Shown piece by piece: positions 1 to 64,000 of a DNA stretch of 64,000 bases. The notes under the pieces were generated by a model. That model had not been told where the DNA came from, searched no databases, and saw only the letters and a program-made list of their open reading frames with translations. Source of the stretch: Thermoplasmata archaeon (lineage in GTDB: Archaea; Thermoplasmatota; Thermoplasmata; Thermoplasmatales; Thermoplasmataceae). The translations under genes were made by a program, and so were the position numbers. Position 1 is the first letter of the stretch; each line of letters starts with the position of its first letter. The DNA is taken from NCBI GenBank assembly GCA_021835025.1, contig JAKBQY010000014.1:1-64000 (forward strand). The letters are read 5' to 3'.

Positions 1-181
1 CCATGGGTTTCCTGCAGGATACAATAATTTCATAATTTAATCCAATATCTTCCGCAATTTGGATTATATTGTTCATATTTTTATCAAAATCGGAATTAAA
101 ATCAAAAATAGCAGTACAAAAAGAAACGTTTGTTGAATGATCGGTTAATAATTCCATTTTTGCTATATTTGATGTTTCCAT
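1..181 (-). CDS. N-terminal part of an unknown protein truncated by the window edge (METSNIAKMELLTDHSTNVSFCTAIFDFN...)
   Basis: Open minus-strand frame from ATG at 181 to the window edge; no recognised family. Confidence 0.45.
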   Translation of the reverse strand, partial: METSNIAKMELLTDHSTNVSFCTAIFDFNSDFDKNMNNIIQIAEDIGLNYEIIVSCRKPM

Positions 182-558
182 TTATTATATGTAAATATTC
201 AATCAAATTAAACTTTATTGTTTTGAAATATTTTTTTATTTTCCATATCTAGAGTCTGCATTAATCTTATTCTGAATTGTATAAATAATTTTTAACCAGC
301 AATGTTTAATGGTTGGCCTGACATTTATTAGATATAATGAAATTCCCGTATATTCTGTGCCCGAAATAATGAATGAAATCGTGGGCAACTTTCTGGTATG
401 TTTTGGGGAGATCCTATGGTTCACACACTTCATGGAATTAACTAATCCCGTGTATTTTATAATTTTAACCATGCCTAAAGGAATATTAAAATTTTAGCTA
501 AGAATTGACAGTCTCGTTTTTATAAAACATTTAAATAACACATATTAATCGTTAAAAA

Positions 559-1848
559 ATGATAGATGAGAAATTAATGCTTAAAAGCATTGGAATGGGC
601 ACTTATGATGACCTTTTTTCAGATATACCCGAAAAATTGAGGGCAAATATGGATATTGGAAAACCATTGAGTGAGCAGGAACTCATTGAAAAAATTAAAA
701 GAATATCAAAAAAAAATGTTAATAAGGTTAGATTTCTTGGAAATGGTATTTATGATCGGTATATCCCACATCTTGTAGATGAAATAATTTCAAGAAGTGA
801 ATTTTTGACCTCATATACTCCGTATCAACCCGAAATATCACAGGGTATTTTGAATGCACTTTTTGAATATCAAAGTATAATATCCGATCTGACAGGAATG
901 GATGTCACTAACTCCTCAATGTATGACGGTTTCACCTCCCTTGGTGAAGCTGTTAGAATGGCATATCGTATAAATGGAAAAAATGAAATTCTTATACCAG
1001 GAAATATCTATAAGTCAAAATATGAAATAATCAAAAATTATGTTAATGGTTTGAATGTAAAATTCATTCAATATAGTTTTAATAAAAATGGACTGCTGAA
1101 TCTTGACGATTTGAGTTCAAAAATAAATGAGAATACATCATCCATAATTATTGAAAACCCCAATTCATTTGGACTTATAGATGAAAATGCAATGAGGGTA
1201 AAGGAAATAAAAAAGAGCGCAATCACAATAACATATTATGATCCCATATCCCTGGGAATTTTGGAACCTCCCGGTGAATATGATACTGATATAGCTGTAG
1301 CCGAAGGGCAGCAATTGGGAATACATATGAATGTAGGCGGCCCTTTGCTTGGCTTATTTTCCTTTAAAAAGGATTATGTCCATAAATCTCCTGGGAGATT
1401 AATAGGCCTCAGCAATGATAAAAATAATAATAAGGCATTTGTTATGACTCTACAGGCAAGAGAACAGCACATAAGAAGGGCAAAGGCCATGAGCAATATA
1501 TGTTCAAACCAGGCATTGCTTGCAGTCGCCGCAACAGCTTATTTATCGATTCTTGGAGAAAGTGGTTTAAGAAATATTGCATCAATTACAGTAAATAAAA
1601 GCAAAAAGTTAAGGGAAAACATGAAATCTATTGGCATAAACACGGTTTTTGATGGTATTAATTTTTCCGACAATTTATTCCACTTTGATAAAATTGACAT
1701 ATTGAAAAGTAAAGAAATTTCCGGTGGTGTAAAATTATCTGATTTAACATATATAAATGATATCCCTGATGCATCGTTTTTTTCAGTTACTGAAAAAACC
1801 AGTGATGATGATATAAACTATCTAGTGAAATCACTGGGGGGGTTTTAA
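559..1848 (+). CDS. gcvPA: Glycine dehydrogenase (decarboxylating) subunit 1
   Basis: 429 aa; GcvP N-terminal half features (FLGNGIYDRYIPHLVDEIISRSEFLTSYTPYQPEISQG; MYDGFTSLGEA); followed directly by gcvPB. Confidence 0.95.
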   Translation: MIDEKLMLKSIGMGTYDDLFSDIPEKLRANMDIGKPLSEQELIEKIKRISKKNVNKVRFLGNGIYDRYIPHLVDEIISRSEFLTSYTPYQPEISQGILNALFEYQSIISDLTGMDVTNSSMYDGFTSLGEAVRMAYRINGKNEILIPGNIYKSKYEIIKNYVNGLNVKFIQYSFNKNGLLNLDDLSSKINENTSSIIIENPNSFGLIDENAMRVKEIKKSAITITYYDPISLGILEPPGEYDTDIAVAEGQQLGIHMNVGGPLLGLFSFKKDYVHKSPGRLIGLSNDKNNNKAFVMTLQAREQHIRRAKAMSNICSNQALLAVAATAYLSILGESGLRNIASITVNKSKKLRENMKSIGINTVFDGINFSDNLFHFDKIDILKSKEISGGVKLSDLTYINDIPDASFFSVTEKTSDDDINYLVKSLGGF

Positions 1849-1849
1849 A

Positions 1850-3262
1850 ATGTATAAACAGGCACATTATGATGAGGATTTTTTAATAGATTACAATACA
1901 GGCTCGGATTACATTCTTGATGGAGAAAAATGTGATTTGCCTGAAAATATTAAAAGGAAATCACTAAAATTGCCAAATTTAAGAAGTTTTGATGTTTCAA
2001 GGCATTACACAAAATTATCTGAAATGAATTATTCTGTAGATATTGGAATGTATCCCCTTGGATCATGTACTATGAAATATAATCCCAAATACAATGATTA
2101 TATAGCTTCAATGGAAATATTTACTGATGTACACCCCCTTGATTACGAGGAAAATATACAGGGTTCGCTTGAAATAATGTATAATCTTCAAGAATACCTC
2201 AAATTGATTTCAGGAATGGATTTTGTAACACTTCAACCATCCGCCGGTGCCCATGGTGAATTCACGGGAATATTAATTGTAAGAAAATATTTTGAAATGA
2301 GAAATGAATTAAACCACAGGAATGAGATAATAATTCCCGACTCTGCACACGGAACAAATCCTGCTTCCGCTGCCATGGTTGGATTCAATGTTATTGAGGT
2401 GCCCTCAGATGAAAATGGATTGATAAATTTGGATGCCCTTGAGTCGGTTGTTTCCGATCATACTGCGGCTTTCATGATTACAAACCCCAATACACTTGGA
2501 ATTTTCGATGACAATATATTGAAAATCGCCGAAATAATGCACAAAAATGGTGCTTTACTGTATTATGATGGAGCCAATTTCAATGCTATTCTGGGGATAA
2601 CAACTCCTGGCATCATGGGCTTTGATATAGTCCATTTTAATCTTCACAAAACATTTGCAACACCACACGGAGGGGGTGGGCCTGGGTCAGGGCCGATTGC
2701 AGTAAAATCATTTTTGAAGGATTTCCTTCCCGTACCGGTCATTTCAAAGAAAGAGGAAAAATATTTTCTTGATTACAGTATAAAAAATACCATCGGAAAG
2801 GTCTCATCATATTATGGTTCATTTGCTATACTGTTAAGGGCATACTCATATATTTTAAAGAATGGGAACGATTTGAGAAAAAATACTGAAAAGGCGGTAC
2901 TGAATTCAAATTACATGGCTGGCCAGTTGAGAAATTATTATAATATACCATACAAAAAACTGAAGAAGCATGAATTTGTATTATCCACAGAAAATACGGG
3001 AAAAAGGGCACTTGACATATCAAAATATATCCTTGATTTTGGCATACATTCACCAACAACATATTTCCCCCTGATAGTAAAAGAGGCGATGATGATTGAA
3101 CCAACTGAATCCTCCACAAAAAAGGAAATTGATCTTTATATTGAAGTTATGAAAAGGGCAGCATCTATGGATGATGAAACGTTAAAAAATTCTCCTGTAA
3201 ATACTTCAGTTGGAAGAATAGACGAGGTCAAAGCAGCCAGAAACCTTATATTGCACTGGTGA
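1850..3262 (+). CDS. gcvPB: Glycine dehydrogenase (decarboxylating) subunit 2
   Basis: 470 aa; MYPLGSCTMKYNPK, PSAGAHGEFTG, PDSAHGTNPASAAM, NLHKTFATPHGGGGPGSGP PLP-lysine motif. Confidence 0.96.
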   Translation: MYKQAHYDEDFLIDYNTGSDYILDGEKCDLPENIKRKSLKLPNLRSFDVSRHYTKLSEMNYSVDIGMYPLGSCTMKYNPKYNDYIASMEIFTDVHPLDYEENIQGSLEIMYNLQEYLKLISGMDFVTLQPSAGAHGEFTGILIVRKYFEMRNELNHRNEIIIPDSAHGTNPASAAMVGFNVIEVPSDENGLINLDALESVVSDHTAAFMITNPNTLGIFDDNILKIAEIMHKNGALLYYDGANFNAILGITTPGIMGFDIVHFNLHKTFATPHGGGGPGSGPIAVKSFLKDFLPVPVISKKEEKYFLDYSIKNTIGKVSSYYGSFAILLRAYSYILKNGNDLRKNTEKAVLNSNYMAGQLRNYYNIPYKKLKKHEFVLSTENTGKRALDISKYILDFGIHSPTTYFPLIVKEAMMIEPTESSTKKEIDLYIEVMKRAASMDDETLKNSPVNTSVGRIDEVKAARNLILHW

Positions 3263-3342
3263 ACCTAAAAAATTCAGAATAAATTATAATTTTTATTTAT
3301 CAAGCAAAAAACATTAAATAAATATATTCAATAAAGAGATAT

Positions 3343-4398
3343 ATGAAATTAGATGAAATAAACAATAAAGCCACTACAATTGATTTAAAGGTCAAAATAT
3401 TATCCATAGACAAACGGGAAATAAACACCTCAAGGGGGGAAAGTGTATATTATTATGGAATGATTGGGGATGAAACCAGCGTTATGGCGTACACTGCCTG
3501 GGAATTTCCAACTGCCATAAAAGTTGGAGATGTGGTGGAAATCAAATATGCCCGAGTAAAGGAATATAACGGAAGATTAAGATTATATATGGATTCAAGA
3601 ACTGAAATTATCCTCAAGCCAGGTGAAAATCTGGATGTTAAGAATACATACAGAGAGGTAAAATTGCAGGATATATCAACAAAAACACCTTTTGTATCTG
3701 TATCCGGAATGGTTTCAGGCATAAAGACAAGGGAATACAGTAAAGAGGGGAGGGAATTTTTGATCTATTCCGGTTTTATTGAGGATAATACTTCGAAGGT
3801 CAGAATTTCCTCATTTGGAAAACCGCTTGAAAACGGTAAAATGTATTCAATAAAAGGTGCAAGGGTAGCGGAATTTAACAAACAGATGGAACTATCAATG
3901 GGTGATAAAACGGATATTGAGGAGATTTCACAGAATGTGGACTTTGAAAGGAATTTTAAGATATTCGAAATTAAAAACCCTGCGGGAAGTATCAATATAG
4001 AAGTCTTTGTTATAACAATTGGCTTAAAAAGTGGAATTATAAAAAGATGCGAAATATGCAATAAGCTTTTGAGTACTGATACTGGTATATGCAAGGATCA
4101 TCCCAATGCAGGAACGATTCTGGATATATTTACATATTTTACCGTTGATGATGGCACAGGAATTATGCAGGCAATTGCAGGAAAAAAAGCCATTCTTCCA
4201 ATAATAGGAATTGGGGATGATGAGATAGCAAAATATGCAAACGATATATACAATAAAATTAGTGAAAGATTATATGGCCACGCATTTAAAATGAATGTAG
4301 ATTTTATAATGAATGAAGAGGAACTATCACTAAGAGTGAATAACATATCAGAGCTGAATGAAACGGATTTCAAGAACGATATGATTGAGGAGGTTTGA
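3343..4398 (+). CDS. Replication protein A-like multi-OB-fold ssDNA-binding protein with zinc finger
   Basis: 351 aa; repeated OB-fold-like segments and CEICNKLLSTDTGICKDH zinc-binding segment. Confidence 0.82.
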   Translation: MKLDEINNKATTIDLKVKILSIDKREINTSRGESVYYYGMIGDETSVMAYTAWEFPTAIKVGDVVEIKYARVKEYNGRLRLYMDSRTEIILKPGENLDVKNTYREVKLQDISTKTPFVSVSGMVSGIKTREYSKEGREFLIYSGFIEDNTSKVRISSFGKPLENGKMYSIKGARVAEFNKQMELSMGDKTDIEEISQNVDFERNFKIFEIKNPAGSINIEVFVITIGLKSGIIKRCEICNKLLSTDTGICKDHPNAGTILDIFTYFTVDDGTGIMQAIAGKKAILPIIGIGDDEIAKYANDIYNKISERLYGHAFKMNVDFIMNEEELSLRVNNISELNETDFKNDMIEEV

Positions 4399-5255
4399 AA
4401 ATGCCAAGAACTATACTGAAAAGAGAGAGATCCTACTGGATTTTTTCCAGAGAACTAAGGGATTCAAATATACTGGAAGGGGAAGATAAAAGACCATATA
4501 TAATTACCCCCCTGGGTTCAAGAATAAAAAGAATATTGATAACTGGAAAAATAACATACAAAAATGATGATGAAAAACTTATAAAGTTAACAGTTGCAGA
4601 TTATATAGGATCTTTCTATATTACCGCATTCAAAACGGGATTCAACAGTGAAATAGCAGATGAAGTGAATAAATACAATGTGGATGATACTGTTGTTATT
4701 ATGGGAAAGATAAGCTCATTTAAAACTGATGATGGAATTTTCTATTTTTCCATAAATCCAGAAATGATAAATAAAATATCTGAAAGTGAAAGGTTCTTCT
4801 GGGGTATCAGAACTCTTTATATTTCCAGAAGAAAATTATATGCAATAAGGGAGACAAAAAAGAATGAGAATGCAACCCTTGAAATGCTTACAAAACTTGG
4901 CTTTTCTGAGGAAGAAGCTGAGGCGGCCATAAGATCCAGTGATAAATATCCTAATTATGATTTTGAATCATATAGTAATGCAATATCCTCTGTAAATTAT
5001 GAATCGCCCGTTCCAGTAAATATAGAGAAGGACACACAAAAAAAGGAGGATAATACACTCATACCAGATTTCGAGGGATTTGTACTGGATTATATCAAGA
5101 ATAATGATGATGGCCCAGGATGCAAATATGATGATATAATCATAGCCTCGTCAAATAAGGGAATAAATCAGAACAGGCTTGATGAAATTTTGAATGTACT
5201 TGGTTCTAATGGAGATATTTACGAGGTTTCATTGAAAAGATACAAGGCCCTGTGA
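4395..5255 (+). CDS. RPA-associated protein (COG3390-like OB-fold protein)
   Basis: 286 aa, overlaps the RPA gene by 4 bp; N-terminal RKRILITGKITYKND..VADYIGSFYITAFK resembles archaeal RPA-associated proteins. Confidence 0.72.
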   Translation: MKMPRTILKRERSYWIFSRELRDSNILEGEDKRPYIITPLGSRIKRILITGKITYKNDDEKLIKLTVADYIGSFYITAFKTGFNSEIADEVNKYNVDDTVVIMGKISSFKTDDGIFYFSINPEMINKISESERFFWGIRTLYISRRKLYAIRETKKNENATLEMLTKLGFSEEEAEAAIRSSDKYPNYDFESYSNAISSVNYESPVPVNIEKDTQKKEDNTLIPDFEGFVLDYIKNNDDGPGCKYDDIIIASSNKGINQNRLDEILNVLGSNGDIYEVSLKRYKAL

Positions 5256-5272
5256 CCTCCACCCATGACTAA

Positions 5273-5629
5273 ACAGTAGAGCAAAATAACCTCCAGGTCT
5301 ATTGTTGTAAGGCGTTAGAATTGCAACGAATGGGTTCACTATTATGAGTGATGCTGATACAAACACCTTCATCACACTAGATATTGTATACAATAATTGC
5401 GAGATAAACGTAGAAGAACCTAATGTTTAGCCTCTTTGATGTTGTCTTTGCAATGAACTTCCTAATCGTCCTGTATCCCGTCTCTATTTCCTCTCTTTTT
5501 GTACATCCTCAATATATCCTTAAGCTGCGGTTTCCTGTTTGTTGCAAATATGTACAGGATTCTTTTCTTTTTTTTCTCCATAAACTGATACAAGGAAATA
5601 TGTTATCTGGCTAAATTTTTGATCTGCTG
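5273..5629 (-). mobile_element. Decayed DDE-transposase insertion element, internally deleted
   Basis: Ends ACAGTAGAGCAAAA...AAATTTTTGATCTGCTG; minus-strand relic peptide FATNRKPQLKDILRMYKKR/EIETGYRTIRKFIAKTTSKRLNIRF with frameshift; related to copies near 27.1, 41.5, 62.2 and 63.5 kb. Confidence 0.72.
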
Positions 5630-5707
5630 AAATAAAGTGTAATTACTCGTTTAAAGCGTTAAATTTTTATGAATAAAAATTAAAATATAATAAACACATT
5701 ATTTATT

Positions 5708-6313
5708 ATGGCAACGAAAGATGAGATCCTAGAGTGGTTTAAAAATACCAATGAAAATGCGCAAAAATTAATAGATTTAAAATGGCAAATAGTGCAAACA
5801 GGCAATTATACAATTCTTCAAAATGATAAAATACCTTTTTCAATGTTTATTGGGTTCAATGACGACAATATTATGAATATACTCATAAGAACGGGTATAG
5901 AAACAGCAACAATAGACAATGAGGAAAGACTGACAATTTACAGGGTTTTACTTATATTAAACAAAAGAGTTGAAATTGTGAAATTTATGCTTGATGGCAT
6001 TAATGAGGAGGTAATTGCAGGTGCAGATATGGAAATCCACTCAATTACGCGTGATGATTTAAATTCCGTATTGAATGCAATATTAACATCGTTCTACATG
6101 ATGGTCCAGGCTCTGCATCTTGAAGACCAGTTCAATCAACAGATCATCGAAAGAACATTTTTAATGATTAAAAATATGGCACAGGAAGGAAAGTCCAGAG
6201 AAGATATCAAAAATTACCTGGTAAAAACAATAGGTCTCAGAGATGAAGAAGCGGAGAAATTGATCAGTGAAGTTCTGGACTCAGGCAATGCTCCGGCTAC
6301 CATGTATCAGTAA
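5708..6313 (+). CDS. Conserved hypothetical protein (201 aa)
   Basis: Full ORF with TATA-like upstream sequence; C-terminal UBA/EF-Ts-like segment KTIGLRDEEAEKLISEVLDSG. Confidence 0.65.
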   Translation: MATKDEILEWFKNTNENAQKLIDLKWQIVQTGNYTILQNDKIPFSMFIGFNDDNIMNILIRTGIETATIDNEERLTIYRVLLILNKRVEIVKFMLDGINEEVIAGADMEIHSITRDDLNSVLNAILTSFYMMVQALHLEDQFNQQIIERTFLMIKNMAQEGKSREDIKNYLVKTIGLRDEEAEKLISEVLDSGNAPATMYQ

Positions 6314-6332
6314 AAAAAATTTAACGATTAAC

Positions 6333-6695
6333 ATGAGCCCTCAATTTTTATATTACACTTCCACTGGAACGGGCAATGGTGCCCTGGCCGTACTTATAAT
6401 AGGCTTTATACTGATTCTGCTTATAATTTTCATCGTTATATATTATACCATAAAAATTATTACATCACAGACAGGTAAAAAATTTACAGGAGCCGAGTCC
6501 ATTATTAATAAAATTGGAATTGCAAGGACAGCAATTGAAGCAAATAGCAAAGGAACTGTTACCCTGGATGGGATATCATGGGAAGCCGTAAATCTTGGAG
6601 CAGAAAAAATAGAAAAATCTGATAATATTATTGTAATGGGAAGGAAAGGCGTGTCACTTCAGGTAAAAAAATTTAATAAAAAAATTTTAAGATGA
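6333..6695 (+). CDS. Small membrane protein with NfeD-like C-terminal domain
   Basis: ATG at 6333 preferred to ORF-track start; one TM helix then GIARTAIEANSKGTVTLDGISWEAVNLGAEKIEKSDNIIVMGRKGVSLQVKK. Confidence 0.6.
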   Translation: MSPQFLYYTSTGTGNGALAVLIIGFILILLIIFIVIYYTIKIITSQTGKKFTGAESIINKIGIARTAIEANSKGTVTLDGISWEAVNLGAEKIEKSDNIIVMGRKGVSLQVKKFNKKILR

Positions 6696-6712
6696 AATAT
6701 TATTAAAAAGTA

Positions 6713-7042
6713 TTATCCTTTCCATATTCCAATTCCCAGACCTATTAAAAATAATACAAGTATAATAGACAGGGAACCAATTTTGCCTATTGGTAAAATG
6801 GATGGTAATTTATCTATATTTGCGAATATAAATGACTTTACATGTGACAATATTGCAGAAAATGATAATTTGGGCAAAAATGCAAATCCTGCATAGCCTG
6901 CAATAAAAATGGCAATAATTAGCAAAACAAAGGATGAAATACCTTTTTTAATTGCTAATCCAAAGAACAATCCATCAATAAACGCAAGAATCAAAATTAT
7001 ATAACCTTCAACAGCTACCATAAAAAGACAGGAGATAGTCAT
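6713..7042 (-). CDS. Predicted polytopic membrane protein
   Basis: 109 aa with several hydrophobic segments; no family recognised. Confidence 0.5.
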   Translation of the reverse strand: MTISCLFMVAVEGYIILILAFIDGLFFGLAIKKGISSFVLLIIAIFIAGYAGFAFLPKLSFSAILSHVKSFIFANIDKLPSILPIGKIGSLSIILVLFLIGLGIGIWKG

Positions 7043-7396
7043 ATTTAAATTTTTGTGAGCCTAATATTGTCAAATATTAGTTGATTTTTTTTAATAAAAT
7101 TATAACTTATTTCTTTTACACTAGAGTTCTTTTTCCGATTGATTCTAGACTTTGCAGGCTTTCATGTTAGAATTTCCTGTTAACAATCAATTAAAAGTTG
7201 GCAATGCCAAGAATAGAAAAACTTTTTAACCCCTTTTGCAGCATTCAAGAGGGTAATGTTGGTTCTTTCATAATTCAACAGTACATCCACATTTTAATTT
7301 ATCTGAAAAAATAAAATTCCATCATTTATAAAAAATAGACATGTGGAGGGCCTGTAAATTCGAAAAGATTAATTTATAATAACATGATTATAAGCG

Positions 7397-8008
7397 ATGA
7401 TATTTTATTTTATTCGGCATGGACAGACTGTGGATAATGCCAGAGCAGTCTTTCCAGATGAAAATACAAAATTAACAGATAAGGGAATAAAAGAAGCCAA
7501 GACTGCAAGTAAATTTTTTGGCAATATTAAATTTGATGCGATTTATACCAGCCCCTTTTTGAGAACTCTTGAAACGGCCAAAATTTTGACAGAAAAGAGG
7601 TATATAATTGATAAAAGGCTTAAAGATGTTGATACTGGAACATTAAAAGGTGAAAGTATTGAAGAAATCTCAAAAAAAGATAAAAACTGGTATACAACAT
7701 TTCGAGATGATATAGAAAATAAATACAACGTTGAAAGATTTAGTTCGGTTAAGGAAAGAATTAACGATTTTATAAATGAAACAGGGAAAAATAACTATAG
7801 CAGAGTTCTTGTGGTAACACATCTTGAACCAATTAGGGCTATGTTTTCTATTTCTATGGATATCGATGGAAAAGCGCTTGTAAATATAGAAATAAACAAT
7901 TGTTCCGTATCATTGTTCACGTATTTTGGCAGTAAACTATATTTGAAATCCCTTAACTGGATTCCTCTTGATATGTACGATAATAATAAAAATAGGAGTT
8001 TTTATTGA
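7397..8008 (+). CDS. Histidine phosphatase (phosphoglycerate mutase-like) family protein
   Basis: FIRHGQTVDN RHG motif, FDAIYTSPFLRTLETAKIL, VVTHLEPIRA. Confidence 0.88.
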   Translation: MIFYFIRHGQTVDNARAVFPDENTKLTDKGIKEAKTASKFFGNIKFDAIYTSPFLRTLETAKILTEKRYIIDKRLKDVDTGTLKGESIEEISKKDKNWYTTFRDDIENKYNVERFSSVKERINDFINETGKNNYSRVLVVTHLEPIRAMFSISMDIDGKALVNIEINNCSVSLFTYFGSKLYLKSLNWIPLDMYDNNKNRSFY

Positions 8009-8010
8009 TA

Positions 8011-8250
8011 TGTGACCTCCTCCCACGAATGAATTCATGGGCTTCCTGTTTCGACGGTTACCGGTGGAGTCTCCACAGGCCTGAATTCCCCTCGGCCCTT
8101 GGGTACTTTGCCCTCCATGCTAAGCCATTCGACTTTACTGGCACAGGCATGCATAGTGCTATATGTGATCCGACCTTCTTCCATTATGTCTACCAGTGGA
8201 CAGGAATAATATTCTTCTGTGATATAAAAGGACCCCGTAATCTTTCCCAC
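8011..8250 (-). pseudogene. C-terminal remnant of an IS200/IS605 TnpB-like protein plus element end
   Basis: Minus-strand 71 aa ending RGEFRPVETPPVTVETGSP, followed by imperfect hairpin CCCATGAATTCATTCGTGGG and GAGGAGGTCAC terminus; family call from memory of related archaeal elements. Confidence 0.58.
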
Positions 8251-8429
8251 TCTCGTGTTTTCTTGTTGCCAATGCCATAACTGATAATTAAGTAATGCAT
8301 CATATATCCTTATACAATATGGAATTTACTATGTCTCTAAGCAAAAAATAGATTGGGATTCCAACATTCTATGACTGCCAGGGCAATAATAAATAAATTT
8401 ATATAATTCTGAATTATTGTTGGGTTAAT

Positions 8430-8843
8430 ATGAGTTTGATAGTTATAGGTGTACTACATAAATATAATTCAGAAATAAAAAGTAAGGAATCTTCAGATAA
8501 TTATATAAATGTAACCAAGAAAATTTTGCAAATGTATAAAATTAAAAGCGGATGCCTCATTAATGGCAGGATAGATGAAATTAATTCGGCAGTTGATAGG
8601 GATAAACAAATAGAGGTGGCCATGCCAAATCTTGAAAGTATAAGTGGAATGCATGTTGATATGATATACGTTGAAGGAGAAGGAGAAAAGGATTACCTGT
8701 TTTTTCAGAATAAAGATTGGAACAAACTTGTCAACTTTGCCATTTTCCCGGAGGAATATGAAATTAAATTTGAATTTAGTACAATTTCCTGTGGCTTCAG
8801 AAAAATTAAATTATTCAATAAAGGTATAGTTATAGATAAATAA
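8430..8843 (+). CDS. Hypothetical protein (137 aa) immediately upstream of Vps4-like ATPase
   Basis: Intact ORF, 14-bp gap to the next gene on the same strand. Confidence 0.65.
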   Translation: MSLIVIGVLHKYNSEIKSKESSDNYINVTKKILQMYKIKSGCLINGRIDEINSAVDRDKQIEVAMPNLESISGMHVDMIYVEGEGEKDYLFFQNKDWNKLVNFAIFPEEYEIKFEFSTISCGFRKIKLFNKGIVIDK

Positions 8844-8857
8844 TTTCAGGTGTTCAA

Positions 8858-9958
8858 ATGAAGGATGATGCAACAAATATATCAAAAATTACAAAATTAT
8901 TGAAAGAAGCGATAAATTATGAAACTCAGGGGAAAAAAGAAGAAGCAATAGAATCATATAAAAATGCACATAAATATTTATTAGAAATTGCCAAAAATTC
9001 AAAGGGAGAAGAAAGGAAAAAAAGGTTATCCCAGGCTGAAAATGTATTAAAGGCGTATAATTCATTAAAAAATGTGGACATCAATGAGGATAAAATAAAC
9101 AATGGAAAAAAAATATTGCAATCATTAAATATTGAAACTCCAGAAATACCAAACATTACCTTCAATGATGTTGCAGGTCTTGAAGATGTAAAGAATGAAA
9201 TAATGTCAAAAATCATATATCCTATGCGATATAAAGAATTATCGGAGGAATATGACATAGAATTTGGGGGAGGAATGCTTTTATTTGGTCCTCCAGGAAC
9301 TGGAAAGACATTTATCGTAAAGGCAATAGCAAATGAGGTAAAGGCGAATTTTATTAACGTTAACCCCTCGTCCCTGTATAGCCAATGGTTTGGGCAATTT
9401 GAAAAAAATATTTCTCTCTTATTTAAGGCAGCTTATCTATTATCACCCGCAATAATATTCTTTGATGAGATTGACACCCTTGTTCCAAAAAGGAGCGGAA
9501 ATGAGTCAGATGCGGCAAAAAGAGGCGTATCGCAGTTATTAACGGAAGTTGGAGGATTAACCTCGGAAAAGGATAAAAATATATTCATTATAGCAGCCAC
9601 AAATAATCCATGGGCCATAGATGAAGCAATATTGCGACCCGGAAGATTTGATGTTAAAATATATGTGCCACCACCTGATTATGAAGCCAGGAAAAAGTTG
9701 TTTGAATTAAAATTAGCCAAAATTAAACCCGTGGGAAATATTGATTATGGTCATCTTGCGGAAATTACTGAAAAATATTCTGGTGCAGATATAGAATTTA
9801 TATGTAAAAAGGCAATTCAAAATGTGTTCATGGAAGTTGTAAAAACGGGAAATAAGATTCCGGTAAACAGTGAAGATTTAATGTCTGTTATTTATCAAAT
9901 TAAACCATCAATAGATGAAAATATGCTTAATAGATATAAAATGTATACGGATGCTTAA
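8858..9958 (+). CDS. Vps4/CdvC-like AAA ATPase with N-terminal MIT-like domain
   Basis: MIT-like helices LLKEAINYETQGKKEEAIESYKNAHKYLLEIAK; Walker A GPPGTGKT; Walker B IIFFDEID; ATNNPWAIDEAILRPGRFD; Vps4-type C-terminus KPSIDENMLNRYKMYTDA. Confidence 0.86.
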   Translation: MKDDATNISKITKLLKEAINYETQGKKEEAIESYKNAHKYLLEIAKNSKGEERKKRLSQAENVLKAYNSLKNVDINEDKINNGKKILQSLNIETPEIPNITFNDVAGLEDVKNEIMSKIIYPMRYKELSEEYDIEFGGGMLLFGPPGTGKTFIVKAIANEVKANFINVNPSSLYSQWFGQFEKNISLLFKAAYLLSPAIIFFDEIDTLVPKRSGNESDAAKRGVSQLLTEVGGLTSEKDKNIFIIAATNNPWAIDEAILRPGRFDVKIYVPPPDYEARKKLFELKLAKIKPVGNIDYGHLAEITEKYSGADIEFICKKAIQNVFMEVVKTGNKIPVNSEDLMSVIYQIKPSIDENMLNRYKMYTDA

Positions 9959-10222
9959 GATAATATGCAAAGCGAACCTTCTATCTTTCTTTAGAATTGG
10001 GATTTCCCACTCAATTGCGATTAAATTATTTTTCACCAGTACCTTGATTTTCTACATATATGCTTGTATCCACTATACCTGCATTTAACATATAAAATGA
10101 ATATGTTTATAAATTCTTAACTTCATGATATCCTGAGAAGAAATTATCTAAAATTTTTACAGGGAATGCCCCTGCCATCGAAAATATAGAAAAGTTTATT
10201 TAAAGGATTATATTTATTACAT

Positions 10223-10825
10223 ATGGCAGTCTTCAAATTCGGCAAAAGTGAGGAAGAAAAGATTCTTGAGAAAAGATCAAGAATCAGCATTAATAAATCA
10301 AACATCGATAGAACAGTGAGGCAATATGAAAAATTCAAAGCAAAAAGCATGGAAGACGCAAAAATAGCATTGAAAGATAACAATATGAGAAAAGCAAAAC
10401 TATTTGCCTCTTTTATACAGTCGCTTGAATCGTCAATCACTGGTTTGAAAGATTATAGACTATTGTTAGAGAGCGTTGATTTGAACCTCCAATATTCAAA
10501 AACTCAGAAAGATATATGGTCATCATTAAAACAGAGTTCCCAGGATCTTGTGGGTGGACAATTGTCTCCACAACAAATAATGGAAATATCACAAAGTATA
10601 GATTCAATAGTTCAATCTCAGGAGAGAATACAGGAATCCCTTGGCGATCAACTTGACCAGATAAAAAATGCAGTAGATCAGAGCTCTGAAATAAATCCGG
10701 AAGCACGTGATAAGGTCCTTGAGGATTTAATGAAGGAAACCGAAAAGAAAGAACCTGAAAAGGTATCAGAGGAGGATGAAAAATTAAATCAGCTACTGAA
10801 GGATATGGAGAAGGAAAAAGAGTAA
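10223..10825 (+). CDS. ESCRT-III/Snf7-like (CdvB-like) coiled-coil protein
   Basis: 200 aa, basic N-terminal helices (IDRTVRQYEKFKAKSMEDAKIALKDNNMRKAKLFASFIQSLESS), acidic C-terminus, IMEISQSIDSIVQSQERIQESLGD resembling CHMP1 helix 4-5 region; near vps4. Confidence 0.62.
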   Translation: MAVFKFGKSEEEKILEKRSRISINKSNIDRTVRQYEKFKAKSMEDAKIALKDNNMRKAKLFASFIQSLESSITGLKDYRLLLESVDLNLQYSKTQKDIWSSLKQSSQDLVGGQLSPQQIMEISQSIDSIVQSQERIQESLGDQLDQIKNAVDQSSEINPEARDKVLEDLMKETEKKEPEKVSEEDEKLNQLLKDMEKEKE

Positions 10826-10856
10826 AATATTTCAATCAATATAACATTGTTAAACT

Positions 10857-10979
10857 ATGAAAAAAATATTTCATGATGAATCGGAATTTTCAGTATATTG
10901 CGATTTGGGTATTTACAAAAAAGATAACAATATACGCGAATTTAAAAAATATCTTGGTAAACTTAATAAAAAAGGATAA
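10857..10979 (+). CDS. Possible 40-aa small protein
   Basis: MKKIFHDESEFSVYCDLGIYKKDNNIREFKKYLGKLNKKG; short, support weak. Confidence 0.25.
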   Translation: MKKIFHDESEFSVYCDLGIYKKDNNIREFKKYLGKLNKKG

Positions 10980-11286
10980 TTTTTATTTATGCTATTTTAA
11001 AAATATAAAAGAAGCAAAATGAAATGATATTGTTTAAATATAAAAAATAGTAAAATTGATTTTTATTAAATGCAGAAGGTCTCTTATTATTTTATAAACA
11101 TACTTTATTTTTATTTATTATTACGAATATTTAATTTATAATACATAATTCGTATATTTTAAATATGATGAATTAATTATGTAGTATTAACATATGGGTT
11201 AAAATAGACTTATAATGTTAAAAATAATATTGTGATATACAAAAATTTATTAATATCACATTATTAACAAACTAACGGGTGAAAAA

Positions 11287-11460
11287 ATGAACACAAAATG
11301 CAAAATATGTGGGGAAAAAATTGGCGTGCCAGAAGATTCAATGGTCGGAGAATTAATAGAATGCCCTTCATGCGGAATGAATTTCGAAATAGTTTCCACG
11401 GTTGAGGGCAATGTGGAAATAAAACCTGCTGAGAATGTGGGTGAGGACTGGGGAGAATAA
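11287..11460 (+). CDS. lysW: LysW amino-group carrier protein
   Basis: MNTKCKICGEKIGVPEDSMVGELIECPSCGMNFEIVSTVEGNVEIKPAENVGEDWGE; CxxC zinc motifs and C-terminal EDWGE; absent from ORF track (57 aa). Confidence 0.94.
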   Translation: MNTKCKICGEKIGVPEDSMVGELIECPSCGMNFEIVSTVEGNVEIKPAENVGEDWGE

Positions 11461-11461
11461 A

Positions 11462-12508
11462 TTGATAAAAGCTGGCATCGTCGGAGCATCCGGTTATGTG
11501 GGTGGGGAACTGATAAGGTTGCTAGTTACCCACAATGAGGTTGAAATAAAAGCGGCCACCTCACAGAGGCACAAGGGAGAAAAATTGGCGAGGATACATC
11601 CAGATCTCTATGGCTTCACAGATCTGAAATTTACTGGAGAAAGTATTTTTGATCTTTTGGATGATCTAGACGTAGTTTTTCTGGCATTGCCACATGGGAC
11701 ATCAATTAAATATGTACCTGACCTTGTTGAATCCGGCGTGAATATAATAGATATGAGCGCTGATTTCAGGTTGAAGGATGGTTCCAAGTATGTGAAGTGG
11801 TATGGTTATGAACATAATTATCCGGACTTGCTAAATAAATTCGTTTATGGAATGCCTGAGTTGCATAGAGAGGAATTAAAAAATACAAAATATATAGCAG
11901 TTCCAGGATGCATTGCATCATCATCAATATACAGCATTGCTCCATTCCTTAGCCTGGATCTCGACAATAATATAATAAATGTTGATGCAAAGGTAGGTTC
12001 ATCTGGATCAGGAGCAGAAATGGACGAATCAAAGGTTTTTTCGGAAAGATACAATTCTATACGAGCATATAAACCTGTACAGCACAGGCACACTCCGGAA
12101 ATAGAACAGGAGCTTAAATATGCCTCAGGCAAAGATGTTAAAATAGCATTATCGGCACATTCCGTGAATATGGTAAGGGGTATTTTAACCACATCAAATG
12201 TCTATGCAAAAACTGACGAGATCAATGCATGGCAACTTTTGAGGCAATTTTATGATAATGAAAAATTCGTGAGGTTGATTATGGATAAAAAAAGCAATTT
12301 CAAATATCCAGATCCAAAAATCGTCATAGGATCAAATTTTGTTGACCTGGGATTTGCAATAGACAAATATATCAATAGAATTGTGTCCTTTGGTGCCATA
12401 GACAATATGATCAAGGGTGCATCTGGCAATGCCATTCAGTCAATGAATATAATGTATGGATTTAAAGAGAATGAGGGGTTGACAATGCCCTCATTATTCC
12501 CGGTGTGA
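11462..12508 (+). CDS. lysY: [LysW]-aminoadipate/glutamate semialdehyde dehydrogenase (ArgC-type reductase)
   Basis: TTG start at 11462 preferred (IKAGIVGASGYVGGELIRLL); VPGCIASSSIYSIAPF catalytic Cys region. Confidence 0.93.
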   Translation: MIKAGIVGASGYVGGELIRLLVTHNEVEIKAATSQRHKGEKLARIHPDLYGFTDLKFTGESIFDLLDDLDVVFLALPHGTSIKYVPDLVESGVNIIDMSADFRLKDGSKYVKWYGYEHNYPDLLNKFVYGMPELHREELKNTKYIAVPGCIASSSIYSIAPFLSLDLDNNIINVDAKVGSSGSGAEMDESKVFSERYNSIRAYKPVQHRHTPEIEQELKYASGKDVKIALSAHSVNMVRGILTTSNVYAKTDEINAWQLLRQFYDNEKFVRLIMDKKSNFKYPDPKIVIGSNFVDLGFAIDKYINRIVSFGAIDNMIKGASGNAIQSMNIMYGFKENEGLTMPSLFPV

Positions 12509-12511
12509 AAA

Positions 12512-13300
12512 ATGATAGTTATAAAAATAGGTGGAAGCATACTTGAAAAAATAATCAATGAAAATGCCCTTCCCAAAATATTACAAAATATTGGCGAAGA
12601 TGTAATAATAGTTCATGGTGGAGGCAATTATCTCAATAAATATGCAAATAATTTTGGGTATGAACAGAAATTTGTAACCTCTCCAGGAGGAATTAAAAGT
12701 AGATATACAGATAAAAACACGCTGGAGATATTCACAATGGTCATGTCCCTGATTAACCAGAAAATAGTTCATTCACTGAAACAGGCTGGAATTAAAGCCG
12801 TTGCATTGAATGGTGAATCATTCATAAATGCAAGGAGAAAGGACAAACTTGTTATATTGAATGAAAAAAATAGAAAAATGGTCATTGATGGCGGTTATAC
12901 AGGAAAAATAAATAATGTAGATGCCGAGCCCTTAAATGCACTTTTAAATAAAGGATATGTACCTGTAGTATCACCAATAGCGTATTCAGATGAAAGTTAT
13001 CTGAATGTGGATGCAGATAGGGCTGCGGCATACATTTCAGGTTATATGCAAGCCAAAACACTTATACTTATGACAAATGTCAATGGCTTGTATATGGAAG
13101 ACAGGATCGTGAATGAAGCTGATAATGAATATATAAAAAATATAATAAATAAAGTGGGCCATGGAATGGATAAAAAGCTGCTGGCCGCCACAGAGGCCAT
13201 AGATATGGGAGTTCAGAGAGTGATTATATCCAATCCATTTAATGATATTATGAATGGAACCACCATTTATAAAAGGGCCGAGGTCAATAAAAATTATTGA
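12512..13300 (+). CDS. lysZ: [LysW]-aminoadipate/glutamate kinase (ArgB-type)
   Basis: IKIGGSILEK, IIVHGGGNYLNK, NVDADRAAAYISGYMQAKTLILMTNVNGL. Confidence 0.93.
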   Translation: MIVIKIGGSILEKIINENALPKILQNIGEDVIIVHGGGNYLNKYANNFGYEQKFVTSPGGIKSRYTDKNTLEIFTMVMSLINQKIVHSLKQAGIKAVALNGESFINARRKDKLVILNEKNRKMVIDGGYTGKINNVDAEPLNALLNKGYVPVVSPIAYSDESYLNVDADRAAAYISGYMQAKTLILMTNVNGLYMEDRIVNEADNEYIKNIINKVGHGMDKKLLAATEAIDMGVQRVIISNPFNDIMNGTTIYKRAEVNKNY

Positions 13301-13315
13301 AATTGTGGTGAAAAC

Positions 13316-14497
13316 ATGAATTATGAAGATGAATATATTGCAAATACATATCAGCGTTTACCGGTAAATATAAAAAGAGGAGAGAATTCATATCTGTATG
13401 ATGTTAATGGAAAAAGATATATTGATATGATGGGTGGCTATGGTGTAGCCATTTTTGGATATTCCAACAAAAAAATAAAAGATGCTGTATGCAATCAAAT
13501 GGATATATTGCCAATTGCACATGCATCTGAATATACTGAGGCAAGGGGAAATTTTGTTAAAAAACTTTCTGGCATAGTTCCTGAAGGTTTTAATAAATTC
13601 TATCTTGGAAACACTGGCGCAGAGGCTATTGAGGCCGCAATAAAGGTTGTGAAAAAATCATCGAAAAAACATAAATTAGTTGCAATGAATAACTCATATC
13701 ATGGGAAAACCCTTGGAGCACTGTCCATTACACATTCAAACAAATATAGAAGATATTTTGGTGACATTTTGATAAAGGATGTTGAGTTCATTGGATACAA
13801 CAATGAGGAAGATCTTGAAAAAATAAGGAAAGATGATGATATAGCTGCTGTTTTCTTTGAACCTGTCCAGGGTGAAGGGGGCATCAATATACCGGATAGA
13901 GAATATGTAAGGCATTTAAGGGAAATTACGGAGGAAAAAAATATCATACTGGTTGCCGATGAAATTCAATCAGGTCTTGGAAGAACTGGAAAAATGTGGG
14001 CATATCAGAATTTTGACATAACGCCGGATATCATTACCATAGGAAAAGGCATAGGCGGTGGTATTCCATTATCAGTTACTGCCGGTAAACCAGAATATAT
14101 GAACAACCTTGAAAAGGGGGAGCAGTCATCCACTACAGGAGGGAATCCTATTGCGTGTGCAGCAGGCTCTTCGGTTATAGAACAGCTTACGCCTGAACTT
14201 ATTCAGGAAGTCCAAAGAAAGGGTGAACTTTTCAGAAAATCATTATATGATGGTTTGGGTGATGCCAAAATTGTAAAGGAAATTAGGGGGTTGGGCTTGA
14301 TGAATGCCATAGAATTGAAGGTAAAATTCCTGCCAATTTTAATGGATATGATAAATCAGGGAGTCCTTTCATTGTATTCGGGAATTAATATAATCAGGAT
14401 GCTTCCCCCATACATTATTGAGGATGATGATCTGAAAAAAGCATCAGCAATAATTTCTGAAACTATAAAATCATATTACAATGGGGTAATAAAATGA
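13316..14497 (+). CDS. lysJ: [LysW]-lysine/ornithine aminotransferase
   Basis: Class III aminotransferase: LGNTGAEAIEAAIK, ILVADEIQSGLGRTGKMWA, ITIGKGIGGGIPLS. Confidence 0.93.
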   Translation: MNYEDEYIANTYQRLPVNIKRGENSYLYDVNGKRYIDMMGGYGVAIFGYSNKKIKDAVCNQMDILPIAHASEYTEARGNFVKKLSGIVPEGFNKFYLGNTGAEAIEAAIKVVKKSSKKHKLVAMNNSYHGKTLGALSITHSNKYRRYFGDILIKDVEFIGYNNEEDLEKIRKDDDIAAVFFEPVQGEGGINIPDREYVRHLREITEEKNIILVADEIQSGLGRTGKMWAYQNFDITPDIITIGKGIGGGIPLSVTAGKPEYMNNLEKGEQSSTTGGNPIACAAGSSVIEQLTPELIQEVQRKGELFRKSLYDGLGDAKIVKEIRGLGLMNAIELKVKFLPILMDMINQGVLSLYSGINIIRMLPPYIIEDDDLKKASAIISETIKSYYNGVIK

Positions 14498-15342
14498 GAA
14501 TTTCAATGCTTTATGATATAATACGCTGGGAAGAGAAGGCCATACTGAAATCCATGGAGGACAAAAACATAGAAGCGATGCATATTGATGTTAAAAACAT
14601 GAATTTAAATCTTGAAGGAAACAATTATGATTTTGGTGACATCTCCCTGCAGAGATCCACCGGCTACTACAGAAACCTCCATTCAACAGCATATGTTGAA
14701 TTTACAGGAAATAAAATAATAAATGATTTTAACTCAACAATAATAACCGGCAATAAAATGTTTACATCCTTGCTTTTATCAAAGAACCATGTGAGGATAC
14801 CAAAAAGTTATGTATCGTTTTCAAAGGATGTTTTCTTAAAATCATTCAGCGGGGATTTCAACAACAAAGCCGTAACCAAACCAGTTACAGGAAGCTGGGG
14901 GAGGATGATATCACTGTTAAATGATTATTACGCTGCAATGGATATCGCGGAATATAAGGAGTATATGTATCCACTATACCAGATAAATTATACTCAGGAC
15001 TATATCAATGATTTTGGGCGCGATTTGAGGGTATTTGTTGTAAATGACCAGGTTGTTGCCGGAATATATAGATATAAATCATCGCTGGACTGGAGAACAA
15101 ACACTGCATTGGGTGGAAGGGCAGAACCGTTAAAAATAACGCCCGAAATAGAGGATATAACACTTAACGCAATAAAATCAATTGGCCCGGGCATATATGG
15201 AGTAGACATCCTGGAATCAAAGGAAGGATTCTTTGTGAATGAAATAAATGGAAATACAGAGTTTAAAAATACCGTTCCAGTAACCGGTGTGAATATACCA
15301 GAATTAATAGTTGATTACCTTATTCAAGAGGCAAAAAAATGA
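14494..15342 (+). CDS. lysX: Alpha-aminoadipate/glutamate-LysW ligase (ATP-grasp)
   Basis: RimK/LysX-type ATP-grasp: KPVTGSWGRMISLLND, YGVDILESKEGFFVNEINGNTEFKN; position in lys cluster. Confidence 0.9.
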   Translation: MRISMLYDIIRWEEKAILKSMEDKNIEAMHIDVKNMNLNLEGNNYDFGDISLQRSTGYYRNLHSTAYVEFTGNKIINDFNSTIITGNKMFTSLLLSKNHVRIPKSYVSFSKDVFLKSFSGDFNNKAVTKPVTGSWGRMISLLNDYYAAMDIAEYKEYMYPLYQINYTQDYINDFGRDLRVFVVNDQVVAGIYRYKSSLDWRTNTALGGRAEPLKITPEIEDITLNAIKSIGPGIYGVDILESKEGFFVNEINGNTEFKNTVPVTGVNIPELIVDYLIQEAKK

Positions 15343-16406
15343 ATACAGGTGACCTGTTAATAAAAATGCTTGAAATATATTCCCCAAGCGGCAAGGAACT
15401 TGAAATTGCCAAATTGATCAGGGACTATATGGTTGAAATGGATTTTGAAAACCCTGTTATTGATGAAAAATATAATGTTGTTTCTTTGACTGGTAATGGT
15501 GAACCTTCTGTTCTTATCTGTGGCCACGAGGATACGGTTCCAGGATTTATTCCTGTAAAGTACGATGGCGATTTAATATATGGACGGGGAGCGGTGGATG
15601 CCAAGTCATCCCTGTTATCATTATTGCTGGGTGCAAAAAAGGCAAGAGAATCCGGATTCAAGGGGAAGATAATAATGGCCTCTGCGTCTGGAGAAGAAAG
15701 CGATGGTAAAGGAATAAACTACATAAAAGCCAATTATGAAAAAACCGATTTTGCAATTTTTGGTGAGCCAGGTGGAGCCGAAAATATCACAGCCGGCTAC
15801 AAAGGCAGAACACTTTTTGAGATATACAAAAAAAGCAATCCACACCATGCCAGTTCATCATGGATGGAGGAAAATGCAATAGACTCGCTGATAAATTTAT
15901 GGGAAAACGTAAAATCAAAATGGGGCAACAACAAGGATTTCAACTCCATCACCGCAGGTATAACAAAATTCGAGGGTGGTGAATATGACAATATGACACC
16001 TGAAAATGCAAGTATGGCCATTGATATAAGATACCCAAAATCAGTTAATGAAGAAGAGATCATAAAATACATGGAAAAAGAACTTAAAATAAATCTCAAG
16101 GAGGATTATTCATATAGAATAAAGAACAGTGCAATGCCCTATATATCCAATATGAAAAGCAATCTGGTAAAGTCGTTCAAACAATCCATATATAACTACA
16201 ATTTAAAGCCAAAATTGATATTCAAAAGCGGGTCCGGTGATATGAATACATTGGGCAATGACTGGAAAATACCTGTAATTACCTATGGCCCGGGAGATAC
16301 AAAATTGTCCCATACATCCAATGAGGTTATCAGTGTAAATGAGATCAACCTGTGTGCTGATATTGTTTCTGATTCACTCCTGTATCTGCAAAAAAATAAT
16401 TTCTAA
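15339..16406 (+). CDS. lysK: [LysW]-lysine/ornithine hydrolase (M20 family)
   Basis: VLICGHEDTVPGF, YGRGAVDAKSSLLSLL, ASGEESDGKGI; end of lys cluster. Confidence 0.92.
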   Translation: MNTGDLLIKMLEIYSPSGKELEIAKLIRDYMVEMDFENPVIDEKYNVVSLTGNGEPSVLICGHEDTVPGFIPVKYDGDLIYGRGAVDAKSSLLSLLLGAKKARESGFKGKIIMASASGEESDGKGINYIKANYEKTDFAIFGEPGGAENITAGYKGRTLFEIYKKSNPHHASSSWMEENAIDSLINLWENVKSKWGNNKDFNSITAGITKFEGGEYDNMTPENASMAIDIRYPKSVNEEEIIKYMEKELKINLKEDYSYRIKNSAMPYISNMKSNLVKSFKQSIYNYNLKPKLIFKSGSGDMNTLGNDWKIPVITYGPGDTKLSHTSNEVISVNEINLCADIVSDSLLYLQKNNF

Positions 16407-16452
16407 TTTTTCTAAATGAAATATTTAATTACCAATCCAGGTATTTACATTT

Positions 16453-16821
16453 ATGCCAATGGTTATTGAATCAGAAATTAAATATGAAAAATTTCTTAAA
16501 CCCTTTAATAAAAAGGCCTCAGGACTTCATGCCAGGATAAGATCACGTTTATTTTCAGGAAAATATAATATCACATCTGAAATTGAAATAAATGCCAAAA
16601 TACTTGAAATAAAGGGTTTGATGGAGTATCTAAATACAGAAGACCTCAAAGACTTTTCAGGCATGGAAACCAAAATGTATGTTCTTCCTGCGGGATGCGG
16701 CCCTGATGATGGAATATTTTTTTCCAAAGATATGGCAGGGAAAATGGATAAACATTCCATTGCTCCGGGGAAATACAATGTAAAAATAGGAATATATGAA
16801 ATCAACGGCAACAAAATATAG
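16453..16821 (+). CDS. Hypothetical protein (122 aa)
   Basis: Intact ORF; no family recognised. Confidence 0.5.
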   Translation: MPMVIESEIKYEKFLKPFNKKASGLHARIRSRLFSGKYNITSEIEINAKILEIKGLMEYLNTEDLKDFSGMETKMYVLPAGCGPDDGIFFSKDMAGKMDKHSIAPGKYNVKIGIYEINGNKI

Positions 16822-16829
16822 CTATATTT

Positions 16830-18755
16830 TCAATTGCCCTTATAATCTGGTTCCCTTTTCTCGAGAAAAGCCTTGATGCCCTCTTTTAGATCATTTCCAG
16901 CATAGAGCATCCCCGTGGACAGCGATTCCTCATCAAAATTCATTGTGGATGTATTGTACATGAGTTTTTTTGCTACATACACAGACGCTGGTGAAATCTT
17001 TCTTGACAATTTATCTGCCAATTTGAATGTTTCATCATCTATATTTTCTTCAAAAATCCTTGTAACTATCCCATATTCATATGCTTTCTGTCCATTTATG
17101 CGTTCAGCAGATAATATTATGTCCATGGCCCTTGACAAACCAATGAGGTTTGGCAATCTCTGTGACCCACCGTAGCCGGGAATCAAACCCAGTGATGTTT
17201 CAGGAAATCCGATTACTGCGTTTGATGTTGAAACTCTTATATCACATGCCAGTGAAAGTTCAAATCCTCCACCCAGAACATATCCTTTCATTTCAGCTAT
17301 GAATATTTTGTTCATTCTGGTTATGCGGTCAAATACAGATTCCCCTTTTCTGGAGATTTTCATGAATGCATATGCATTGCTTATAAACTGTGATAAATCA
17401 GCACCTGCCGAAAAGTTTTCACCATCCCCGGTGATAACCACGACATGGACGCCGTCATCTTTTTCTATTTTATTCAATACGTCCTCAATGTCATTTATAA
17501 CCTCCAGGCTCATCAAATTGTTCTTTGTATTGCTCAATTTTAGTATTCCAACCTTATTTTTAACCTCGTACTTTATATGGGAGTTTTTTACTTCCTCCTT
17601 TGCTTCAACCTTGGGACTGATTGCCTCCTTTAATTTCCCATTTTTTATTGTGCCAGATGGAGAAAATACGGATATGTTATATTTTTTATAGAGATCATTT
17701 AATGTGTTTAAAACCTCATCATTTGATAATCCCTGGGCCACAGTTATTGGGCCAAATGGCCTGTTAAGCCCCAGTTTTACTCCCGTTTCTATATCTGTTG
17801 GTACTGCCACACCTTGTTCAATAAGTTTTGTTGCCTCATTTATCTCCAAGGAAAATACATCCATTAAGCTTATTTTATCACTTTCACCAGAATCAGGTAT
17901 GATGGCCTTTCCATTTTCCCATTTGTATATACCTTCCCCTGTTTTCATTCCAAGTTTTTTTGATTCTATATATTTATCAAATCCATGGCACTTTCCATAA
18001 TCCTCCGATAATTCCTTTCCATAGTATTTCAGTGAATCAACAACAGTATCCAGGCCAACATAATCGAATAACTGATAGGGCCCCATTGGCAATCCCTGCG
18101 ATTTGAAAAATTTATCTATTTCTTCCGGTTTTGCTATCCTATCATGGAAAGCAGTACATAACAACAGCATTTCAGGTGCAGAGATCCTGTTTACGACAAA
18201 ACCTGCCTCATCCTTTAATATTTTAATGGGTGTTTTTCCAATCTTCTTTGCAAGATCATAAACTTCGTTTACATATTCCATTGATGTTTTATTTCCCTTT
18301 ATAACTTCAACTAGTTTCATCAATATTGGTGGGTTAAAAAAATGCATTCCAAGCAATCTTTCCGGATTTTTAATGGATTCAGCCATTTCTGTTATCCTCA
18401 TATTTGACGTGTTTGATGCAATGATTTTATCGGTATTTTCGGAAATTTCTTTTAATACTTTTATTTTAATATCAAATATCTCTGGAACAACCTCAATTGA
18501 TATATCTGCCTTTTCAACGGCTTCCCTTATATTATTATAAAAGTTTATATGTCCAATGGCTTCTTTTCTGGTTGCTTCGTCTATCCTTTTTGATGATACA
18601 AGTTTATCAAGGCTCATATTAATGCCTGTTTTTGCCCTTTCAATAACATCTGGATAAAAATCCTCAAGATTCACATCGAACCCATTCAGAGCGAAAACTT
18701 CTGCTATTCCATGTCCCATGGTTCCGGCTCCTATAATTGCCACAGTTTTTATCAT
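16830..18755 (-). CDS. Bifunctional 3-hydroxyacyl-CoA dehydrogenase / enoyl-CoA hydratase
   Basis: N-terminal IGAGTMGHGIAEVFALNGF Rossmann, GMHFFNPP; C-terminal crotonase ITGDGENFSAGADLSQF, GGGFELSLACDIRVS. Confidence 0.93.
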   Translation of the reverse strand: MIKTVAIIGAGTMGHGIAEVFALNGFDVNLEDFYPDVIERAKTGINMSLDKLVSSKRIDEATRKEAIGHINFYNNIREAVEKADISIEVVPEIFDIKIKVLKEISENTDKIIASNTSNMRITEMAESIKNPERLLGMHFFNPPILMKLVEVIKGNKTSMEYVNEVYDLAKKIGKTPIKILKDEAGFVVNRISAPEMLLLCTAFHDRIAKPEEIDKFFKSQGLPMGPYQLFDYVGLDTVVDSLKYYGKELSEDYGKCHGFDKYIESKKLGMKTGEGIYKWENGKAIIPDSGESDKISLMDVFSLEINEATKLIEQGVAVPTDIETGVKLGLNRPFGPITVAQGLSNDEVLNTLNDLYKKYNISVFSPSGTIKNGKLKEAISPKVEAKEEVKNSHIKYEVKNKVGILKLSNTKNNLMSLEVINDIEDVLNKIEKDDGVHVVVITGDGENFSAGADLSQFISNAYAFMKISRKGESVFDRITRMNKIFIAEMKGYVLGGGFELSLACDIRVSTSNAVIGFPETSLGLIPGYGGSQRLPNLIGLSRAMDIILSAERINGQKAYEYGIVTRIFEENIDDETFKLADKLSRKISPASVYVAKKLMYNTSTMNFDEESLSTGMLYAGNDLKEGIKAFLEKREPDYKGN

Positions 18756-18929
18756 ATATCATTATATTTTATATATTTAAATCTCTTTTCATATGGAAAT
18801 TATCCAAACAAATATGACCTGAAAATGTTTATTTTTTATCCTGGACGTGTTTCTTGGTGCTTCACATTAATGATAAAAAGGATAAGGTTGCTTTAATAAG
18901 GTTTATAAGTAAAATATCTATAATATATC

Positions 18930-20510
18930 ATGTCAGAATATCAATTGACCATTAACAACTTACTCGAAAGTGCTGTAAGATCAAACAGAGACCAGGAAAT
19001 TGTTTACCATGACAGTAAAATGACATACGATGAATTTTACCGTAATGTGAAGAATTTTGCTCGAAATCTTATAAAAATAGGTGTTAAGCCCGGAGATAGA
19101 ATTGCAATTATTGATTATGATTCAATAAATTACATGTATTGTTATTACGCAATACCAATGATTGGTGCAACAATGCATATGGTTAATATCCGATATCCAC
19201 CAGAAATACTTTTTTATACAATCCAGAATTCTGAAGATTCTTACATTGTGGTAAATTCGGCTTTTATGCCATTGCTAATGCAATATAAGAACACGTTCAA
19301 TTTTATTAAGGGATTTATTGTTTATAATGAGGGCAAAAAAGAAGAATATAATATGGATAACATTTACTATGCCGATGAATTACTGTCAGATAATGATTCA
19401 GAAATAAAAGAACCGTCCGAAAATGCCATGGCAACATTATTTTATACATCAGGCACGACAGGATTGCCCAAGGGCGTATATTATTCGCATAAACAGCTTG
19501 TGCTGCATGCACTTGGCTCTATATCCTCCTTATCAGATGATCCAATAAATATAAAAAGAACCGATGTAATGATGCCACTTGTTCCCATGTTTCATGTGCA
19601 TGCCTGGGGAATTCCATATTTTTCCATAATGAAGGGGATGAAATATGTGGTTCCTGGAAAATATGACTGGCCAACAGTACTTAAGGAAATGGAGAGGGAA
19701 CATGTTAACAGGTCAGCAATGGTACCATCCATATTATATATGTTAATGTCGGAAAAAAACGGTCCAGAAATTCTTGCAAAAACAAAATTAAAAGCAATAA
19801 TAGGTGGAGCTGCATTGAATTCCGGGCTTGCCGATAGGGCAGAATCGATGGGTATAGAAGTGGTAACAGGCTACGGTATGTCCGAAACTGGACCCTTACT
19901 TACTTTAGCAACATATAGTAATTATATTGACAAAAGCGATGAAAATACAAAAAGATTATACAGAAGAAAAACAGGAATTCCAATATCAATGGTTAACCTC
20001 CGGGTTGTAACTTCTGATATGAACGATGTAAAAAAGGATGATAAGGAAATAGGGGAAATTATCGTTAGATCCCCGTGGTTAACAGAAGGATATATAAAGG
20101 ATAAAGAAAAAACAGAAAAATTATGGAAGAATGGTTGGCTTCACACTGGTGACCTGGCCGTAATGGATAAATACAATTATATAAAAATAGTTGACAGGGA
20201 AAATGATGCAATAAAATCCGGTGGTGAATTTATCCCCTCTTTAATACTGGAGGATTTAATAAGCACTGTACCTGGCATTGGAGAGGTTGCAGTTGTGAAG
20301 AAAAAGGACGAAAAATGGGGGGAAAGGCCTGCCGCTTTTATCAAGGGAAATGTTGATGAAGCCACCATTAGAAAGAAAATGAATGAATATGTGGATACTG
20401 GAAGAATAGCAAAATTCTGGTTGCCTGACATCTATATATTTGTGGATGAATTTGACAAAACTGGAACAGGAAAAATAAATAAAAAAGCATTAAGAGAAAA
20501 AATGGAGTGA
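18930..20510 (+). CDS. AMP-dependent acyl-CoA synthetase
   Basis: LFYTSGTTGLPKGVYYSHKQ, VTGYGMSETGP, LHTGDLAVMDKYNYIKIVDRENDAIKSGGE. Confidence 0.93.
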   Translation: MSEYQLTINNLLESAVRSNRDQEIVYHDSKMTYDEFYRNVKNFARNLIKIGVKPGDRIAIIDYDSINYMYCYYAIPMIGATMHMVNIRYPPEILFYTIQNSEDSYIVVNSAFMPLLMQYKNTFNFIKGFIVYNEGKKEEYNMDNIYYADELLSDNDSEIKEPSENAMATLFYTSGTTGLPKGVYYSHKQLVLHALGSISSLSDDPINIKRTDVMMPLVPMFHVHAWGIPYFSIMKGMKYVVPGKYDWPTVLKEMEREHVNRSAMVPSILYMLMSEKNGPEILAKTKLKAIIGGAALNSGLADRAESMGIEVVTGYGMSETGPLLTLATYSNYIDKSDENTKRLYRRKTGIPISMVNLRVVTSDMNDVKKDDKEIGEIIVRSPWLTEGYIKDKEKTEKLWKNGWLHTGDLAVMDKYNYIKIVDRENDAIKSGGEFIPSLILEDLISTVPGIGEVAVVKKKDEKWGERPAAFIKGNVDEATIRKKMNEYVDTGRIAKFWLPDIYIFVDEFDKTGTGKINKKALREKME

Positions 20511-20514
20511 TAAA

Positions 20515-21690
20515 ATGGAAGATGCATACTTGGTATATTATAAAAGAGTCCCCTTTTCAAGGGCGAGGCCAAGGGATCCTGAAAAGGATGCCTACAATGA
20601 TGTTAGAATGGATAAACTACTGTCGGAACTCATCAATAAATCATTAAAGGATACTGAAATAAAGCCGGAAGAAATAGGTGACGTTATAACTGGATGTGCG
20701 TTTCAGGCGGGAGAAAACTGGACATATGGCGGAAAGCATTCTGTGCTTTTATCCAATTTGCCATATACCGTTCCTGCAATGTCCATGGATAGGGCATGTT
20801 CATCGTCCTTAAATGCCACAGGCATAGCTGCAATGGAAATTATGCTTGAAAAATCTGATATTGTTCTTGCAGGAGGGATGGAACATATGACACATGTTCC
20901 TCTTGGCATAGATAATCCATATATACGGCCAAACATGGAGTTAATGGTAAACCCAAAATACGCAAAATACAATATGAATGTTTCATACAATATGGGTTTG
21001 ACAGCAGAAAAACTTGCTTCATTAAAACACATAGGCAGGGAAGAAATGGATGAATATTCCTATAACTCACATATAAGGGCTGGAAAGGCATATGATGACG
21101 GTTTTATGAAGGATGAGATTTTGCCGGTAACAATAAACGGCAAAACAATTGATAGAGATCTTGGAATAAGAAAGGATGTTTCCCTTCAACAGATGCAGGA
21201 TTTAAGGCCCGTTTTCAATGAGAATGGAATAATTACAGCTGGAAATTCATCCTCATTGAATGACGGAGCATCCCTGGTAATGTTAATGTCCGGAAAGAAA
21301 GTGAAGGAATACGGATTAAAACCTGCCGCAAAGGTAATTGATTTTGCATCAGCCGGTGTAGATCCGACCATTATGGGTGAAGGACCTGTTCCCGCAACTG
21401 AAAAGGTCTTAAAAAGAAATAAATTGAGCCCTGATGAGATAGATTACTGGGAAATAAATGAGGCGTTCGCTGTTGTTGTTCTGAATGCTGTTAAGGCATT
21501 TAACCTGGATTTAAATAGGGTGAATATACATGGAGGTGGAATATCAATAGGCCATCCTCTTGGTGCTACAGGAGCAAGACTTGCAGGTACACTCGGAAGA
21601 ACACTTAACGATAAAAAGAAAGATTTGGGAATAGCAACACTGTGTGTCGGCGGGGGACAGGGATATTCCATGCTGCTGGAGCGTGTTTAA
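20515..21690 (+). CDS. Acetyl-CoA C-acyltransferase (thiolase)
   Basis: SMDRACSSSLNATGIAAMEI, NIHGGGISIGHPLGATGAR, LCVGGGQGYSMLLER. Confidence 0.94.
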   Translation: MEDAYLVYYKRVPFSRARPRDPEKDAYNDVRMDKLLSELINKSLKDTEIKPEEIGDVITGCAFQAGENWTYGGKHSVLLSNLPYTVPAMSMDRACSSSLNATGIAAMEIMLEKSDIVLAGGMEHMTHVPLGIDNPYIRPNMELMVNPKYAKYNMNVSYNMGLTAEKLASLKHIGREEMDEYSYNSHIRAGKAYDDGFMKDEILPVTINGKTIDRDLGIRKDVSLQQMQDLRPVFNENGIITAGNSSSLNDGASLVMLMSGKKVKEYGLKPAAKVIDFASAGVDPTIMGEGPVPATEKVLKRNKLSPDEIDYWEINEAFAVVVLNAVKAFNLDLNRVNIHGGGISIGHPLGATGARLAGTLGRTLNDKKKDLGIATLCVGGGQGYSMLLERV

Positions 21691-21691
21691 A

Positions 21692-22768
21692 ATGTTTGAT
21701 GAACTGAGTGATTACAGAAAAAAAATAAGAGAATTCGCTTTGAGGGAATTTACGGAAGAAACTTCAGAAAGATACGATAGAAATGAAGAATTTCCATTCG
21801 AAATTGCAAAAAAATCATTGTCTTTGGGAATGGTTGATATGGAGAATCCAGCAAAAATCTTAATAGCAATAGAGGAAATGTGCAGGGTTGATGCAGGATT
21901 GGGAATATCGGCAACATTGCCATATTTTGGTGGAGAGGTTTTATTTTTATTTGGCAATGACAAACAGAAAAAAATCTTAAATGATGTTTACCATGGAAAA
22001 GTAATGTTGAGTTTAGGTATAACTGAACCATCGGGAGGAAGCGATGTTGCAGGATTGAAAACATTTGCCAAAAAATCCGGAAATAAATATATCCTTAATG
22101 GATCTAAAATGTTCATTTCCAATGGCGCAATAGCGGATTATATGGTTGTTCTTGCAAGGACTTCAGAAGAAGAAAAAAGGCACCATGGCCTGAGTACGTT
22201 TTTGGTGAACACAAAGTCAAGGGGATTTAAGGCAACGAAACTCGAGAATAAATTGGGTGTAAGGGCCACAAATACTGCCGAAATAGAATTCAATGATGTT
22301 GAATTGAGTGAAGATGATTTAATTGGTGAAGAGGGCAAGGGCTTTTACTATATAATGACATTTTTCAATATAAGCAGGATCTATGTCGCTGGCCAGGCTT
22401 TGGGCATATCTGAAGGTGCATTTGATAAAATTAAGGGTTACGTAAAAACCAATAATATTACGGATGAGGCAACAATGTTTGAGGTGGCTGATGTTTCAAC
22501 AAGGATTGAAGCTGCAAGGCAGTTAACATACAATGCAGCATCGTATTTATTCAAATATGACCCAAAACCAGAGTTAACGAGCATGGCAAAGGCATATGCC
22601 GGCGAAACAGCGGTATATTCCTCTGAAAAGGCAATGGAGATAACAGGAAAATCCCCTGATGAAAGCATACAGAGGATATTCAGGAATGCAAAAATCATGG
22701 AAATATGGGAAGGAACCAGTGAAGTTGAAAAACTTGTAATATCAAGGCAAATATTGAAGGGTGATTAA
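21692..22768 (+). CDS. Acyl-CoA dehydrogenase (catalytic-type)
   Basis: ATG at 21692 preferred to ORF-track 21644; LSLGITEPSGGSDVAG, NGSKMFISNGAIADYMVV, MEIWEGTSEVEKLVISRQIL retains catalytic-region Glu. Confidence 0.92.
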   Translation: MFDELSDYRKKIREFALREFTEETSERYDRNEEFPFEIAKKSLSLGMVDMENPAKILIAIEEMCRVDAGLGISATLPYFGGEVLFLFGNDKQKKILNDVYHGKVMLSLGITEPSGGSDVAGLKTFAKKSGNKYILNGSKMFISNGAIADYMVVLARTSEEEKRHHGLSTFLVNTKSRGFKATKLENKLGVRATNTAEIEFNDVELSEDDLIGEEGKGFYYIMTFFNISRIYVAGQALGISEGAFDKIKGYVKTNNITDEATMFEVADVSTRIEAARQLTYNAASYLFKYDPKPELTSMAKAYAGETAVYSSEKAMEITGKSPDESIQRIFRNAKIMEIWEGTSEVEKLVISRQILKGD

Positions 22769-23743
22769 ATGGAAGATGAATATGAACTTTTAAGGGATAC
22801 AGTAAAGGAATTCTCTGAAAAAAATCTTGATGAAAAAAGGATAGAAACAGGGGGAATTGTGGAAAATATTATTCAAAATATAGCATCTCAGGGATTTCTT
22901 GGTGCCAAAATACCATCAAAATTCGGTGGATCCGAACTTGATGAAAAATCATACAATATAATTCTACGGGAAATATCGAAATATTCACCTTCCGTTGCAA
23001 TGAAAATATTTATTCTAAATTCACTTTATTATCCACTTGTCAAAAATACGGAAATGGAATCAACTCTTTCCGATGCCTCATCAGGAAAAATGAATGTTTC
23101 CGTTGACTTTTTAAATAAAAATAAAATAGAAGGAGAAAAATTCAATGGAACTTTGAATGACATATTAAATGCGGATTCAAATAATATTATAGTTTTTGGA
23201 AAAGGCCCATCATTGGTCAATGGGGGTACTGTCATGGAAAAGGATTTTATGGGATTCAGGGGGCTAAAATTCGGGGATATTAAAATTGAAAGCGAGCTCC
23301 AGCACATTAATACAAAGGTTACCTTGAATGATATTCTTGAAGATTCCTATAATGCAATTTCCTCGATAAATCTTGGCTTAATTTCAGGTGCCCTGGATAA
23401 GGCAATGGAATATTCAACAATAAGGAAAGCCTTTGATTCCCCCCTAAGTTCATATGAACCGGTTGCATTCAATTTATCAAGGATGGTTTCACAGAAGAAT
23501 ATACTGGAAACTATATTGAATAATAATATTGATAGTTACTATGCCCTAAATTTTTCAATGAATATTCTGGTAGAAACAACAAGATATGCTCTTAATGTCC
23601 ATGGTGGCTACGGATATTTCGGTGATTTTGGAGTAGAAAAATTTTACAGGGATGCAATGGTTATGAGATCGATTTTCTATGGAAATTCTGATCTTAAAAA
23701 ATTATCTGGCCATGTTTATGGAAATAAAGTGGGATTTATATAA
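22769..23743 (+). CDS. Divergent acyl-CoA dehydrogenase-like protein, probable non-catalytic subunit
   Basis: 324 aa, ACAD-like termini (GYGYFGDFGVEKFYRDAMVMRSIFYGNSDLKKL) but shortened middle domain and no IxEGTSE motif. Confidence 0.75.
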   Translation: MEDEYELLRDTVKEFSEKNLDEKRIETGGIVENIIQNIASQGFLGAKIPSKFGGSELDEKSYNIILREISKYSPSVAMKIFILNSLYYPLVKNTEMESTLSDASSGKMNVSVDFLNKNKIEGEKFNGTLNDILNADSNNIIVFGKGPSLVNGGTVMEKDFMGFRGLKFGDIKIESELQHINTKVTLNDILEDSYNAISSINLGLISGALDKAMEYSTIRKAFDSPLSSYEPVAFNLSRMVSQKNILETILNNNIDSYYALNFSMNILVETTRYALNVHGGYGYFGDFGVEKFYRDAMVMRSIFYGNSDLKKLSGHVYGNKVGFI

Positions 23744-23747
23744 ATTT

Positions 23748-24308
23748 TTATTTAAATACTTTCCCTTCAAATGCATAAATTTCAGAATATTTATAACAAT
23801 TTTTTTCCATTCCGGCTTTTAAACATGTTTCCTGTAGAAATTCCATTTTTGAAAAACTATATTCTATAGCTACTTGAGGTAATAAAATCCCTGTTTTGTA
23901 ATCTTTTTTTACATATAACCCGTGTTTTCCTATTTCTATTTTATCCACATCCATGTAATCAATTTTCTGAAGTTCCCCAAGTACTGTTATTTCTATATCA
24001 ATTGAATCGATTTTATTTTCACTCAATGGCCTGAATCTTGGATCTTCAAAAGCCGCACTTATAGCAGAATTTTCAACCGCCTTATATAATGGATATACTG
24101 CAAATGGATATCCTATGCACCCCCTTAATTCACCGCCTTCATTTATTGTAACAAAAGCTCCTGATTTCTTTTTGAGTTTTTCAGGTATTTCTATATCTTG
24201 ATAATTTAAATTAAATTGCTTTTTAATTGAATTTAACGCTATTTTTAAAAGAATTTTTCCATCCTCTTCATCTAGAGAATCCAGAAAATCATCCTTTAAT
24301 GTTTTCAT
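23748..24308 (-). CDS. AMMECR1-domain protein
   Basis: GAFVTINEGGELRGCIGYPFAVYPLYKAVENSAISAAFEDPRFRPLS. Confidence 0.9.
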   Translation of the reverse strand: MKTLKDDFLDSLDEEDGKILLKIALNSIKKQFNLNYQDIEIPEKLKKKSGAFVTINEGGELRGCIGYPFAVYPLYKAVENSAISAAFEDPRFRPLSENKIDSIDIEITVLGELQKIDYMDVDKIEIGKHGLYVKKDYKTGILLPQVAIEYSFSKMEFLQETCLKAGMEKNCYKYSEIYAFEGKVFK

Positions 24309-24582
24309 AATTTATGAATAACAATAAATATATTTAAACTTTTCAGAATTTGAAGATCTTTTCCAAATTCAAAAGTTGAAATGTTAAGCTATGTTGCATC
24401 TATGTGTGACATTTTCTAAAAACCTCGCAAATTTACCAATTCTTAAATGGTTTGTACATATAAAACCCCTATGTACGGGACCTATTCAATTTTACAACAG
24501 ATCTAACACACTATCTTTATAGACGTTTTAAATAGTTGTGATTAATGTATAAGTTTTTTATATATCTGTTAGATGTATAACA

Positions 24583-25494
24583 ATGATAAAAATATCGGGA
24601 CTAACAAAAAACTACAATAAGGTTCCAGTATTGAAAAATCTTAATCTTGACATAAAAAATGGCGAAATTGTTGGATTTGCGGGTCTGAATGGTGCTGGTA
24701 AGAGCACAACAATAAGGATAGCATCCGGCATTATTTTTCCATCTTCCGGTACAGTTACCGTGGAGGAAAAAGATATTGTTAATGAAAAGGTAGAAGCATC
24801 AAAGTATATTGGCTGGGTACCAGAACTGCCAAACTTTGAGCCAAGGGGAAAATCAATATCTTTATTAAAATATTATGCGGGTTTCTTTGGAATAGGGTCA
24901 AAAGAAGCAGAGCAAAAAGCTGAGAAACTCTTGAAGCAATTTAGTATATGGAATGCAAGAAAAAAACATCTTCAGGATTATTCACAGGGAATGAAAAAAA
25001 GATTTTCAATAGCTGCTGCCATGATTGGCGACCCAAATAATTATCTTTTCGACGAAACATTAAACGGCCTTGACCCGGGAGGTGTTAAAGAAATGAGAGA
25101 TCTTATGTTGTCAATGAAAAAGGATGGGAAGGCTGTATTTTTATCCTCACACATATTATCTGAACTTCAAAATATAGCTGATAGAATTGCAATAATCAAA
25201 AATGGGGAGCTTATTAAAATATTAAAGCATTCAGATATTGACAATCTTGGTGAAACAAGGATTATAGTCGATGTTAAAAATCCGGATGACAAGATCTTTA
25301 ATATATTGAATAAATTTGGAAATGCACATGAATCTAATGGGGATATCTTAATTGAAAAGATTACCTTACCCGTGGATGATATTTATAAAATAAATGAGGA
25401 ACTTGTTAAAGCAGGGTATAAAGTTGCTAATGTTTCCGCTGAAGGTGAAAATCTTGAGGAATACTTTTTGAAACTTGTTGGAGGCTCATTATGA
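24583..25494 (+). CDS. ABC transporter ATP-binding protein
   Basis: Walker A GLNGAGKST; signature YSQGMKKRFSIAAAMIGDP; Walker B YLFDETLNGLDPGG. Confidence 0.93.
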   Translation: MIKISGLTKNYNKVPVLKNLNLDIKNGEIVGFAGLNGAGKSTTIRIASGIIFPSSGTVTVEEKDIVNEKVEASKYIGWVPELPNFEPRGKSISLLKYYAGFFGIGSKEAEQKAEKLLKQFSIWNARKKHLQDYSQGMKKRFSIAAAMIGDPNNYLFDETLNGLDPGGVKEMRDLMLSMKKDGKAVFLSSHILSELQNIADRIAIIKNGELIKILKHSDIDNLGETRIIVDVKNPDDKIFNILNKFGNAHESNGDILIEKITLPVDDIYKINEELVKAGYKVANVSAEGENLEEYFLKLVGGSL

Positions 25495-26933
25495 AAGGAT
25501 TTTTATATGACCTTAAAAGAAATTTAAGTGGAAGATTCACAATTATAATGATAATACTCATCGTTTTATTGACCCTTGCCGTAGGTTATGGAACGGTTTC
25601 ATCTTCTTCTGCACCTACCCCTCCACAGGAAGTGGCACATGTAATGCCAGCCGTTTTTAAAACGTCAAAAGGATATAATATATCTATATTTGCTGTCAAT
25701 GGATATGGCACACCCGCTCCCGGTTTAAAAGTTATGATTTCATTACAAAATTCAACTCTTAATAAATATCATAATATCACAGTCACCACTGATAAACAAG
25801 GGTTTTATAACACAAGCTACAATAAAACTGGTTACAATCTATATAAATATTATCCAGAATATTTATCAGGAGTAAATACGTCCCGTATAGCTTCAGCATT
25901 TATAATAAAAAATAATACAAACGGAACCTACTATTATTCCTCTTCTATTTGCAGCTATTTTATTAATCATGGAAATGTTTTTTATATGCTGAAGGTGCAC
26001 TCACATACCAGCGATGTAAAATCCAATATCCTGACTTATTTTGTTAATGCAAACCATTCAAAAATACCCAAGGAAAAATTATATTATAATGAAACAGGAA
26101 ACTTTGGCTCATCAGCTGCAATGACCTATGTAGGTACAGTTCAAAATGTACAATATAAAATTTTCAATAATTTACATTTAAATAGGACAGTAAATAATAA
26201 ATTTGTTTCTTTTGGCTTGATGAATTCATCAAACAAAACACAGGTTGTTTTATCTGGGATCTTTTATTCTTCTGTTAAACCTATTTCAATTGTGGGTTTA
26301 GCCCTGGATACGCCGTATATGTTTCTAATCCCATTGTTTGGATTATTTTCTGCATACTTTTATTATGGGAAGGACAAGGCATCAGGTGTACTTGAATCTG
26401 TAATATCAAAACCGGTAACCAAGGGTAATATCTATATATCAAGATTGTTTGGTAGCTCAATAACGTTTATTATAACTATGTTCGCTTCCATAGGCATTGT
26501 TAATCTTCTCATTTATAAATATACAGGAGGATTTCTTCCTTCATACCAGTATTTATTTCTTGTCCTAAGTTATTTTGTTGAGGCGATGGCATTTGCAGGC
26601 CTTATTTATTTAATATCACAGTATGCAAAATCTCCCGGCGTAATTTTGGGATCGGGCATTGCATTATTTTTCATTTTATTGCAAGGAATATGGGACATAA
26701 TAATTATTTTATCCCTCACCTCTCTAAAAGTGGATATTGCAGTAAAAAGTGGTGCGATACTTATGTCCGTACTTGAAATGATTTCACCATCAAATTATCC
26801 TACAATGGTGGTAAATTTTATTAACGGCACACTTCCAAGCGGTATCAGCGCCATTGACATTGTATTAATAGGAGTAATATGGGCAGCTGTCCCTGCAATT
26901 TTGTCGTTTTTCCTTGCAAGGTCAAGGGATTAA
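25491..26933 (+). CDS. ABC-2 type permease with large extracytoplasmic insertion
   Basis: 480 aa, N-terminal TM, long N/T/S-rich loop, multiple C-terminal TMs; overlaps ATPase gene by 4 bp. Confidence 0.8.
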   Translation: MKGFLYDLKRNLSGRFTIIMIILIVLLTLAVGYGTVSSSSAPTPPQEVAHVMPAVFKTSKGYNISIFAVNGYGTPAPGLKVMISLQNSTLNKYHNITVTTDKQGFYNTSYNKTGYNLYKYYPEYLSGVNTSRIASAFIIKNNTNGTYYYSSSICSYFINHGNVFYMLKVHSHTSDVKSNILTYFVNANHSKIPKEKLYYNETGNFGSSAAMTYVGTVQNVQYKIFNNLHLNRTVNNKFVSFGLMNSSNKTQVVLSGIFYSSVKPISIVGLALDTPYMFLIPLFGLFSAYFYYGKDKASGVLESVISKPVTKGNIYISRLFGSSITFIITMFASIGIVNLLIYKYTGGFLPSYQYLFLVLSYFVEAMAFAGLIYLISQYAKSPGVILGSGIALFFILLQGIWDIIIILSLTSLKVDIAVKSGAILMSVLEMISPSNYPTMVVNFINGTLPSGISAIDIVLIGVIWAAVPAILSFFLARSRD

Positions 26934-27004
26934 AATTTTATATTTTTTAAAAAATTAAAATAATGGTAAATGGTATGTGTGACACGCATGAGCAGTTTGT
27001 ATAA

Positions 27005-27283
27005 CAGATGAATGTACAAAAAAATAAGAAGTAGAGGCTGGATACGGGATGGCCAGGAAATCCCTCGCAAAGTCAATTTCAAAGAGGTTGAGCATTAAAC
27101 TCCTTTAGCTTTATTTTGCAATCATTGTTTATAATCGTTGGTTCTCATGGATATAATAAGTAGAATAAGGATAATAGCCAATGTGATAGAGATTCTTGTA
27201 TCAACATCGCTCATAGTGAATCAATTCGTTACGAGACCAATGCTTTCCAACAGTCGATCTGGAGATGATTTTTGATCTACTGT
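27005..27283 (+). mobile_element. Truncated relic of the same DDE-transposase element family
   Basis: Relic peptide EVEAGYGMARKSLAKSISKRLSIKLL.LYFAIIVYNRWFSWI; right end GATTTTTGATCTACTGT at 27268-27283; left end not found. Confidence 0.65.
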
Positions 27284-27575
27284 ACAGTATGAGATGGTTC
27301 ATCTAATGACATCATTCAGTTATGATAATATTTTTAATATTATTTATCTCTTTCTCTCTTCCAAAGATTTCTGAAATCTCGTTTCTTGGCTTTTCTGTAA
27401 AAATTACTTTGCCTCCCAAAGTACCTTACCCGCAAAAGTAATTTACTTATCGTATGTAAATTTAAATTAAAATTAATTTTGATCATGCAAATGTTTTGTT
27501 ATAAATTCAAAAAGTCATATCATATGAGAAAATATTTAAAAAAATAAAAAATAAAAATATCGTTATAATTACAGG

Positions 27576-28886
27576 TTAAATTTCTTCTAAGGATTTATTT
27601 TTGGTTTCCTCACCCAATAACATTGTAATAATAAATCCAAGAACTCCAACTATAAAAAGAAGGAGTTCCATTGGAATTGGCCCATACAATTTTAATGTAA
27701 TTGGAAAGACAACAGCTGAGATTATAGCTCCCACTCTACTTATTGCCGTTCCTGCACCCATTGCGGTTGTTCTCATTCTTGTTGGAAATAATTCACTTAC
27801 GAATATTCCTGTAGTCTCACCTGTTCCGCCTGCATTAGCGAAATAAAATATTGCGAACATTGGGAAAAGCAACAATAAAGGAGGGGCAGATTTTATTATC
27901 AGAGCGTACAACATTAATACAAATAATGATACGCCTTGCAATAAAAATGTATAACCCTGCCATTTCTTCCTACCGAAAATATCTGCAGTGAAAACAAAAA
28001 CAATAGTCCCAACAACCCCTATTAAATATAAATAAAATGTTAATGTTAATGCTGCTAAATGGGTTCCATAATGAAGTTCGAGCAATAAAACTGCTGTGTA
28101 TATTCCTATACCATAAAATATTAAATCATTGAAAAACCAGGATGTAAACGTAAAAAATGCCCTTTTTCTATAATTATGTGATAATAAACTTTCTTTTCCC
28201 TTACCTATTTCTGTTTCCTTAATATTGAATTTTTTTTCTATATCTTGTATTTCCTTTTTATTATTCTTTTCTACTGCAAATCTTGGAGTTTCCTGGACAT
28301 CTCTCCTTAAAATTAAAACAATAATTGCAGGTATAGCTCCTGCTGCAAGAAGATATCTCCATGAAACATCACCGTATGGAAATAATAATATTCCTAAGAA
28401 TACAGCGAAGGCCCCGCCTATCCACCATGACATAAGGCCTGTGCCCAGAAATTTGCCCCTAACTTTAACGGGACTGTATTCACCAATTATTGATAATGTT
28501 AAAGCATAATCTGCGCCTATTGCTAAACCTAATAATGTTCTAAAAATTATCAATTCCGTGGCATTCTGGGATAATCCAGTTAAAATTGCAAATATGGCAA
28601 ATATAAGCATGTCCCACTGATATATAATTTTCCGGCCTTTTATATCTGCAATAAAACCAAATATTGCACCACCTATTAATTGCCCAATTATGGTAGCAAC
28701 TCCTATTAATGCTGAAACTACAGGCCCGATTTTAAATAAGGGTGCTATGAATAATAATGCTGGCCCGATAACAAGCAAATCATATCCATCAAGAAAATAC
28801 CCCATATCTGAAAGCACAGTTATAACATAATGGTATCTTTTTGTTTTTAATGTATCGAGTTCTTCAAGGAACCCTTTTTCCACCAT
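27576..28886 (-). CDS. MFS transporter (sugar/metabolite porter-like)
   Basis: 436 aa, about 12 TM; GFIADIKGRKIIYQWDM, FRTLLGLAIGADYALTLSIIGEYSP, SELFPTRMRTTAMG. Confidence 0.88.
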   Translation of the reverse strand: MVEKGFLEELDTLKTKRYHYVITVLSDMGYFLDGYDLLVIGPALLFIAPLFKIGPVVSALIGVATIIGQLIGGAIFGFIADIKGRKIIYQWDMLIFAIFAILTGLSQNATELIIFRTLLGLAIGADYALTLSIIGEYSPVKVRGKFLGTGLMSWWIGGAFAVFLGILLFPYGDVSWRYLLAAGAIPAIIVLILRRDVQETPRFAVEKNNKKEIQDIEKKFNIKETEIGKGKESLLSHNYRKRAFFTFTSWFFNDLIFYGIGIYTAVLLLELHYGTHLAALTLTFYLYLIGVVGTIVFVFTADIFGRKKWQGYTFLLQGVSLFVLMLYALIIKSAPPLLLLFPMFAIFYFANAGGTGETTGIFVSELFPTRMRTTAMGAGTAISRVGAIISAVVFPITLKLYGPIPMELLLFIVGVLGFIITMLLGEETKNKSLEEI

Positions 28887-29148
28887 TTAGTTAAATAAAC
28901 AACCAAGATATAAAGCTTAGCTCCTTTTTCCAGTAGTTAACTTTTTTAAGTTATGTAAATAATTATTATAAAAAAATTTGCATAATTTAGGATTCTCAAT
29001 TCTTCGTTGAAATTCCAATATTTCTGTGCATTTAATTGAAATTATAAAATACCACTACTTCATTTTAAATGCGGATACAACAGATTCATGTATTAAGAAA
29101 AACGAGGGAAAAAAATATCGGTATTGTATATACATATTTAATCAAATA

Positions 29149-29228
29149 TGGTATTTTATTACCAAATTTTTCCATAAATTTGGTATAGACTACCAAAAAA
29201 TTTATAAAACTTGGTAATATATTACCAA
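29149..29228. promoter_or_regulatory. Three phased TGGTA-N5/6-TACCA palindromes (candidate operators)
   Basis: 29149-29164 TGGTATTTTATTACCA; 29181-29195 TGGTATAGACTACCA; 29211-29228 TTGGTAATATATTACCAA; TATA-like TTTATAAAA at 29201-29209; start codon at 29231. Confidence 0.75.
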
Positions 29229-29230
29229 AT

Positions 29231-30562
29231 ATGAACTTAATAACGATAACAATTCAAAATCCATGGTGGAGGAATAAAAATGAAATATTAAAGGATGAAA
29301 AGGTTGAAAGAGCATTACATTCACATCCAGAATATACCTATAAATATAGGGATGAAAATATTATCTTATTGGGTCCAAGGCAAGTGGGTAAAACAACATT
29401 CATTAAATTAATTATAAGAGATTTATTATTATTCAAAAATGTAAACCCAAAAAATATATTATATTTAACATGTGATTTTATTGATGATAAAAATGATATA
29501 AAAACAGCATTGGATTTTTTTGATGAACAATCAGATAAAAATAATAAAAAATATATATTTTTAGATGAAATAAGCTTTGTTAAGAACTGGAACGTATTTA
29601 TACTTGGATTATTTAATTCAGGATATTTAAAGGATAAAAGGATATATTTAACAGGTTCATCTTCTATTTCATTATTGAAAGAAACATTTCCAGGAAGAGA
29701 TATTATTAAAATATTATTTTTGCCAATGCAATTTAAGGAATATGTTGATTTATTTTACACCAAAATTTGGGAAGGTACAAATATCAACATAGAAAACATA
29801 AATGATGTTTATAAATTATCACTGGATGTATTCCCATATATTGAGGATTTAAATAAGGCTTTGAATGATTATTTATATACTGGGGGTTTTTTATGGCCTG
29901 CCTATATCTATAAAAATAATAAGGATCCTATAAATGAATTATATGAAATTTATAAAGATGCATTTATAAGTGATATTTCAAAACTAAATAAAAACCAGAG
30001 ATTTTATAGGGAAATTATAAACGAGATATTATTGGGATATACCTCAAGATTATCCGCAAATTCAATATCTAAAAATACCTCAATAGGTTCCCACAAAACA
30101 GTTGAAGAATATCTTGATATCATGGAGAAATTGTTCATAATTAAAATATTCAACAAAAAAATTGATAATAAAATAATGTATAGAAGCAATAAAAAGATAT
30201 ATTTCACGGATCCTTTTATTTACAGAATAATGAAGATGTTTGTTACTGGCGATCAATTTTTTAGAGAAAATGAAGAGTCAAAAATTATTGAGGGCATAGT
30301 TGGAATTCACCTTTATAATATTTACAATGATATATATTATGTTCAAACAAAAAAGGGGAAGGAGGTAGATTTTGTTTACAAAGATACAGGAGTTGAAGTA
30401 AAGTATGGGAACAAAAAGATTAACAATTTGTATTATAGCAAGGGTTATTTACTTACAAAAAATGATATTCCAAAAATTGAAGGCGATAAAGTTTCAATTC
30501 CATTATCAATATTCCTATATATTATTAGTACCAAAAATAAATTAACTAATAACCCGCCATAA
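29231..30562 (+). CDS. AAA ATPase with C-terminal DUF4143-type nuclease-like domain
   Basis: Walker A GPRQVGKTTFIK; YIFLDEISFV; ATYPICAL C-term IYYVQTKKGKEVDFVYKDTGVEVKYGNK as in DUF4143 ATPases. Confidence 0.82.
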   Translation: MNLITITIQNPWWRNKNEILKDEKVERALHSHPEYTYKYRDENIILLGPRQVGKTTFIKLIIRDLLLFKNVNPKNILYLTCDFIDDKNDIKTALDFFDEQSDKNNKKYIFLDEISFVKNWNVFILGLFNSGYLKDKRIYLTGSSSISLLKETFPGRDIIKILFLPMQFKEYVDLFYTKIWEGTNINIENINDVYKLSLDVFPYIEDLNKALNDYLYTGGFLWPAYIYKNNKDPINELYEIYKDAFISDISKLNKNQRFYREIINEILLGYTSRLSANSISKNTSIGSHKTVEEYLDIMEKLFIIKIFNKKIDNKIMYRSNKKIYFTDPFIYRIMKMFVTGDQFFRENEESKIIEGIVGIHLYNIYNDIYYVQTKKGKEVDFVYKDTGVEVKYGNKKINNLYYSKGYLLTKNDIPKIEGDKVSIPLSIFLYIISTKNKLTNNPP

Positions 30563-30839
30563 TTTACATAAAAGATATACACTTTCCATAGTTTTCACCC
30601 ACTGGAATGAACTTCTTAGGAAGATCAAGTAAATAAAGACAAAACAAACAATGTTCCAAACAGTTTACTGTGTTATTTGGAAAAATCAGGGCAGCAAGGC
30701 AGTGGCACATCATAAATGAGGTAAAATAAAAAAGATTTATTACAAGGAATTTAGGAGGATGATGTTTGTACATTGCATCGGAAATCATAATCAGAATTAA
30801 CAATGAAATATATTAATAATAATAAGAATATTATGAGTT

Positions 30840-33491
30840 ATGAATAGCCTTGTGGTTGCAAATCCCGGAACAGGAAAAACAACTCAAATTTCAAATGAAA
30901 TAGTAAATCTATTAAAAAAAGGTGTGAAACCAGAAGATATATTATGTATAACATTTACAAATAATGCAGTTAAAGAAATGCAGATTAAGATTGATAAGGC
31001 ATTAAAGAATAACAATGTGTTGAATGTAACCGCCTATGATATAAAAATCATGACTTTTCATGGATTTGCTTATGAACAGTTGGATGATTACGAATCGGAC
31101 ATTATTTCCTACAATTTAATAAGATATCTTGTATACAAAAAACTCACTGAATTAAAGGCATTTCATTATTCAAGGGAGTATGTTATCAATGAAATTATAC
31201 CAAAAATTGAAAATGCGATAAGGTATATAAAAAGCTTTGGAATAACGCCTGATGACATTTTAAAAAGCAATGATGCAATTAAAAATAATATTCGGAAAAT
31301 GCATAGTTCTAGAAATATCAGAAATCTGGATATCGATGAAGAATTGTATTTATTTGACTATTTCTACGAAGCCTATGATTATTATGAAAAGAATAAAAAA
31401 AATTATGATTTCAATGATTTATTATTTGAATATTATAAAAAAGAGAATAAAATAAAATATGATTATATTTTCGTTGATGAACTGCAGGATGTTAACCAGA
31501 TTGAGGCAAAAATAGCAATGTCATCTGGAGTGAACAAATATTTTGTTGGTGATAAAAAACAATCAATTTTTGGATTTCAAGGAGGGGCATTATCCGTTTT
31601 TAAGGAATTGCTGAAAGATAAAAACTTTAAGAGAGAGGTGCTTGACCAGAATTATAGAAGTACTGAAAGAATATTGGATTATTCGAGGGAATTCTATAGA
31701 AAATATGATGGGGAATCAGATGAATTGAAAAATTTCCATGGCCAAGGAAAGGATGGGGAAACTGTTAAAATTTTTATTTCCGAGGAACCTGAATCGGCAA
31801 TAATATCAATTTTAAACAAAATAAACAACAACGATAAACAAATTGGAATTATAGCAAGAACAAATGACCAGGTTGATAAAATTTCAAATTTGCTGGACAA
31901 TTATAATATAACATACAGCAGCGATTCAAATATACATACCACAAACGAGGCTAAAAAAGATGTAATAAATTTTTTAAAAGGATTATTTTATGATGATACC
32001 GACAATATCATGCCTGCAATTTTCTCCCCATTTTCAGGAATTTCACTGAAAAATGCCTTTGAAATTTCAGAATCCTTGAAGGAAAAGGAATCTATAATAG
32101 ACCAATATGGAGAAAATGACCCATTTTTCAAATTAAAAAATAAAAAATTCAATAAGGAAACAATTTATAAAATTTTTGACGAACGAATTTTGCCTGTTGC
32201 AGTGTCCATAAATGAGGAATATTTTCTCACAGCTGCAACAATAAAATCATCATTGAAAGACTTTTTTGACCTGAATAGTGATTTTACAAGAAAAGAGTTC
32301 TTTGATTATCTTGATCTGTCATATTCCGAAAATTATGAAGCTGGCAAGGAAAGTAAAATAGTGCTGACAACCGTTCACAAAGCAAAGGGCAAGGAATTTG
32401 ATACAGTAATATATGTACCTAAAAAAACTAGAAAAACCGATTCATACATAGATATAATAACGACCTCAATAATAAATATTGTAAGAAATATTGATGTGGA
32501 GAATGAACTTGAAAATGAGGATATAAGAATTAATTTTGTTGCTTTTACAAGAGCAAAAAATAATCTAAACATAGTAACAAAGCAAAAAGAGGCTGATTTT
32601 TATTATGTCCCTGGCCATTCAGAAAAGGAAATTATTGAGAATATTTCATTGCCGTTACCAAAAAAGTCAATATATAATGAGGCGTATTTCCAGTTTGTAG
32701 CAGGGAATTATGATAAGGTGAATGATATTTTAACTCAGAATAATACATGGCTTAGGGATCTTATCCATAACTTTTTCAAAACAAAAAATGTATGGTCATT
32801 TTCCCTGATAAATCTTACCGAGAATCCATTCTGGTTAATGAAGAATTATATACTCAAGTTAAATGAAAAAACCGCAGCACTGTATTATGGACTGGGTGCC
32901 CATGAACTAGCCGAAATGATATACAAAAATGAATTGAAAAAGGAAATTCTTCGGGAAGAACAAACCGTTCTTGTCTCAAATATTGAGGAGGTCAATAATC
33001 AAATAAAGAAAACGTACAATGCTGAGCAGATAGGGTCTGAAATATCTGCAATTGCAAAAATAAATGAAATGTTTCCTGAATTCAAGAATGCTGATGATTC
33101 CCTTATGTTTTTTGGAAAACTGGACGCGGTATTCAGCAATGGAGATGAGTATATAATACTTGATTATAAAACGGATAAAAAAACAAACAATACATCACAT
33201 CATAGAGTCCAGTTATTGTCCTATAAAATTCTATATTCAATTAAAAATAATATAGATATTAGTAAAATCCATATTGCCCTTGGATATATAAGCCTGAGAG
33301 GCAATATTAATACTCATAAAACCGCAAATGGAATAGTGTATAAAGATCCTGACGTTTATTCAGAAAAAAAATTGAAAGAATACATATCAAAATTTATAGA
33401 ATACAGAAATAACCCTGATCAATTTATTGATGATTTCAAAAAATACAACTGCGAAGATACACTATTCAAAAGACTGGCATCAATATTGTAA
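30840..33491 (+). CDS. UvrD/Rep-family helicase fused to C-terminal RecB-like PD-(D/E)XK nuclease
   Basis: ANPGTGKTTQ, FVDELQDVNQIE, VGDKKQSIFGFQGG, LDQNYRSTERIL, TTVHKAKGKEFDTVIY, VAFTRAKNNL; nuclease GKLDAV...YIILDYKTDKK...RVQLLSYKIL. Confidence 0.9.
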   Translation: MNSLVVANPGTGKTTQISNEIVNLLKKGVKPEDILCITFTNNAVKEMQIKIDKALKNNNVLNVTAYDIKIMTFHGFAYEQLDDYESDIISYNLIRYLVYKKLTELKAFHYSREYVINEIIPKIENAIRYIKSFGITPDDILKSNDAIKNNIRKMHSSRNIRNLDIDEELYLFDYFYEAYDYYEKNKKNYDFNDLLFEYYKKENKIKYDYIFVDELQDVNQIEAKIAMSSGVNKYFVGDKKQSIFGFQGGALSVFKELLKDKNFKREVLDQNYRSTERILDYSREFYRKYDGESDELKNFHGQGKDGETVKIFISEEPESAIISILNKINNNDKQIGIIARTNDQVDKISNLLDNYNITYSSDSNIHTTNEAKKDVINFLKGLFYDDTDNIMPAIFSPFSGISLKNAFEISESLKEKESIIDQYGENDPFFKLKNKKFNKETIYKIFDERILPVAVSINEEYFLTAATIKSSLKDFFDLNSDFTRKEFFDYLDLSYSENYEAGKESKIVLTTVHKAKGKEFDTVIYVPKKTRKTDSYIDIITTSIINIVRNIDVENELENEDIRINFVAFTRAKNNLNIVTKQKEADFYYVPGHSEKEIIENISLPLPKKSIYNEAYFQFVAGNYDKVNDILTQNNTWLRDLIHNFFKTKNVWSFSLINLTENPFWLMKNYILKLNEKTAALYYGLGAHELAEMIYKNELKKEILREEQTVLVSNIEEVNNQIKKTYNAEQIGSEISAIAKINEMFPEFKNADDSLMFFGKLDAVFSNGDEYIILDYKTDKKTNNTSHHRVQLLSYKILYSIKNNIDISKIHIALGYISLRGNINTHKTANGIVYKDPDVYSEKKLKEYISKFIEYRNNPDQFIDDFKKYNCEDTLFKRLASIL

Positions 33492-33507
33492 CCTGTGATA
33501 TACATAA

Positions 33508-33551
33508 GTGACATCCTCCCCTATCTTTCGAAAGGGGATTTCTCGCTCAAT
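33508..33551. repeat. Short hairpin repeat related to IS200/IS605-like element ends
   Basis: AAGTGACATCCTCCCCTATCTTTCGAAAGGGGATTTCTCGCTCAA; CCCCT/AGGGG stem; resembles boundaries at 8011, 41378, 63269. Confidence 0.5.
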
Positions 33552-33603
33552 TTTGTTAAATATCACGATATCTGTGAATTTAGCAGGGATTAACTAAACT
33601 ACG

Positions 33604-34545
33604 CTATATTTTTATTTCATAAAGTGGTTCATTGCCAGAAAGTGTATTGATTAAATTTTTTACTGCCACATACGCCATTTTGTCCCTTGTTTCCTTTGTG
33701 GCACTTCCAAGATGCGGTGTAACTATTACGTTATCCATTTTGGTCAATGGATTTTCACTCTTCAGTGGTTCATTTTCAAATACGTCAAGAGCCGCACCGT
33801 TTATTATTTTATTATTAAGCGCCTTTATTAGATCGTTTTCATTGATTACCTTTCCTCTTGTGCCATTTATAATAAATGCCGATTTTTTCATTTTTAAAAA
33901 TTTATCATAATCCATAAAGTGATGGGTTTCGCTATTGTAGTCCATGCATAATACAACATAATCAGATTTTTTTAATAATTCATCAATGTCAACATACTGT
34001 GCATCAACATCATGTTTATGTCTACTGTAATATATACATCTCATATCAAAACCATGTGCTCTTTTAAGGATTGCCCTGCCTATCCTGCCCATCCCTACTA
34101 TCCCAATGGTCAGCCCGTGAACATCAGTGCCAAGCATGAATTCAGGGTACCATCCTGCCTCCCATTTATTATTGCGTATGAGTTTATCACCTTCAACAAG
34201 CCTTCTTGCAATGGCAATCATAAGTCCAAATATCATGTCGGCCGTTGAATCTGATAGAACTTCTGGCGTATTTGTTACCCTGATTCCCTTTGAAAGTGCG
34301 TATTTTACATCTATATGGTCATATCCAACACTGTATGTGCTTATAACTTTAAGATTTTCAGCATGATCTATGATTTCTCTATCAATTTTATCCATAAGTG
34401 TTATCAATATTCCATATGCATCCTTTATATTATTCAAAAGCCATTTTTCCGGATTTTCATTTTCAGGTCTTATTTTAACTTCGTAATTTTTTATTTCGTT
34501 TAGATAATTTCCGGGAAATTTATAGGTTACAAGTATTTTTTTCAT
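33604..34545 (-). CDS. D-isomer-specific 2-hydroxyacid dehydrogenase
   Basis: TIGIVGMGRIGRAILKRAHGFDMRCIYYSRH, INGTRGKVINENDLIKAL, TPHLGSATKETRDKM. Confidence 0.92.
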   Translation of the reverse strand: MKKILVTYKFPGNYLNEIKNYEVKIRPENENPEKWLLNNIKDAYGILITLMDKIDREIIDHAENLKVISTYSVGYDHIDVKYALSKGIRVTNTPEVLSDSTADMIFGLMIAIARRLVEGDKLIRNNKWEAGWYPEFMLGTDVHGLTIGIVGMGRIGRAILKRAHGFDMRCIYYSRHKHDVDAQYVDIDELLKKSDYVVLCMDYNSETHHFMDYDKFLKMKKSAFIINGTRGKVINENDLIKALNNKIINGAALDVFENEPLKSENPLTKMDNVIVTPHLGSATKETRDKMAYVAVKNLINTLSGNEPLYEIKI

Positions 34546-34603
34546 TATATATTGTAATTTAATTCATTATAAAATTTTTATTATGGGAATAAATATAAAT
34601 TTA

Positions 34604-35302
34604 TTATTGGTTTTCATACATGCACATAAGGGCTCTGAGCATTTCGTTATTATTTCCTGCTACTATTGCATTTTCAAAAATATTCTTGCATGATTCCCCT
34701 GAAAACACAATTTTATCAGCAAATAATGGTTTGACCTCGGATGAAAGTTCCCATAATGATGAAGTCACCTTAAACGGGTTTTCAGGGCATTTATAGTTTG
34801 TATTTGTCTGTTTATCGTATCCCTTGCACTGTTCCTCTTTATATGAAATTTCAAAGCTAGTTGTTTTGATATAATCCGCAAGAACCATCTTTTCCGCTGC
34901 TGGTTCTGTGTTGTCAATAAATCCGCCCTCAAGCATTTCGTAGTTTTCACCGGCAGATAGAGTAAATAAAAATGCTGCAAAACGCTCTTTTTTGAATGAA
35001 AAAATTCCAAGATTTGGGGCATTTGATTTAACCCCGGTATTTTTCAATGGTGAAGGAGTTTTATTGAAAATTTCGCTGAAATCATGGTAATAAACAGGGA
35101 AAAATGCATTTCCAAAAGGATATGTCTCATGTATACTTTTATTTTGGAGCACCCCTCTTACAAGTATTCCAGATAATGTTATGGATGATTTATTTTCAAC
35201 AATCCACTTCACAACTCCACCCTTTTTGTCGTACCATTCCCAAGTCACGTCCATTCCCGGCCTTGTTTTAAGAGCGGGTATAATCTCACTATGTATTGGC
35301 AT
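34604..35302 (-). CDS. Hypothetical protein (about 232 aa)
   Basis: Internal Met (MPIHSEIIPALKTRPGMDVTWEW) at 35302 preferred; Cys-containing C-terminal region; no family recognised. Confidence 0.6.
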   Translation of the reverse strand: MPIHSEIIPALKTRPGMDVTWEWYDKKGGVVKWIVENKSSITLSGILVRGVLQNKSIHETYPFGNAFFPVYYHDFSEIFNKTPSPLKNTGVKSNAPNLGIFSFKKERFAAFLFTLSAGENYEMLEGGFIDNTEPAAEKMVLADYIKTTSFEISYKEEQCKGYDKQTNTNYKCPENPFKVTSSLWELSSEVKPLFADKIVFSGESCKNIFENAIVAGNNNEMLRALMCMYENQ

Positions 35303-35699
35303 AATATAAATAAAATAAAACAATGTATTTAAAACATTGCCCGAAACATGTGCCCGACAATGAGTGTTGGAATTGTGACTGAATTTTTTTTACCCTTAGT
35401 GCCTGTTAAGTTATGGGGTTAACTGTAACGCTTGAGAGTTATCCTCTTTCCCTTGTAGTTTTAATTGTGTTCTATTGTTTCAACCTAATTGCCGTTTTGT
35501 CTATAGGTGGTTTGAGTAATAATTCATAGTATCCATATATGGCAGATGCAAACATAATTACTAAAAATTACAATCGTTTATGGTGGAAATTACCTGTTGG
35601 ATATACGTGTAAGGATGTGTGGAAAGTTAACTTTGTTGCCTGAGTAAGCTCTGTAACTGCATCACTGTGTTAAGATCAAAACAGTTCTAAAGCACCAGT

Positions 35700-35920
35700 G
35701 CTTATGGGCAAATTAATCAAAGATAGCACAGATAATAAAAGAGGCAAAGAAGGTTAAAAACATCCCCCACTGGTATTTGCATGCTTCATTCACAGGGTTG
35801 CCAATTCAATAGCAGGATGTTGAACTCGAAGATATACGCATTACAAAAGATAGCATATGGTTACAGAAATGGAAAATATTTTAGGACAGTTGGAAAGTCC
35901 TATATTATTCGATAAACTTA
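35700..35920 (+). pseudogene. Relic of an ISL3-like transposase C-terminus
   Basis: Frameshifted reads IIKEAKKVKNIPHWYLHASF and LHSQGCQFNSRMLNSKIYALQKIAYGYRNGKYF, similar to the ISL3 pattern N.ES.N.KIK.LKR.AYGYRN. Confidence 0.55.
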
Positions 35921-36010
35921 TGATCTAAAATTACCATAAAAAACCTTAATAATATGATTTCAATTGGTAGAAAGAATAACTTGAGTATAATAACATTACT
36001 TGCAGTAGAT

Positions 36011-36637
36011 ATGATTAAAATCGTGGAAGATATAATAGTGAGCATGGGATTTCCAGGTGTTTTTATCTTGATGTTGCTGGAAGGTATGCTACTTCCCATA
36101 CCATCGGAGGTTGTTATGACCTTTGCAGGTTATTTGGCATTTTATGGATTTCTTGATCCCTTTACCCCATTAGCCTCAGTCATAATCCTTCTTGTGGTAG
36201 GTTCAGTTGGGGACCTTGTAGGTGCTCTTATTGCATATGCCATTGGGAAATATGGTGGAGATCCTTTTATTATCAGATACGGTAAATATTTATTTCTTAA
36301 AAAAGACACAATCGCAAGAACAAAGGTATGGTTTGAAAAATACGGTGATTTATCTGTATTTACAACAAGATTCATACCTGTTTTCAGGACTTTTATCTCA
36401 ATACCGGCGGGCATTGCAACAATGGATGTAAAAAGATTCTCATTTTTTACTTTGACTGGGGATGCACTATTCAATGTTATACTGATATATCTTGGGATAG
36501 TTCTTGGATCACACTGGCAAATACTTTTAAAATACTTTGACCAATTTTCTTACATAGGTGTTGTATTATTCATTGTAGTGGTAATATATGTCTATATAAA
36601 GCTCAAAAGTAAAAGTATCGGTAAAACAAATAAATAA
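36011..36637 (+). CDS. DedA/SNARE-associated family membrane protein
   Basis: LEGMLLPIPSEVVMTFAGYLA, GSVGDLVGALIAYAIGKYGG, FTTRFIPVFRTFISIPAGIATM; ATG 36011 likely start. Confidence 0.88.
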   Translation: MIKIVEDIIVSMGFPGVFILMLLEGMLLPIPSEVVMTFAGYLAFYGFLDPFTPLASVIILLVVGSVGDLVGALIAYAIGKYGGDPFIIRYGKYLFLKKDTIARTKVWFEKYGDLSVFTTRFIPVFRTFISIPAGIATMDVKRFSFFTLTGDALFNVILIYLGIVLGSHWQILLKYFDQFSYIGVVLFIVVVIYVYIKLKSKSIGKTNK

Positions 36638-36663
36638 TATATTAATAAAGGATATAGGAAATT

Positions 36664-37893
36664 ATGTTCTCCGATTCAAAGCAGGACGTTGATAAATCGT
36701 TTAGATATCTTTTATTATCAAGGGCTACTAGAAGTGCAGCCCTTATATTTGTAACATTATCACTTCCATTATATTTACATTATCTTCATTTTTCCGTTAT
36801 ATTTATCGGACTTCTGTATGTTCCTATTATATTGTTCAATGTGCTTTTGATACTTATCCTTGGAAGGTTGGGCGACAATATTGGCTATTCAAAAATATTA
36901 TTTATAAGCGAAATTTTTCCTGTTGTAGGCCTATTATTAATATCCATATCAACTAACATATATTTTATTGCTACAGGTGCAATCATTGCCGGAATCACAG
37001 GAGGAGCGGGTGGTATGAGAGGGGCTTTCTCTCCTGGAATGATGGCTTTTGTGGCAAACAATTATGGTAATGAATCCGATAGGGTTACTAGATTGTCCTT
37101 ATTAACTGCCACAGCCTCCTTTTTTTCCATATTTGGTGGAATATTTCTGAGTTTATATGTTTTTGTTGAAAATATTATAGGTGCAATATTATTTTACAGA
37201 TTGTTTTTTGTGGTTTCGTTTTTACTTGTTCTTGCATCCCTGATTTTTCTTTCTAGATTGAAGGAATATAAAAGGCCAAAGAAAACAACCAGAATAATGA
37301 AAAAAGAAAGTTTTTCCTATTTATTGAGAATTCTTTTGCCAAATACTGTAAATGCTGCCGCGATTGGCATAGTGATGCCATTATTGCCCTTATGGTTTGA
37401 ATTAAAATATCACGTCGACCCTAGTGTTGTGGGATACATATATACAATAGCATATTTATCAACTGCAATTGGTTCCTTTGTCTCCGGAAAATATATAAAT
37501 GGCAGGGTAAACACATTGAAAATGGCATCCATGGCCCATATTCTGCAGGGAGCTTTATTTATATTTATTGCATTTTCACCATTTCTCTTCCTGACAGCTT
37601 TTGTTTACATTTTCAGAATGGCCATTGCCGGTGTTGGATTTCCAATGAGGGGGGCAATAAATGTGAGAGGAATCAATAAGGAGGATTATGGGACGTCAAC
37701 AAGTTTTCAGGGTGTATCTGGCCGTGGATCACAGTTAACCAGTGGTGCATCAGGATATTTAATGGATTTGAATCTTGGTTTTCCCCTGATTATAGGAGGG
37801 GCGATACAGGCATTCGGCGGTGTTATTTACTATACAATGATTAAAACGTGGCGTGGAAATAAAAATAAGGAAGCAGAAAAGGCAAAAAACTAA
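36664..37893 (+). CDS. MFS transporter
   Basis: 409 aa, multi-TM, LGRLGDNIGYSKILFISEIFP motif. Confidence 0.83.
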   Translation: MFSDSKQDVDKSFRYLLLSRATRSAALIFVTLSLPLYLHYLHFSVIFIGLLYVPIILFNVLLILILGRLGDNIGYSKILFISEIFPVVGLLLISISTNIYFIATGAIIAGITGGAGGMRGAFSPGMMAFVANNYGNESDRVTRLSLLTATASFFSIFGGIFLSLYVFVENIIGAILFYRLFFVVSFLLVLASLIFLSRLKEYKRPKKTTRIMKKESFSYLLRILLPNTVNAAAIGIVMPLLPLWFELKYHVDPSVVGYIYTIAYLSTAIGSFVSGKYINGRVNTLKMASMAHILQGALFIFIAFSPFLFLTAFVYIFRMAIAGVGFPMRGAINVRGINKEDYGTSTSFQGVSGRGSQLTSGASGYLMDLNLGFPLIIGGAIQAFGGVIYYTMIKTWRGNKNKEAEKAKN

Positions 37894-37897
37894 AAAG

Positions 37898-38497
37898 CTA
37901 TTTAAATAAGGATTTTATTTTATCATCCAGATTTATTGAACCTATGCATAACAATTTTTTCTTATCTGTATCAATACCTGTAATTGATGCATTTTTAACT
38001 GTAATTCCGTATGTATCACCTTCATCCATATTCAATGTATATGCTATTGCGGCCCTTATTGGATCTGAATGGGATACAAATATATATTTTCCATTATAAT
38101 CATCCATGCAGGATACTATTCTCGAAATAAGGTGTTCCCAACCTTCCATTTCCAGTTCTTCCCTTATTTTTCCAGTAATATGTGAATTTGGATATAACTC
38201 TTCCATAAATTCATTTATATTATGGCCATTGGCTTTGCCCAGCTTTACCTCTCTTAAACGATCATCCCTTATAACGTCAAGATTTACGTATTCCGATATA
38301 ATTTTTGCAGTTTCATAGGCTCTTCTAACCGGGCTTGAAACAATACCATCAAATCTGACACCTTTTAATTGTTCACCTGTTCTCCTGGCCTGTTTTATGC
38401 CCCTTTCAGTTAAACTATTATTTTCTGTGCTATCTGATAATATTCCATAAACATTTATATCACTTTCCCCGTGCCTTATAAATAAATATTGGCCCAT
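37898..38497 (-). CDS. Histidine phosphatase family protein
   Basis: LFIRHGESDINVYG, FDGIVSSPVRRAYETAKII, FVSHSDPIRAAIAYTLNM. Confidence 0.88.
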   Translation of the reverse strand: MGQYLFIRHGESDINVYGILSDSTENNSLTERGIKQARRTGEQLKGVRFDGIVSSPVRRAYETAKIISEYVNLDVIRDDRLREVKLGKANGHNINEFMEELYPNSHITGKIREELEMEGWEHLISRIVSCMDDYNGKYIFVSHSDPIRAAIAYTLNMDEGDTYGITVKNASITGIDTDKKKLLCIGSINLDDKIKSLFK

Positions 38498-38538
38498 TGT
38501 TGATAATAATAAAATATTTATTATATTTTTTTATAATT

Positions 38539-39768
38539 TTATTTTATTTCGAATTCGTGTCCATTAAATGGTAAAATAAAATTGTACTCTGGAATTGATT
38601 CCTGTAATTTTTCCCTCTGGTCACCGTGGCAGAGTACAATTGTTTCTGGATCTATATCCTTAATGAATTTTACCAAATCTGAATGGCCGGCATGAGCTGA
38701 TAAATCAAAGAAGTCAACCTTCATTGCTGGTTTAATTGTGGCACCGGCTATTTTTATTGTTCCATTCTCTATCAAGCTCCTGCCATTTGTACCATCAACC
38801 TGATAACCCGTTAAGAATATGGCAGATTTTGAGTCCTGGGAAAGTGCGTCTATATATCCAAGAACAGGTCCGCCGTCAAGCATTCCAGAAGTGGTTATTA
38901 TAATATCTGCCTCCTCAATGGCCTCTCTCCTCATCCTGTTATTTCTCACCTGTATCACACGACCAATGGATTTCCTGAATAATTTTGAATCCTTAAGGAA
39001 TCCGGGAGTTTCCATATATATTCTTGAAATGCTATTTCCCATTCCATCAACATATATTGAATAATCCATATCCCTTAGAATCATCACCATTTCCTGTGTT
39101 CTTCCTATGGCAAATGTTGGTAATATTACCTTCCCACCATTCTCAATTGTTTCCTTTATGCTGTCTTTCAACCTTTTAATAACCTCATCACGATCCTCAT
39201 GATCCCTGCCGGCATAGGTACTTTCCATTATGAGTATATCCGTTTTTACAGGTTTAGCACCTGTTAAAAGATTGGTATCTTTTGTGTAAAGGTCTCCAGT
39301 TACCATGAATGATTTTGAGTTCTGGAACCACCACATGCTTGAACCGGGTATATGGCCCGCAGTATATGCTGTGGCTGTTAAGCCGTCAACTTCAAATGGT
39401 TCACCATATTTCGCTGTTACCAATGATTTGAATAAATTATCAACATCGTTTTCATTGAACATCTTTGTATAATTTTCAAGTCTCATGATCTTTAAGGAAT
39501 CATTGAGAATTGGCATTATGCTGTTTGCAGTCATTGCAGTAGCATGCAAATTTGCCTTATAGCTATGGTAATATACAGGCAATGCACCTGTATGATCAAG
39601 ATGTGCATGTGTCACGAAAAGATCATTTACCTTTTCAGGTGGCAATGGATATTCCGGTGGTTTTTCGGGCTCAATGCCATAATCTACCATTATTTTGCTG
39701 TCTCTATCTTCTATTTTTATTGCAAGTCTTCCGACTTCCTCGGCTCCTCCGAGGAATTTTATTTTCAT
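38539..39768 (-). CDS. Metallo-beta-lactamase/beta-CASP RNase-like hydrolase
   Basis: FVTHAHLDHTGALP, VTGDLYTKDTNLL, VILPTFAIGRTQEM, FDLSAHAGHSDLVKFI. Confidence 0.9.
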   Translation of the reverse strand: MKIKFLGGAEEVGRLAIKIEDRDSKIMVDYGIEPEKPPEYPLPPEKVNDLFVTHAHLDHTGALPVYYHSYKANLHATAMTANSIMPILNDSLKIMRLENYTKMFNENDVDNLFKSLVTAKYGEPFEVDGLTATAYTAGHIPGSSMWWFQNSKSFMVTGDLYTKDTNLLTGAKPVKTDILIMESTYAGRDHEDRDEVIKRLKDSIKETIENGGKVILPTFAIGRTQEMVMILRDMDYSIYVDGMGNSISRIYMETPGFLKDSKLFRKSIGRVIQVRNNRMRREAIEEADIIITTSGMLDGGPVLGYIDALSQDSKSAIFLTGYQVDGTNGRSLIENGTIKIAGATIKPAMKVDFFDLSAHAGHSDLVKFIKDIDPETIVLCHGDQREKLQESIPEYNFILPFNGHEFEIK

Positions 39769-39778
39769 TTTTTATCAC

Positions 39779-40552
39779 CTATACTTTAGCATTTTCTAAC
39801 CTCAAAGAACAGTTGCAATTTCTTTGATCGTTAATTTCTGGAATTAAATTAAATAACATATTTGATACTTGTTTCTCACTTTCCTTCATAATTTTCATAA
39901 CATCGCCGGCTTCAACGGCAGTTTCAGACCATGCGTCATAATCAGTAACTGTTGCAATCATGCTATAACACATGGATAATTCGTCTGCAAGATTAATTTC
40001 TGGAACAAGTGTCATTCCGATAATATCTCCGAACTGTTTAAACATCTTTGATTCGGACCTTGTGGAAAATCTTGGACCTTCTATACATATGTATGAACCA
40101 TTTTGATGAATGTTATAGTCCAATTTTTTACCAATAATATATGATTTTGAACTTATATCTAAACAGAAGGGGTCAGCCATAGAAATGTGATACACTTCAG
40201 GGCCATCATAAAATGTTAACTCTCTTCTTTTCGTGAAATCAATAAACTGATCCGGTATTACGATATCTCCTGGGTGGTACTCCTCTTTTAATGAGCCAAC
40301 AGCGTTTAAACCAATTATTCTTTCAACGCCTATGCTTTTAAAAGCCCACATATTGGCTTTATAATTAACTTTATGGGGTGGGATTGTGTGTGTTTTTCCA
40401 TGCCTGGGTAAAAAAGCAACCTCAACTCCATTTATCTTTCCTATTTCTATTTTGCCCGATACTTCACCATAAGGGGTTTTTATTTCAAGGGTTTTAGTTT
40501 CATTCATAATATCATAAAGTCCGCTTCCACCTATTATTCCAATGTAAGTCAT
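39779..40552 (-). CDS. mtnP: S-methyl-5'-thioadenosine (or thioinosine) phosphorylase
   Basis: [68 protein letters not shown]. Confidence 0.92.
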
Positions 40553-40635
40553 TATTTATCCCATTATTTATATACCATATTTAACAATAATATATATTAA
40601 TTTCCTAATTATACAGACAAAAATTGTGGATAGTT

Positions 40636-41355
40636 TCATTTTAAATTATTCAACAAATATCTATTTATCCCTGAACCGTATTGGGCTGCTTTTTTATTTA
40701 TATTGTATATGGATTCTGGCATTCCTATCCTCTCTGCAATTTCTCTCAAAATCATTTTATTTTTATTTCCACTTATATTCATATCCCTCGTAATTCCCTT
40801 TCTTATTTTCATAAGATCTGGTGAAAGATAAGGGGTAATCAATTTCTTATCATAATATTCTGCCATTTTCTTTTCACGTGGCAATGTTACATTTATCAAC
40901 CTATTAATATATGAATCGTTTTTTAACCTCGGATTATCAAGAAATCTGTGGTATCCATAAAATATTTCATCCGCTCCCTGACCTGTTACAACAAATTTTT
41001 CTGAAATTGAATCCATCAAAATAAATAATACGAGTTCATATCCAAGTTCCATTCTGGTAATGCTTTTATCTATTTTTAATAATTCATTTATATAATTTTC
41101 AATGTTAATATTATCAAGAACTATTTTCTTAACGTGTATATTTAGAATTAAAGAGGCGTTATCCACATTTAAAAAATCCCTTGAATCTGAAAAACCAAGA
41201 GTGTATGGAATCAGCTTGTAGTCGGAAAGACCAAGTAAAAGCGATGAATCAAGACCTCCGGAGTAGGCAATTGCATACTGCTTATCCTTTATTTTGCCCA
41301 TTTCATTATTCAATATTGAATGAACCTCCTCAACTATATTTTCCATATTTATCAA
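40636..41355 (-). CDS. Stand-alone asparagine synthase-like (PP-loop) protein, no glutaminase domain
   Basis: AYSGGLDSSLLLGL PP-loop, VTGQGADEIFYGYHRFL, ISPxL-like PYLSPDLMKIRKG. Confidence 0.85.
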   Translation of the reverse strand: MINMENIVEEVHSILNNEMGKIKDKQYAIAYSGGLDSSLLLGLSDYKLIPYTLGFSDSRDFLNVDNASLILNIHVKKIVLDNINIENYINELLKIDKSITRMELGYELVLFILMDSISEKFVVTGQGADEIFYGYHRFLDNPRLKNDSYINRLINVTLPREKKMAEYYDKKLITPYLSPDLMKIRKGITRDMNISGNKNKMILREIAERIGMPESIYNINKKAAQYGSGINRYLLNNLK

Positions 41356-41397
41356 ATTATAATTGCCTATTTAAACGTGACTTCTACCCCCGACTAA

Positions 41398-41676
41398 ACA
41401 GTAAATCAAAATTTTAGCCAGACAGTATCCTCCTTGTATCAGTGTATGGTGGAAATAAAAATGGCAGGACCTGGTACATATTTGCAACAAACACGAAATT
41501 GCAACCGAAGTATATACTGGAATTCTTTAAGAAGAAGTGGAGGATCGAAGCAGGATCGTGATAATATCTGGTGTAATTAAAGCTTTAGTACCGGTATCAC
41601 TGGCAAAGGTTAATCCATTCATTACGAGTTTAATTCCGTTAAACAATGAGTATGGAGGTGATTTTTGATCTACTGT
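41398..41676 (+). mobile_element. Short non-autonomous (MITE-like) copy of the DDE element family
   Basis: 279 bp between ACAGTAAATCAAAATTTTAGCCAG and GATTTTTGATCTACTGT; no coding capacity. Confidence 0.72.
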
Positions 41677-41831
41677 AAATGGAGTGGGATTTCCTCTCAA
41701 AGTGTTAAAGAACATAAATATCTTTAACAAAAGTAAATGAAAGGGTTTTTATATTTACGATGAAATAATCTGTTAGACCCAAAAAAATGGTTACATATAT
41801 GAAATAACTATTTAGGCGATTTAATTGCCAC

Positions 41832-42839
41832 CTATGCCCCGTCCGTTATTCCATCCTCTGTCAACATTATTACCGATTCACCTTCTGGCAAATATGGTGA
41901 GTCTATAAGTCTTGCAATTCTTTTTCCAGCTTTTGCCTTTCTCAAATAAATCCTGAATGTGGCAGTATGCCCAACTATATTTCCTCCTATTGGAGTCATT
42001 GGATCGCCAAAAAACACTGCAGGATTGGCCGATACCTGATTTGTGACAGCTATAACCGCATTAAATATTGTTCCAAATTTTAATAAATCATGCATATGCT
42101 TATTTAATAATTGTTGTCTTTCTGCTAAAGATCCCCTGCCCACATATTCTGATCTGAAATGTGATGTTAACGAGTCTACAATAAGTAACTTTATTGGAAA
42201 TTCTTTTGCTATATCAGCAGCCTTTTCTGCCAGCAATATCTGGTGATGGGCGTTATATGCCCTTGCAACGTGTATTCTTCTCAGGGTTTCATCTGGGTCA
42301 AGATTTTTGGCTCTCGCCATCTGTATTACCCTTTCTGGCCTAAATGTATTTTCTGTGTCAATTATCAATACGTCCGAGCCAAAGCCACCCTGATCCTCAG
42401 GCATTGTTGCGTTTACTGCCAGTTGCAGCATGATCTGTGTTTTCCCGGACCCAAACTCCCCAAAGAACTCGGTAATTGATTGTGACTCTAGACCACCACC
42501 AAGAAGGTTGTCAAGATTCTTCGAGCCTGTTGACAATTTGATTATTTCCTGCCTTCTTTTAAGTATTTCCTCACCGGTTTCAAAATTGCCCACATCAGCA
42601 AACTTCCTGGCGGCATTTATAATTTTTATTGCTGCTCCCTCGGCAATACCACTGAGGTCTGCCAGATCCTTAGGTGATGCCACTGCAAGTGTCATTATAT
42701 CATCATATCCGTTTTCCCTCAATTTTTCAGCTGTGGCTTCTCCGACACCGGGTAAATCTTCTAACGTTATAGGTTTTTTTTCATTTTCCTTATCCTCTAA
42801 CAGTTTATCTTCTATTTTATCTTCAGATTTTCTTGCCAT
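41832..42839 (-). CDS. radA: DNA repair and recombination protein RadA
   Basis: [27 protein letters not shown] Hh[64 protein letters not shown]. Confidence 0.97.
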
Positions 42840-42840
42840 T

Positions 42841-43857
42841 TTAAAATTCTCCCCCTTTAATTTTCAAGGAATCATCCGTTTTTCTAATGGATTCTTCCTT
42901 ATCCTCAATATTGAACATGGATCTTATTGCATCAATGTTCTCGGGTATTACATCACTTTCCTGATGTACTGCCTGTAAGTAATGTAATATCCCATTATTA
43001 ATATTTATGCTATCTTTCCATATAGCTATTTCATAAAGGTCTGCTCTGTTCCTTGACCTTTCTTTTGCCATATCCATAATCTGTGCCGTTGATTTAAACC
43101 CTTCATTGCTGTTTATTAATAGAAGCCTGTTGTATTTCTTCCATATTTTTTTTATATCTTCTGTATTCACATTTCCTGGAAGTTCAGCGTCTATTATGTG
43201 GACATGCATCAATGTTGTTGGGATTTTTACGGCGGTGGTTTTTATATTTATATTTGGTATAATGGTTTTAAGATCCGGTGCATGGTGTGATGGATATTGC
43301 ATTGTGGGCTCAATGGCATTTATTGGCCCCTTTTTAGAGTCGTTTGGATCTGTTGCCCTTCTCAATATTGTTGCATTCACAGAAGAAATTTCATAATTAT
43401 CAAAAATGGGGAACAGTGACCTTGCTAGAGCTGTTGTATTGCATGAAACAACTCTAACATACTTTTTATTTTTCATCTGATCGAAATCCGAATATGCGTT
43501 AAAGCTCCCATCAACGGTGCTGTGTTTTTCACCACCTTCAAGTATGGCCCTTACATTAAATTTTTTGTACAATGATAAGTTTTTCTCTCCCATGCCCTCA
43601 GGAGTTCCATCAACCATTATATCTGAATTTTTACACAGATCCTCCACTGTACCCTTAACATTAATTCCGCTTTTTTTAAATTCTTCTATTTTCTCCTCCG
43701 ATGGCACAAAAATATTAAAATGCCTTGAGGCCTCTTTTGCCACATAATCCGGCGTATTCTTAACTATGCCAGAAATATACATATCGTCCTGAACAGAAAC
43801 ACCATATGCAACCCTTCTTCCAATAGTTCCATACCCATTAATTCCTACTCCTATCAT
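42841..43857 (-). CDS. gap: Type II (archaeal) glyceraldehyde-3-phosphate dehydrogenase
   Basis: [48 protein letters not shown]. Confidence 0.95.
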
Positions 43858-43905
43858 TGAATTATTATATAATATTCGGTAATAAATTTATTTATTCAAT
43901 AGAAA

Positions 43906-45078
43906 TTGTTATATGAAAAATTATTATCACATTACGTGGAAGACTTAACACTAAGGGATTATTTCCGGGAATATTATTTAAAAAATGCAGTGAAGATTCC
44001 GGATTTATTATTTCAAAGAGAAATTGGCTATATTCCATTTTCTGGTAGCATGATCAGGCATAAGATGTACAATAATAATGTTGAAATTGAAAATTTCATT
44101 AAAAGAATGGTACCAAGGCATCTTTATTATTCTTCCGCATACTATAGATTTCCAGACAAAACAAAAATGCTTGAAAAGGAATGGCTTGGTGCTGAACTTA
44201 TATTCGATCTTGATGCAGACCATATAGAAAATGCAGACAAAATGACTTATGAACAAATTTTAGAAGAGGTTAAAAAACATACAATGAGATTGCTCAACAT
44301 TTTAATTAACGATTTTGGGTTTAATGAAAGCAACATCCATCTTTATTTCTCCGGGGGAAGGGGATATCATGTCCATGTTGAAAGCGATAAAATATACACG
44401 CTTGATTCTGATGCAAGGAGAGAAATTGGGGATTATATCAAGATAGAGGGTATTAATATTGAAGACTTGAAGAACCTTGATGATTCTTATTTTAATTATG
44501 GCATATTAAAAAAATTAAATAAATATATATCCAATTTTTTCACCGACATTAATGATGAAAATATACATAAAATACTTGGAAGAAATACAAATAATTATAT
44601 TAAATATCTAGATAAATTTTTTAGTGGAAAAAAGTTAATAGATTTTTTTAAAGATACAAATGGAAATAAATTTAAAATAATAGATACATTTGACATAAAA
44701 AATAACAGCAATTATAATAAAATTGTACTGGCATATTTATTGAATGTATTCAAGAAGGAGGCGATGGCAGAGATAGATGAACCGGTAAGTACGGATATTC
44801 ATAGATTAATAAGATTTCCCCTGAGTCTGCATGGGAAAACAGGATTAATGGTCAAACCCCTTCATATCGCAGAATTAGCGGGATTTAAACCTTTAAATGA
44901 GACGATACCAGAAATCTTTAAAAATAGAAATAAGGAGATCAATTTAAATATTGATAAATTCGAGATAAACATGGATAATCAGCATTTTAAATTGGAAAAA
45001 GGGATAAATAACGTTCCTTTATATTTGGCAATATTTACTAATGCAATTAATGTTTCCAAATTTATAAATAAAAAATAA
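43906..45078 (+). CDS. priS: DNA primase small subunit
   Basis: ELIFDLDADHI, NIHLYFSGGRGYHVHV, DEPVSTDIHRLIRFPLSLHGKTG. Confidence 0.95.
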   Translation: MLYEKLLSHYVEDLTLRDYFREYYLKNAVKIPDLLFQREIGYIPFSGSMIRHKMYNNNVEIENFIKRMVPRHLYYSSAYYRFPDKTKMLEKEWLGAELIFDLDADHIENADKMTYEQILEEVKKHTMRLLNILINDFGFNESNIHLYFSGGRGYHVHVESDKIYTLDSDARREIGDYIKIEGINIEDLKNLDDSYFNYGILKKLNKYISNFFTDINDENIHKILGRNTNNYIKYLDKFFSGKKLIDFFKDTNGNKFKIIDTFDIKNNSNYNKIVLAYLLNVFKKEAMAEIDEPVSTDIHRLIRFPLSLHGKTGLMVKPLHIAELAGFKPLNETIPEIFKNRNKEINLNIDKFEINMDNQHFKLEKGINNVPLYLAIFTNAINVSKFINKK

Positions 45079-45087
45079 TAAAAAAAT

Positions 45088-46011
45088 TTATTGGGAATTT
45101 AAATATTCTCTCCATGTAGTTCCTTCCATCATGGGATTTAACAATCTTATATATGGGCCTCTTATAAGTGTGTCAAGAACTCTATCATGTATTTCTCTTG
45201 CTGGGTGTGCAAATAATACCCTTCCTATTCCAAACATTGCGTCCTGTGGAGATGACCACTCCATATGAACCCTGTATTCTGGAGGTGTTGGTTTTGCTTC
45301 TTCAGGCTTGAAAGCTCCTTCCTGTTCTGTTGGAACCTCTCCGTTTGATTCAAGTGCCTGGTGTATTCCCCTTGATTTTAACTGGAATGAGCCAACGGCA
45401 GAAACTCCGACCTCCTTGAGTATCATATATCCAAGATATCCTGGTGCCTTTGAGAAGTCTTTCATAACTTCAGATATATTCTGTTCAAACTCCTTTTCCA
45501 TTCCAGGTTTTACTATATGGTCAGACAATGCTATAGTTCTTTTGCCATATGGCATCGAAATTGGGGGAACTCCTGCTGGATCTCCTGCGGCGAATTTTTT
45601 CCCAAACATTACGGTAAAATCGGTCATTTCAGTGTTTAAAGGTATATCATAATCCGTTATTTCGTATAATGGTTCCCAGGGACCGTAAACAACCTGCGAT
45701 AAACATGATGAGCAGAGCCTGAATATGGACGAAAAGTTTTCCCTGTGCATATCCTCATGGTCCTTTATACTTTTCCACATTGTATACTGGTATACATTCA
45801 TGGTATCCATTTTCGTCATATCCATTGATCCTCCACCATATCTTGATCCCAAGGGTATGATACCAAATTGCATATGGTTCTGGAAACCAACAAATCCTGG
45901 ATGTCTAGCTGTTACCTGGCAAACCTTCGGACCAACATTCTGAAACATTTCCATGGTGGTCTGATTATTCAACATTTCTACTTCATTTATAGCTACATAT
46001 GGTTTTGGCAT
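45088..46011 (-). CDS. sor: Sulfur oxygenase reductase
   Basis: [32 protein letters not shown] (Cys), [14 protein letters not shown] (His pair), [20 protein letters not shown] (CxxC and Glu); start at internal Met. Confidence 0.96.
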
Positions 46012-46057
46012 TTTTTTCACCACATATATTATTATTTTGTCATATTTAAACCTTATT

Positions 46058-46082
46058 ATTCATAAATATGAATATATTCATA
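46058..46082. promoter_or_regulatory. ATTCATA-AA-TATGAAT palindrome plus extra ATTCATA, upstream of sor
   Basis: 46058-46073 ATTCATAAATATGAAT; 46076-46082 ATTCATA; TATA-like sequence between it and the sor start. Confidence 0.5.
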
Positions 46083-46393
46083 AAATGTTATATTATGATA
46101 TATTTAGTATTATTTCTTAAATTTCTGATAAATATAATATAAAATAAGTTATAAAATATTTAATTTCGACATATATTTATTGGTTCATTTTTATTTTATT
46201 TTTTTGAATTTTAAACGTTAAATTAATATAATTTTCGTGAATTACTTATTAAAATATATAATATTGTATTTATGATATTTTATTCATATCCTATACATAG
46301 CTATTAAAAAATCAGGGATATAACATATTTTTATCATATATAGGTAATAATTCATAAGGCAAACTTTTTATAATAAATATTCATAATATAGAT

Positions 46394-47122
46394 ATGGCAA
46401 CAGAAGCAATAAAAAACAATAGGGAATATTATATGAAATCTTTGTTTCTTCCGGATCAGTTTTCAAGGCTTGATGCCTGGTATAAAGTTGATTTTCTAAT
46501 AGAAAACGGAATTCTTGAAAGGGAATATGTTATTACAAATAAGGATCAGTTTCTTAATTTGTTGACAACTGAAAATGAGATGGTAAAGGTCCATGCATGG
46601 GTTCTTGCCAGAAGGTTTGCTGATTCCGGATATATTTTAAAGGAGGATATTATCAAAAGAAAAGCATATTTGATTCCATATATTGAAGAGGGTGATCTTA
46701 CAGCATGGTGGAACGCGGTAGATCTTATTATTGGCAATTATCTTGATTCCTCATATCTGAAACCATATAAAAATACATTCATAAACAGTCTCAAAAGTGA
46801 AAATCCAGGTATTGTGAGCGATGCATGGCATATGATACCTCTTTTACTTGAGGGCAATGTAATTGAAAGGAATGATTATGAGAGTTTTAAGGAATATTTA
46901 TTCAATGTGCTAAAGTCCACAAATCAATATATAAGATTGAATGCGTGGGAAACCATAATTGACCTTGGAGAGAAAAAAATTTTAAATAAAGATGATTTGT
47001 TTCCATTTAAATTACAAGCAAAGGAATTGGTGGAAGGAGATGACCTTATTAAGCTTGTTTCCCTTTTTGATACAAATGAGGAAAAATTTAAAAATAGATT
47101 GAAAAATCTTGATCTTCTATAA
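46394..47122 (+). CDS. HEAT-like repeat protein with recurring AW motifs
   Basis: Five internal repeats: LDAWYKVDFLIENGIL / VHAWVLARRFADSGYIL / LTAWWNAVDLIIGNYL / SDAWHMIPLLLEGNVI / LNAWETIIDLGEKKIL. Confidence 0.7.
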   Translation: MATEAIKNNREYYMKSLFLPDQFSRLDAWYKVDFLIENGILEREYVITNKDQFLNLLTTENEMVKVHAWVLARRFADSGYILKEDIIKRKAYLIPYIEEGDLTAWWNAVDLIIGNYLDSSYLKPYKNTFINSLKSENPGIVSDAWHMIPLLLEGNVIERNDYESFKEYLFNVLKSTNQYIRLNAWETIIDLGEKKILNKDDLFPFKLQAKELVEGDDLIKLVSLFDTNEEKFKNRLKNLDLL

Positions 47123-47133
47123 AAATTTAAGAA

Positions 47134-48228
47134 TCATATATGGAACCATGATTTTTTTCCTGGTTCCCCTTTCAATTTTTCTATAAGTTCTCTTTCGTCA
47201 GATGATAAATGCTTCGGTACCTGAAGTTTAACAATTACAAGTATATCGCCGGATCCCCTGGAATTTAACCTTTGCATGCCTGCACCCTTGATCCTCAGTA
47301 TATCATCGGGTTGAGTGCCTGATGGAACGTTGACCTTGAAATTATCTTTAAAGAGTTTAACTTCAATTTCACCACCAAGTGCAGCCGTTGGAAAATCTAT
47401 AAGGGTTTTTAAATATAAATTATCTCCTGACCTTTTTATGTCTGAATTGTTCTGGACGAATAAAACAGCATATAGATCACCTGTAACACCACCAAAGGAA
47501 TTGCCCATTTTTGCAACTCTTAATTTAATATTTGTATCTGCACCTTTGGGAATGTTTATAGTTATATTTTCCATTTTTGGAACTGTGCCTGTGCCTTTGC
47601 ATGCAGGGCAGGGTTTTATGGGTATCTTTCCCCTTCCATTGCACGTTCTGCATGTTGTAACTGTAACCATCTGGAAAAATCCTTGTCCTCTTGCTATTCT
47701 TTCCTGTCCGGAACCGTGGCATGTGGGACAGGTTGCTATTTTTCCATCAACTGCACCAGTACCCTTGCATTCATCACACATCGCATTTCTTTTGTATTTG
47801 ATAGTTCTTGATCCACCATAGTAAACATCCTGCAATGTTACATTTACCCTTAAATATATTTCCAGATCCGGCTGGTTATTGTATCCACCGTAAAAACCGC
47901 CTGATCCACCAAAATTACCACCGAATATCTTGCTGAATATATCATTTATATCATCGAAATGTGTAAAGTCATCCCAGCTAAAATTTGAACTTTGGCCACC
48001 TGGCCCATTGAATGTTGCGGAGCCAGTAGCATCATATTGCTGTCTTTTGTTGGTGTCCGATAGAACCTCGTATGCCTCTGCAATTTCTTTGAATTTTTCC
48101 TCAGATTCTTTATTGCCTTGATTTACATCAGGATGATATTTTTTGGCAAGTTCTCTGAATTTTGCCTTGATCTCATCCTGTGAGGCACTTTTATCGACTC
48201 CGAGAACCTTATAATAATCTTCTGCCAT
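47134..48228 (-). CDS. dnaJ: Chaperone protein DnaJ
   Basis: [35 protein letters not shown] domain and four CxxCxGxG-type zinc repeats. Confidence 0.97.
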
Positions 48229-48234
48229 GTATCA

Positions 48235-50154
48235 TCATTTGTTTTCCTTATAATCGGTGTTAACTGTATCCTCGCTGTTATTATCCTGGGAGTTTTCGTT
48301 TTCCTGCGCACTCTCGTTTTCTTGTGTATTTTCTGTGTTTTCCTGTGTATTTTCCGTGTTTTCCTCTTGGGATTGCCCAGTGGAGTCGCCCTGCTGAGCT
48401 CCGGCGGTTGCGTTTGCATACATTTTTGAACCAACTTCCTGAATTTCCTTTGTAAGTTTTTCTGAAAGTTCCTTTACCTTTGATACATCCTTTTTTGAAA
48501 CGGCATCTCTAATATCCTTTATTATCTCCTTTATGTTGTCCTTTGTACTGTTATCTATTTTATCTCCAGCATCGTTAATCGTTTTTTCGGCTGTATATGC
48601 CAGGCTCTCTGCACTGTTCAATGTTTCTATGTTTTCTTTTTCTTCCTTATCCTTTTCAGCAAATTGCTCTGCTTCCTTCTTCATTTTTTCAATTTCGTCC
48701 TTTGAAAGTTTGTTTGATGCTGATATTGTAATTCTCTGTTCTTTTCCGGTCCCTTTATCCTTTGCTGACACATTTAAAATACCATTGGCGTCAATATCAA
48801 ATGTAACCTCTATCTGTGGAACGCCTCTTGGTGCAGGTGGTATACCTTCAAGGTTGAACATTCCAAGAGAAACATCATCCTTTGCCAGTGGCCTTTCTCC
48901 CTGCACAATATGTATTGTTACTGCAGTTTGCATATCTGCCGCTGTTGTGAATACCTGGGATTTTTTAGTAGGTATTGTTGCATTTGCCTCTATCAATGGG
49001 GTCATTACTCCACCCAGTGTTTCTATACCTAGAGTTAAAGGAGTTACATCAAGTAAAACTATATCTTTTATATCACCTGTAAGAACGGCGCCCTGTATTG
49101 CTGCTCCTATTGCCACTGCCTGCATTGGGTCAATTCCACCTTCCGCTTTTTTACCAAAGAATTTCTCAATAAAATTATGAACATAGGGCATTCTTGTTGG
49201 CCCTCCTATTAGAATGATCTTATTTATATCGCCTTTATTCAATTTTGCCCCATCTATTGCTTTGCTCAACGATTCTGCAGACTTTTCAACTATTGGGCCT
49301 ATAAGTTCTTCCAGTTTCGCCCTTGTTAATTTGTATTCCAGATGCTTTGGACCATCCTGTGTTGCGGTAATATATGGTAGGTTTATATCTGATTCCAATA
49401 CCGTTGATAATTCAATCTTCGCTTTCTCTGCTGCATCTCTCAATCTTATGTATGCCGATTTGTCCTTTCTTAAATCTATGCCTTCCTTTGATTTGAAATC
49501 GTCTGCCAGAAAATTAACTATGGCCTCATCCATATCTGTACCACCAAGATGTGTATCGCCTGATGTGGATAAAACCTGAAATACTCCTTGGCCAAAGTCC
49601 ATTACTGTAACATCCAGAGTGCCTCCACCAAAATCGTAAATCAAAATTTTTAATGATTCATTTAACTTGTCAACACCATATGCCATACACGCTGCGGTTG
49701 GTTCGTTAATTATTCTTTTTACATTTAAACCTGCAATGGAACCGGCATCCTTTGTAGCCTGCCTCTGATTATCATCAAAATATGCAGGTACAGTTATAAC
49801 TGCATCATTAACAGGTTCACCAAGGAAAGATTCTGCATCTTTTTTTATTTTTTGAAGAATAAAAGCTGAAATCTGCTGTGGTGTATATTCCTTCCCATAA
49901 ATTTTATATTTATGGTCTGTGCCCATTTTCCTTTTAGCAGCGTATACAGTTCCTTCAGGATTTAACAATGACTGTCTTCTTGCGGGCTCGCCAACCAGAA
50001 GTTGCCCATCTTTTGTGAATGCAACATAACTTGGAAATGACTTACCACCAAGAGATACTCCTTCCGCAGCAGGAATTACTTCCGGCTTGCCTGAAATTAC
50101 AACCGATGCCGCCGAATTACTTGTTCCCAAATCAATACCTATTATTTTACTCAT
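48235..50154 (-). CDS. dnaK: Chaperone protein DnaK
   Basis: [58 protein letters not shown]. Confidence 0.97.
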
Positions 50155-50160
50155 TTTAAA

Positions 50161-50682
50161 TCACCTTTTAGATACAATGACTTTTGAAGTTCTTAAAACT
50201 TCGCCATTCAATATATACCCCTTTTGTACTTCTTCCAGGACAGTTCCATCCTCACCATCATCAGAAACTCCAATAGCTTCTTCAAGGTTAGGATCAAATT
50301 TCTTACCCTTGGAATCAATTTCACTTAACCCATATGAATTCAATATTTTTATTATTTGCGCTTTAACGGGCTCAATTTTTTTGTCATGCAGCATAGCCGC
50401 ATCTAGTGTATCAAGAAATGGCAATAAATTTTTTACCATTTCGCTGTTTGCATTTTTCCTTATATTGCTGATCTCCCGTTCTTTGTACTTTGTATAATTT
50501 TCCATCTCTGATCTCTGCCGCAAATAAAGATTTTTATAATCGTCCAGATCCTTGAGAATTTCCTGGTACAGCATTTTGTATTTTTCCAATTCTTCATTTT
50601 TCTTTGGCATTTTATTTCTCTTTTTAGCTTCAGCAATTTCGAATTCAACAGGGTTTATATATTCATCATTTTCGTTCATCAT
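50161..50682 (-). CDS. grpE: Nucleotide exchange factor GrpE
   Basis: Coiled coil then NLLPFLDTLDAAM and PNLEEAIGVSDDGEDGTVLEEVQKGYILNGEVLRTSKVIVSK; upstream of dnaK. Confidence 0.93.
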   Translation of the reverse strand: MMNENDEYINPVEFEIAEAKKRNKMPKKNEELEKYKMLYQEILKDLDDYKNLYLRQRSEMENYTKYKEREISNIRKNANSEMVKNLLPFLDTLDAAMLHDKKIEPVKAQIIKILNSYGLSEIDSKGKKFDPNLEEAIGVSDDGEDGTVLEEVQKGYILNGEVLRTSKVIVSKR

Positions 50683-50737
50683 AAGTATATATGTTCTTCT
50701 ATATAAATATTTTCTATATAAACATTTACATTTTCTG

Positions 50738-51691
50738 CTACTTTTGCAATGGTTCTTTCAGAAAGTGTTCGAATCCCCTATTACTAATTTCATTCCATGA
50801 TCCGTCATAAATCATATTTTTACCTGAATACGTTTCCCCTATCATATAGGCATTTATTCCATATTTTTTTATTCTTCCCATAAATTGTTCATATATATTC
50901 TTGTCTATTGTAAATAAAAGTTCATAATCACCTCCCCATCCAAGTGCTATATCCTCCACATTGAACCCCGAAATGGATGATGCTTTTTCAACGTCTTTAT
51001 CCATCTTTATCCTGTCAAGATAAATCCGGAATCCAATATTGTAATCATTTTTCATCTGGTAAATGGATGAATATATGCCATCCGATAGATCCATCATGAA
51101 TTTCGCACCAAGTTTGCTTATTATCTGGGCTTCATGTATACGGGGCTCTATGCCCATCATCTTTTGTATTCCATATTGTTTATCATTCCCATATTTATAG
51201 AGTATATATCCCGCACCGGATTTTCCCATATAATTTGTGGCCATGAGATATTGATTATCTGCAATATATGACCTTTTTCGAATCAAACTATATTTCTGTC
51301 TTCCAAGTATGGTACCTGATGCCGCAAAATCATCCCCTTCCTTTGTATCACCACCTAACAATTCTACATTGTATTTTTTTAACTGATTTGTCATTCCTTT
51401 ATAAAATGATTTTAAAAAGGAAATATCATATTCTGGTGAAATTGATATTGAAACAAGAAAACCTATAGGTATTCCGGCCATAGCAGCAATATCACTCAAA
51501 TTTATTGATGCAAAAAATTTACCGGCAAGTTCTGGGTCGGTATCCTCAAATATGTGCGTTTTTCTGGTTATTACATCTGTAGAAGCCAGTAAATATGTAT
51601 TGCCCGTTTTAATAACTGCACAGTCATCCCGCATGGTTTCATTCGAAATCAAATTTATAATTCCTCTTTCACCGATATCTTTAAGTTTCAA
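50738..51691 (-). CDS. thiL: Thiamine-monophosphate kinase
   Basis: DDCAVIKTGNTYLLASTDV, NLSDIAAMAGIP, LLGGDTKEGDDFAASGTILG, FMMDLSDGIYSSIYQM. Confidence 0.9.
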   Translation of the reverse strand: MKLKDIGERGIINLISNETMRDDCAVIKTGNTYLLASTDVITRKTHIFEDTDPELAGKFFASINLSDIAAMAGIPIGFLVSISISPEYDISFLKSFYKGMTNQLKKYNVELLGGDTKEGDDFAASGTILGRQKYSLIRKRSYIADNQYLMATNYMGKSGAGYILYKYGNDKQYGIQKMMGIEPRIHEAQIISKLGAKFMMDLSDGIYSSIYQMKNDYNIGFRIYLDRIKMDKDVEKASSISGFNVEDIALGWGGDYELLFTIDKNIYEQFMGRIKKYGINAYMIGETYSGKNMIYDGSWNEISNRGFEHFLKEPLQK

Positions 51692-51854
51692 CCTTTCTTT
51701 ATTCTTTATAATAATTTAAATATTTTTAAAATTTGATTATTGTTTTAACTACTTAAAAATTTTATACCGCATACCAATAAATTATTTATATGATAGATAT
51801 ATTCTATCATGGGTGATATGATTTATATCAGAGATTGATAACCTTAGAAAGGAA

Positions 51855-52391
51855 ATGCTTGATAATACCAGAGATATTATTAACAATTTAAGGAAAAGAT
51901 CAGAAATTGCTTCTAGAATAGGCTTGATTAAAGTTAAAAATGGAAAAGGTATAAGAGATAGGGATAGGGAAATTGAAATTATAAGAGAACTTGGGTATGA
52001 TAGATTCACTCAACTTGTTTTGAATACACTTTTTGAATATTCAATCAACTATGAAATAGAAAAATCGGTGAATGGCCAATTTCACGTTGATAAAATAGAA
52101 AATGACAATGAATATATAGTTATAAATGGAACAGAGAAGGGGTTAATTTCCATGCTTCCAATGGTTATACCATTATGGTCAACGGTCTTTGTAAAAAACA
52201 ACACAGATATTTTTGATATTCTCTCCTATAATGGAATACATTTAATAAATAAAGAATTTACCAATCCTGATATGTACATCTCTATGAAAAAACACGATGG
52301 CTCAGGTATAATCATTGATAATGGAACAATGATGCTTTCCAGATTTTTTATTGAAAATAGAGAAAATATATACATGATAACAATAAGATAG
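51855..52391 (+). CDS. Chorismate mutase domain (AroH/AroQ class) fused to an unrecognised C-terminal domain
   Basis: LDNTRDIINNLRKRSEIASRIGLIKVKNGKGIRDRDREIEII fits AroQ pattern; the in-frame codons upstream (ISEIDNLRKE) also fit but lack a standard start. Confidence 0.72.
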   Translation: MLDNTRDIINNLRKRSEIASRIGLIKVKNGKGIRDRDREIEIIRELGYDRFTQLVLNTLFEYSINYEIEKSVNGQFHVDKIENDNEYIVINGTEKGLISMLPMVIPLWSTVFVKNNTDIFDILSYNGIHLINKEFTNPDMYISMKKHDGSGIIIDNGTMMLSRFFIENRENIYMITIR

Positions 52392-52392
52392 C

Positions 52393-53031
52393 ATGTTTAC
52401 AATAATTGGTAGCAAGGGTAACCTTGGGTCATTGTTAATGAGAATTTTTCCCGGCTCCGGCGGAATAGATCTGGACAATAAAGAGGATACACAGGAATAT
52501 TTATTAAAATCTGAATACGCTTTTCTGGCTGTTCCTTTAAAGGAGGAAAAAAGAATAATATCAGAAAACCCAACATTCAAAGGTTTTATTGATCTATCAT
52601 CAGTTAAATCCGAGATTATGGAATATAAAAATAAATTAATAAGTATACATCCATTGTTTGGACCGTTAAGTTATGGAAAAATAAGGGACCTCATTTTTAT
52701 AAAGGATATTTCTTACAGTGGTTCCCTGGAAATTGTTAAACAACTTTTTCCTGGATACAATATAATAGAAATGACTGCAGATGAACATGACAGGTTGATA
52801 GGGGAAATAATGGTAAAACCGTATATATTTTCTTATATATCGACTACAAATGATTCTCAAATAAGAACCAATTCATATAACAGGTACCTTGATATATGCA
52901 ATATAAAAAAGGAAGAGAATCCGGATATTTTTTTGGATACAATTATTTTAAATAAATATGCGCCTGAGATTATTAATGAAATGTCAAGCAAGCTGGAAGA
53001 CCTAAAAAAATTAATAAAAGATAGAGGATGA
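52393..53031 (+). CDS. Short prephenate dehydrogenase (TyrA-like)
   Basis: FTIIGSKGNLGSLLMRIF, FLAVPLKEEKRII, IDLSSVKSEIM, ISIHPLFGP, ADEHDRLIGEIM. Confidence 0.82.
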   Translation: MFTIIGSKGNLGSLLMRIFPGSGGIDLDNKEDTQEYLLKSEYAFLAVPLKEEKRIISENPTFKGFIDLSSVKSEIMEYKNKLISIHPLFGPLSYGKIRDLIFIKDISYSGSLEIVKQLFPGYNIIEMTADEHDRLIGEIMVKPYIFSYISTTNDSQIRTNSYNRYLDICNIKKEENPDIFLDTIILNKYAPEIINEMSSKLEDLKKLIKDRG

Positions 53032-54069
53032 AGATAATCTTTTAACCAGAAGAGAATAATCACTCTGAAATAATAGCCTATCTTCAAGCTCCATATTATA
53101 ATTGTATTCGCTTAAATCAATGGAGTCAAAATACTCTCGAAGTGCATCAAAATTCTGATCCAAGGATGAAGTAACAATAAGATCAAGAAGCTTTGAATCA
53201 AACTTTTCATCATGGACACCTCTTTCCTTTCCCCCTCCTGTAGGATATGACAATACCTGCGTTTTATTGTGATTTACACTTAACAGTATTTTTGCAAGAG
53301 AGTACATTCTCGGTGGCCTATATATGCCTTTTTTCCATAATTTTTCTACAAGTGTATTTCTCTGAATATTCATTGGGTTTATAGATATATCATCCGAATA
53401 TGGTGACACTATATCGATGGATCTCAAAATATCCTCAATAGCGGTTTTTTCAGAGATAAATGGAGGTTTGAATAAAAGATACGTTCTCAATTCCATACCT
53501 TCATTTTTTATCAGTGCCGCTGCATCTATAAACTTCTTTAAAGTACTTCCCTTATTCACGGAGTATTTCATAATATAATCATTGGCACTTTCAAGTCCAA
53601 TTGCTATTCTCAATGGAATTTTATATTTCTTTATATTTTCGAGAATATCCTTTCTTATATACTCTGTTCTAGATTCAACAAGTATTTTATCGACTTTGCC
53701 CTTCATTCTCTGAAAAAAGTAATCCCTTACCGATGGTGGAACTTCAAGTGGATCCAGAAAGCTTCCTGAGGTAAAGATTTTCAGAACCTTTATATCATTT
53801 AGTGAGTCGTATAACAAATCAATCTGCTTCATTAAATTTTCATCCTTTATTTCTGGGGAAATATCATTGAAATATCCACACATTGAACATGCACTGAAAT
53901 TGTACCATGCACATCCTGTGGTTTTAAAAATACATACCATGGTCTTTTCAGGGTATCCTCTCAATCTATCTAATTCCTTCCACATGGATACGGGTTTATC
54001 AGGGTCAGATTTTCTTCCACTTTCCGGCATCAAACTTTTGATATATAACGATAAATCTCTATTAGCCAT
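53011..54069 (-). CDS. Archaeosine synthase-type radical SAM protein (RaSEA, COG1244)
   Basis: IFKTTGCAWYNFSACSMCGYFND cysteine cluster; FTSGSFLDPLEVP; IAIGLESANDYI. Confidence 0.87.
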   Translation of the reverse strand: MANRDLSLYIKSLMPESGRKSDPDKPVSMWKELDRLRGYPEKTMVCIFKTTGCAWYNFSACSMCGYFNDISPEIKDENLMKQIDLLYDSLNDIKVLKIFTSGSFLDPLEVPPSVRDYFFQRMKGKVDKILVESRTEYIRKDILENIKKYKIPLRIAIGLESANDYIMKYSVNKGSTLKKFIDAAALIKNEGMELRTYLLFKPPFISEKTAIEDILRSIDIVSPYSDDISINPMNIQRNTLVEKLWKKGIYRPPRMYSLAKILLSVNHNKTQVLSYPTGGGKERGVHDEKFDSKLLDLIVTSSLDQNFDALREYFDSIDLSEYNYNMELEDRLLFQSDYSLLVKRLSSSSIFY

Positions 54070-54728
54070 TTATTTTAAATTATATTCTTATATATTATGA
54101 TTGCCAAAGCATAGGTGCACATAAAGTTACGTAAAACATTTTTATTTATGCAGGATATGTTACAAATACCCTTCAGTTAAAAATATATTTATCCCTGTAT
54201 CCCTTACATTATTTGAATAATCAGCAGAAATACAAAAACTATATTGATGATAATATCATTACACAGAATAGGTAATGTTTGACTTAAACAAATTTATCAA
54301 TCATTCAAATTTTTATTTGATGAATAATTTTTAAGTAAATCCTCCAAGTTTGTTTTTAAGTGATAATTGGATATGGATTGGACTGAGATATGAGATTTGT
54401 GAGTAATATACTTGTTATTGTTTTTATATTATCTGGTTTATTAAAGGTCTATTTTATATAACTCAATATAAAGAGGTAGTTTTGTGAATCCTCTTTGGTC
54501 AATGATATTATATTCATTGTGAACTTTATTAAAGGAAAATTAAAAAAATTGCAAATTAACACTTTGAACGGGAAACCATTTTTAGTGGAAAATACCAATC
54601 AGTATACATAATGGAAGCGAATCTAATCACGTGTGATTCCATGTATGCATGTGGAGATCACAAATTCATCCAATACTTATGAAAAACGAATGTAAAAAAT
54701 TATATACAATCTTAAAATTACCTTTAGC

Positions 54729-54800
54729 GGGCTCGTAGTCTAGTGGTATGATGTCTCCCTGACACGGAGAAGGTCACCGGTCCGAATCCGGTCGGGCCCA
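54729..54800 (+). tRNA. tRNA-Val (GAC)
   Basis: GGGCTCGTAGTCTAGTGGTATGATGTCTCCCTGACACGGAGAAGGTCACCGGTCCGAATCCGGTCGGGCCCA; paired acceptor arm with G-U, CTCCC-TGACA-GGAG anticodon arm, CCGGTCCGAATCCGG T arm. Confidence 0.96.
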
Positions 54801-54893
54801 TTTATAGCTATAAGTAAACATTGTATACTATAATGGGTAGCGCGTCATTTAATCGATACTAATTTGTAGTGCTCTCAAAACTCAGTTCTGATG

Positions 54894-55094
54894 TCATGGC
54901 AGGAAGTTGCCTTTTCGAAGTTGAATCTTGATGAGGTATTCAGCATAATTATCCACGTCCATGCATTCCAGTGCGATGGCCAATTCTATATTTCCCTCAC
55001 TTATTGCCTTGGCTTGTTCCTTCTTTTTCAATTCGTCTAAGAGCTTCCTTGTACCCGGACTGGTGTATATGGTCTCAAAATCGTCACTTGGCAA
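54894..55094 (-). CDS. Small hypothetical protein, paralogous in part to its upstream neighbour
   Basis: TTG start; EGNIELAIALECMDVDNYAEYLIKIQLRK resembles KSGNKELEQALNSMGTGAFASYLLFKGIER of the neighbouring ORF. Confidence 0.55.
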   Translation of the reverse strand: MPSDDFETIYTSPGTRKLLDELKKKEQAKAISEGNIELAIALECMDVDNYAEYLIKIQLRKGNFLP

Positions 55095-55299
55095 GATCGT
55101 TCAATTCCTCCAGTCTTTCAATTCCTTTGAATAAAAGATACGAAGCAAAGGCGCCAGTTCCCATTGAATTTAATGCTTGCTCCAACTCTTTGTTTCCAGA
55201 CTTCTTTGCGAGCTCAATGGCCTTAATTCTAGCATTCTCTATTTCCTTTAGAGTACTCTTTCGTATTTTTATAACTGCACTCTCTTTGTTATCTACCAT
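55084..55299 (-). CDS. Small putative ribbon-helix-helix-like protein
   Basis: SAVIKIRKSTLKEIENARIKA N-terminus; overlaps next ORF by 11 bp. Confidence 0.55.
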   Translation of the reverse strand: MVDNKESAVIKIRKSTLKEIENARIKAIELAKKSGNKELEQALNSMGTGAFASYLLFKGIERLEELNDLAK

Positions 55300-55391
55300 A
55301 AAGTAGAAATGTATAAAAGTATTATAAAGTTACCCATAAGTCACCTCATAAGTCACCTCATAACTGAATACTAGGTATATGGTTTTGACAT

Positions 55392-55705
55392 GAATACATA
55401 GAAAAAGAAACACCTAAGGAAAATGGTGATATAAAATCATTCCACAATTCACTGAAGAGGATTATATCTGGGTAAATGAAATAGAGGATTACAATGAAGG
55501 AAAAAAGATAATAGAAAACGCTTTCCATGATTACAATAATATAAGACCGCATTCTATAATATATTACTATCCGCCAAATAAATTTATTAAAAAATACAAT
55601 AATGATCTTGAATATAGGGAATACTATAAAATATATTTACACAAATTAAAGGAGAGTTGCAGGAAAAGAAATAATTATAAAAAAGTGGTTATAAATGTCT
55701 TTTAA
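55392..55705 (+). pseudogene. C-terminal fragment of an IS3/IS481-like integrase-core transposase, frameshifted
   Basis: EYIEKETPKENGDIKSFHNSLK then, in another frame, EEDYIWVNEIEDYNEGKKIIENAFHDYNNIRPHSIIYYYPPNKF. Confidence 0.75.
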
Positions 55706-55720
55706 AATCGATAAATTATT

Positions 55721-56026
55721 ATGCAAAAATTACTATCCAAGATCAGATCCTATGAAAGAAACAAACATTCATGTCTTTCAATGGAAATAGTTGACATTTT
55801 ATTAGCTGACCCAGCATACAAGAGTTTCATGCGTGAAACAATATTTTCCAAATTGAAAACTATAGGGAGTTATCACGACACAGACATGGTGTTTTTGGCA
55901 TTAGAAAAAATGGAACCGTTCAGTCCCGAAGAGTGCAAATTAATCATTACAGAATATGATGGAAACAACCAGATCTCTGGTGCAAGAAGTGCGGATACAC
56001 TTGTACAAATGCTAAGAAATAAGTAA
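55721..56026 (+). CDS. Hypothetical protein (101 aa)
   Basis: Intact ORF in tRNA-adjacent accessory region; no family recognised. Confidence 0.45.
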   Translation: MQKLLSKIRSYERNKHSCLSMEIVDILLADPAYKSFMRETIFSKLKTIGSYHDTDMVFLALEKMEPFSPEECKLIITEYDGNNQISGARSADTLVQMLRNK

Positions 56027-56162
56027 AAATGTTCGAGTGTGAAATGCACCCCTTGTTACAGATTTTCTGGTTTATAACCGAGATCATTACATAATCTGTG
56101 GAACACGCGTAAAATGAATCTGGAATCAATGGAAAAGGGTCGAAATACTGAATCAATCTTAC

Positions 56163-56340
56163 TGTACATTCACTGAAATCCGTTACAATGCTTATTCTGT
56201 AGAAGACAAATGTACAGTCATTTTGTTTCGTACATTCACCGTACATTCATGCTGAGTTAGTAAATTTCTATGTACAGAATGAATGCGCACCTGTACAATA
56301 AATAAAGTAAGGTATAGTATAGAGAGATCAAATCTGTACA
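56163..56340. repeat. Cluster of (T/C)GTACA(TTCA) repeats
   Basis: TGTACATTCA 56163; TGTACAGTCA 56211; CGTACATTCA 56229; CGTACATTCA 56240; TGTACAGAAT 56271; TGTACAAT 56292; TGTACATCCA 56335. Confidence 0.55.
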
Positions 56341-56533
56341 TCCATCACTTTCCTGACACCTTACAACAATCAGCGACAGTGCAAAGGCATACGTCATCAG
56401 GATCGCATGTACAAAGCTAGGGGATATCAAAGTTCCGTATGAACTGTGGACAAACAGGTACCTGGCAAGGTATCCTTAATACGGGATATATTTTGTTTAG
56501 GTTCATCATAAAAATTCATGAATATTGATGGAG

Positions 56534-57322
56534 TTATGGAACTACTCCCGTACCATTGTCAACAAAAATCCTTTCAGAATTATTTTTAAAACCCATGCTG
56601 TTATAAAGTTTTATTGCAGGATAATTATCCTTCCTTACAAACAATGTTATATTATTTTTTATTATACAGTTCTGTATAATTTTTGATATAACAGATCTTG
56701 CATAGCCCTTATTGCGGTATTCCAGAAGTGTATATACACCGCCAATAGCGCATCCATACTTTGACATTACGTCTATCGCTGCTATTGAAACGATTTTATT
56801 GTTTATAAAATAACCATAAACACTGTTGTTTTTTAATTTTAATTTTGCTTTATTCATATAATATATTTTATCGTGTTTTCCATCATTGAGCGTATCAGCC
56901 AAGAGGCTATATTCATTCTTCTTGATCTGCCTTACGTTTATATCCCCCGGAATATCAAAACTACCAACGTTTGAAAGAAACATTGTTATTTCTTCATATA
57001 TCTTTGAATTTTTATAAGTTTCAGATAATAATTTCCTGTGTTCGCTTTCTGCTATAATAATAAATTTTTTTGATTTAATATTTTCTAAAAGTTTGTCAGA
57101 GCCATAATAACCATAGATCCAGAAAATATTAAAATCCACATCATTAATATGAAATAATAATGACCTTAATTTATTATCATCAAGGAACAACCTAAAATTA
57201 TGCCTTAAATTTTCATCCTCAAGATCACAAAGGAGATATGTATTTCCATGAATATCCTTTTTTAATAATTCCTGTATTTCTGTATAGTATTTATCTGAGT
57301 ACTGTGTTATAAAGGCACTCAT
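56534..57322 (-). CDS. GNAT-family N-acetyltransferase
   Basis: C-terminal GGVYTLLEYRNKGYARSVISKIIQNCI and LFVRKDNYPAIKLYNSMGFKN. Confidence 0.85.
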   Translation of the reverse strand: MSAFITQYSDKYYTEIQELLKKDIHGNTYLLCDLEDENLRHNFRLFLDDNKLRSLLFHINDVDFNIFWIYGYYGSDKLLENIKSKKFIIIAESEHRKLLSETYKNSKIYEEITMFLSNVGSFDIPGDINVRQIKKNEYSLLADTLNDGKHDKIYYMNKAKLKLKNNSVYGYFINNKIVSIAAIDVMSKYGCAIGGVYTLLEYRNKGYARSVISKIIQNCIIKNNITLFVRKDNYPAIKLYNSMGFKNNSERIFVDNGTGVVP

Positions 57323-57607
57323 AAGATATTAAACCCAAAGAATATATTAAACTTTTCTTTAATACTTATCTGTTCCGACTTTCCAATTCCTGGTAGTAAA
57401 CCCGTACTCACAACAGGTTTGTAAAATACATATAAAATACAATCCCCACTTGTAATAATTATACAAAAGAAGGGGGTCGGTGACACACTAACAACCATTT
57501 AATAAAATCGTGTCAAAAAATGTTGGACACTATATAAATACACGATCAGGGCAAAATTTTACATGCTAAAGTTGAGTTTAATATGGTCATTTGTATCCTT
57601 ATTTTAA

Positions 57608-59149
57608 TTATAAAAACATTTTTTCAACTGTTTTATCAATATTAACAATGAGAACCTTTGGTATATTACCCTCTTTGAGCCAGTTTAATTCATTCATATC
57701 GTTTGATGCAATCTCTGTTTCAATTCCAAATCCCCTTGAAATATTTGCAATATCAAGGTTCAGCCTGAAATAATCTGAATTTTCAACACCAGGATAATAA
57801 CTCTTTGAAAAGCTTTTTAAAATGTTGTATCCAGAATTGTTTAAAACAAGGAATTTAACAGGTAAATTATACCTCTTTGCTGTCCATAAGGATTGAATTG
57901 TATACATAAACGAACCGTCACCGATTATAACTAGAACTTTTGGGTTATTTATTGCTATCCCAAGAGAGGCCGCAGAAGCCCATCCAAGCTGCCCGCTTTT
58001 TGCGGTGAAATATTTTTTGTGATTATATCCAAATATTGCCCGTACTTTTTCAGAATGGGATATTGCCTCATCAACCACCGTATAATCACTGAATACTGTT
58101 TTTGCTTTATTTAAAACATAACCAACTCCCATTGTGGTTCTTTCAGCTGCTATTTCTGTATTCGCCATATAATCCGGTTTACTTTTAAAATTTCCTTTTT
58201 TGTTAATAAATTTTAATGCATTTTCCAGAAATAGTTTTGGGTTCATAAAATATGATTCTCCTATTCTGTAGGATAAATCAGTTCCAATAAAAATAACTTC
58301 CTTATTTATAAATGGTTTTGATGGAAGATAGGGGTAAAATGTAATATCTCCTCCAATGAAAACAATTAAATCGTTTTCCATCAGTTTAAGATTCATCATG
58401 GTTGATGCAGGCAGCAAATCCCCGTTATATATATAAAGCGAGGTATCAAACGTTGACCTTGATGATAAGGGTTCTGAGTAAACTGGAACTCCAAGTATTT
58501 CAGAAAATTTTTTTGCCTCTTCAAATGCATTGTATACATCTATCTCATATCCAAAAACCACTGCAGGATTCCTTGAGTTATTTATTTTATTGCATATTTC
58601 CTTTACAGTATCATTATCACCGAAATTTATATCTATTTTCTGATTCGCCTGTTCATAGTATTCACCCTGGTAATCCAACATATCCATTGGAAAAGATATA
58701 AAAACAGGACCCCTTGGAGGAGCCATTGCTATCGATCTGGCTCTTTTCATGGCAAAGGGTATATCCTCGGGATTTTTTATTTCGTATTTATATTTCACGG
58801 AACCTGAAATAAGCGATAAAAGGTCTCCTGAAAGTAAGGGGTCAAATACAAGATGCCTTGTATCCTGTTGACCTGCCGTTATTATGACTGGAGATCTATT
58901 TGCTTTTGCTGTATTAATGAAAGCCATGGAATTGCCTAGACCGGGTAATGTGTGTAAATTAACCAGTGATGCAGAACCATTGTACTGGGCATATCCATCC
59001 CCCATGCCCACAGATATGGAATCATGCAATGTTAAATAGTAATTTTTAATGGATCTAAGAAAGGGTATTTCCGTTGTACCTGGATTTCCAAAAACTTCTA
59101 ATAAATTGAGACTTTCAAGTGTTTTCGATAAAATTTCATACCCTTTCAT
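57608..59149 (-). CDS. ThDP-dependent enzyme, benzoylformate decarboxylase/acetolactate synthase-like
   Basis: LLEVFGNPGTTEIPFLRSI; C-terminal VLVIIGDGSFMYTIQSLWTAKRYNLPVKFLVLNNSGYNIL (GDG...NN ThDP motif). Confidence 0.88.
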   Translation of the reverse strand: MKGYEILSKTLESLNLLEVFGNPGTTEIPFLRSIKNYYLTLHDSISVGMGDGYAQYNGSASLVNLHTLPGLGNSMAFINTAKANRSPVIITAGQQDTRHLVFDPLLSGDLLSLISGSVKYKYEIKNPEDIPFAMKRARSIAMAPPRGPVFISFPMDMLDYQGEYYEQANQKIDINFGDNDTVKEICNKINNSRNPAVVFGYEIDVYNAFEEAKKFSEILGVPVYSEPLSSRSTFDTSLYIYNGDLLPASTMMNLKLMENDLIVFIGGDITFYPYLPSKPFINKEVIFIGTDLSYRIGESYFMNPKLFLENALKFINKKGNFKSKPDYMANTEIAAERTTMGVGYVLNKAKTVFSDYTVVDEAISHSEKVRAIFGYNHKKYFTAKSGQLGWASAASLGIAINNPKVLVIIGDGSFMYTIQSLWTAKRYNLPVKFLVLNNSGYNILKSFSKSYYPGVENSDYFRLNLDIANISRGFGIETEIASNDMNELNWLKEGNIPKVLIVNIDKTVEKMFL

Positions 59150-60087
59150 AATTCCTCATCCACACGGTATAAAGGTTCAAGGCCCTGCGTATATCTTATT
59201 ATATTGCCTATTGTTTCTGTAATGAACCTTTGCTGGCTTTCCATAGTTACTCCTGCTATATGCGGTGAAAATATTACATTGTTCCCAAGCTTAAAAAGTT
59301 CTGAGGAATAATCAGGCGGTTCCCTTGAATAAACGTCTACACCAGCATAAATATTCTTTTCTTTTATTGCTTTAATCAGGGCTTTTTCATCCATTATTTC
59401 CCCTCTTGAAGTATTTATGAATATTGCATTATCCTTCATTAATGAAAATTTATTTTCGTTAAATAATAATTTTGTATTCTTATTTAGAGGAAGATGCACG
59501 GAAATAATATCTGAATTTTTGATAAGTTCATCAAGGTCAAGGAAAGTAAGTCCATAAAACTCCTCCTCTTCCTTTGAAAGCTTGTGAACATCATAGTAAA
59601 CAATGCCACAATTGAATGGCAACAATTTTTTTGCAAGTTTTATGCCAATAGCTCCCATGCCAATAATACCGAAGGTTTTACCCTGCAATTCAGACGAATT
59701 TGTTAAAAGTGGCCAGTTTCCGTTTTTAATTTCATCATCAAAAAATATCAAATTTTTCAGAAATGATAGAACCATTGCAAGAACATGTTCAGCAACGGCG
59801 TCCTTATTTGCAACGGGTACATTATATAAGGATATTTTTCTGGATTTTAGATATTTTAAATCAACGTTATTATATCCTGTGCTAGCAACCTGAAGCATTT
59901 TCATATTTGGAAATTTATCAATTTCCTCTTTTCCAAATGGTGTGAATGTTGTTATCACAACAACTTCGGCATCATGCTTATGAAAATCCATGTCGCTTCT
60001 AATTTCAATTCCCGGCATGATCTGGTCTATACTTTTTTTAATCACGTCGAGAGGCAAAAAGGCCGGGAGAATTGCCAAAATTTTCAT
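59146..60087 (-). CDS. D-isomer-specific 2-hydroxyacid dehydrogenase
   Basis: TFGIIGMGAIGIKLAKKLLPFNCGIVYYD, INTSRGEIMDEKALIKAI, SPHIAGVTMESQ. Confidence 0.91.
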   Translation of the reverse strand: MKILAILPAFLPLDVIKKSIDQIMPGIEIRSDMDFHKHDAEVVVITTFTPFGKEEIDKFPNMKMLQVASTGYNNVDLKYLKSRKISLYNVPVANKDAVAEHVLAMVLSFLKNLIFFDDEIKNGNWPLLTNSSELQGKTFGIIGMGAIGIKLAKKLLPFNCGIVYYDVHKLSKEEEEFYGLTFLDLDELIKNSDIISVHLPLNKNTKLLFNENKFSLMKDNAIFINTSRGEIMDEKALIKAIKEKNIYAGVDVYSREPPDYSSELFKLGNNVIFSPHIAGVTMESQQRFITETIGNIIRYTQGLEPLYRVDEEL

Positions 60088-60369
60088 ATTTTATTAATTC
60101 ATATTATTACTTAATTCTTTCTTTAATTGTAATTCATGCAGGAATTACGACGGTATAAATGGTGTATCTTCATATTTGGAAAAGAATAACAATGAATAAA
60201 TTACCATTGAATAATTAATTATAGTCAATAGCTTAACGGCCAAATATCAAACAATAAGTTTTGAAAATACCCATAATTTGTTCATTTATTTCTTATCTAC
60301 TTATATGAAACTAATCACCATATATGTAAAGATAAAATTATTTAAATAATCTAAGGATTTAATAATAAG

Positions 60370-61845
60370 ATGGAAAAAGAATATTTTTTATCCCTCGATG
60401 AGGGGACAAGCAGTACAAAAGCCATTGTTTGGGATAAAAATGGTAACCCCTGCGGAATTGGACAGAATACCTTTTCACAGATATTTCCTGAACCCGGGCT
60501 TGTTGAGCATGATCCTGAAGATATATGGAAATTCCAGAGAAAATCCATGGATGATGCCATATCTTCAGCAAATATTGATTATGGGTCACTTATATCAATA
60601 GGCATTGCCAATCAAAGGGAAACTACAATTTTATGGGATAAAAACACAGGAATCCCATTGTATAATGCAATTGTATGGCAGGATCGCCGAACAAAAAATA
60701 TCACTGACAAATTGATTGACCAGAAAAAAATGATAAAAGAAAAAACTGGCCTTATATGCGATCCGTATTTCAGTGCATCCAAAATAAGATGGATAATTGA
60801 CAATCGTTTAAGAAATCACAAAATCGAGGATATAAAATTTGGAACCGTTGATTCATGGTTATTGTGGAAACTTACTTCAGGAAAGGTTCATGCCACGGAT
60901 TATACAAATGCCTCAAGAACAATGTTATTCAATATTAAAAAGCTTGATTGGGATGATGAACTCCTTGAGTTATTTCACATTCCGAGGAGTATATTGCCTG
61001 ACGTATACCCTTCTTCACATATCTATGGATATACAGATTCCTCAATTACCAAAAATGAAATACCTATATCTTCCGTTTCTGGGGATCAAAATGCATCATT
61101 TTTCGGCCAAATGGCATTTTCTTATGGGCAGGCAAAGAATACCTATGGCACTGGATCATTTTTAATGGCCAATACAGGAAATAAAATAAAGAATATAGAA
61201 AATCTAATAACAACAATTGGTTATGGGCTTGATAAAAGTAAAATAATATATGCAATCGAGGGCAGTGTATTCATTGCCGGTGAAGTTATCCAATGGCTAA
61301 AAAATGGCTTAAATTTTCCTGATAGTAACCAGGAAATTGAGGAACTCGCAAGAAATGTCCATAGTAATAGTGGATTATATTTTGTACCGGCCTTTACAGG
61401 CCTTGGAGCCCCGTACTGGGAACCAACAGCCAGAGGTGTAATTATAGGCATTACTAGGGGAACCACACAGTCACATATAGCAAGAAGTGCCCTTGAGTCC
61501 ATAGCATACCAATCCAATGATATCATTGAGGCCATAAGGAGTCAGGCAGGAATGCAGATAAAGGACTTAAGAGTTGATGGCGGTGCTTCAGCAAATGATT
61601 TCCTTATGCAGTTTCAGTCAAATATATCAAACGTGAATGTGAGGCGTTCATTGATAAAGGAAACTACTTCTCTTGGAACATGTTATTTATCTGGAATAAC
61701 CATGGGTGAGTGGACACAGAATGAAATTGAAAAAATGTGGAATGAGGAGAGAATTTTCCGCCCGCAGCTTTCCGAGGATAAAAGGCTAAAATTATATGAA
61801 TCCTGGAAAAAAGCTGTTGAAAGATCAATGCACTGGGCTGTTTAA
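60370..61845 (+). CDS. glpK: Glycerol kinase
   Basis: FLSLDEGTSSTKAIVWDKNG, GIANQRETTILWDKNTGIPLYNAIVWQDRRT, DGGASANDFLMQFQSNI. Confidence 0.95.
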   Translation: MEKEYFLSLDEGTSSTKAIVWDKNGNPCGIGQNTFSQIFPEPGLVEHDPEDIWKFQRKSMDDAISSANIDYGSLISIGIANQRETTILWDKNTGIPLYNAIVWQDRRTKNITDKLIDQKKMIKEKTGLICDPYFSASKIRWIIDNRLRNHKIEDIKFGTVDSWLLWKLTSGKVHATDYTNASRTMLFNIKKLDWDDELLELFHIPRSILPDVYPSSHIYGYTDSSITKNEIPISSVSGDQNASFFGQMAFSYGQAKNTYGTGSFLMANTGNKIKNIENLITTIGYGLDKSKIIYAIEGSVFIAGEVIQWLKNGLNFPDSNQEIEELARNVHSNSGLYFVPAFTGLGAPYWEPTARGVIIGITRGTTQSHIARSALESIAYQSNDIIEAIRSQAGMQIKDLRVDGGASANDFLMQFQSNISNVNVRRSLIKETTSLGTCYLSGITMGEWTQNEIEKMWNEERIFRPQLSEDKRLKLYESWKKAVERSMHWAV

Positions 61846-62016
61846 TTTAATTAAACAGTTAGAGCTCCTGCGATTCCATTAAACACAAACATTTCAAAAA
61901 CATGAAATTTTGAATATAACATGGATTTAGAAAAATACAATTATTTTAGTATATGGATTATCGCAGTTTATTATGAAGATTATTTAACACTTTAAGCGGG
62001 AAATAGCATTCCATTT

Positions 62017-62420
62017 ACGGCAGATCAACAATTTAGTCATACAAGATTTCTCCTTGTATAAGTGTATAATAGAAATAAAAATGACAGAATCCTATATATA
62101 TTTGCAACAAACACGAAACTGCGGCCTAAGGATATACAAAGATCGTACAAAAAGGGATAAGAAATAGAGATTGGGTATAGGATGATCGGGAAATTCCTTG
62201 AAAAAACAATTTAAAAGATGCAGAACATCAGACTACTCTACCTTTATCTTGCAATCATTGTTTACAATTTCTGGTTCTCATGAATATTATCACCAACATT
62301 TGGGATAATATCCGATGCAATGAAAGCTTTAGTATCGGCATCATTGATAAGAGTTGATCCATTCGTTACAATTCTAATGCCTTCCAATAACCGATCTGGA
62401 GGTAATTTTTGATCTACTGT
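62017..62420 (+). mobile_element. Decayed, internally deleted copy of the DDE element family
   Basis: ACGGCAGATCAACAATTTAG left end; AATTTTTGATCTACTGT right end; relic EIEIGYRMIGKFLEKTI.KMQNIRLLYLYLAIIVYNFWFS. Confidence 0.75.
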
Positions 62421-62581
62421 TTCGGAGGGAGATTTTCTACTCAATTTTCTCAATAGCATGAAAGTACATCTTTTACATTTGGTGGAACTTAGATCGGTAA
62501 CGACATTTAGGAAACCGGGGATTTACGAAAAATGTAAATTGATCACAAAGTATATATATAATTCCAGTTATACTTAAATGT

Positions 62582-62806
62582 ATGACTAAACTTGTAAGTA
62601 TAAGAATAGATGATCAAACCTTGGCGGAGGCAAGGAAACTGAAAATAAACTATTCTGAAGTCATGAGAGACTCCTTGAAAAAAGAGATCGATAGACGGCA
62701 TGAAGAGGATTTTTTGGAGAGTTTGCAGAAGATTCATAAACTACTCAAAAACGTTGATCGTAATCAACTTCTGAGTGACTTAAGGAAAGACAGGGACGAA
62801 AGGTGA
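62582..62806 (+). CDS. Putative VapB-like ribbon-helix-helix antitoxin
   Basis: MTKLVSIRIDDQTLAEARKLKINYSEVMRDSLKKEIDRR; directly precedes PIN-domain frame. Confidence 0.78.
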   Translation: MTKLVSIRIDDQTLAEARKLKINYSEVMRDSLKKEIDRRHEEDFLESLQKIHKLLKNVDRNQLLSDLRKDRDER

Positions 62807-62807
62807 T

Positions 62808-63236
62808 ATTCTGCCACCTAACTATATTATAGATGCAAGTTCATTATTCACATTATTTTTTTCTGAATCTCAAAAAAGTGTTCAAACCCTTCTTCGTGAT
62901 TCTTATATCTTAGATTTAACAGGTTATGAGATAGGTAGTGTCCTTATAAAGGGGAATGATGGGCACATCAATGGGTTGACTAAGGACAATATTCTTGTAT
63001 TGACTAGAGAAATAGAAAAGGTTCTGTCAGGAATTGAGGTGATACGACTTAAACCAAAGCATATATCTGAAATAATGTCTCTTTCGTATTCCACAGGTAT
63101 GACCTTTTATGATGCCTCTTATGTCTTCTATTCTATAAATTTAAATTACATACTACTTACTGATGACAAGGAAATGTACAATAAAGCCAAGAAGTTGGGA
63201 GTAGATGTTAGAAAGGTTGAAGAACTTTTTAACTAA
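62808..63236 (+). CDS. VapC-like PIN-domain ribonuclease, start codon unclear
   Basis: Open frame from 62784: NYIIDASSLFTLF, LTGYEIGSVLIKG, TFYDASYVFYSI, LLTDDKEMYNKAK (four PIN acidic positions); no ATG/GTG/TTG upstream of the first motif. Confidence 0.75.
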   Translation: MLPPNYIIDASSLFTLFFSESQKSVQTLLRDSYILDLTGYEIGSVLIKGNDGHINGLTKDNILVLTREIEKVLSGIEVIRLKPKHISEIMSLSYSTGMTFYDASYVFYSINLNYILLTDDKEMYNKAKKLGVDVRKVEELFN

Positions 63237-63291
63237 GTAGACTCCTTTTTGATTGTTGGGGAAATGATTCGCAACCTCCTCCCACGGCTTT

Positions 63292-63677
63292 ACAGTAGAT
63301 CAAAAATTTAGCCAGGCAACATTTTCCCTTTTATCAATGTATGGTAGAAATAAAAAGGAAATAATCCTTCCTGTACATATTTGCAACAAACACGAAACTG
63401 CAACCGAAGAATATACTGGAATTCTTTAAGAAGGTTGGAGATCAAAACATGATACGGGATAACCAGGAAATAACTTGCAAAGACAACTTCAAAGAGGCCA
63501 AACATTAGATTCAATTACTTTTCAATCCCTGGATTCAGTTGAATATAACAAGCAGGATTAGGATAATATCCAATGTAATGAAAGCTATATTATCAACATC
63601 ACTTTTGAGTGTTAATCCATTCGTTACAAGTTTAATTCCGCCAAACAACAAGTTTGGGAGTGGTTTTTTATCCGCTG
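63292..63677 (+). mobile_element. Decayed copy of the DDE element family
   Basis: ACAGTAGATCAAAAATTTAGCCAGG left end; degraded right end TTTTTTATCCGCTG; relic ATYLQQTRNCNRR.YTGIL and LAKTTSKRPNIRF. Confidence 0.7.
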
Positions 63678-63787
63678 GAAAGATAGAGGAGGGGATCACA
63701 ACCTAAACCTTTTTAAAATGCAATAGAGATTACTCGGAATAATAAAAAATAAAGTTTTATTTTTATACAATATTGTATTAACGTTTT

Positions 63788-64000
63788 ATGATACCCAAGA
63801 CCATGTCAACACAGCATCCAGATAATGGGAGAATGCCTGAATGGGTTTCAGACAAATCCATAATAAAGAATGAGGATGAAATTGAGGAGGCATACATAGC
63901 ATTTAATAAATTAGGAATTAAGGAAGTTATGTGGGACGCCGAAGGAAAGGATGTTGATACACACGTAATAAGAAAATTATTCTCCAAAAACAATAAATTT
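63788..64000 (+). CDS. ppcA: Archaeal-type phosphoenolpyruvate carboxylase, N-terminus (runs off window)
   Basis: [71 protein letters not shown]; open to window edge, absent from ORF track. Confidence 0.88.

Follow-up and report, generated by a model that had tools for sequence, protein, structure and literature searches.

The 64,000-nucleotide stretch of DNA that we have analyzed (hereafter the window) carries a minimal ESCRT locus of the Thermoplasmata type belonging to an Acidiplasma species, in which Vps4 would probably drive constriction of the membrane, the small beta-barrel protein bb1 would act as adaptor, the membrane protein M as anchor, and cell division would be the job performed (Table 1). 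The trio itself, third gene included, is already published: Makarova et al. (2024, mBio, PMC10936438), in their main text, describe a minimal Thermoplasmata ESCRT made of Vps4, ESCRT-III, and the beta-barrel arCOG07400, name Acidiplasma among its holders, and suggest a role in division. What goes beyond that main text is M, a bb1 paralogue (bb2), and the larger ESCRT clusters of sister genera. The locus bears on how wall-less, FtsZ-less acidophiles divide.

Table 1. Features of the ESCRT locus and associated genes in the window.
Feature	Position	Strand	Remarks
M, 102-aa protein with three hydrophobic segments	6713..7021	-	ESCRT-linked across the family
Putative TATA-like box before bb1	8398..8405	+	Consensus match in AT-rich DNA
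bb1, 137-aa beta-barrel protein	8430..8843	+	First gene of the bb1-vps4 pair
Vps4/CdvC-type AAA ATPase, 366 aa	8858..9958	+	Profile and structure-family matches
MIT domain of the ATPase (residues 12-71)	8891..9070	+	PF04212
Putative TATA-like box before snf7	10195..10202	+	Consensus match in AT-rich DNA
ESCRT-III (Snf7/CdvB-type) protein, 200 aa	10223..10825	+	Snf7 profile, predicted model
MIM1-like C-terminal motif DEKLNQLLKDM (residues 185-195 of ESCRT-III)	10775..10807	+	Predicted MIT binding
bb2, 122-aa bb1 paralogue	16453..16821	+	Only in the FtsZ-less clade

Components of the Locus

The three same-strand ORFs given in the preliminary description are present, with the 14-bp gap that it reported between the 137-aa gene and the ATPase gene and a wider one (264 bp) between vps4 and snf7. 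TATA-like boxes, of a kind common in AT-rich DNA, are located 24 bp before bb1 and 20 bp before snf7, and the genes likely form two transcription units, bb1-vps4 and snf7. The DNA before bb1 also includes a stretch of higher G+C content (7990-8280). It contains a short palindrome and, on the minus strand, an ORF of 71 aa, gave no Pfam or PHROG match, and resembles the eroded end of an insertion element.

The 200-aa protein, initially assigned to ESCRT-III by the layout of its helices, exceeds the Snf7 cut-off (PF03357, 33.4 bits against 27.3) and is the sole match of that profile in the genome. Its predicted model has five helices (pLDDT 74), and the nearest solved folds are the CdvB and CdvB2 filaments of S. 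islandicus, followed by CHMP2A/CHMP3; Foldseek gave probabilities of 0.89-1.00 for all of these (0.98-1.00 for CHMP2A/CHMP3) but E-values of about 0.01 or weaker, and BAR domains appear among the matches as well, as expected for long helices. The last helix follows the pattern [DE]xx[LIV]xx[LI][LI]xx[LIM] in 15/15 closer homologues, while in more diverged ones this motif is variable. It resembles MIM1, whose consensus includes an arginine that is missing here, and is a predicted MIT-interacting helix; the conservation in relatives strengthens the previous proposal of this acidic helix as a candidate MIM.

In Ferroplasma acidarmanus (locus L135, 5394-6086) the ESCRT-III protein is extremely diverged, with 19 bits to the family profile and a degraded C-terminal motif, and the Vps4 and bb1 encoded beside it remain well conserved. 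Genome searches had found no ESCRT-III in three genomes of this genus (g10), and its absence from Ferroplasma was considered; the idea was rejected after local HMM scans of the loci of two of these genomes detected, next to vps4 in each, a copy that has diverged greatly.

The ATPase has a single AAA domain (PF00004, 138 bits), in which GPPGTGKT, FFDEID, and RPGRF (Walker A, Walker B, and arginine finger) are kept, and the MIT-like N-terminus noticed before scores just above the cut-off of PF04212 (30.7 bits against 30). Of the Vps4-like C-terminus, the Vps4_C profile alone gives weak support (14.5 bits, cut-off 21.3), but this region aligns with that of the solved CdvC/Vps4 structure 4lcb, against which the family profile runs end to end (positions 9-369, E 3e-79). 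The likeness to CdvC that had been proposed holds as kinship and fails as equivalence, given that the score against the NCBIfam equivalog NF041006 is under its threshold (232 bits, cut-off 650): the enzyme is related to crenarchaeal CdvC but is no equivalog of it.

The 137-aa protein bb1, for which no resemblance had been recognized, has indeed no family match in Pfam, NCBIfam, or PDB, and yet it is conserved beside vps4. A profile search found it in 17 of the 61 genomes of the family, distributed among six genera. Acidiplasma aeolicum, Ferroplasma acidarmanus, a Thermoplasma, and Thermogymnomonas are among the named relatives. In the mapped loci of the six genera it is located directly upstream of vps4, a neighborhood far beyond chance. 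The AlphaFold2 model is a confident beta-barrel (pLDDT 85.7) with no significant Foldseek match (no E under 0.001). By position and fold, bb1 is very likely the arCOG07400 component, so the expectation that the third gene would be a new component does not stand, this barrel having been published as the third gene (main text of PMC10936438). The earlier reading of the locus as a pared-down ESCRT machine of a wall-less acidophile, complete with a small third protein, is nevertheless borne out by the data.

A cradle-loop barrel was also considered, since the model shows a beta-beta-alpha-beta unit twice over and the protein contains the half-repeats YINVTKK and YLFFQNK. As a duplicated AbrB or VAT-N-type barrel, however, bb1 found no backing in profile comparisons of its two halves (probability 0.6%) or with six VAT N-domains (0.1%), nor in the Foldseek search, and we restrict the claim to a beta-barrel.

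bb2 and the FtsZ-Less Clade

FtsZ (PF00091), which had been marked for checking from the start, and SepF (PF04472) gave no match in the three Acidiplasma genomes, and both were also undetected in 5/5 genomes of g10 and 2/2 genomes of g19, probably Picrophilus, which is devoid of ESCRT too. The remaining 51 genomes of the family contain FtsZ, and in Thermoplasma and Cuniculiplasma-like genomes ESCRT is found together with FtsZ and SepF.

The bb1 profile matches a second protein in the window, bb2 (E 1.1e-7; comparison of the two families, E 1.2e-10). bb2 is present in nine of the ten FtsZ-less genomes, G001 being the exception, and no genome among the 51 that have FtsZ contains it; the other matches of the search that gave these counts are bb1. 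A VAT tree groups the FtsZ-less genomes in a single clade (100/100), so the pattern amounts to a single coincidence of gain and loss; the idea of a repeated co-occurrence was rejected, and the gain of bb2 with the loss of FtsZ is suggestive only. The restriction of bb2 to this clade yields a few testable candidates for a role in division. From this distribution, the arCOG07400 member described in Picrophilus would seem to be bb2, not the bb1 that is linked to ESCRT; the split between the two is not mentioned in the main text of PMC10936438. In the window, bb2 follows lysine/ornithine-type biosynthesis genes; in A. aeolicum it occupies another locus, and in the close relative G001 it is missing.

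Larger ESCRT Clusters in Sister Genera

In sister genera the ESCRT clusters are bigger and include additional copies of Vps4 as well as genes for DO-GTPases. In g3 and g13 there is a six-gene operon (G067, L143, 2291-6873) encoding M, a coiled-coil protein (195 aa), a Vps4-like ATPase (398 aa), a helical protein (212 aa), an ESCRT-III-like protein (Snf7 19.3 bits, under the cut-off), and a second Vps4-like ATPase (389 aa). It constitutes a second ESCRT system besides the usual Vps4 and ESCRT-III. The same operon was seen at L142, L108, L110, and L139.

The main ESCRT genes of g3, g13, g15, g17, and g18 lie among genes for a DO-GTPase, which is a membrane protein (PF19993, 35.7 bits, cut-off 27), and for a weakly GAP1-N-like protein, joined in four of these five genera by a HEAT-repeat protein gene. 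At L143 (9923-19158), ESCRT-III and Vps4 flank or adjoin the DO-GTPase, GAP1-N-like, and HEAT-repeat genes and one for a 622-aa protein; L109, L111, L112, L113, L139, L140, and L141 have the same neighborhood. This link of ESCRT to DO-GTPase/GAP1 genes was found neither in the main text of PMC10936438 nor in the paper defining the DO-GTPase/GAP1 systems (PMC7159879), which makes no mention of Vps4. These clusters indicate that the family also has ESCRT systems beyond the minimal kind, and that of the window appears to be one arrangement among several.

Proposed Function

With the homology, the motifs, and the conserved neighborhood established, and FtsZ and SepF undetected, we infer the following interactions and roles. 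ESCRT-III would assemble into polymers on the cytoplasmic side of the cell membrane, which they would constrict. The Vps4 hexamer, through its MIT domain, is predicted to grip the MIM1-like C-terminal helix and would extract subunits from the filament, thereby driving constriction and recycling. bb1, made together with Vps4, would most likely be a soluble adaptor linking Vps4 or the filament to its site or cargo. Division is the most likely job because Acidiplasma has neither FtsZ nor SepF. What counts against such a machine is the badly degraded state of ESCRT-III and its motif in Ferroplasma acidarmanus.

The same machine might instead serve mainly in vesicle budding or membrane repair, Acidiplasma dividing by something else, for example actin and bb2. 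The coexistence of the trio with FtsZ and SepF in Thermoplasma, and of ESCRT with both in Cuniculiplasma-like genomes, means that division is not the sole possible use of ESCRT, and g19, which divides without either system, must have some other means of doing so. Sulfolobales ESCRT makes vesicles (cited in the main text of PMC10936438), and the company of DO-GTPase and HEAT-repeat genes in sister genera is a context that fits sorting or stress better than division. Against this, the system, reduced to its core parts, persists in those Acidiplasma and Ferroplasma genomes that were searched and lack FtsZ, and no other non-actin constriction machine was found there. We regard budding or repair as a serious though somewhat less than probable main role, and retain division as the preferred reading.

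M, a Linked Membrane Protein

The ORF of M opens at 7042, and the conserved start is that given in Table 1. The protein has invariant DG..FG....KK and KG-terminal motifs and no known domain; an affiliation to CvpA/Colicin V was discarded, as only one of 11 members matched PF02674, without significance (E 0.58). Homologues are nearly confined to the family, with one weaker match elsewhere among 200 genomes of the class. In 19 of the 27 ESCRT-bearing genomes, and in 8 of the 11 genera, a homologue is encoded no more than 5 kb from an ESCRT gene, for which a crude genus-level binomial that ignores kinship between genera gives about 5e-9. M is unreported beside ESCRT genes as far as the main text of PMC10936438 goes, which names no such gene for the clade. 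In the window, M lies next to a pair of genes (5708-6695) for a 201-aa protein with no known family and, after it, a short NfeD-domain membrane protein; the pair is shared with G001 and was not seen beside M in A. aeolicum.

By analogy with CdvA or SepF elsewhere, M is likely a membrane anchor or landing platform for the ESCRT system, and it could supply a piece that the minimal ESCRT lacks, the choice of the membrane site. M could also be an ordinary membrane protein that stays near ESCRT through inherited gene order and not through function. Its lack of a known domain would agree with this, as would the homologues unlinked to ESCRT (g9, g10, and g18) and those in genomes without ESCRT, which count against the anchor role. 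However, position and strand differ between genera while the closeness persists: M is found upstream of bb1, flanked by a vps4 gene on either side in G016, downstream of snf7 but in opposite orientation in G025, or at the head of the six-gene operon with two Vps4-like ATPases (G014, G030, G067, G073, and G077). Furthermore, the M tree has three separate branches, each ESCRT-linked. Inherited gene order is thus an unlikely explanation, and we prefer a functional link as anchor.

A broader proposal, possible although rather doubtful as a whole, would have M recruit ESCRT-III and Vps4 throughout the Thermoplasmatales, standing in for CdvA or SepF, and bb2, arisen as a duplicate of the Vps4-linked barrel on the branch that lost FtsZ and SepF, belong to a novel apparatus by which Acidiplasma, Ferroplasma, and Picrophilus divide independently of FtsZ.

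Comparison with Known Systems

That no ESCRT is involved, the ATPase being an unfoldase of the Cdc48/proteasome type and the helical protein a coiled coil of another kind, is already largely refuted and deserves almost no credence: the AAA domain scores top against Cdc48/VCP D2, the Vps4_C and CdvC equivalog cut-offs were missed, and the helical model has modest Foldseek E-values and BAR matches, but the MIT domain is above its cut-off in a protein with one AAA domain that matches CdvC from end to end, the conserved partner passes Snf7 and has CdvB as nearest fold, and the genome has its own two-domain VAT/Cdc48 on contig C34.

Read as ESCRT, the window trio fits the published minimal Thermoplasmata set, with Vps4, ESCRT-III, and a small beta-barrel in one locus and FtsZ absent, the equivalence of bb1 and arCOG07400 being drawn from position and fold; besides M and the bb1/bb2 split, a difference lies in the sister genera, whose clusters are larger than the "minimal" of the main text of PMC10936438.

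With the crenarchaeal Cdv system (CdvA, CdvB, and CdvC) the locus shares an ESCRT-III protein and a MIT-AAA ATPase, CdvB and CdvC being the nearest solved structures. In contrast, what stands before vps4 in the window is not CdvA (a PRC barrel plus coiled coil) but a barrel protein with no coiled coil and no PRC match; neither PRC nor CdvA matches appeared among the neighboring proteins scanned. The tails differ as well, since CdvB carries a proline-rich MIM2 and that of the window ESCRT-III is MIM1-like. Compared with the eukaryotic and Asgard ESCRT-III/Vps4 systems, the window locus is devoid of ESCRT-0/I/II partners and of a ubiquitin link, and its motif (DxxLxxLLxxM) departs from MIM1 at the consensus arginine, whereas the helical ESCRT-III core and the MIT-AAA ATPase are common to all of them and the putative C-terminal MIM would be a further shared part.
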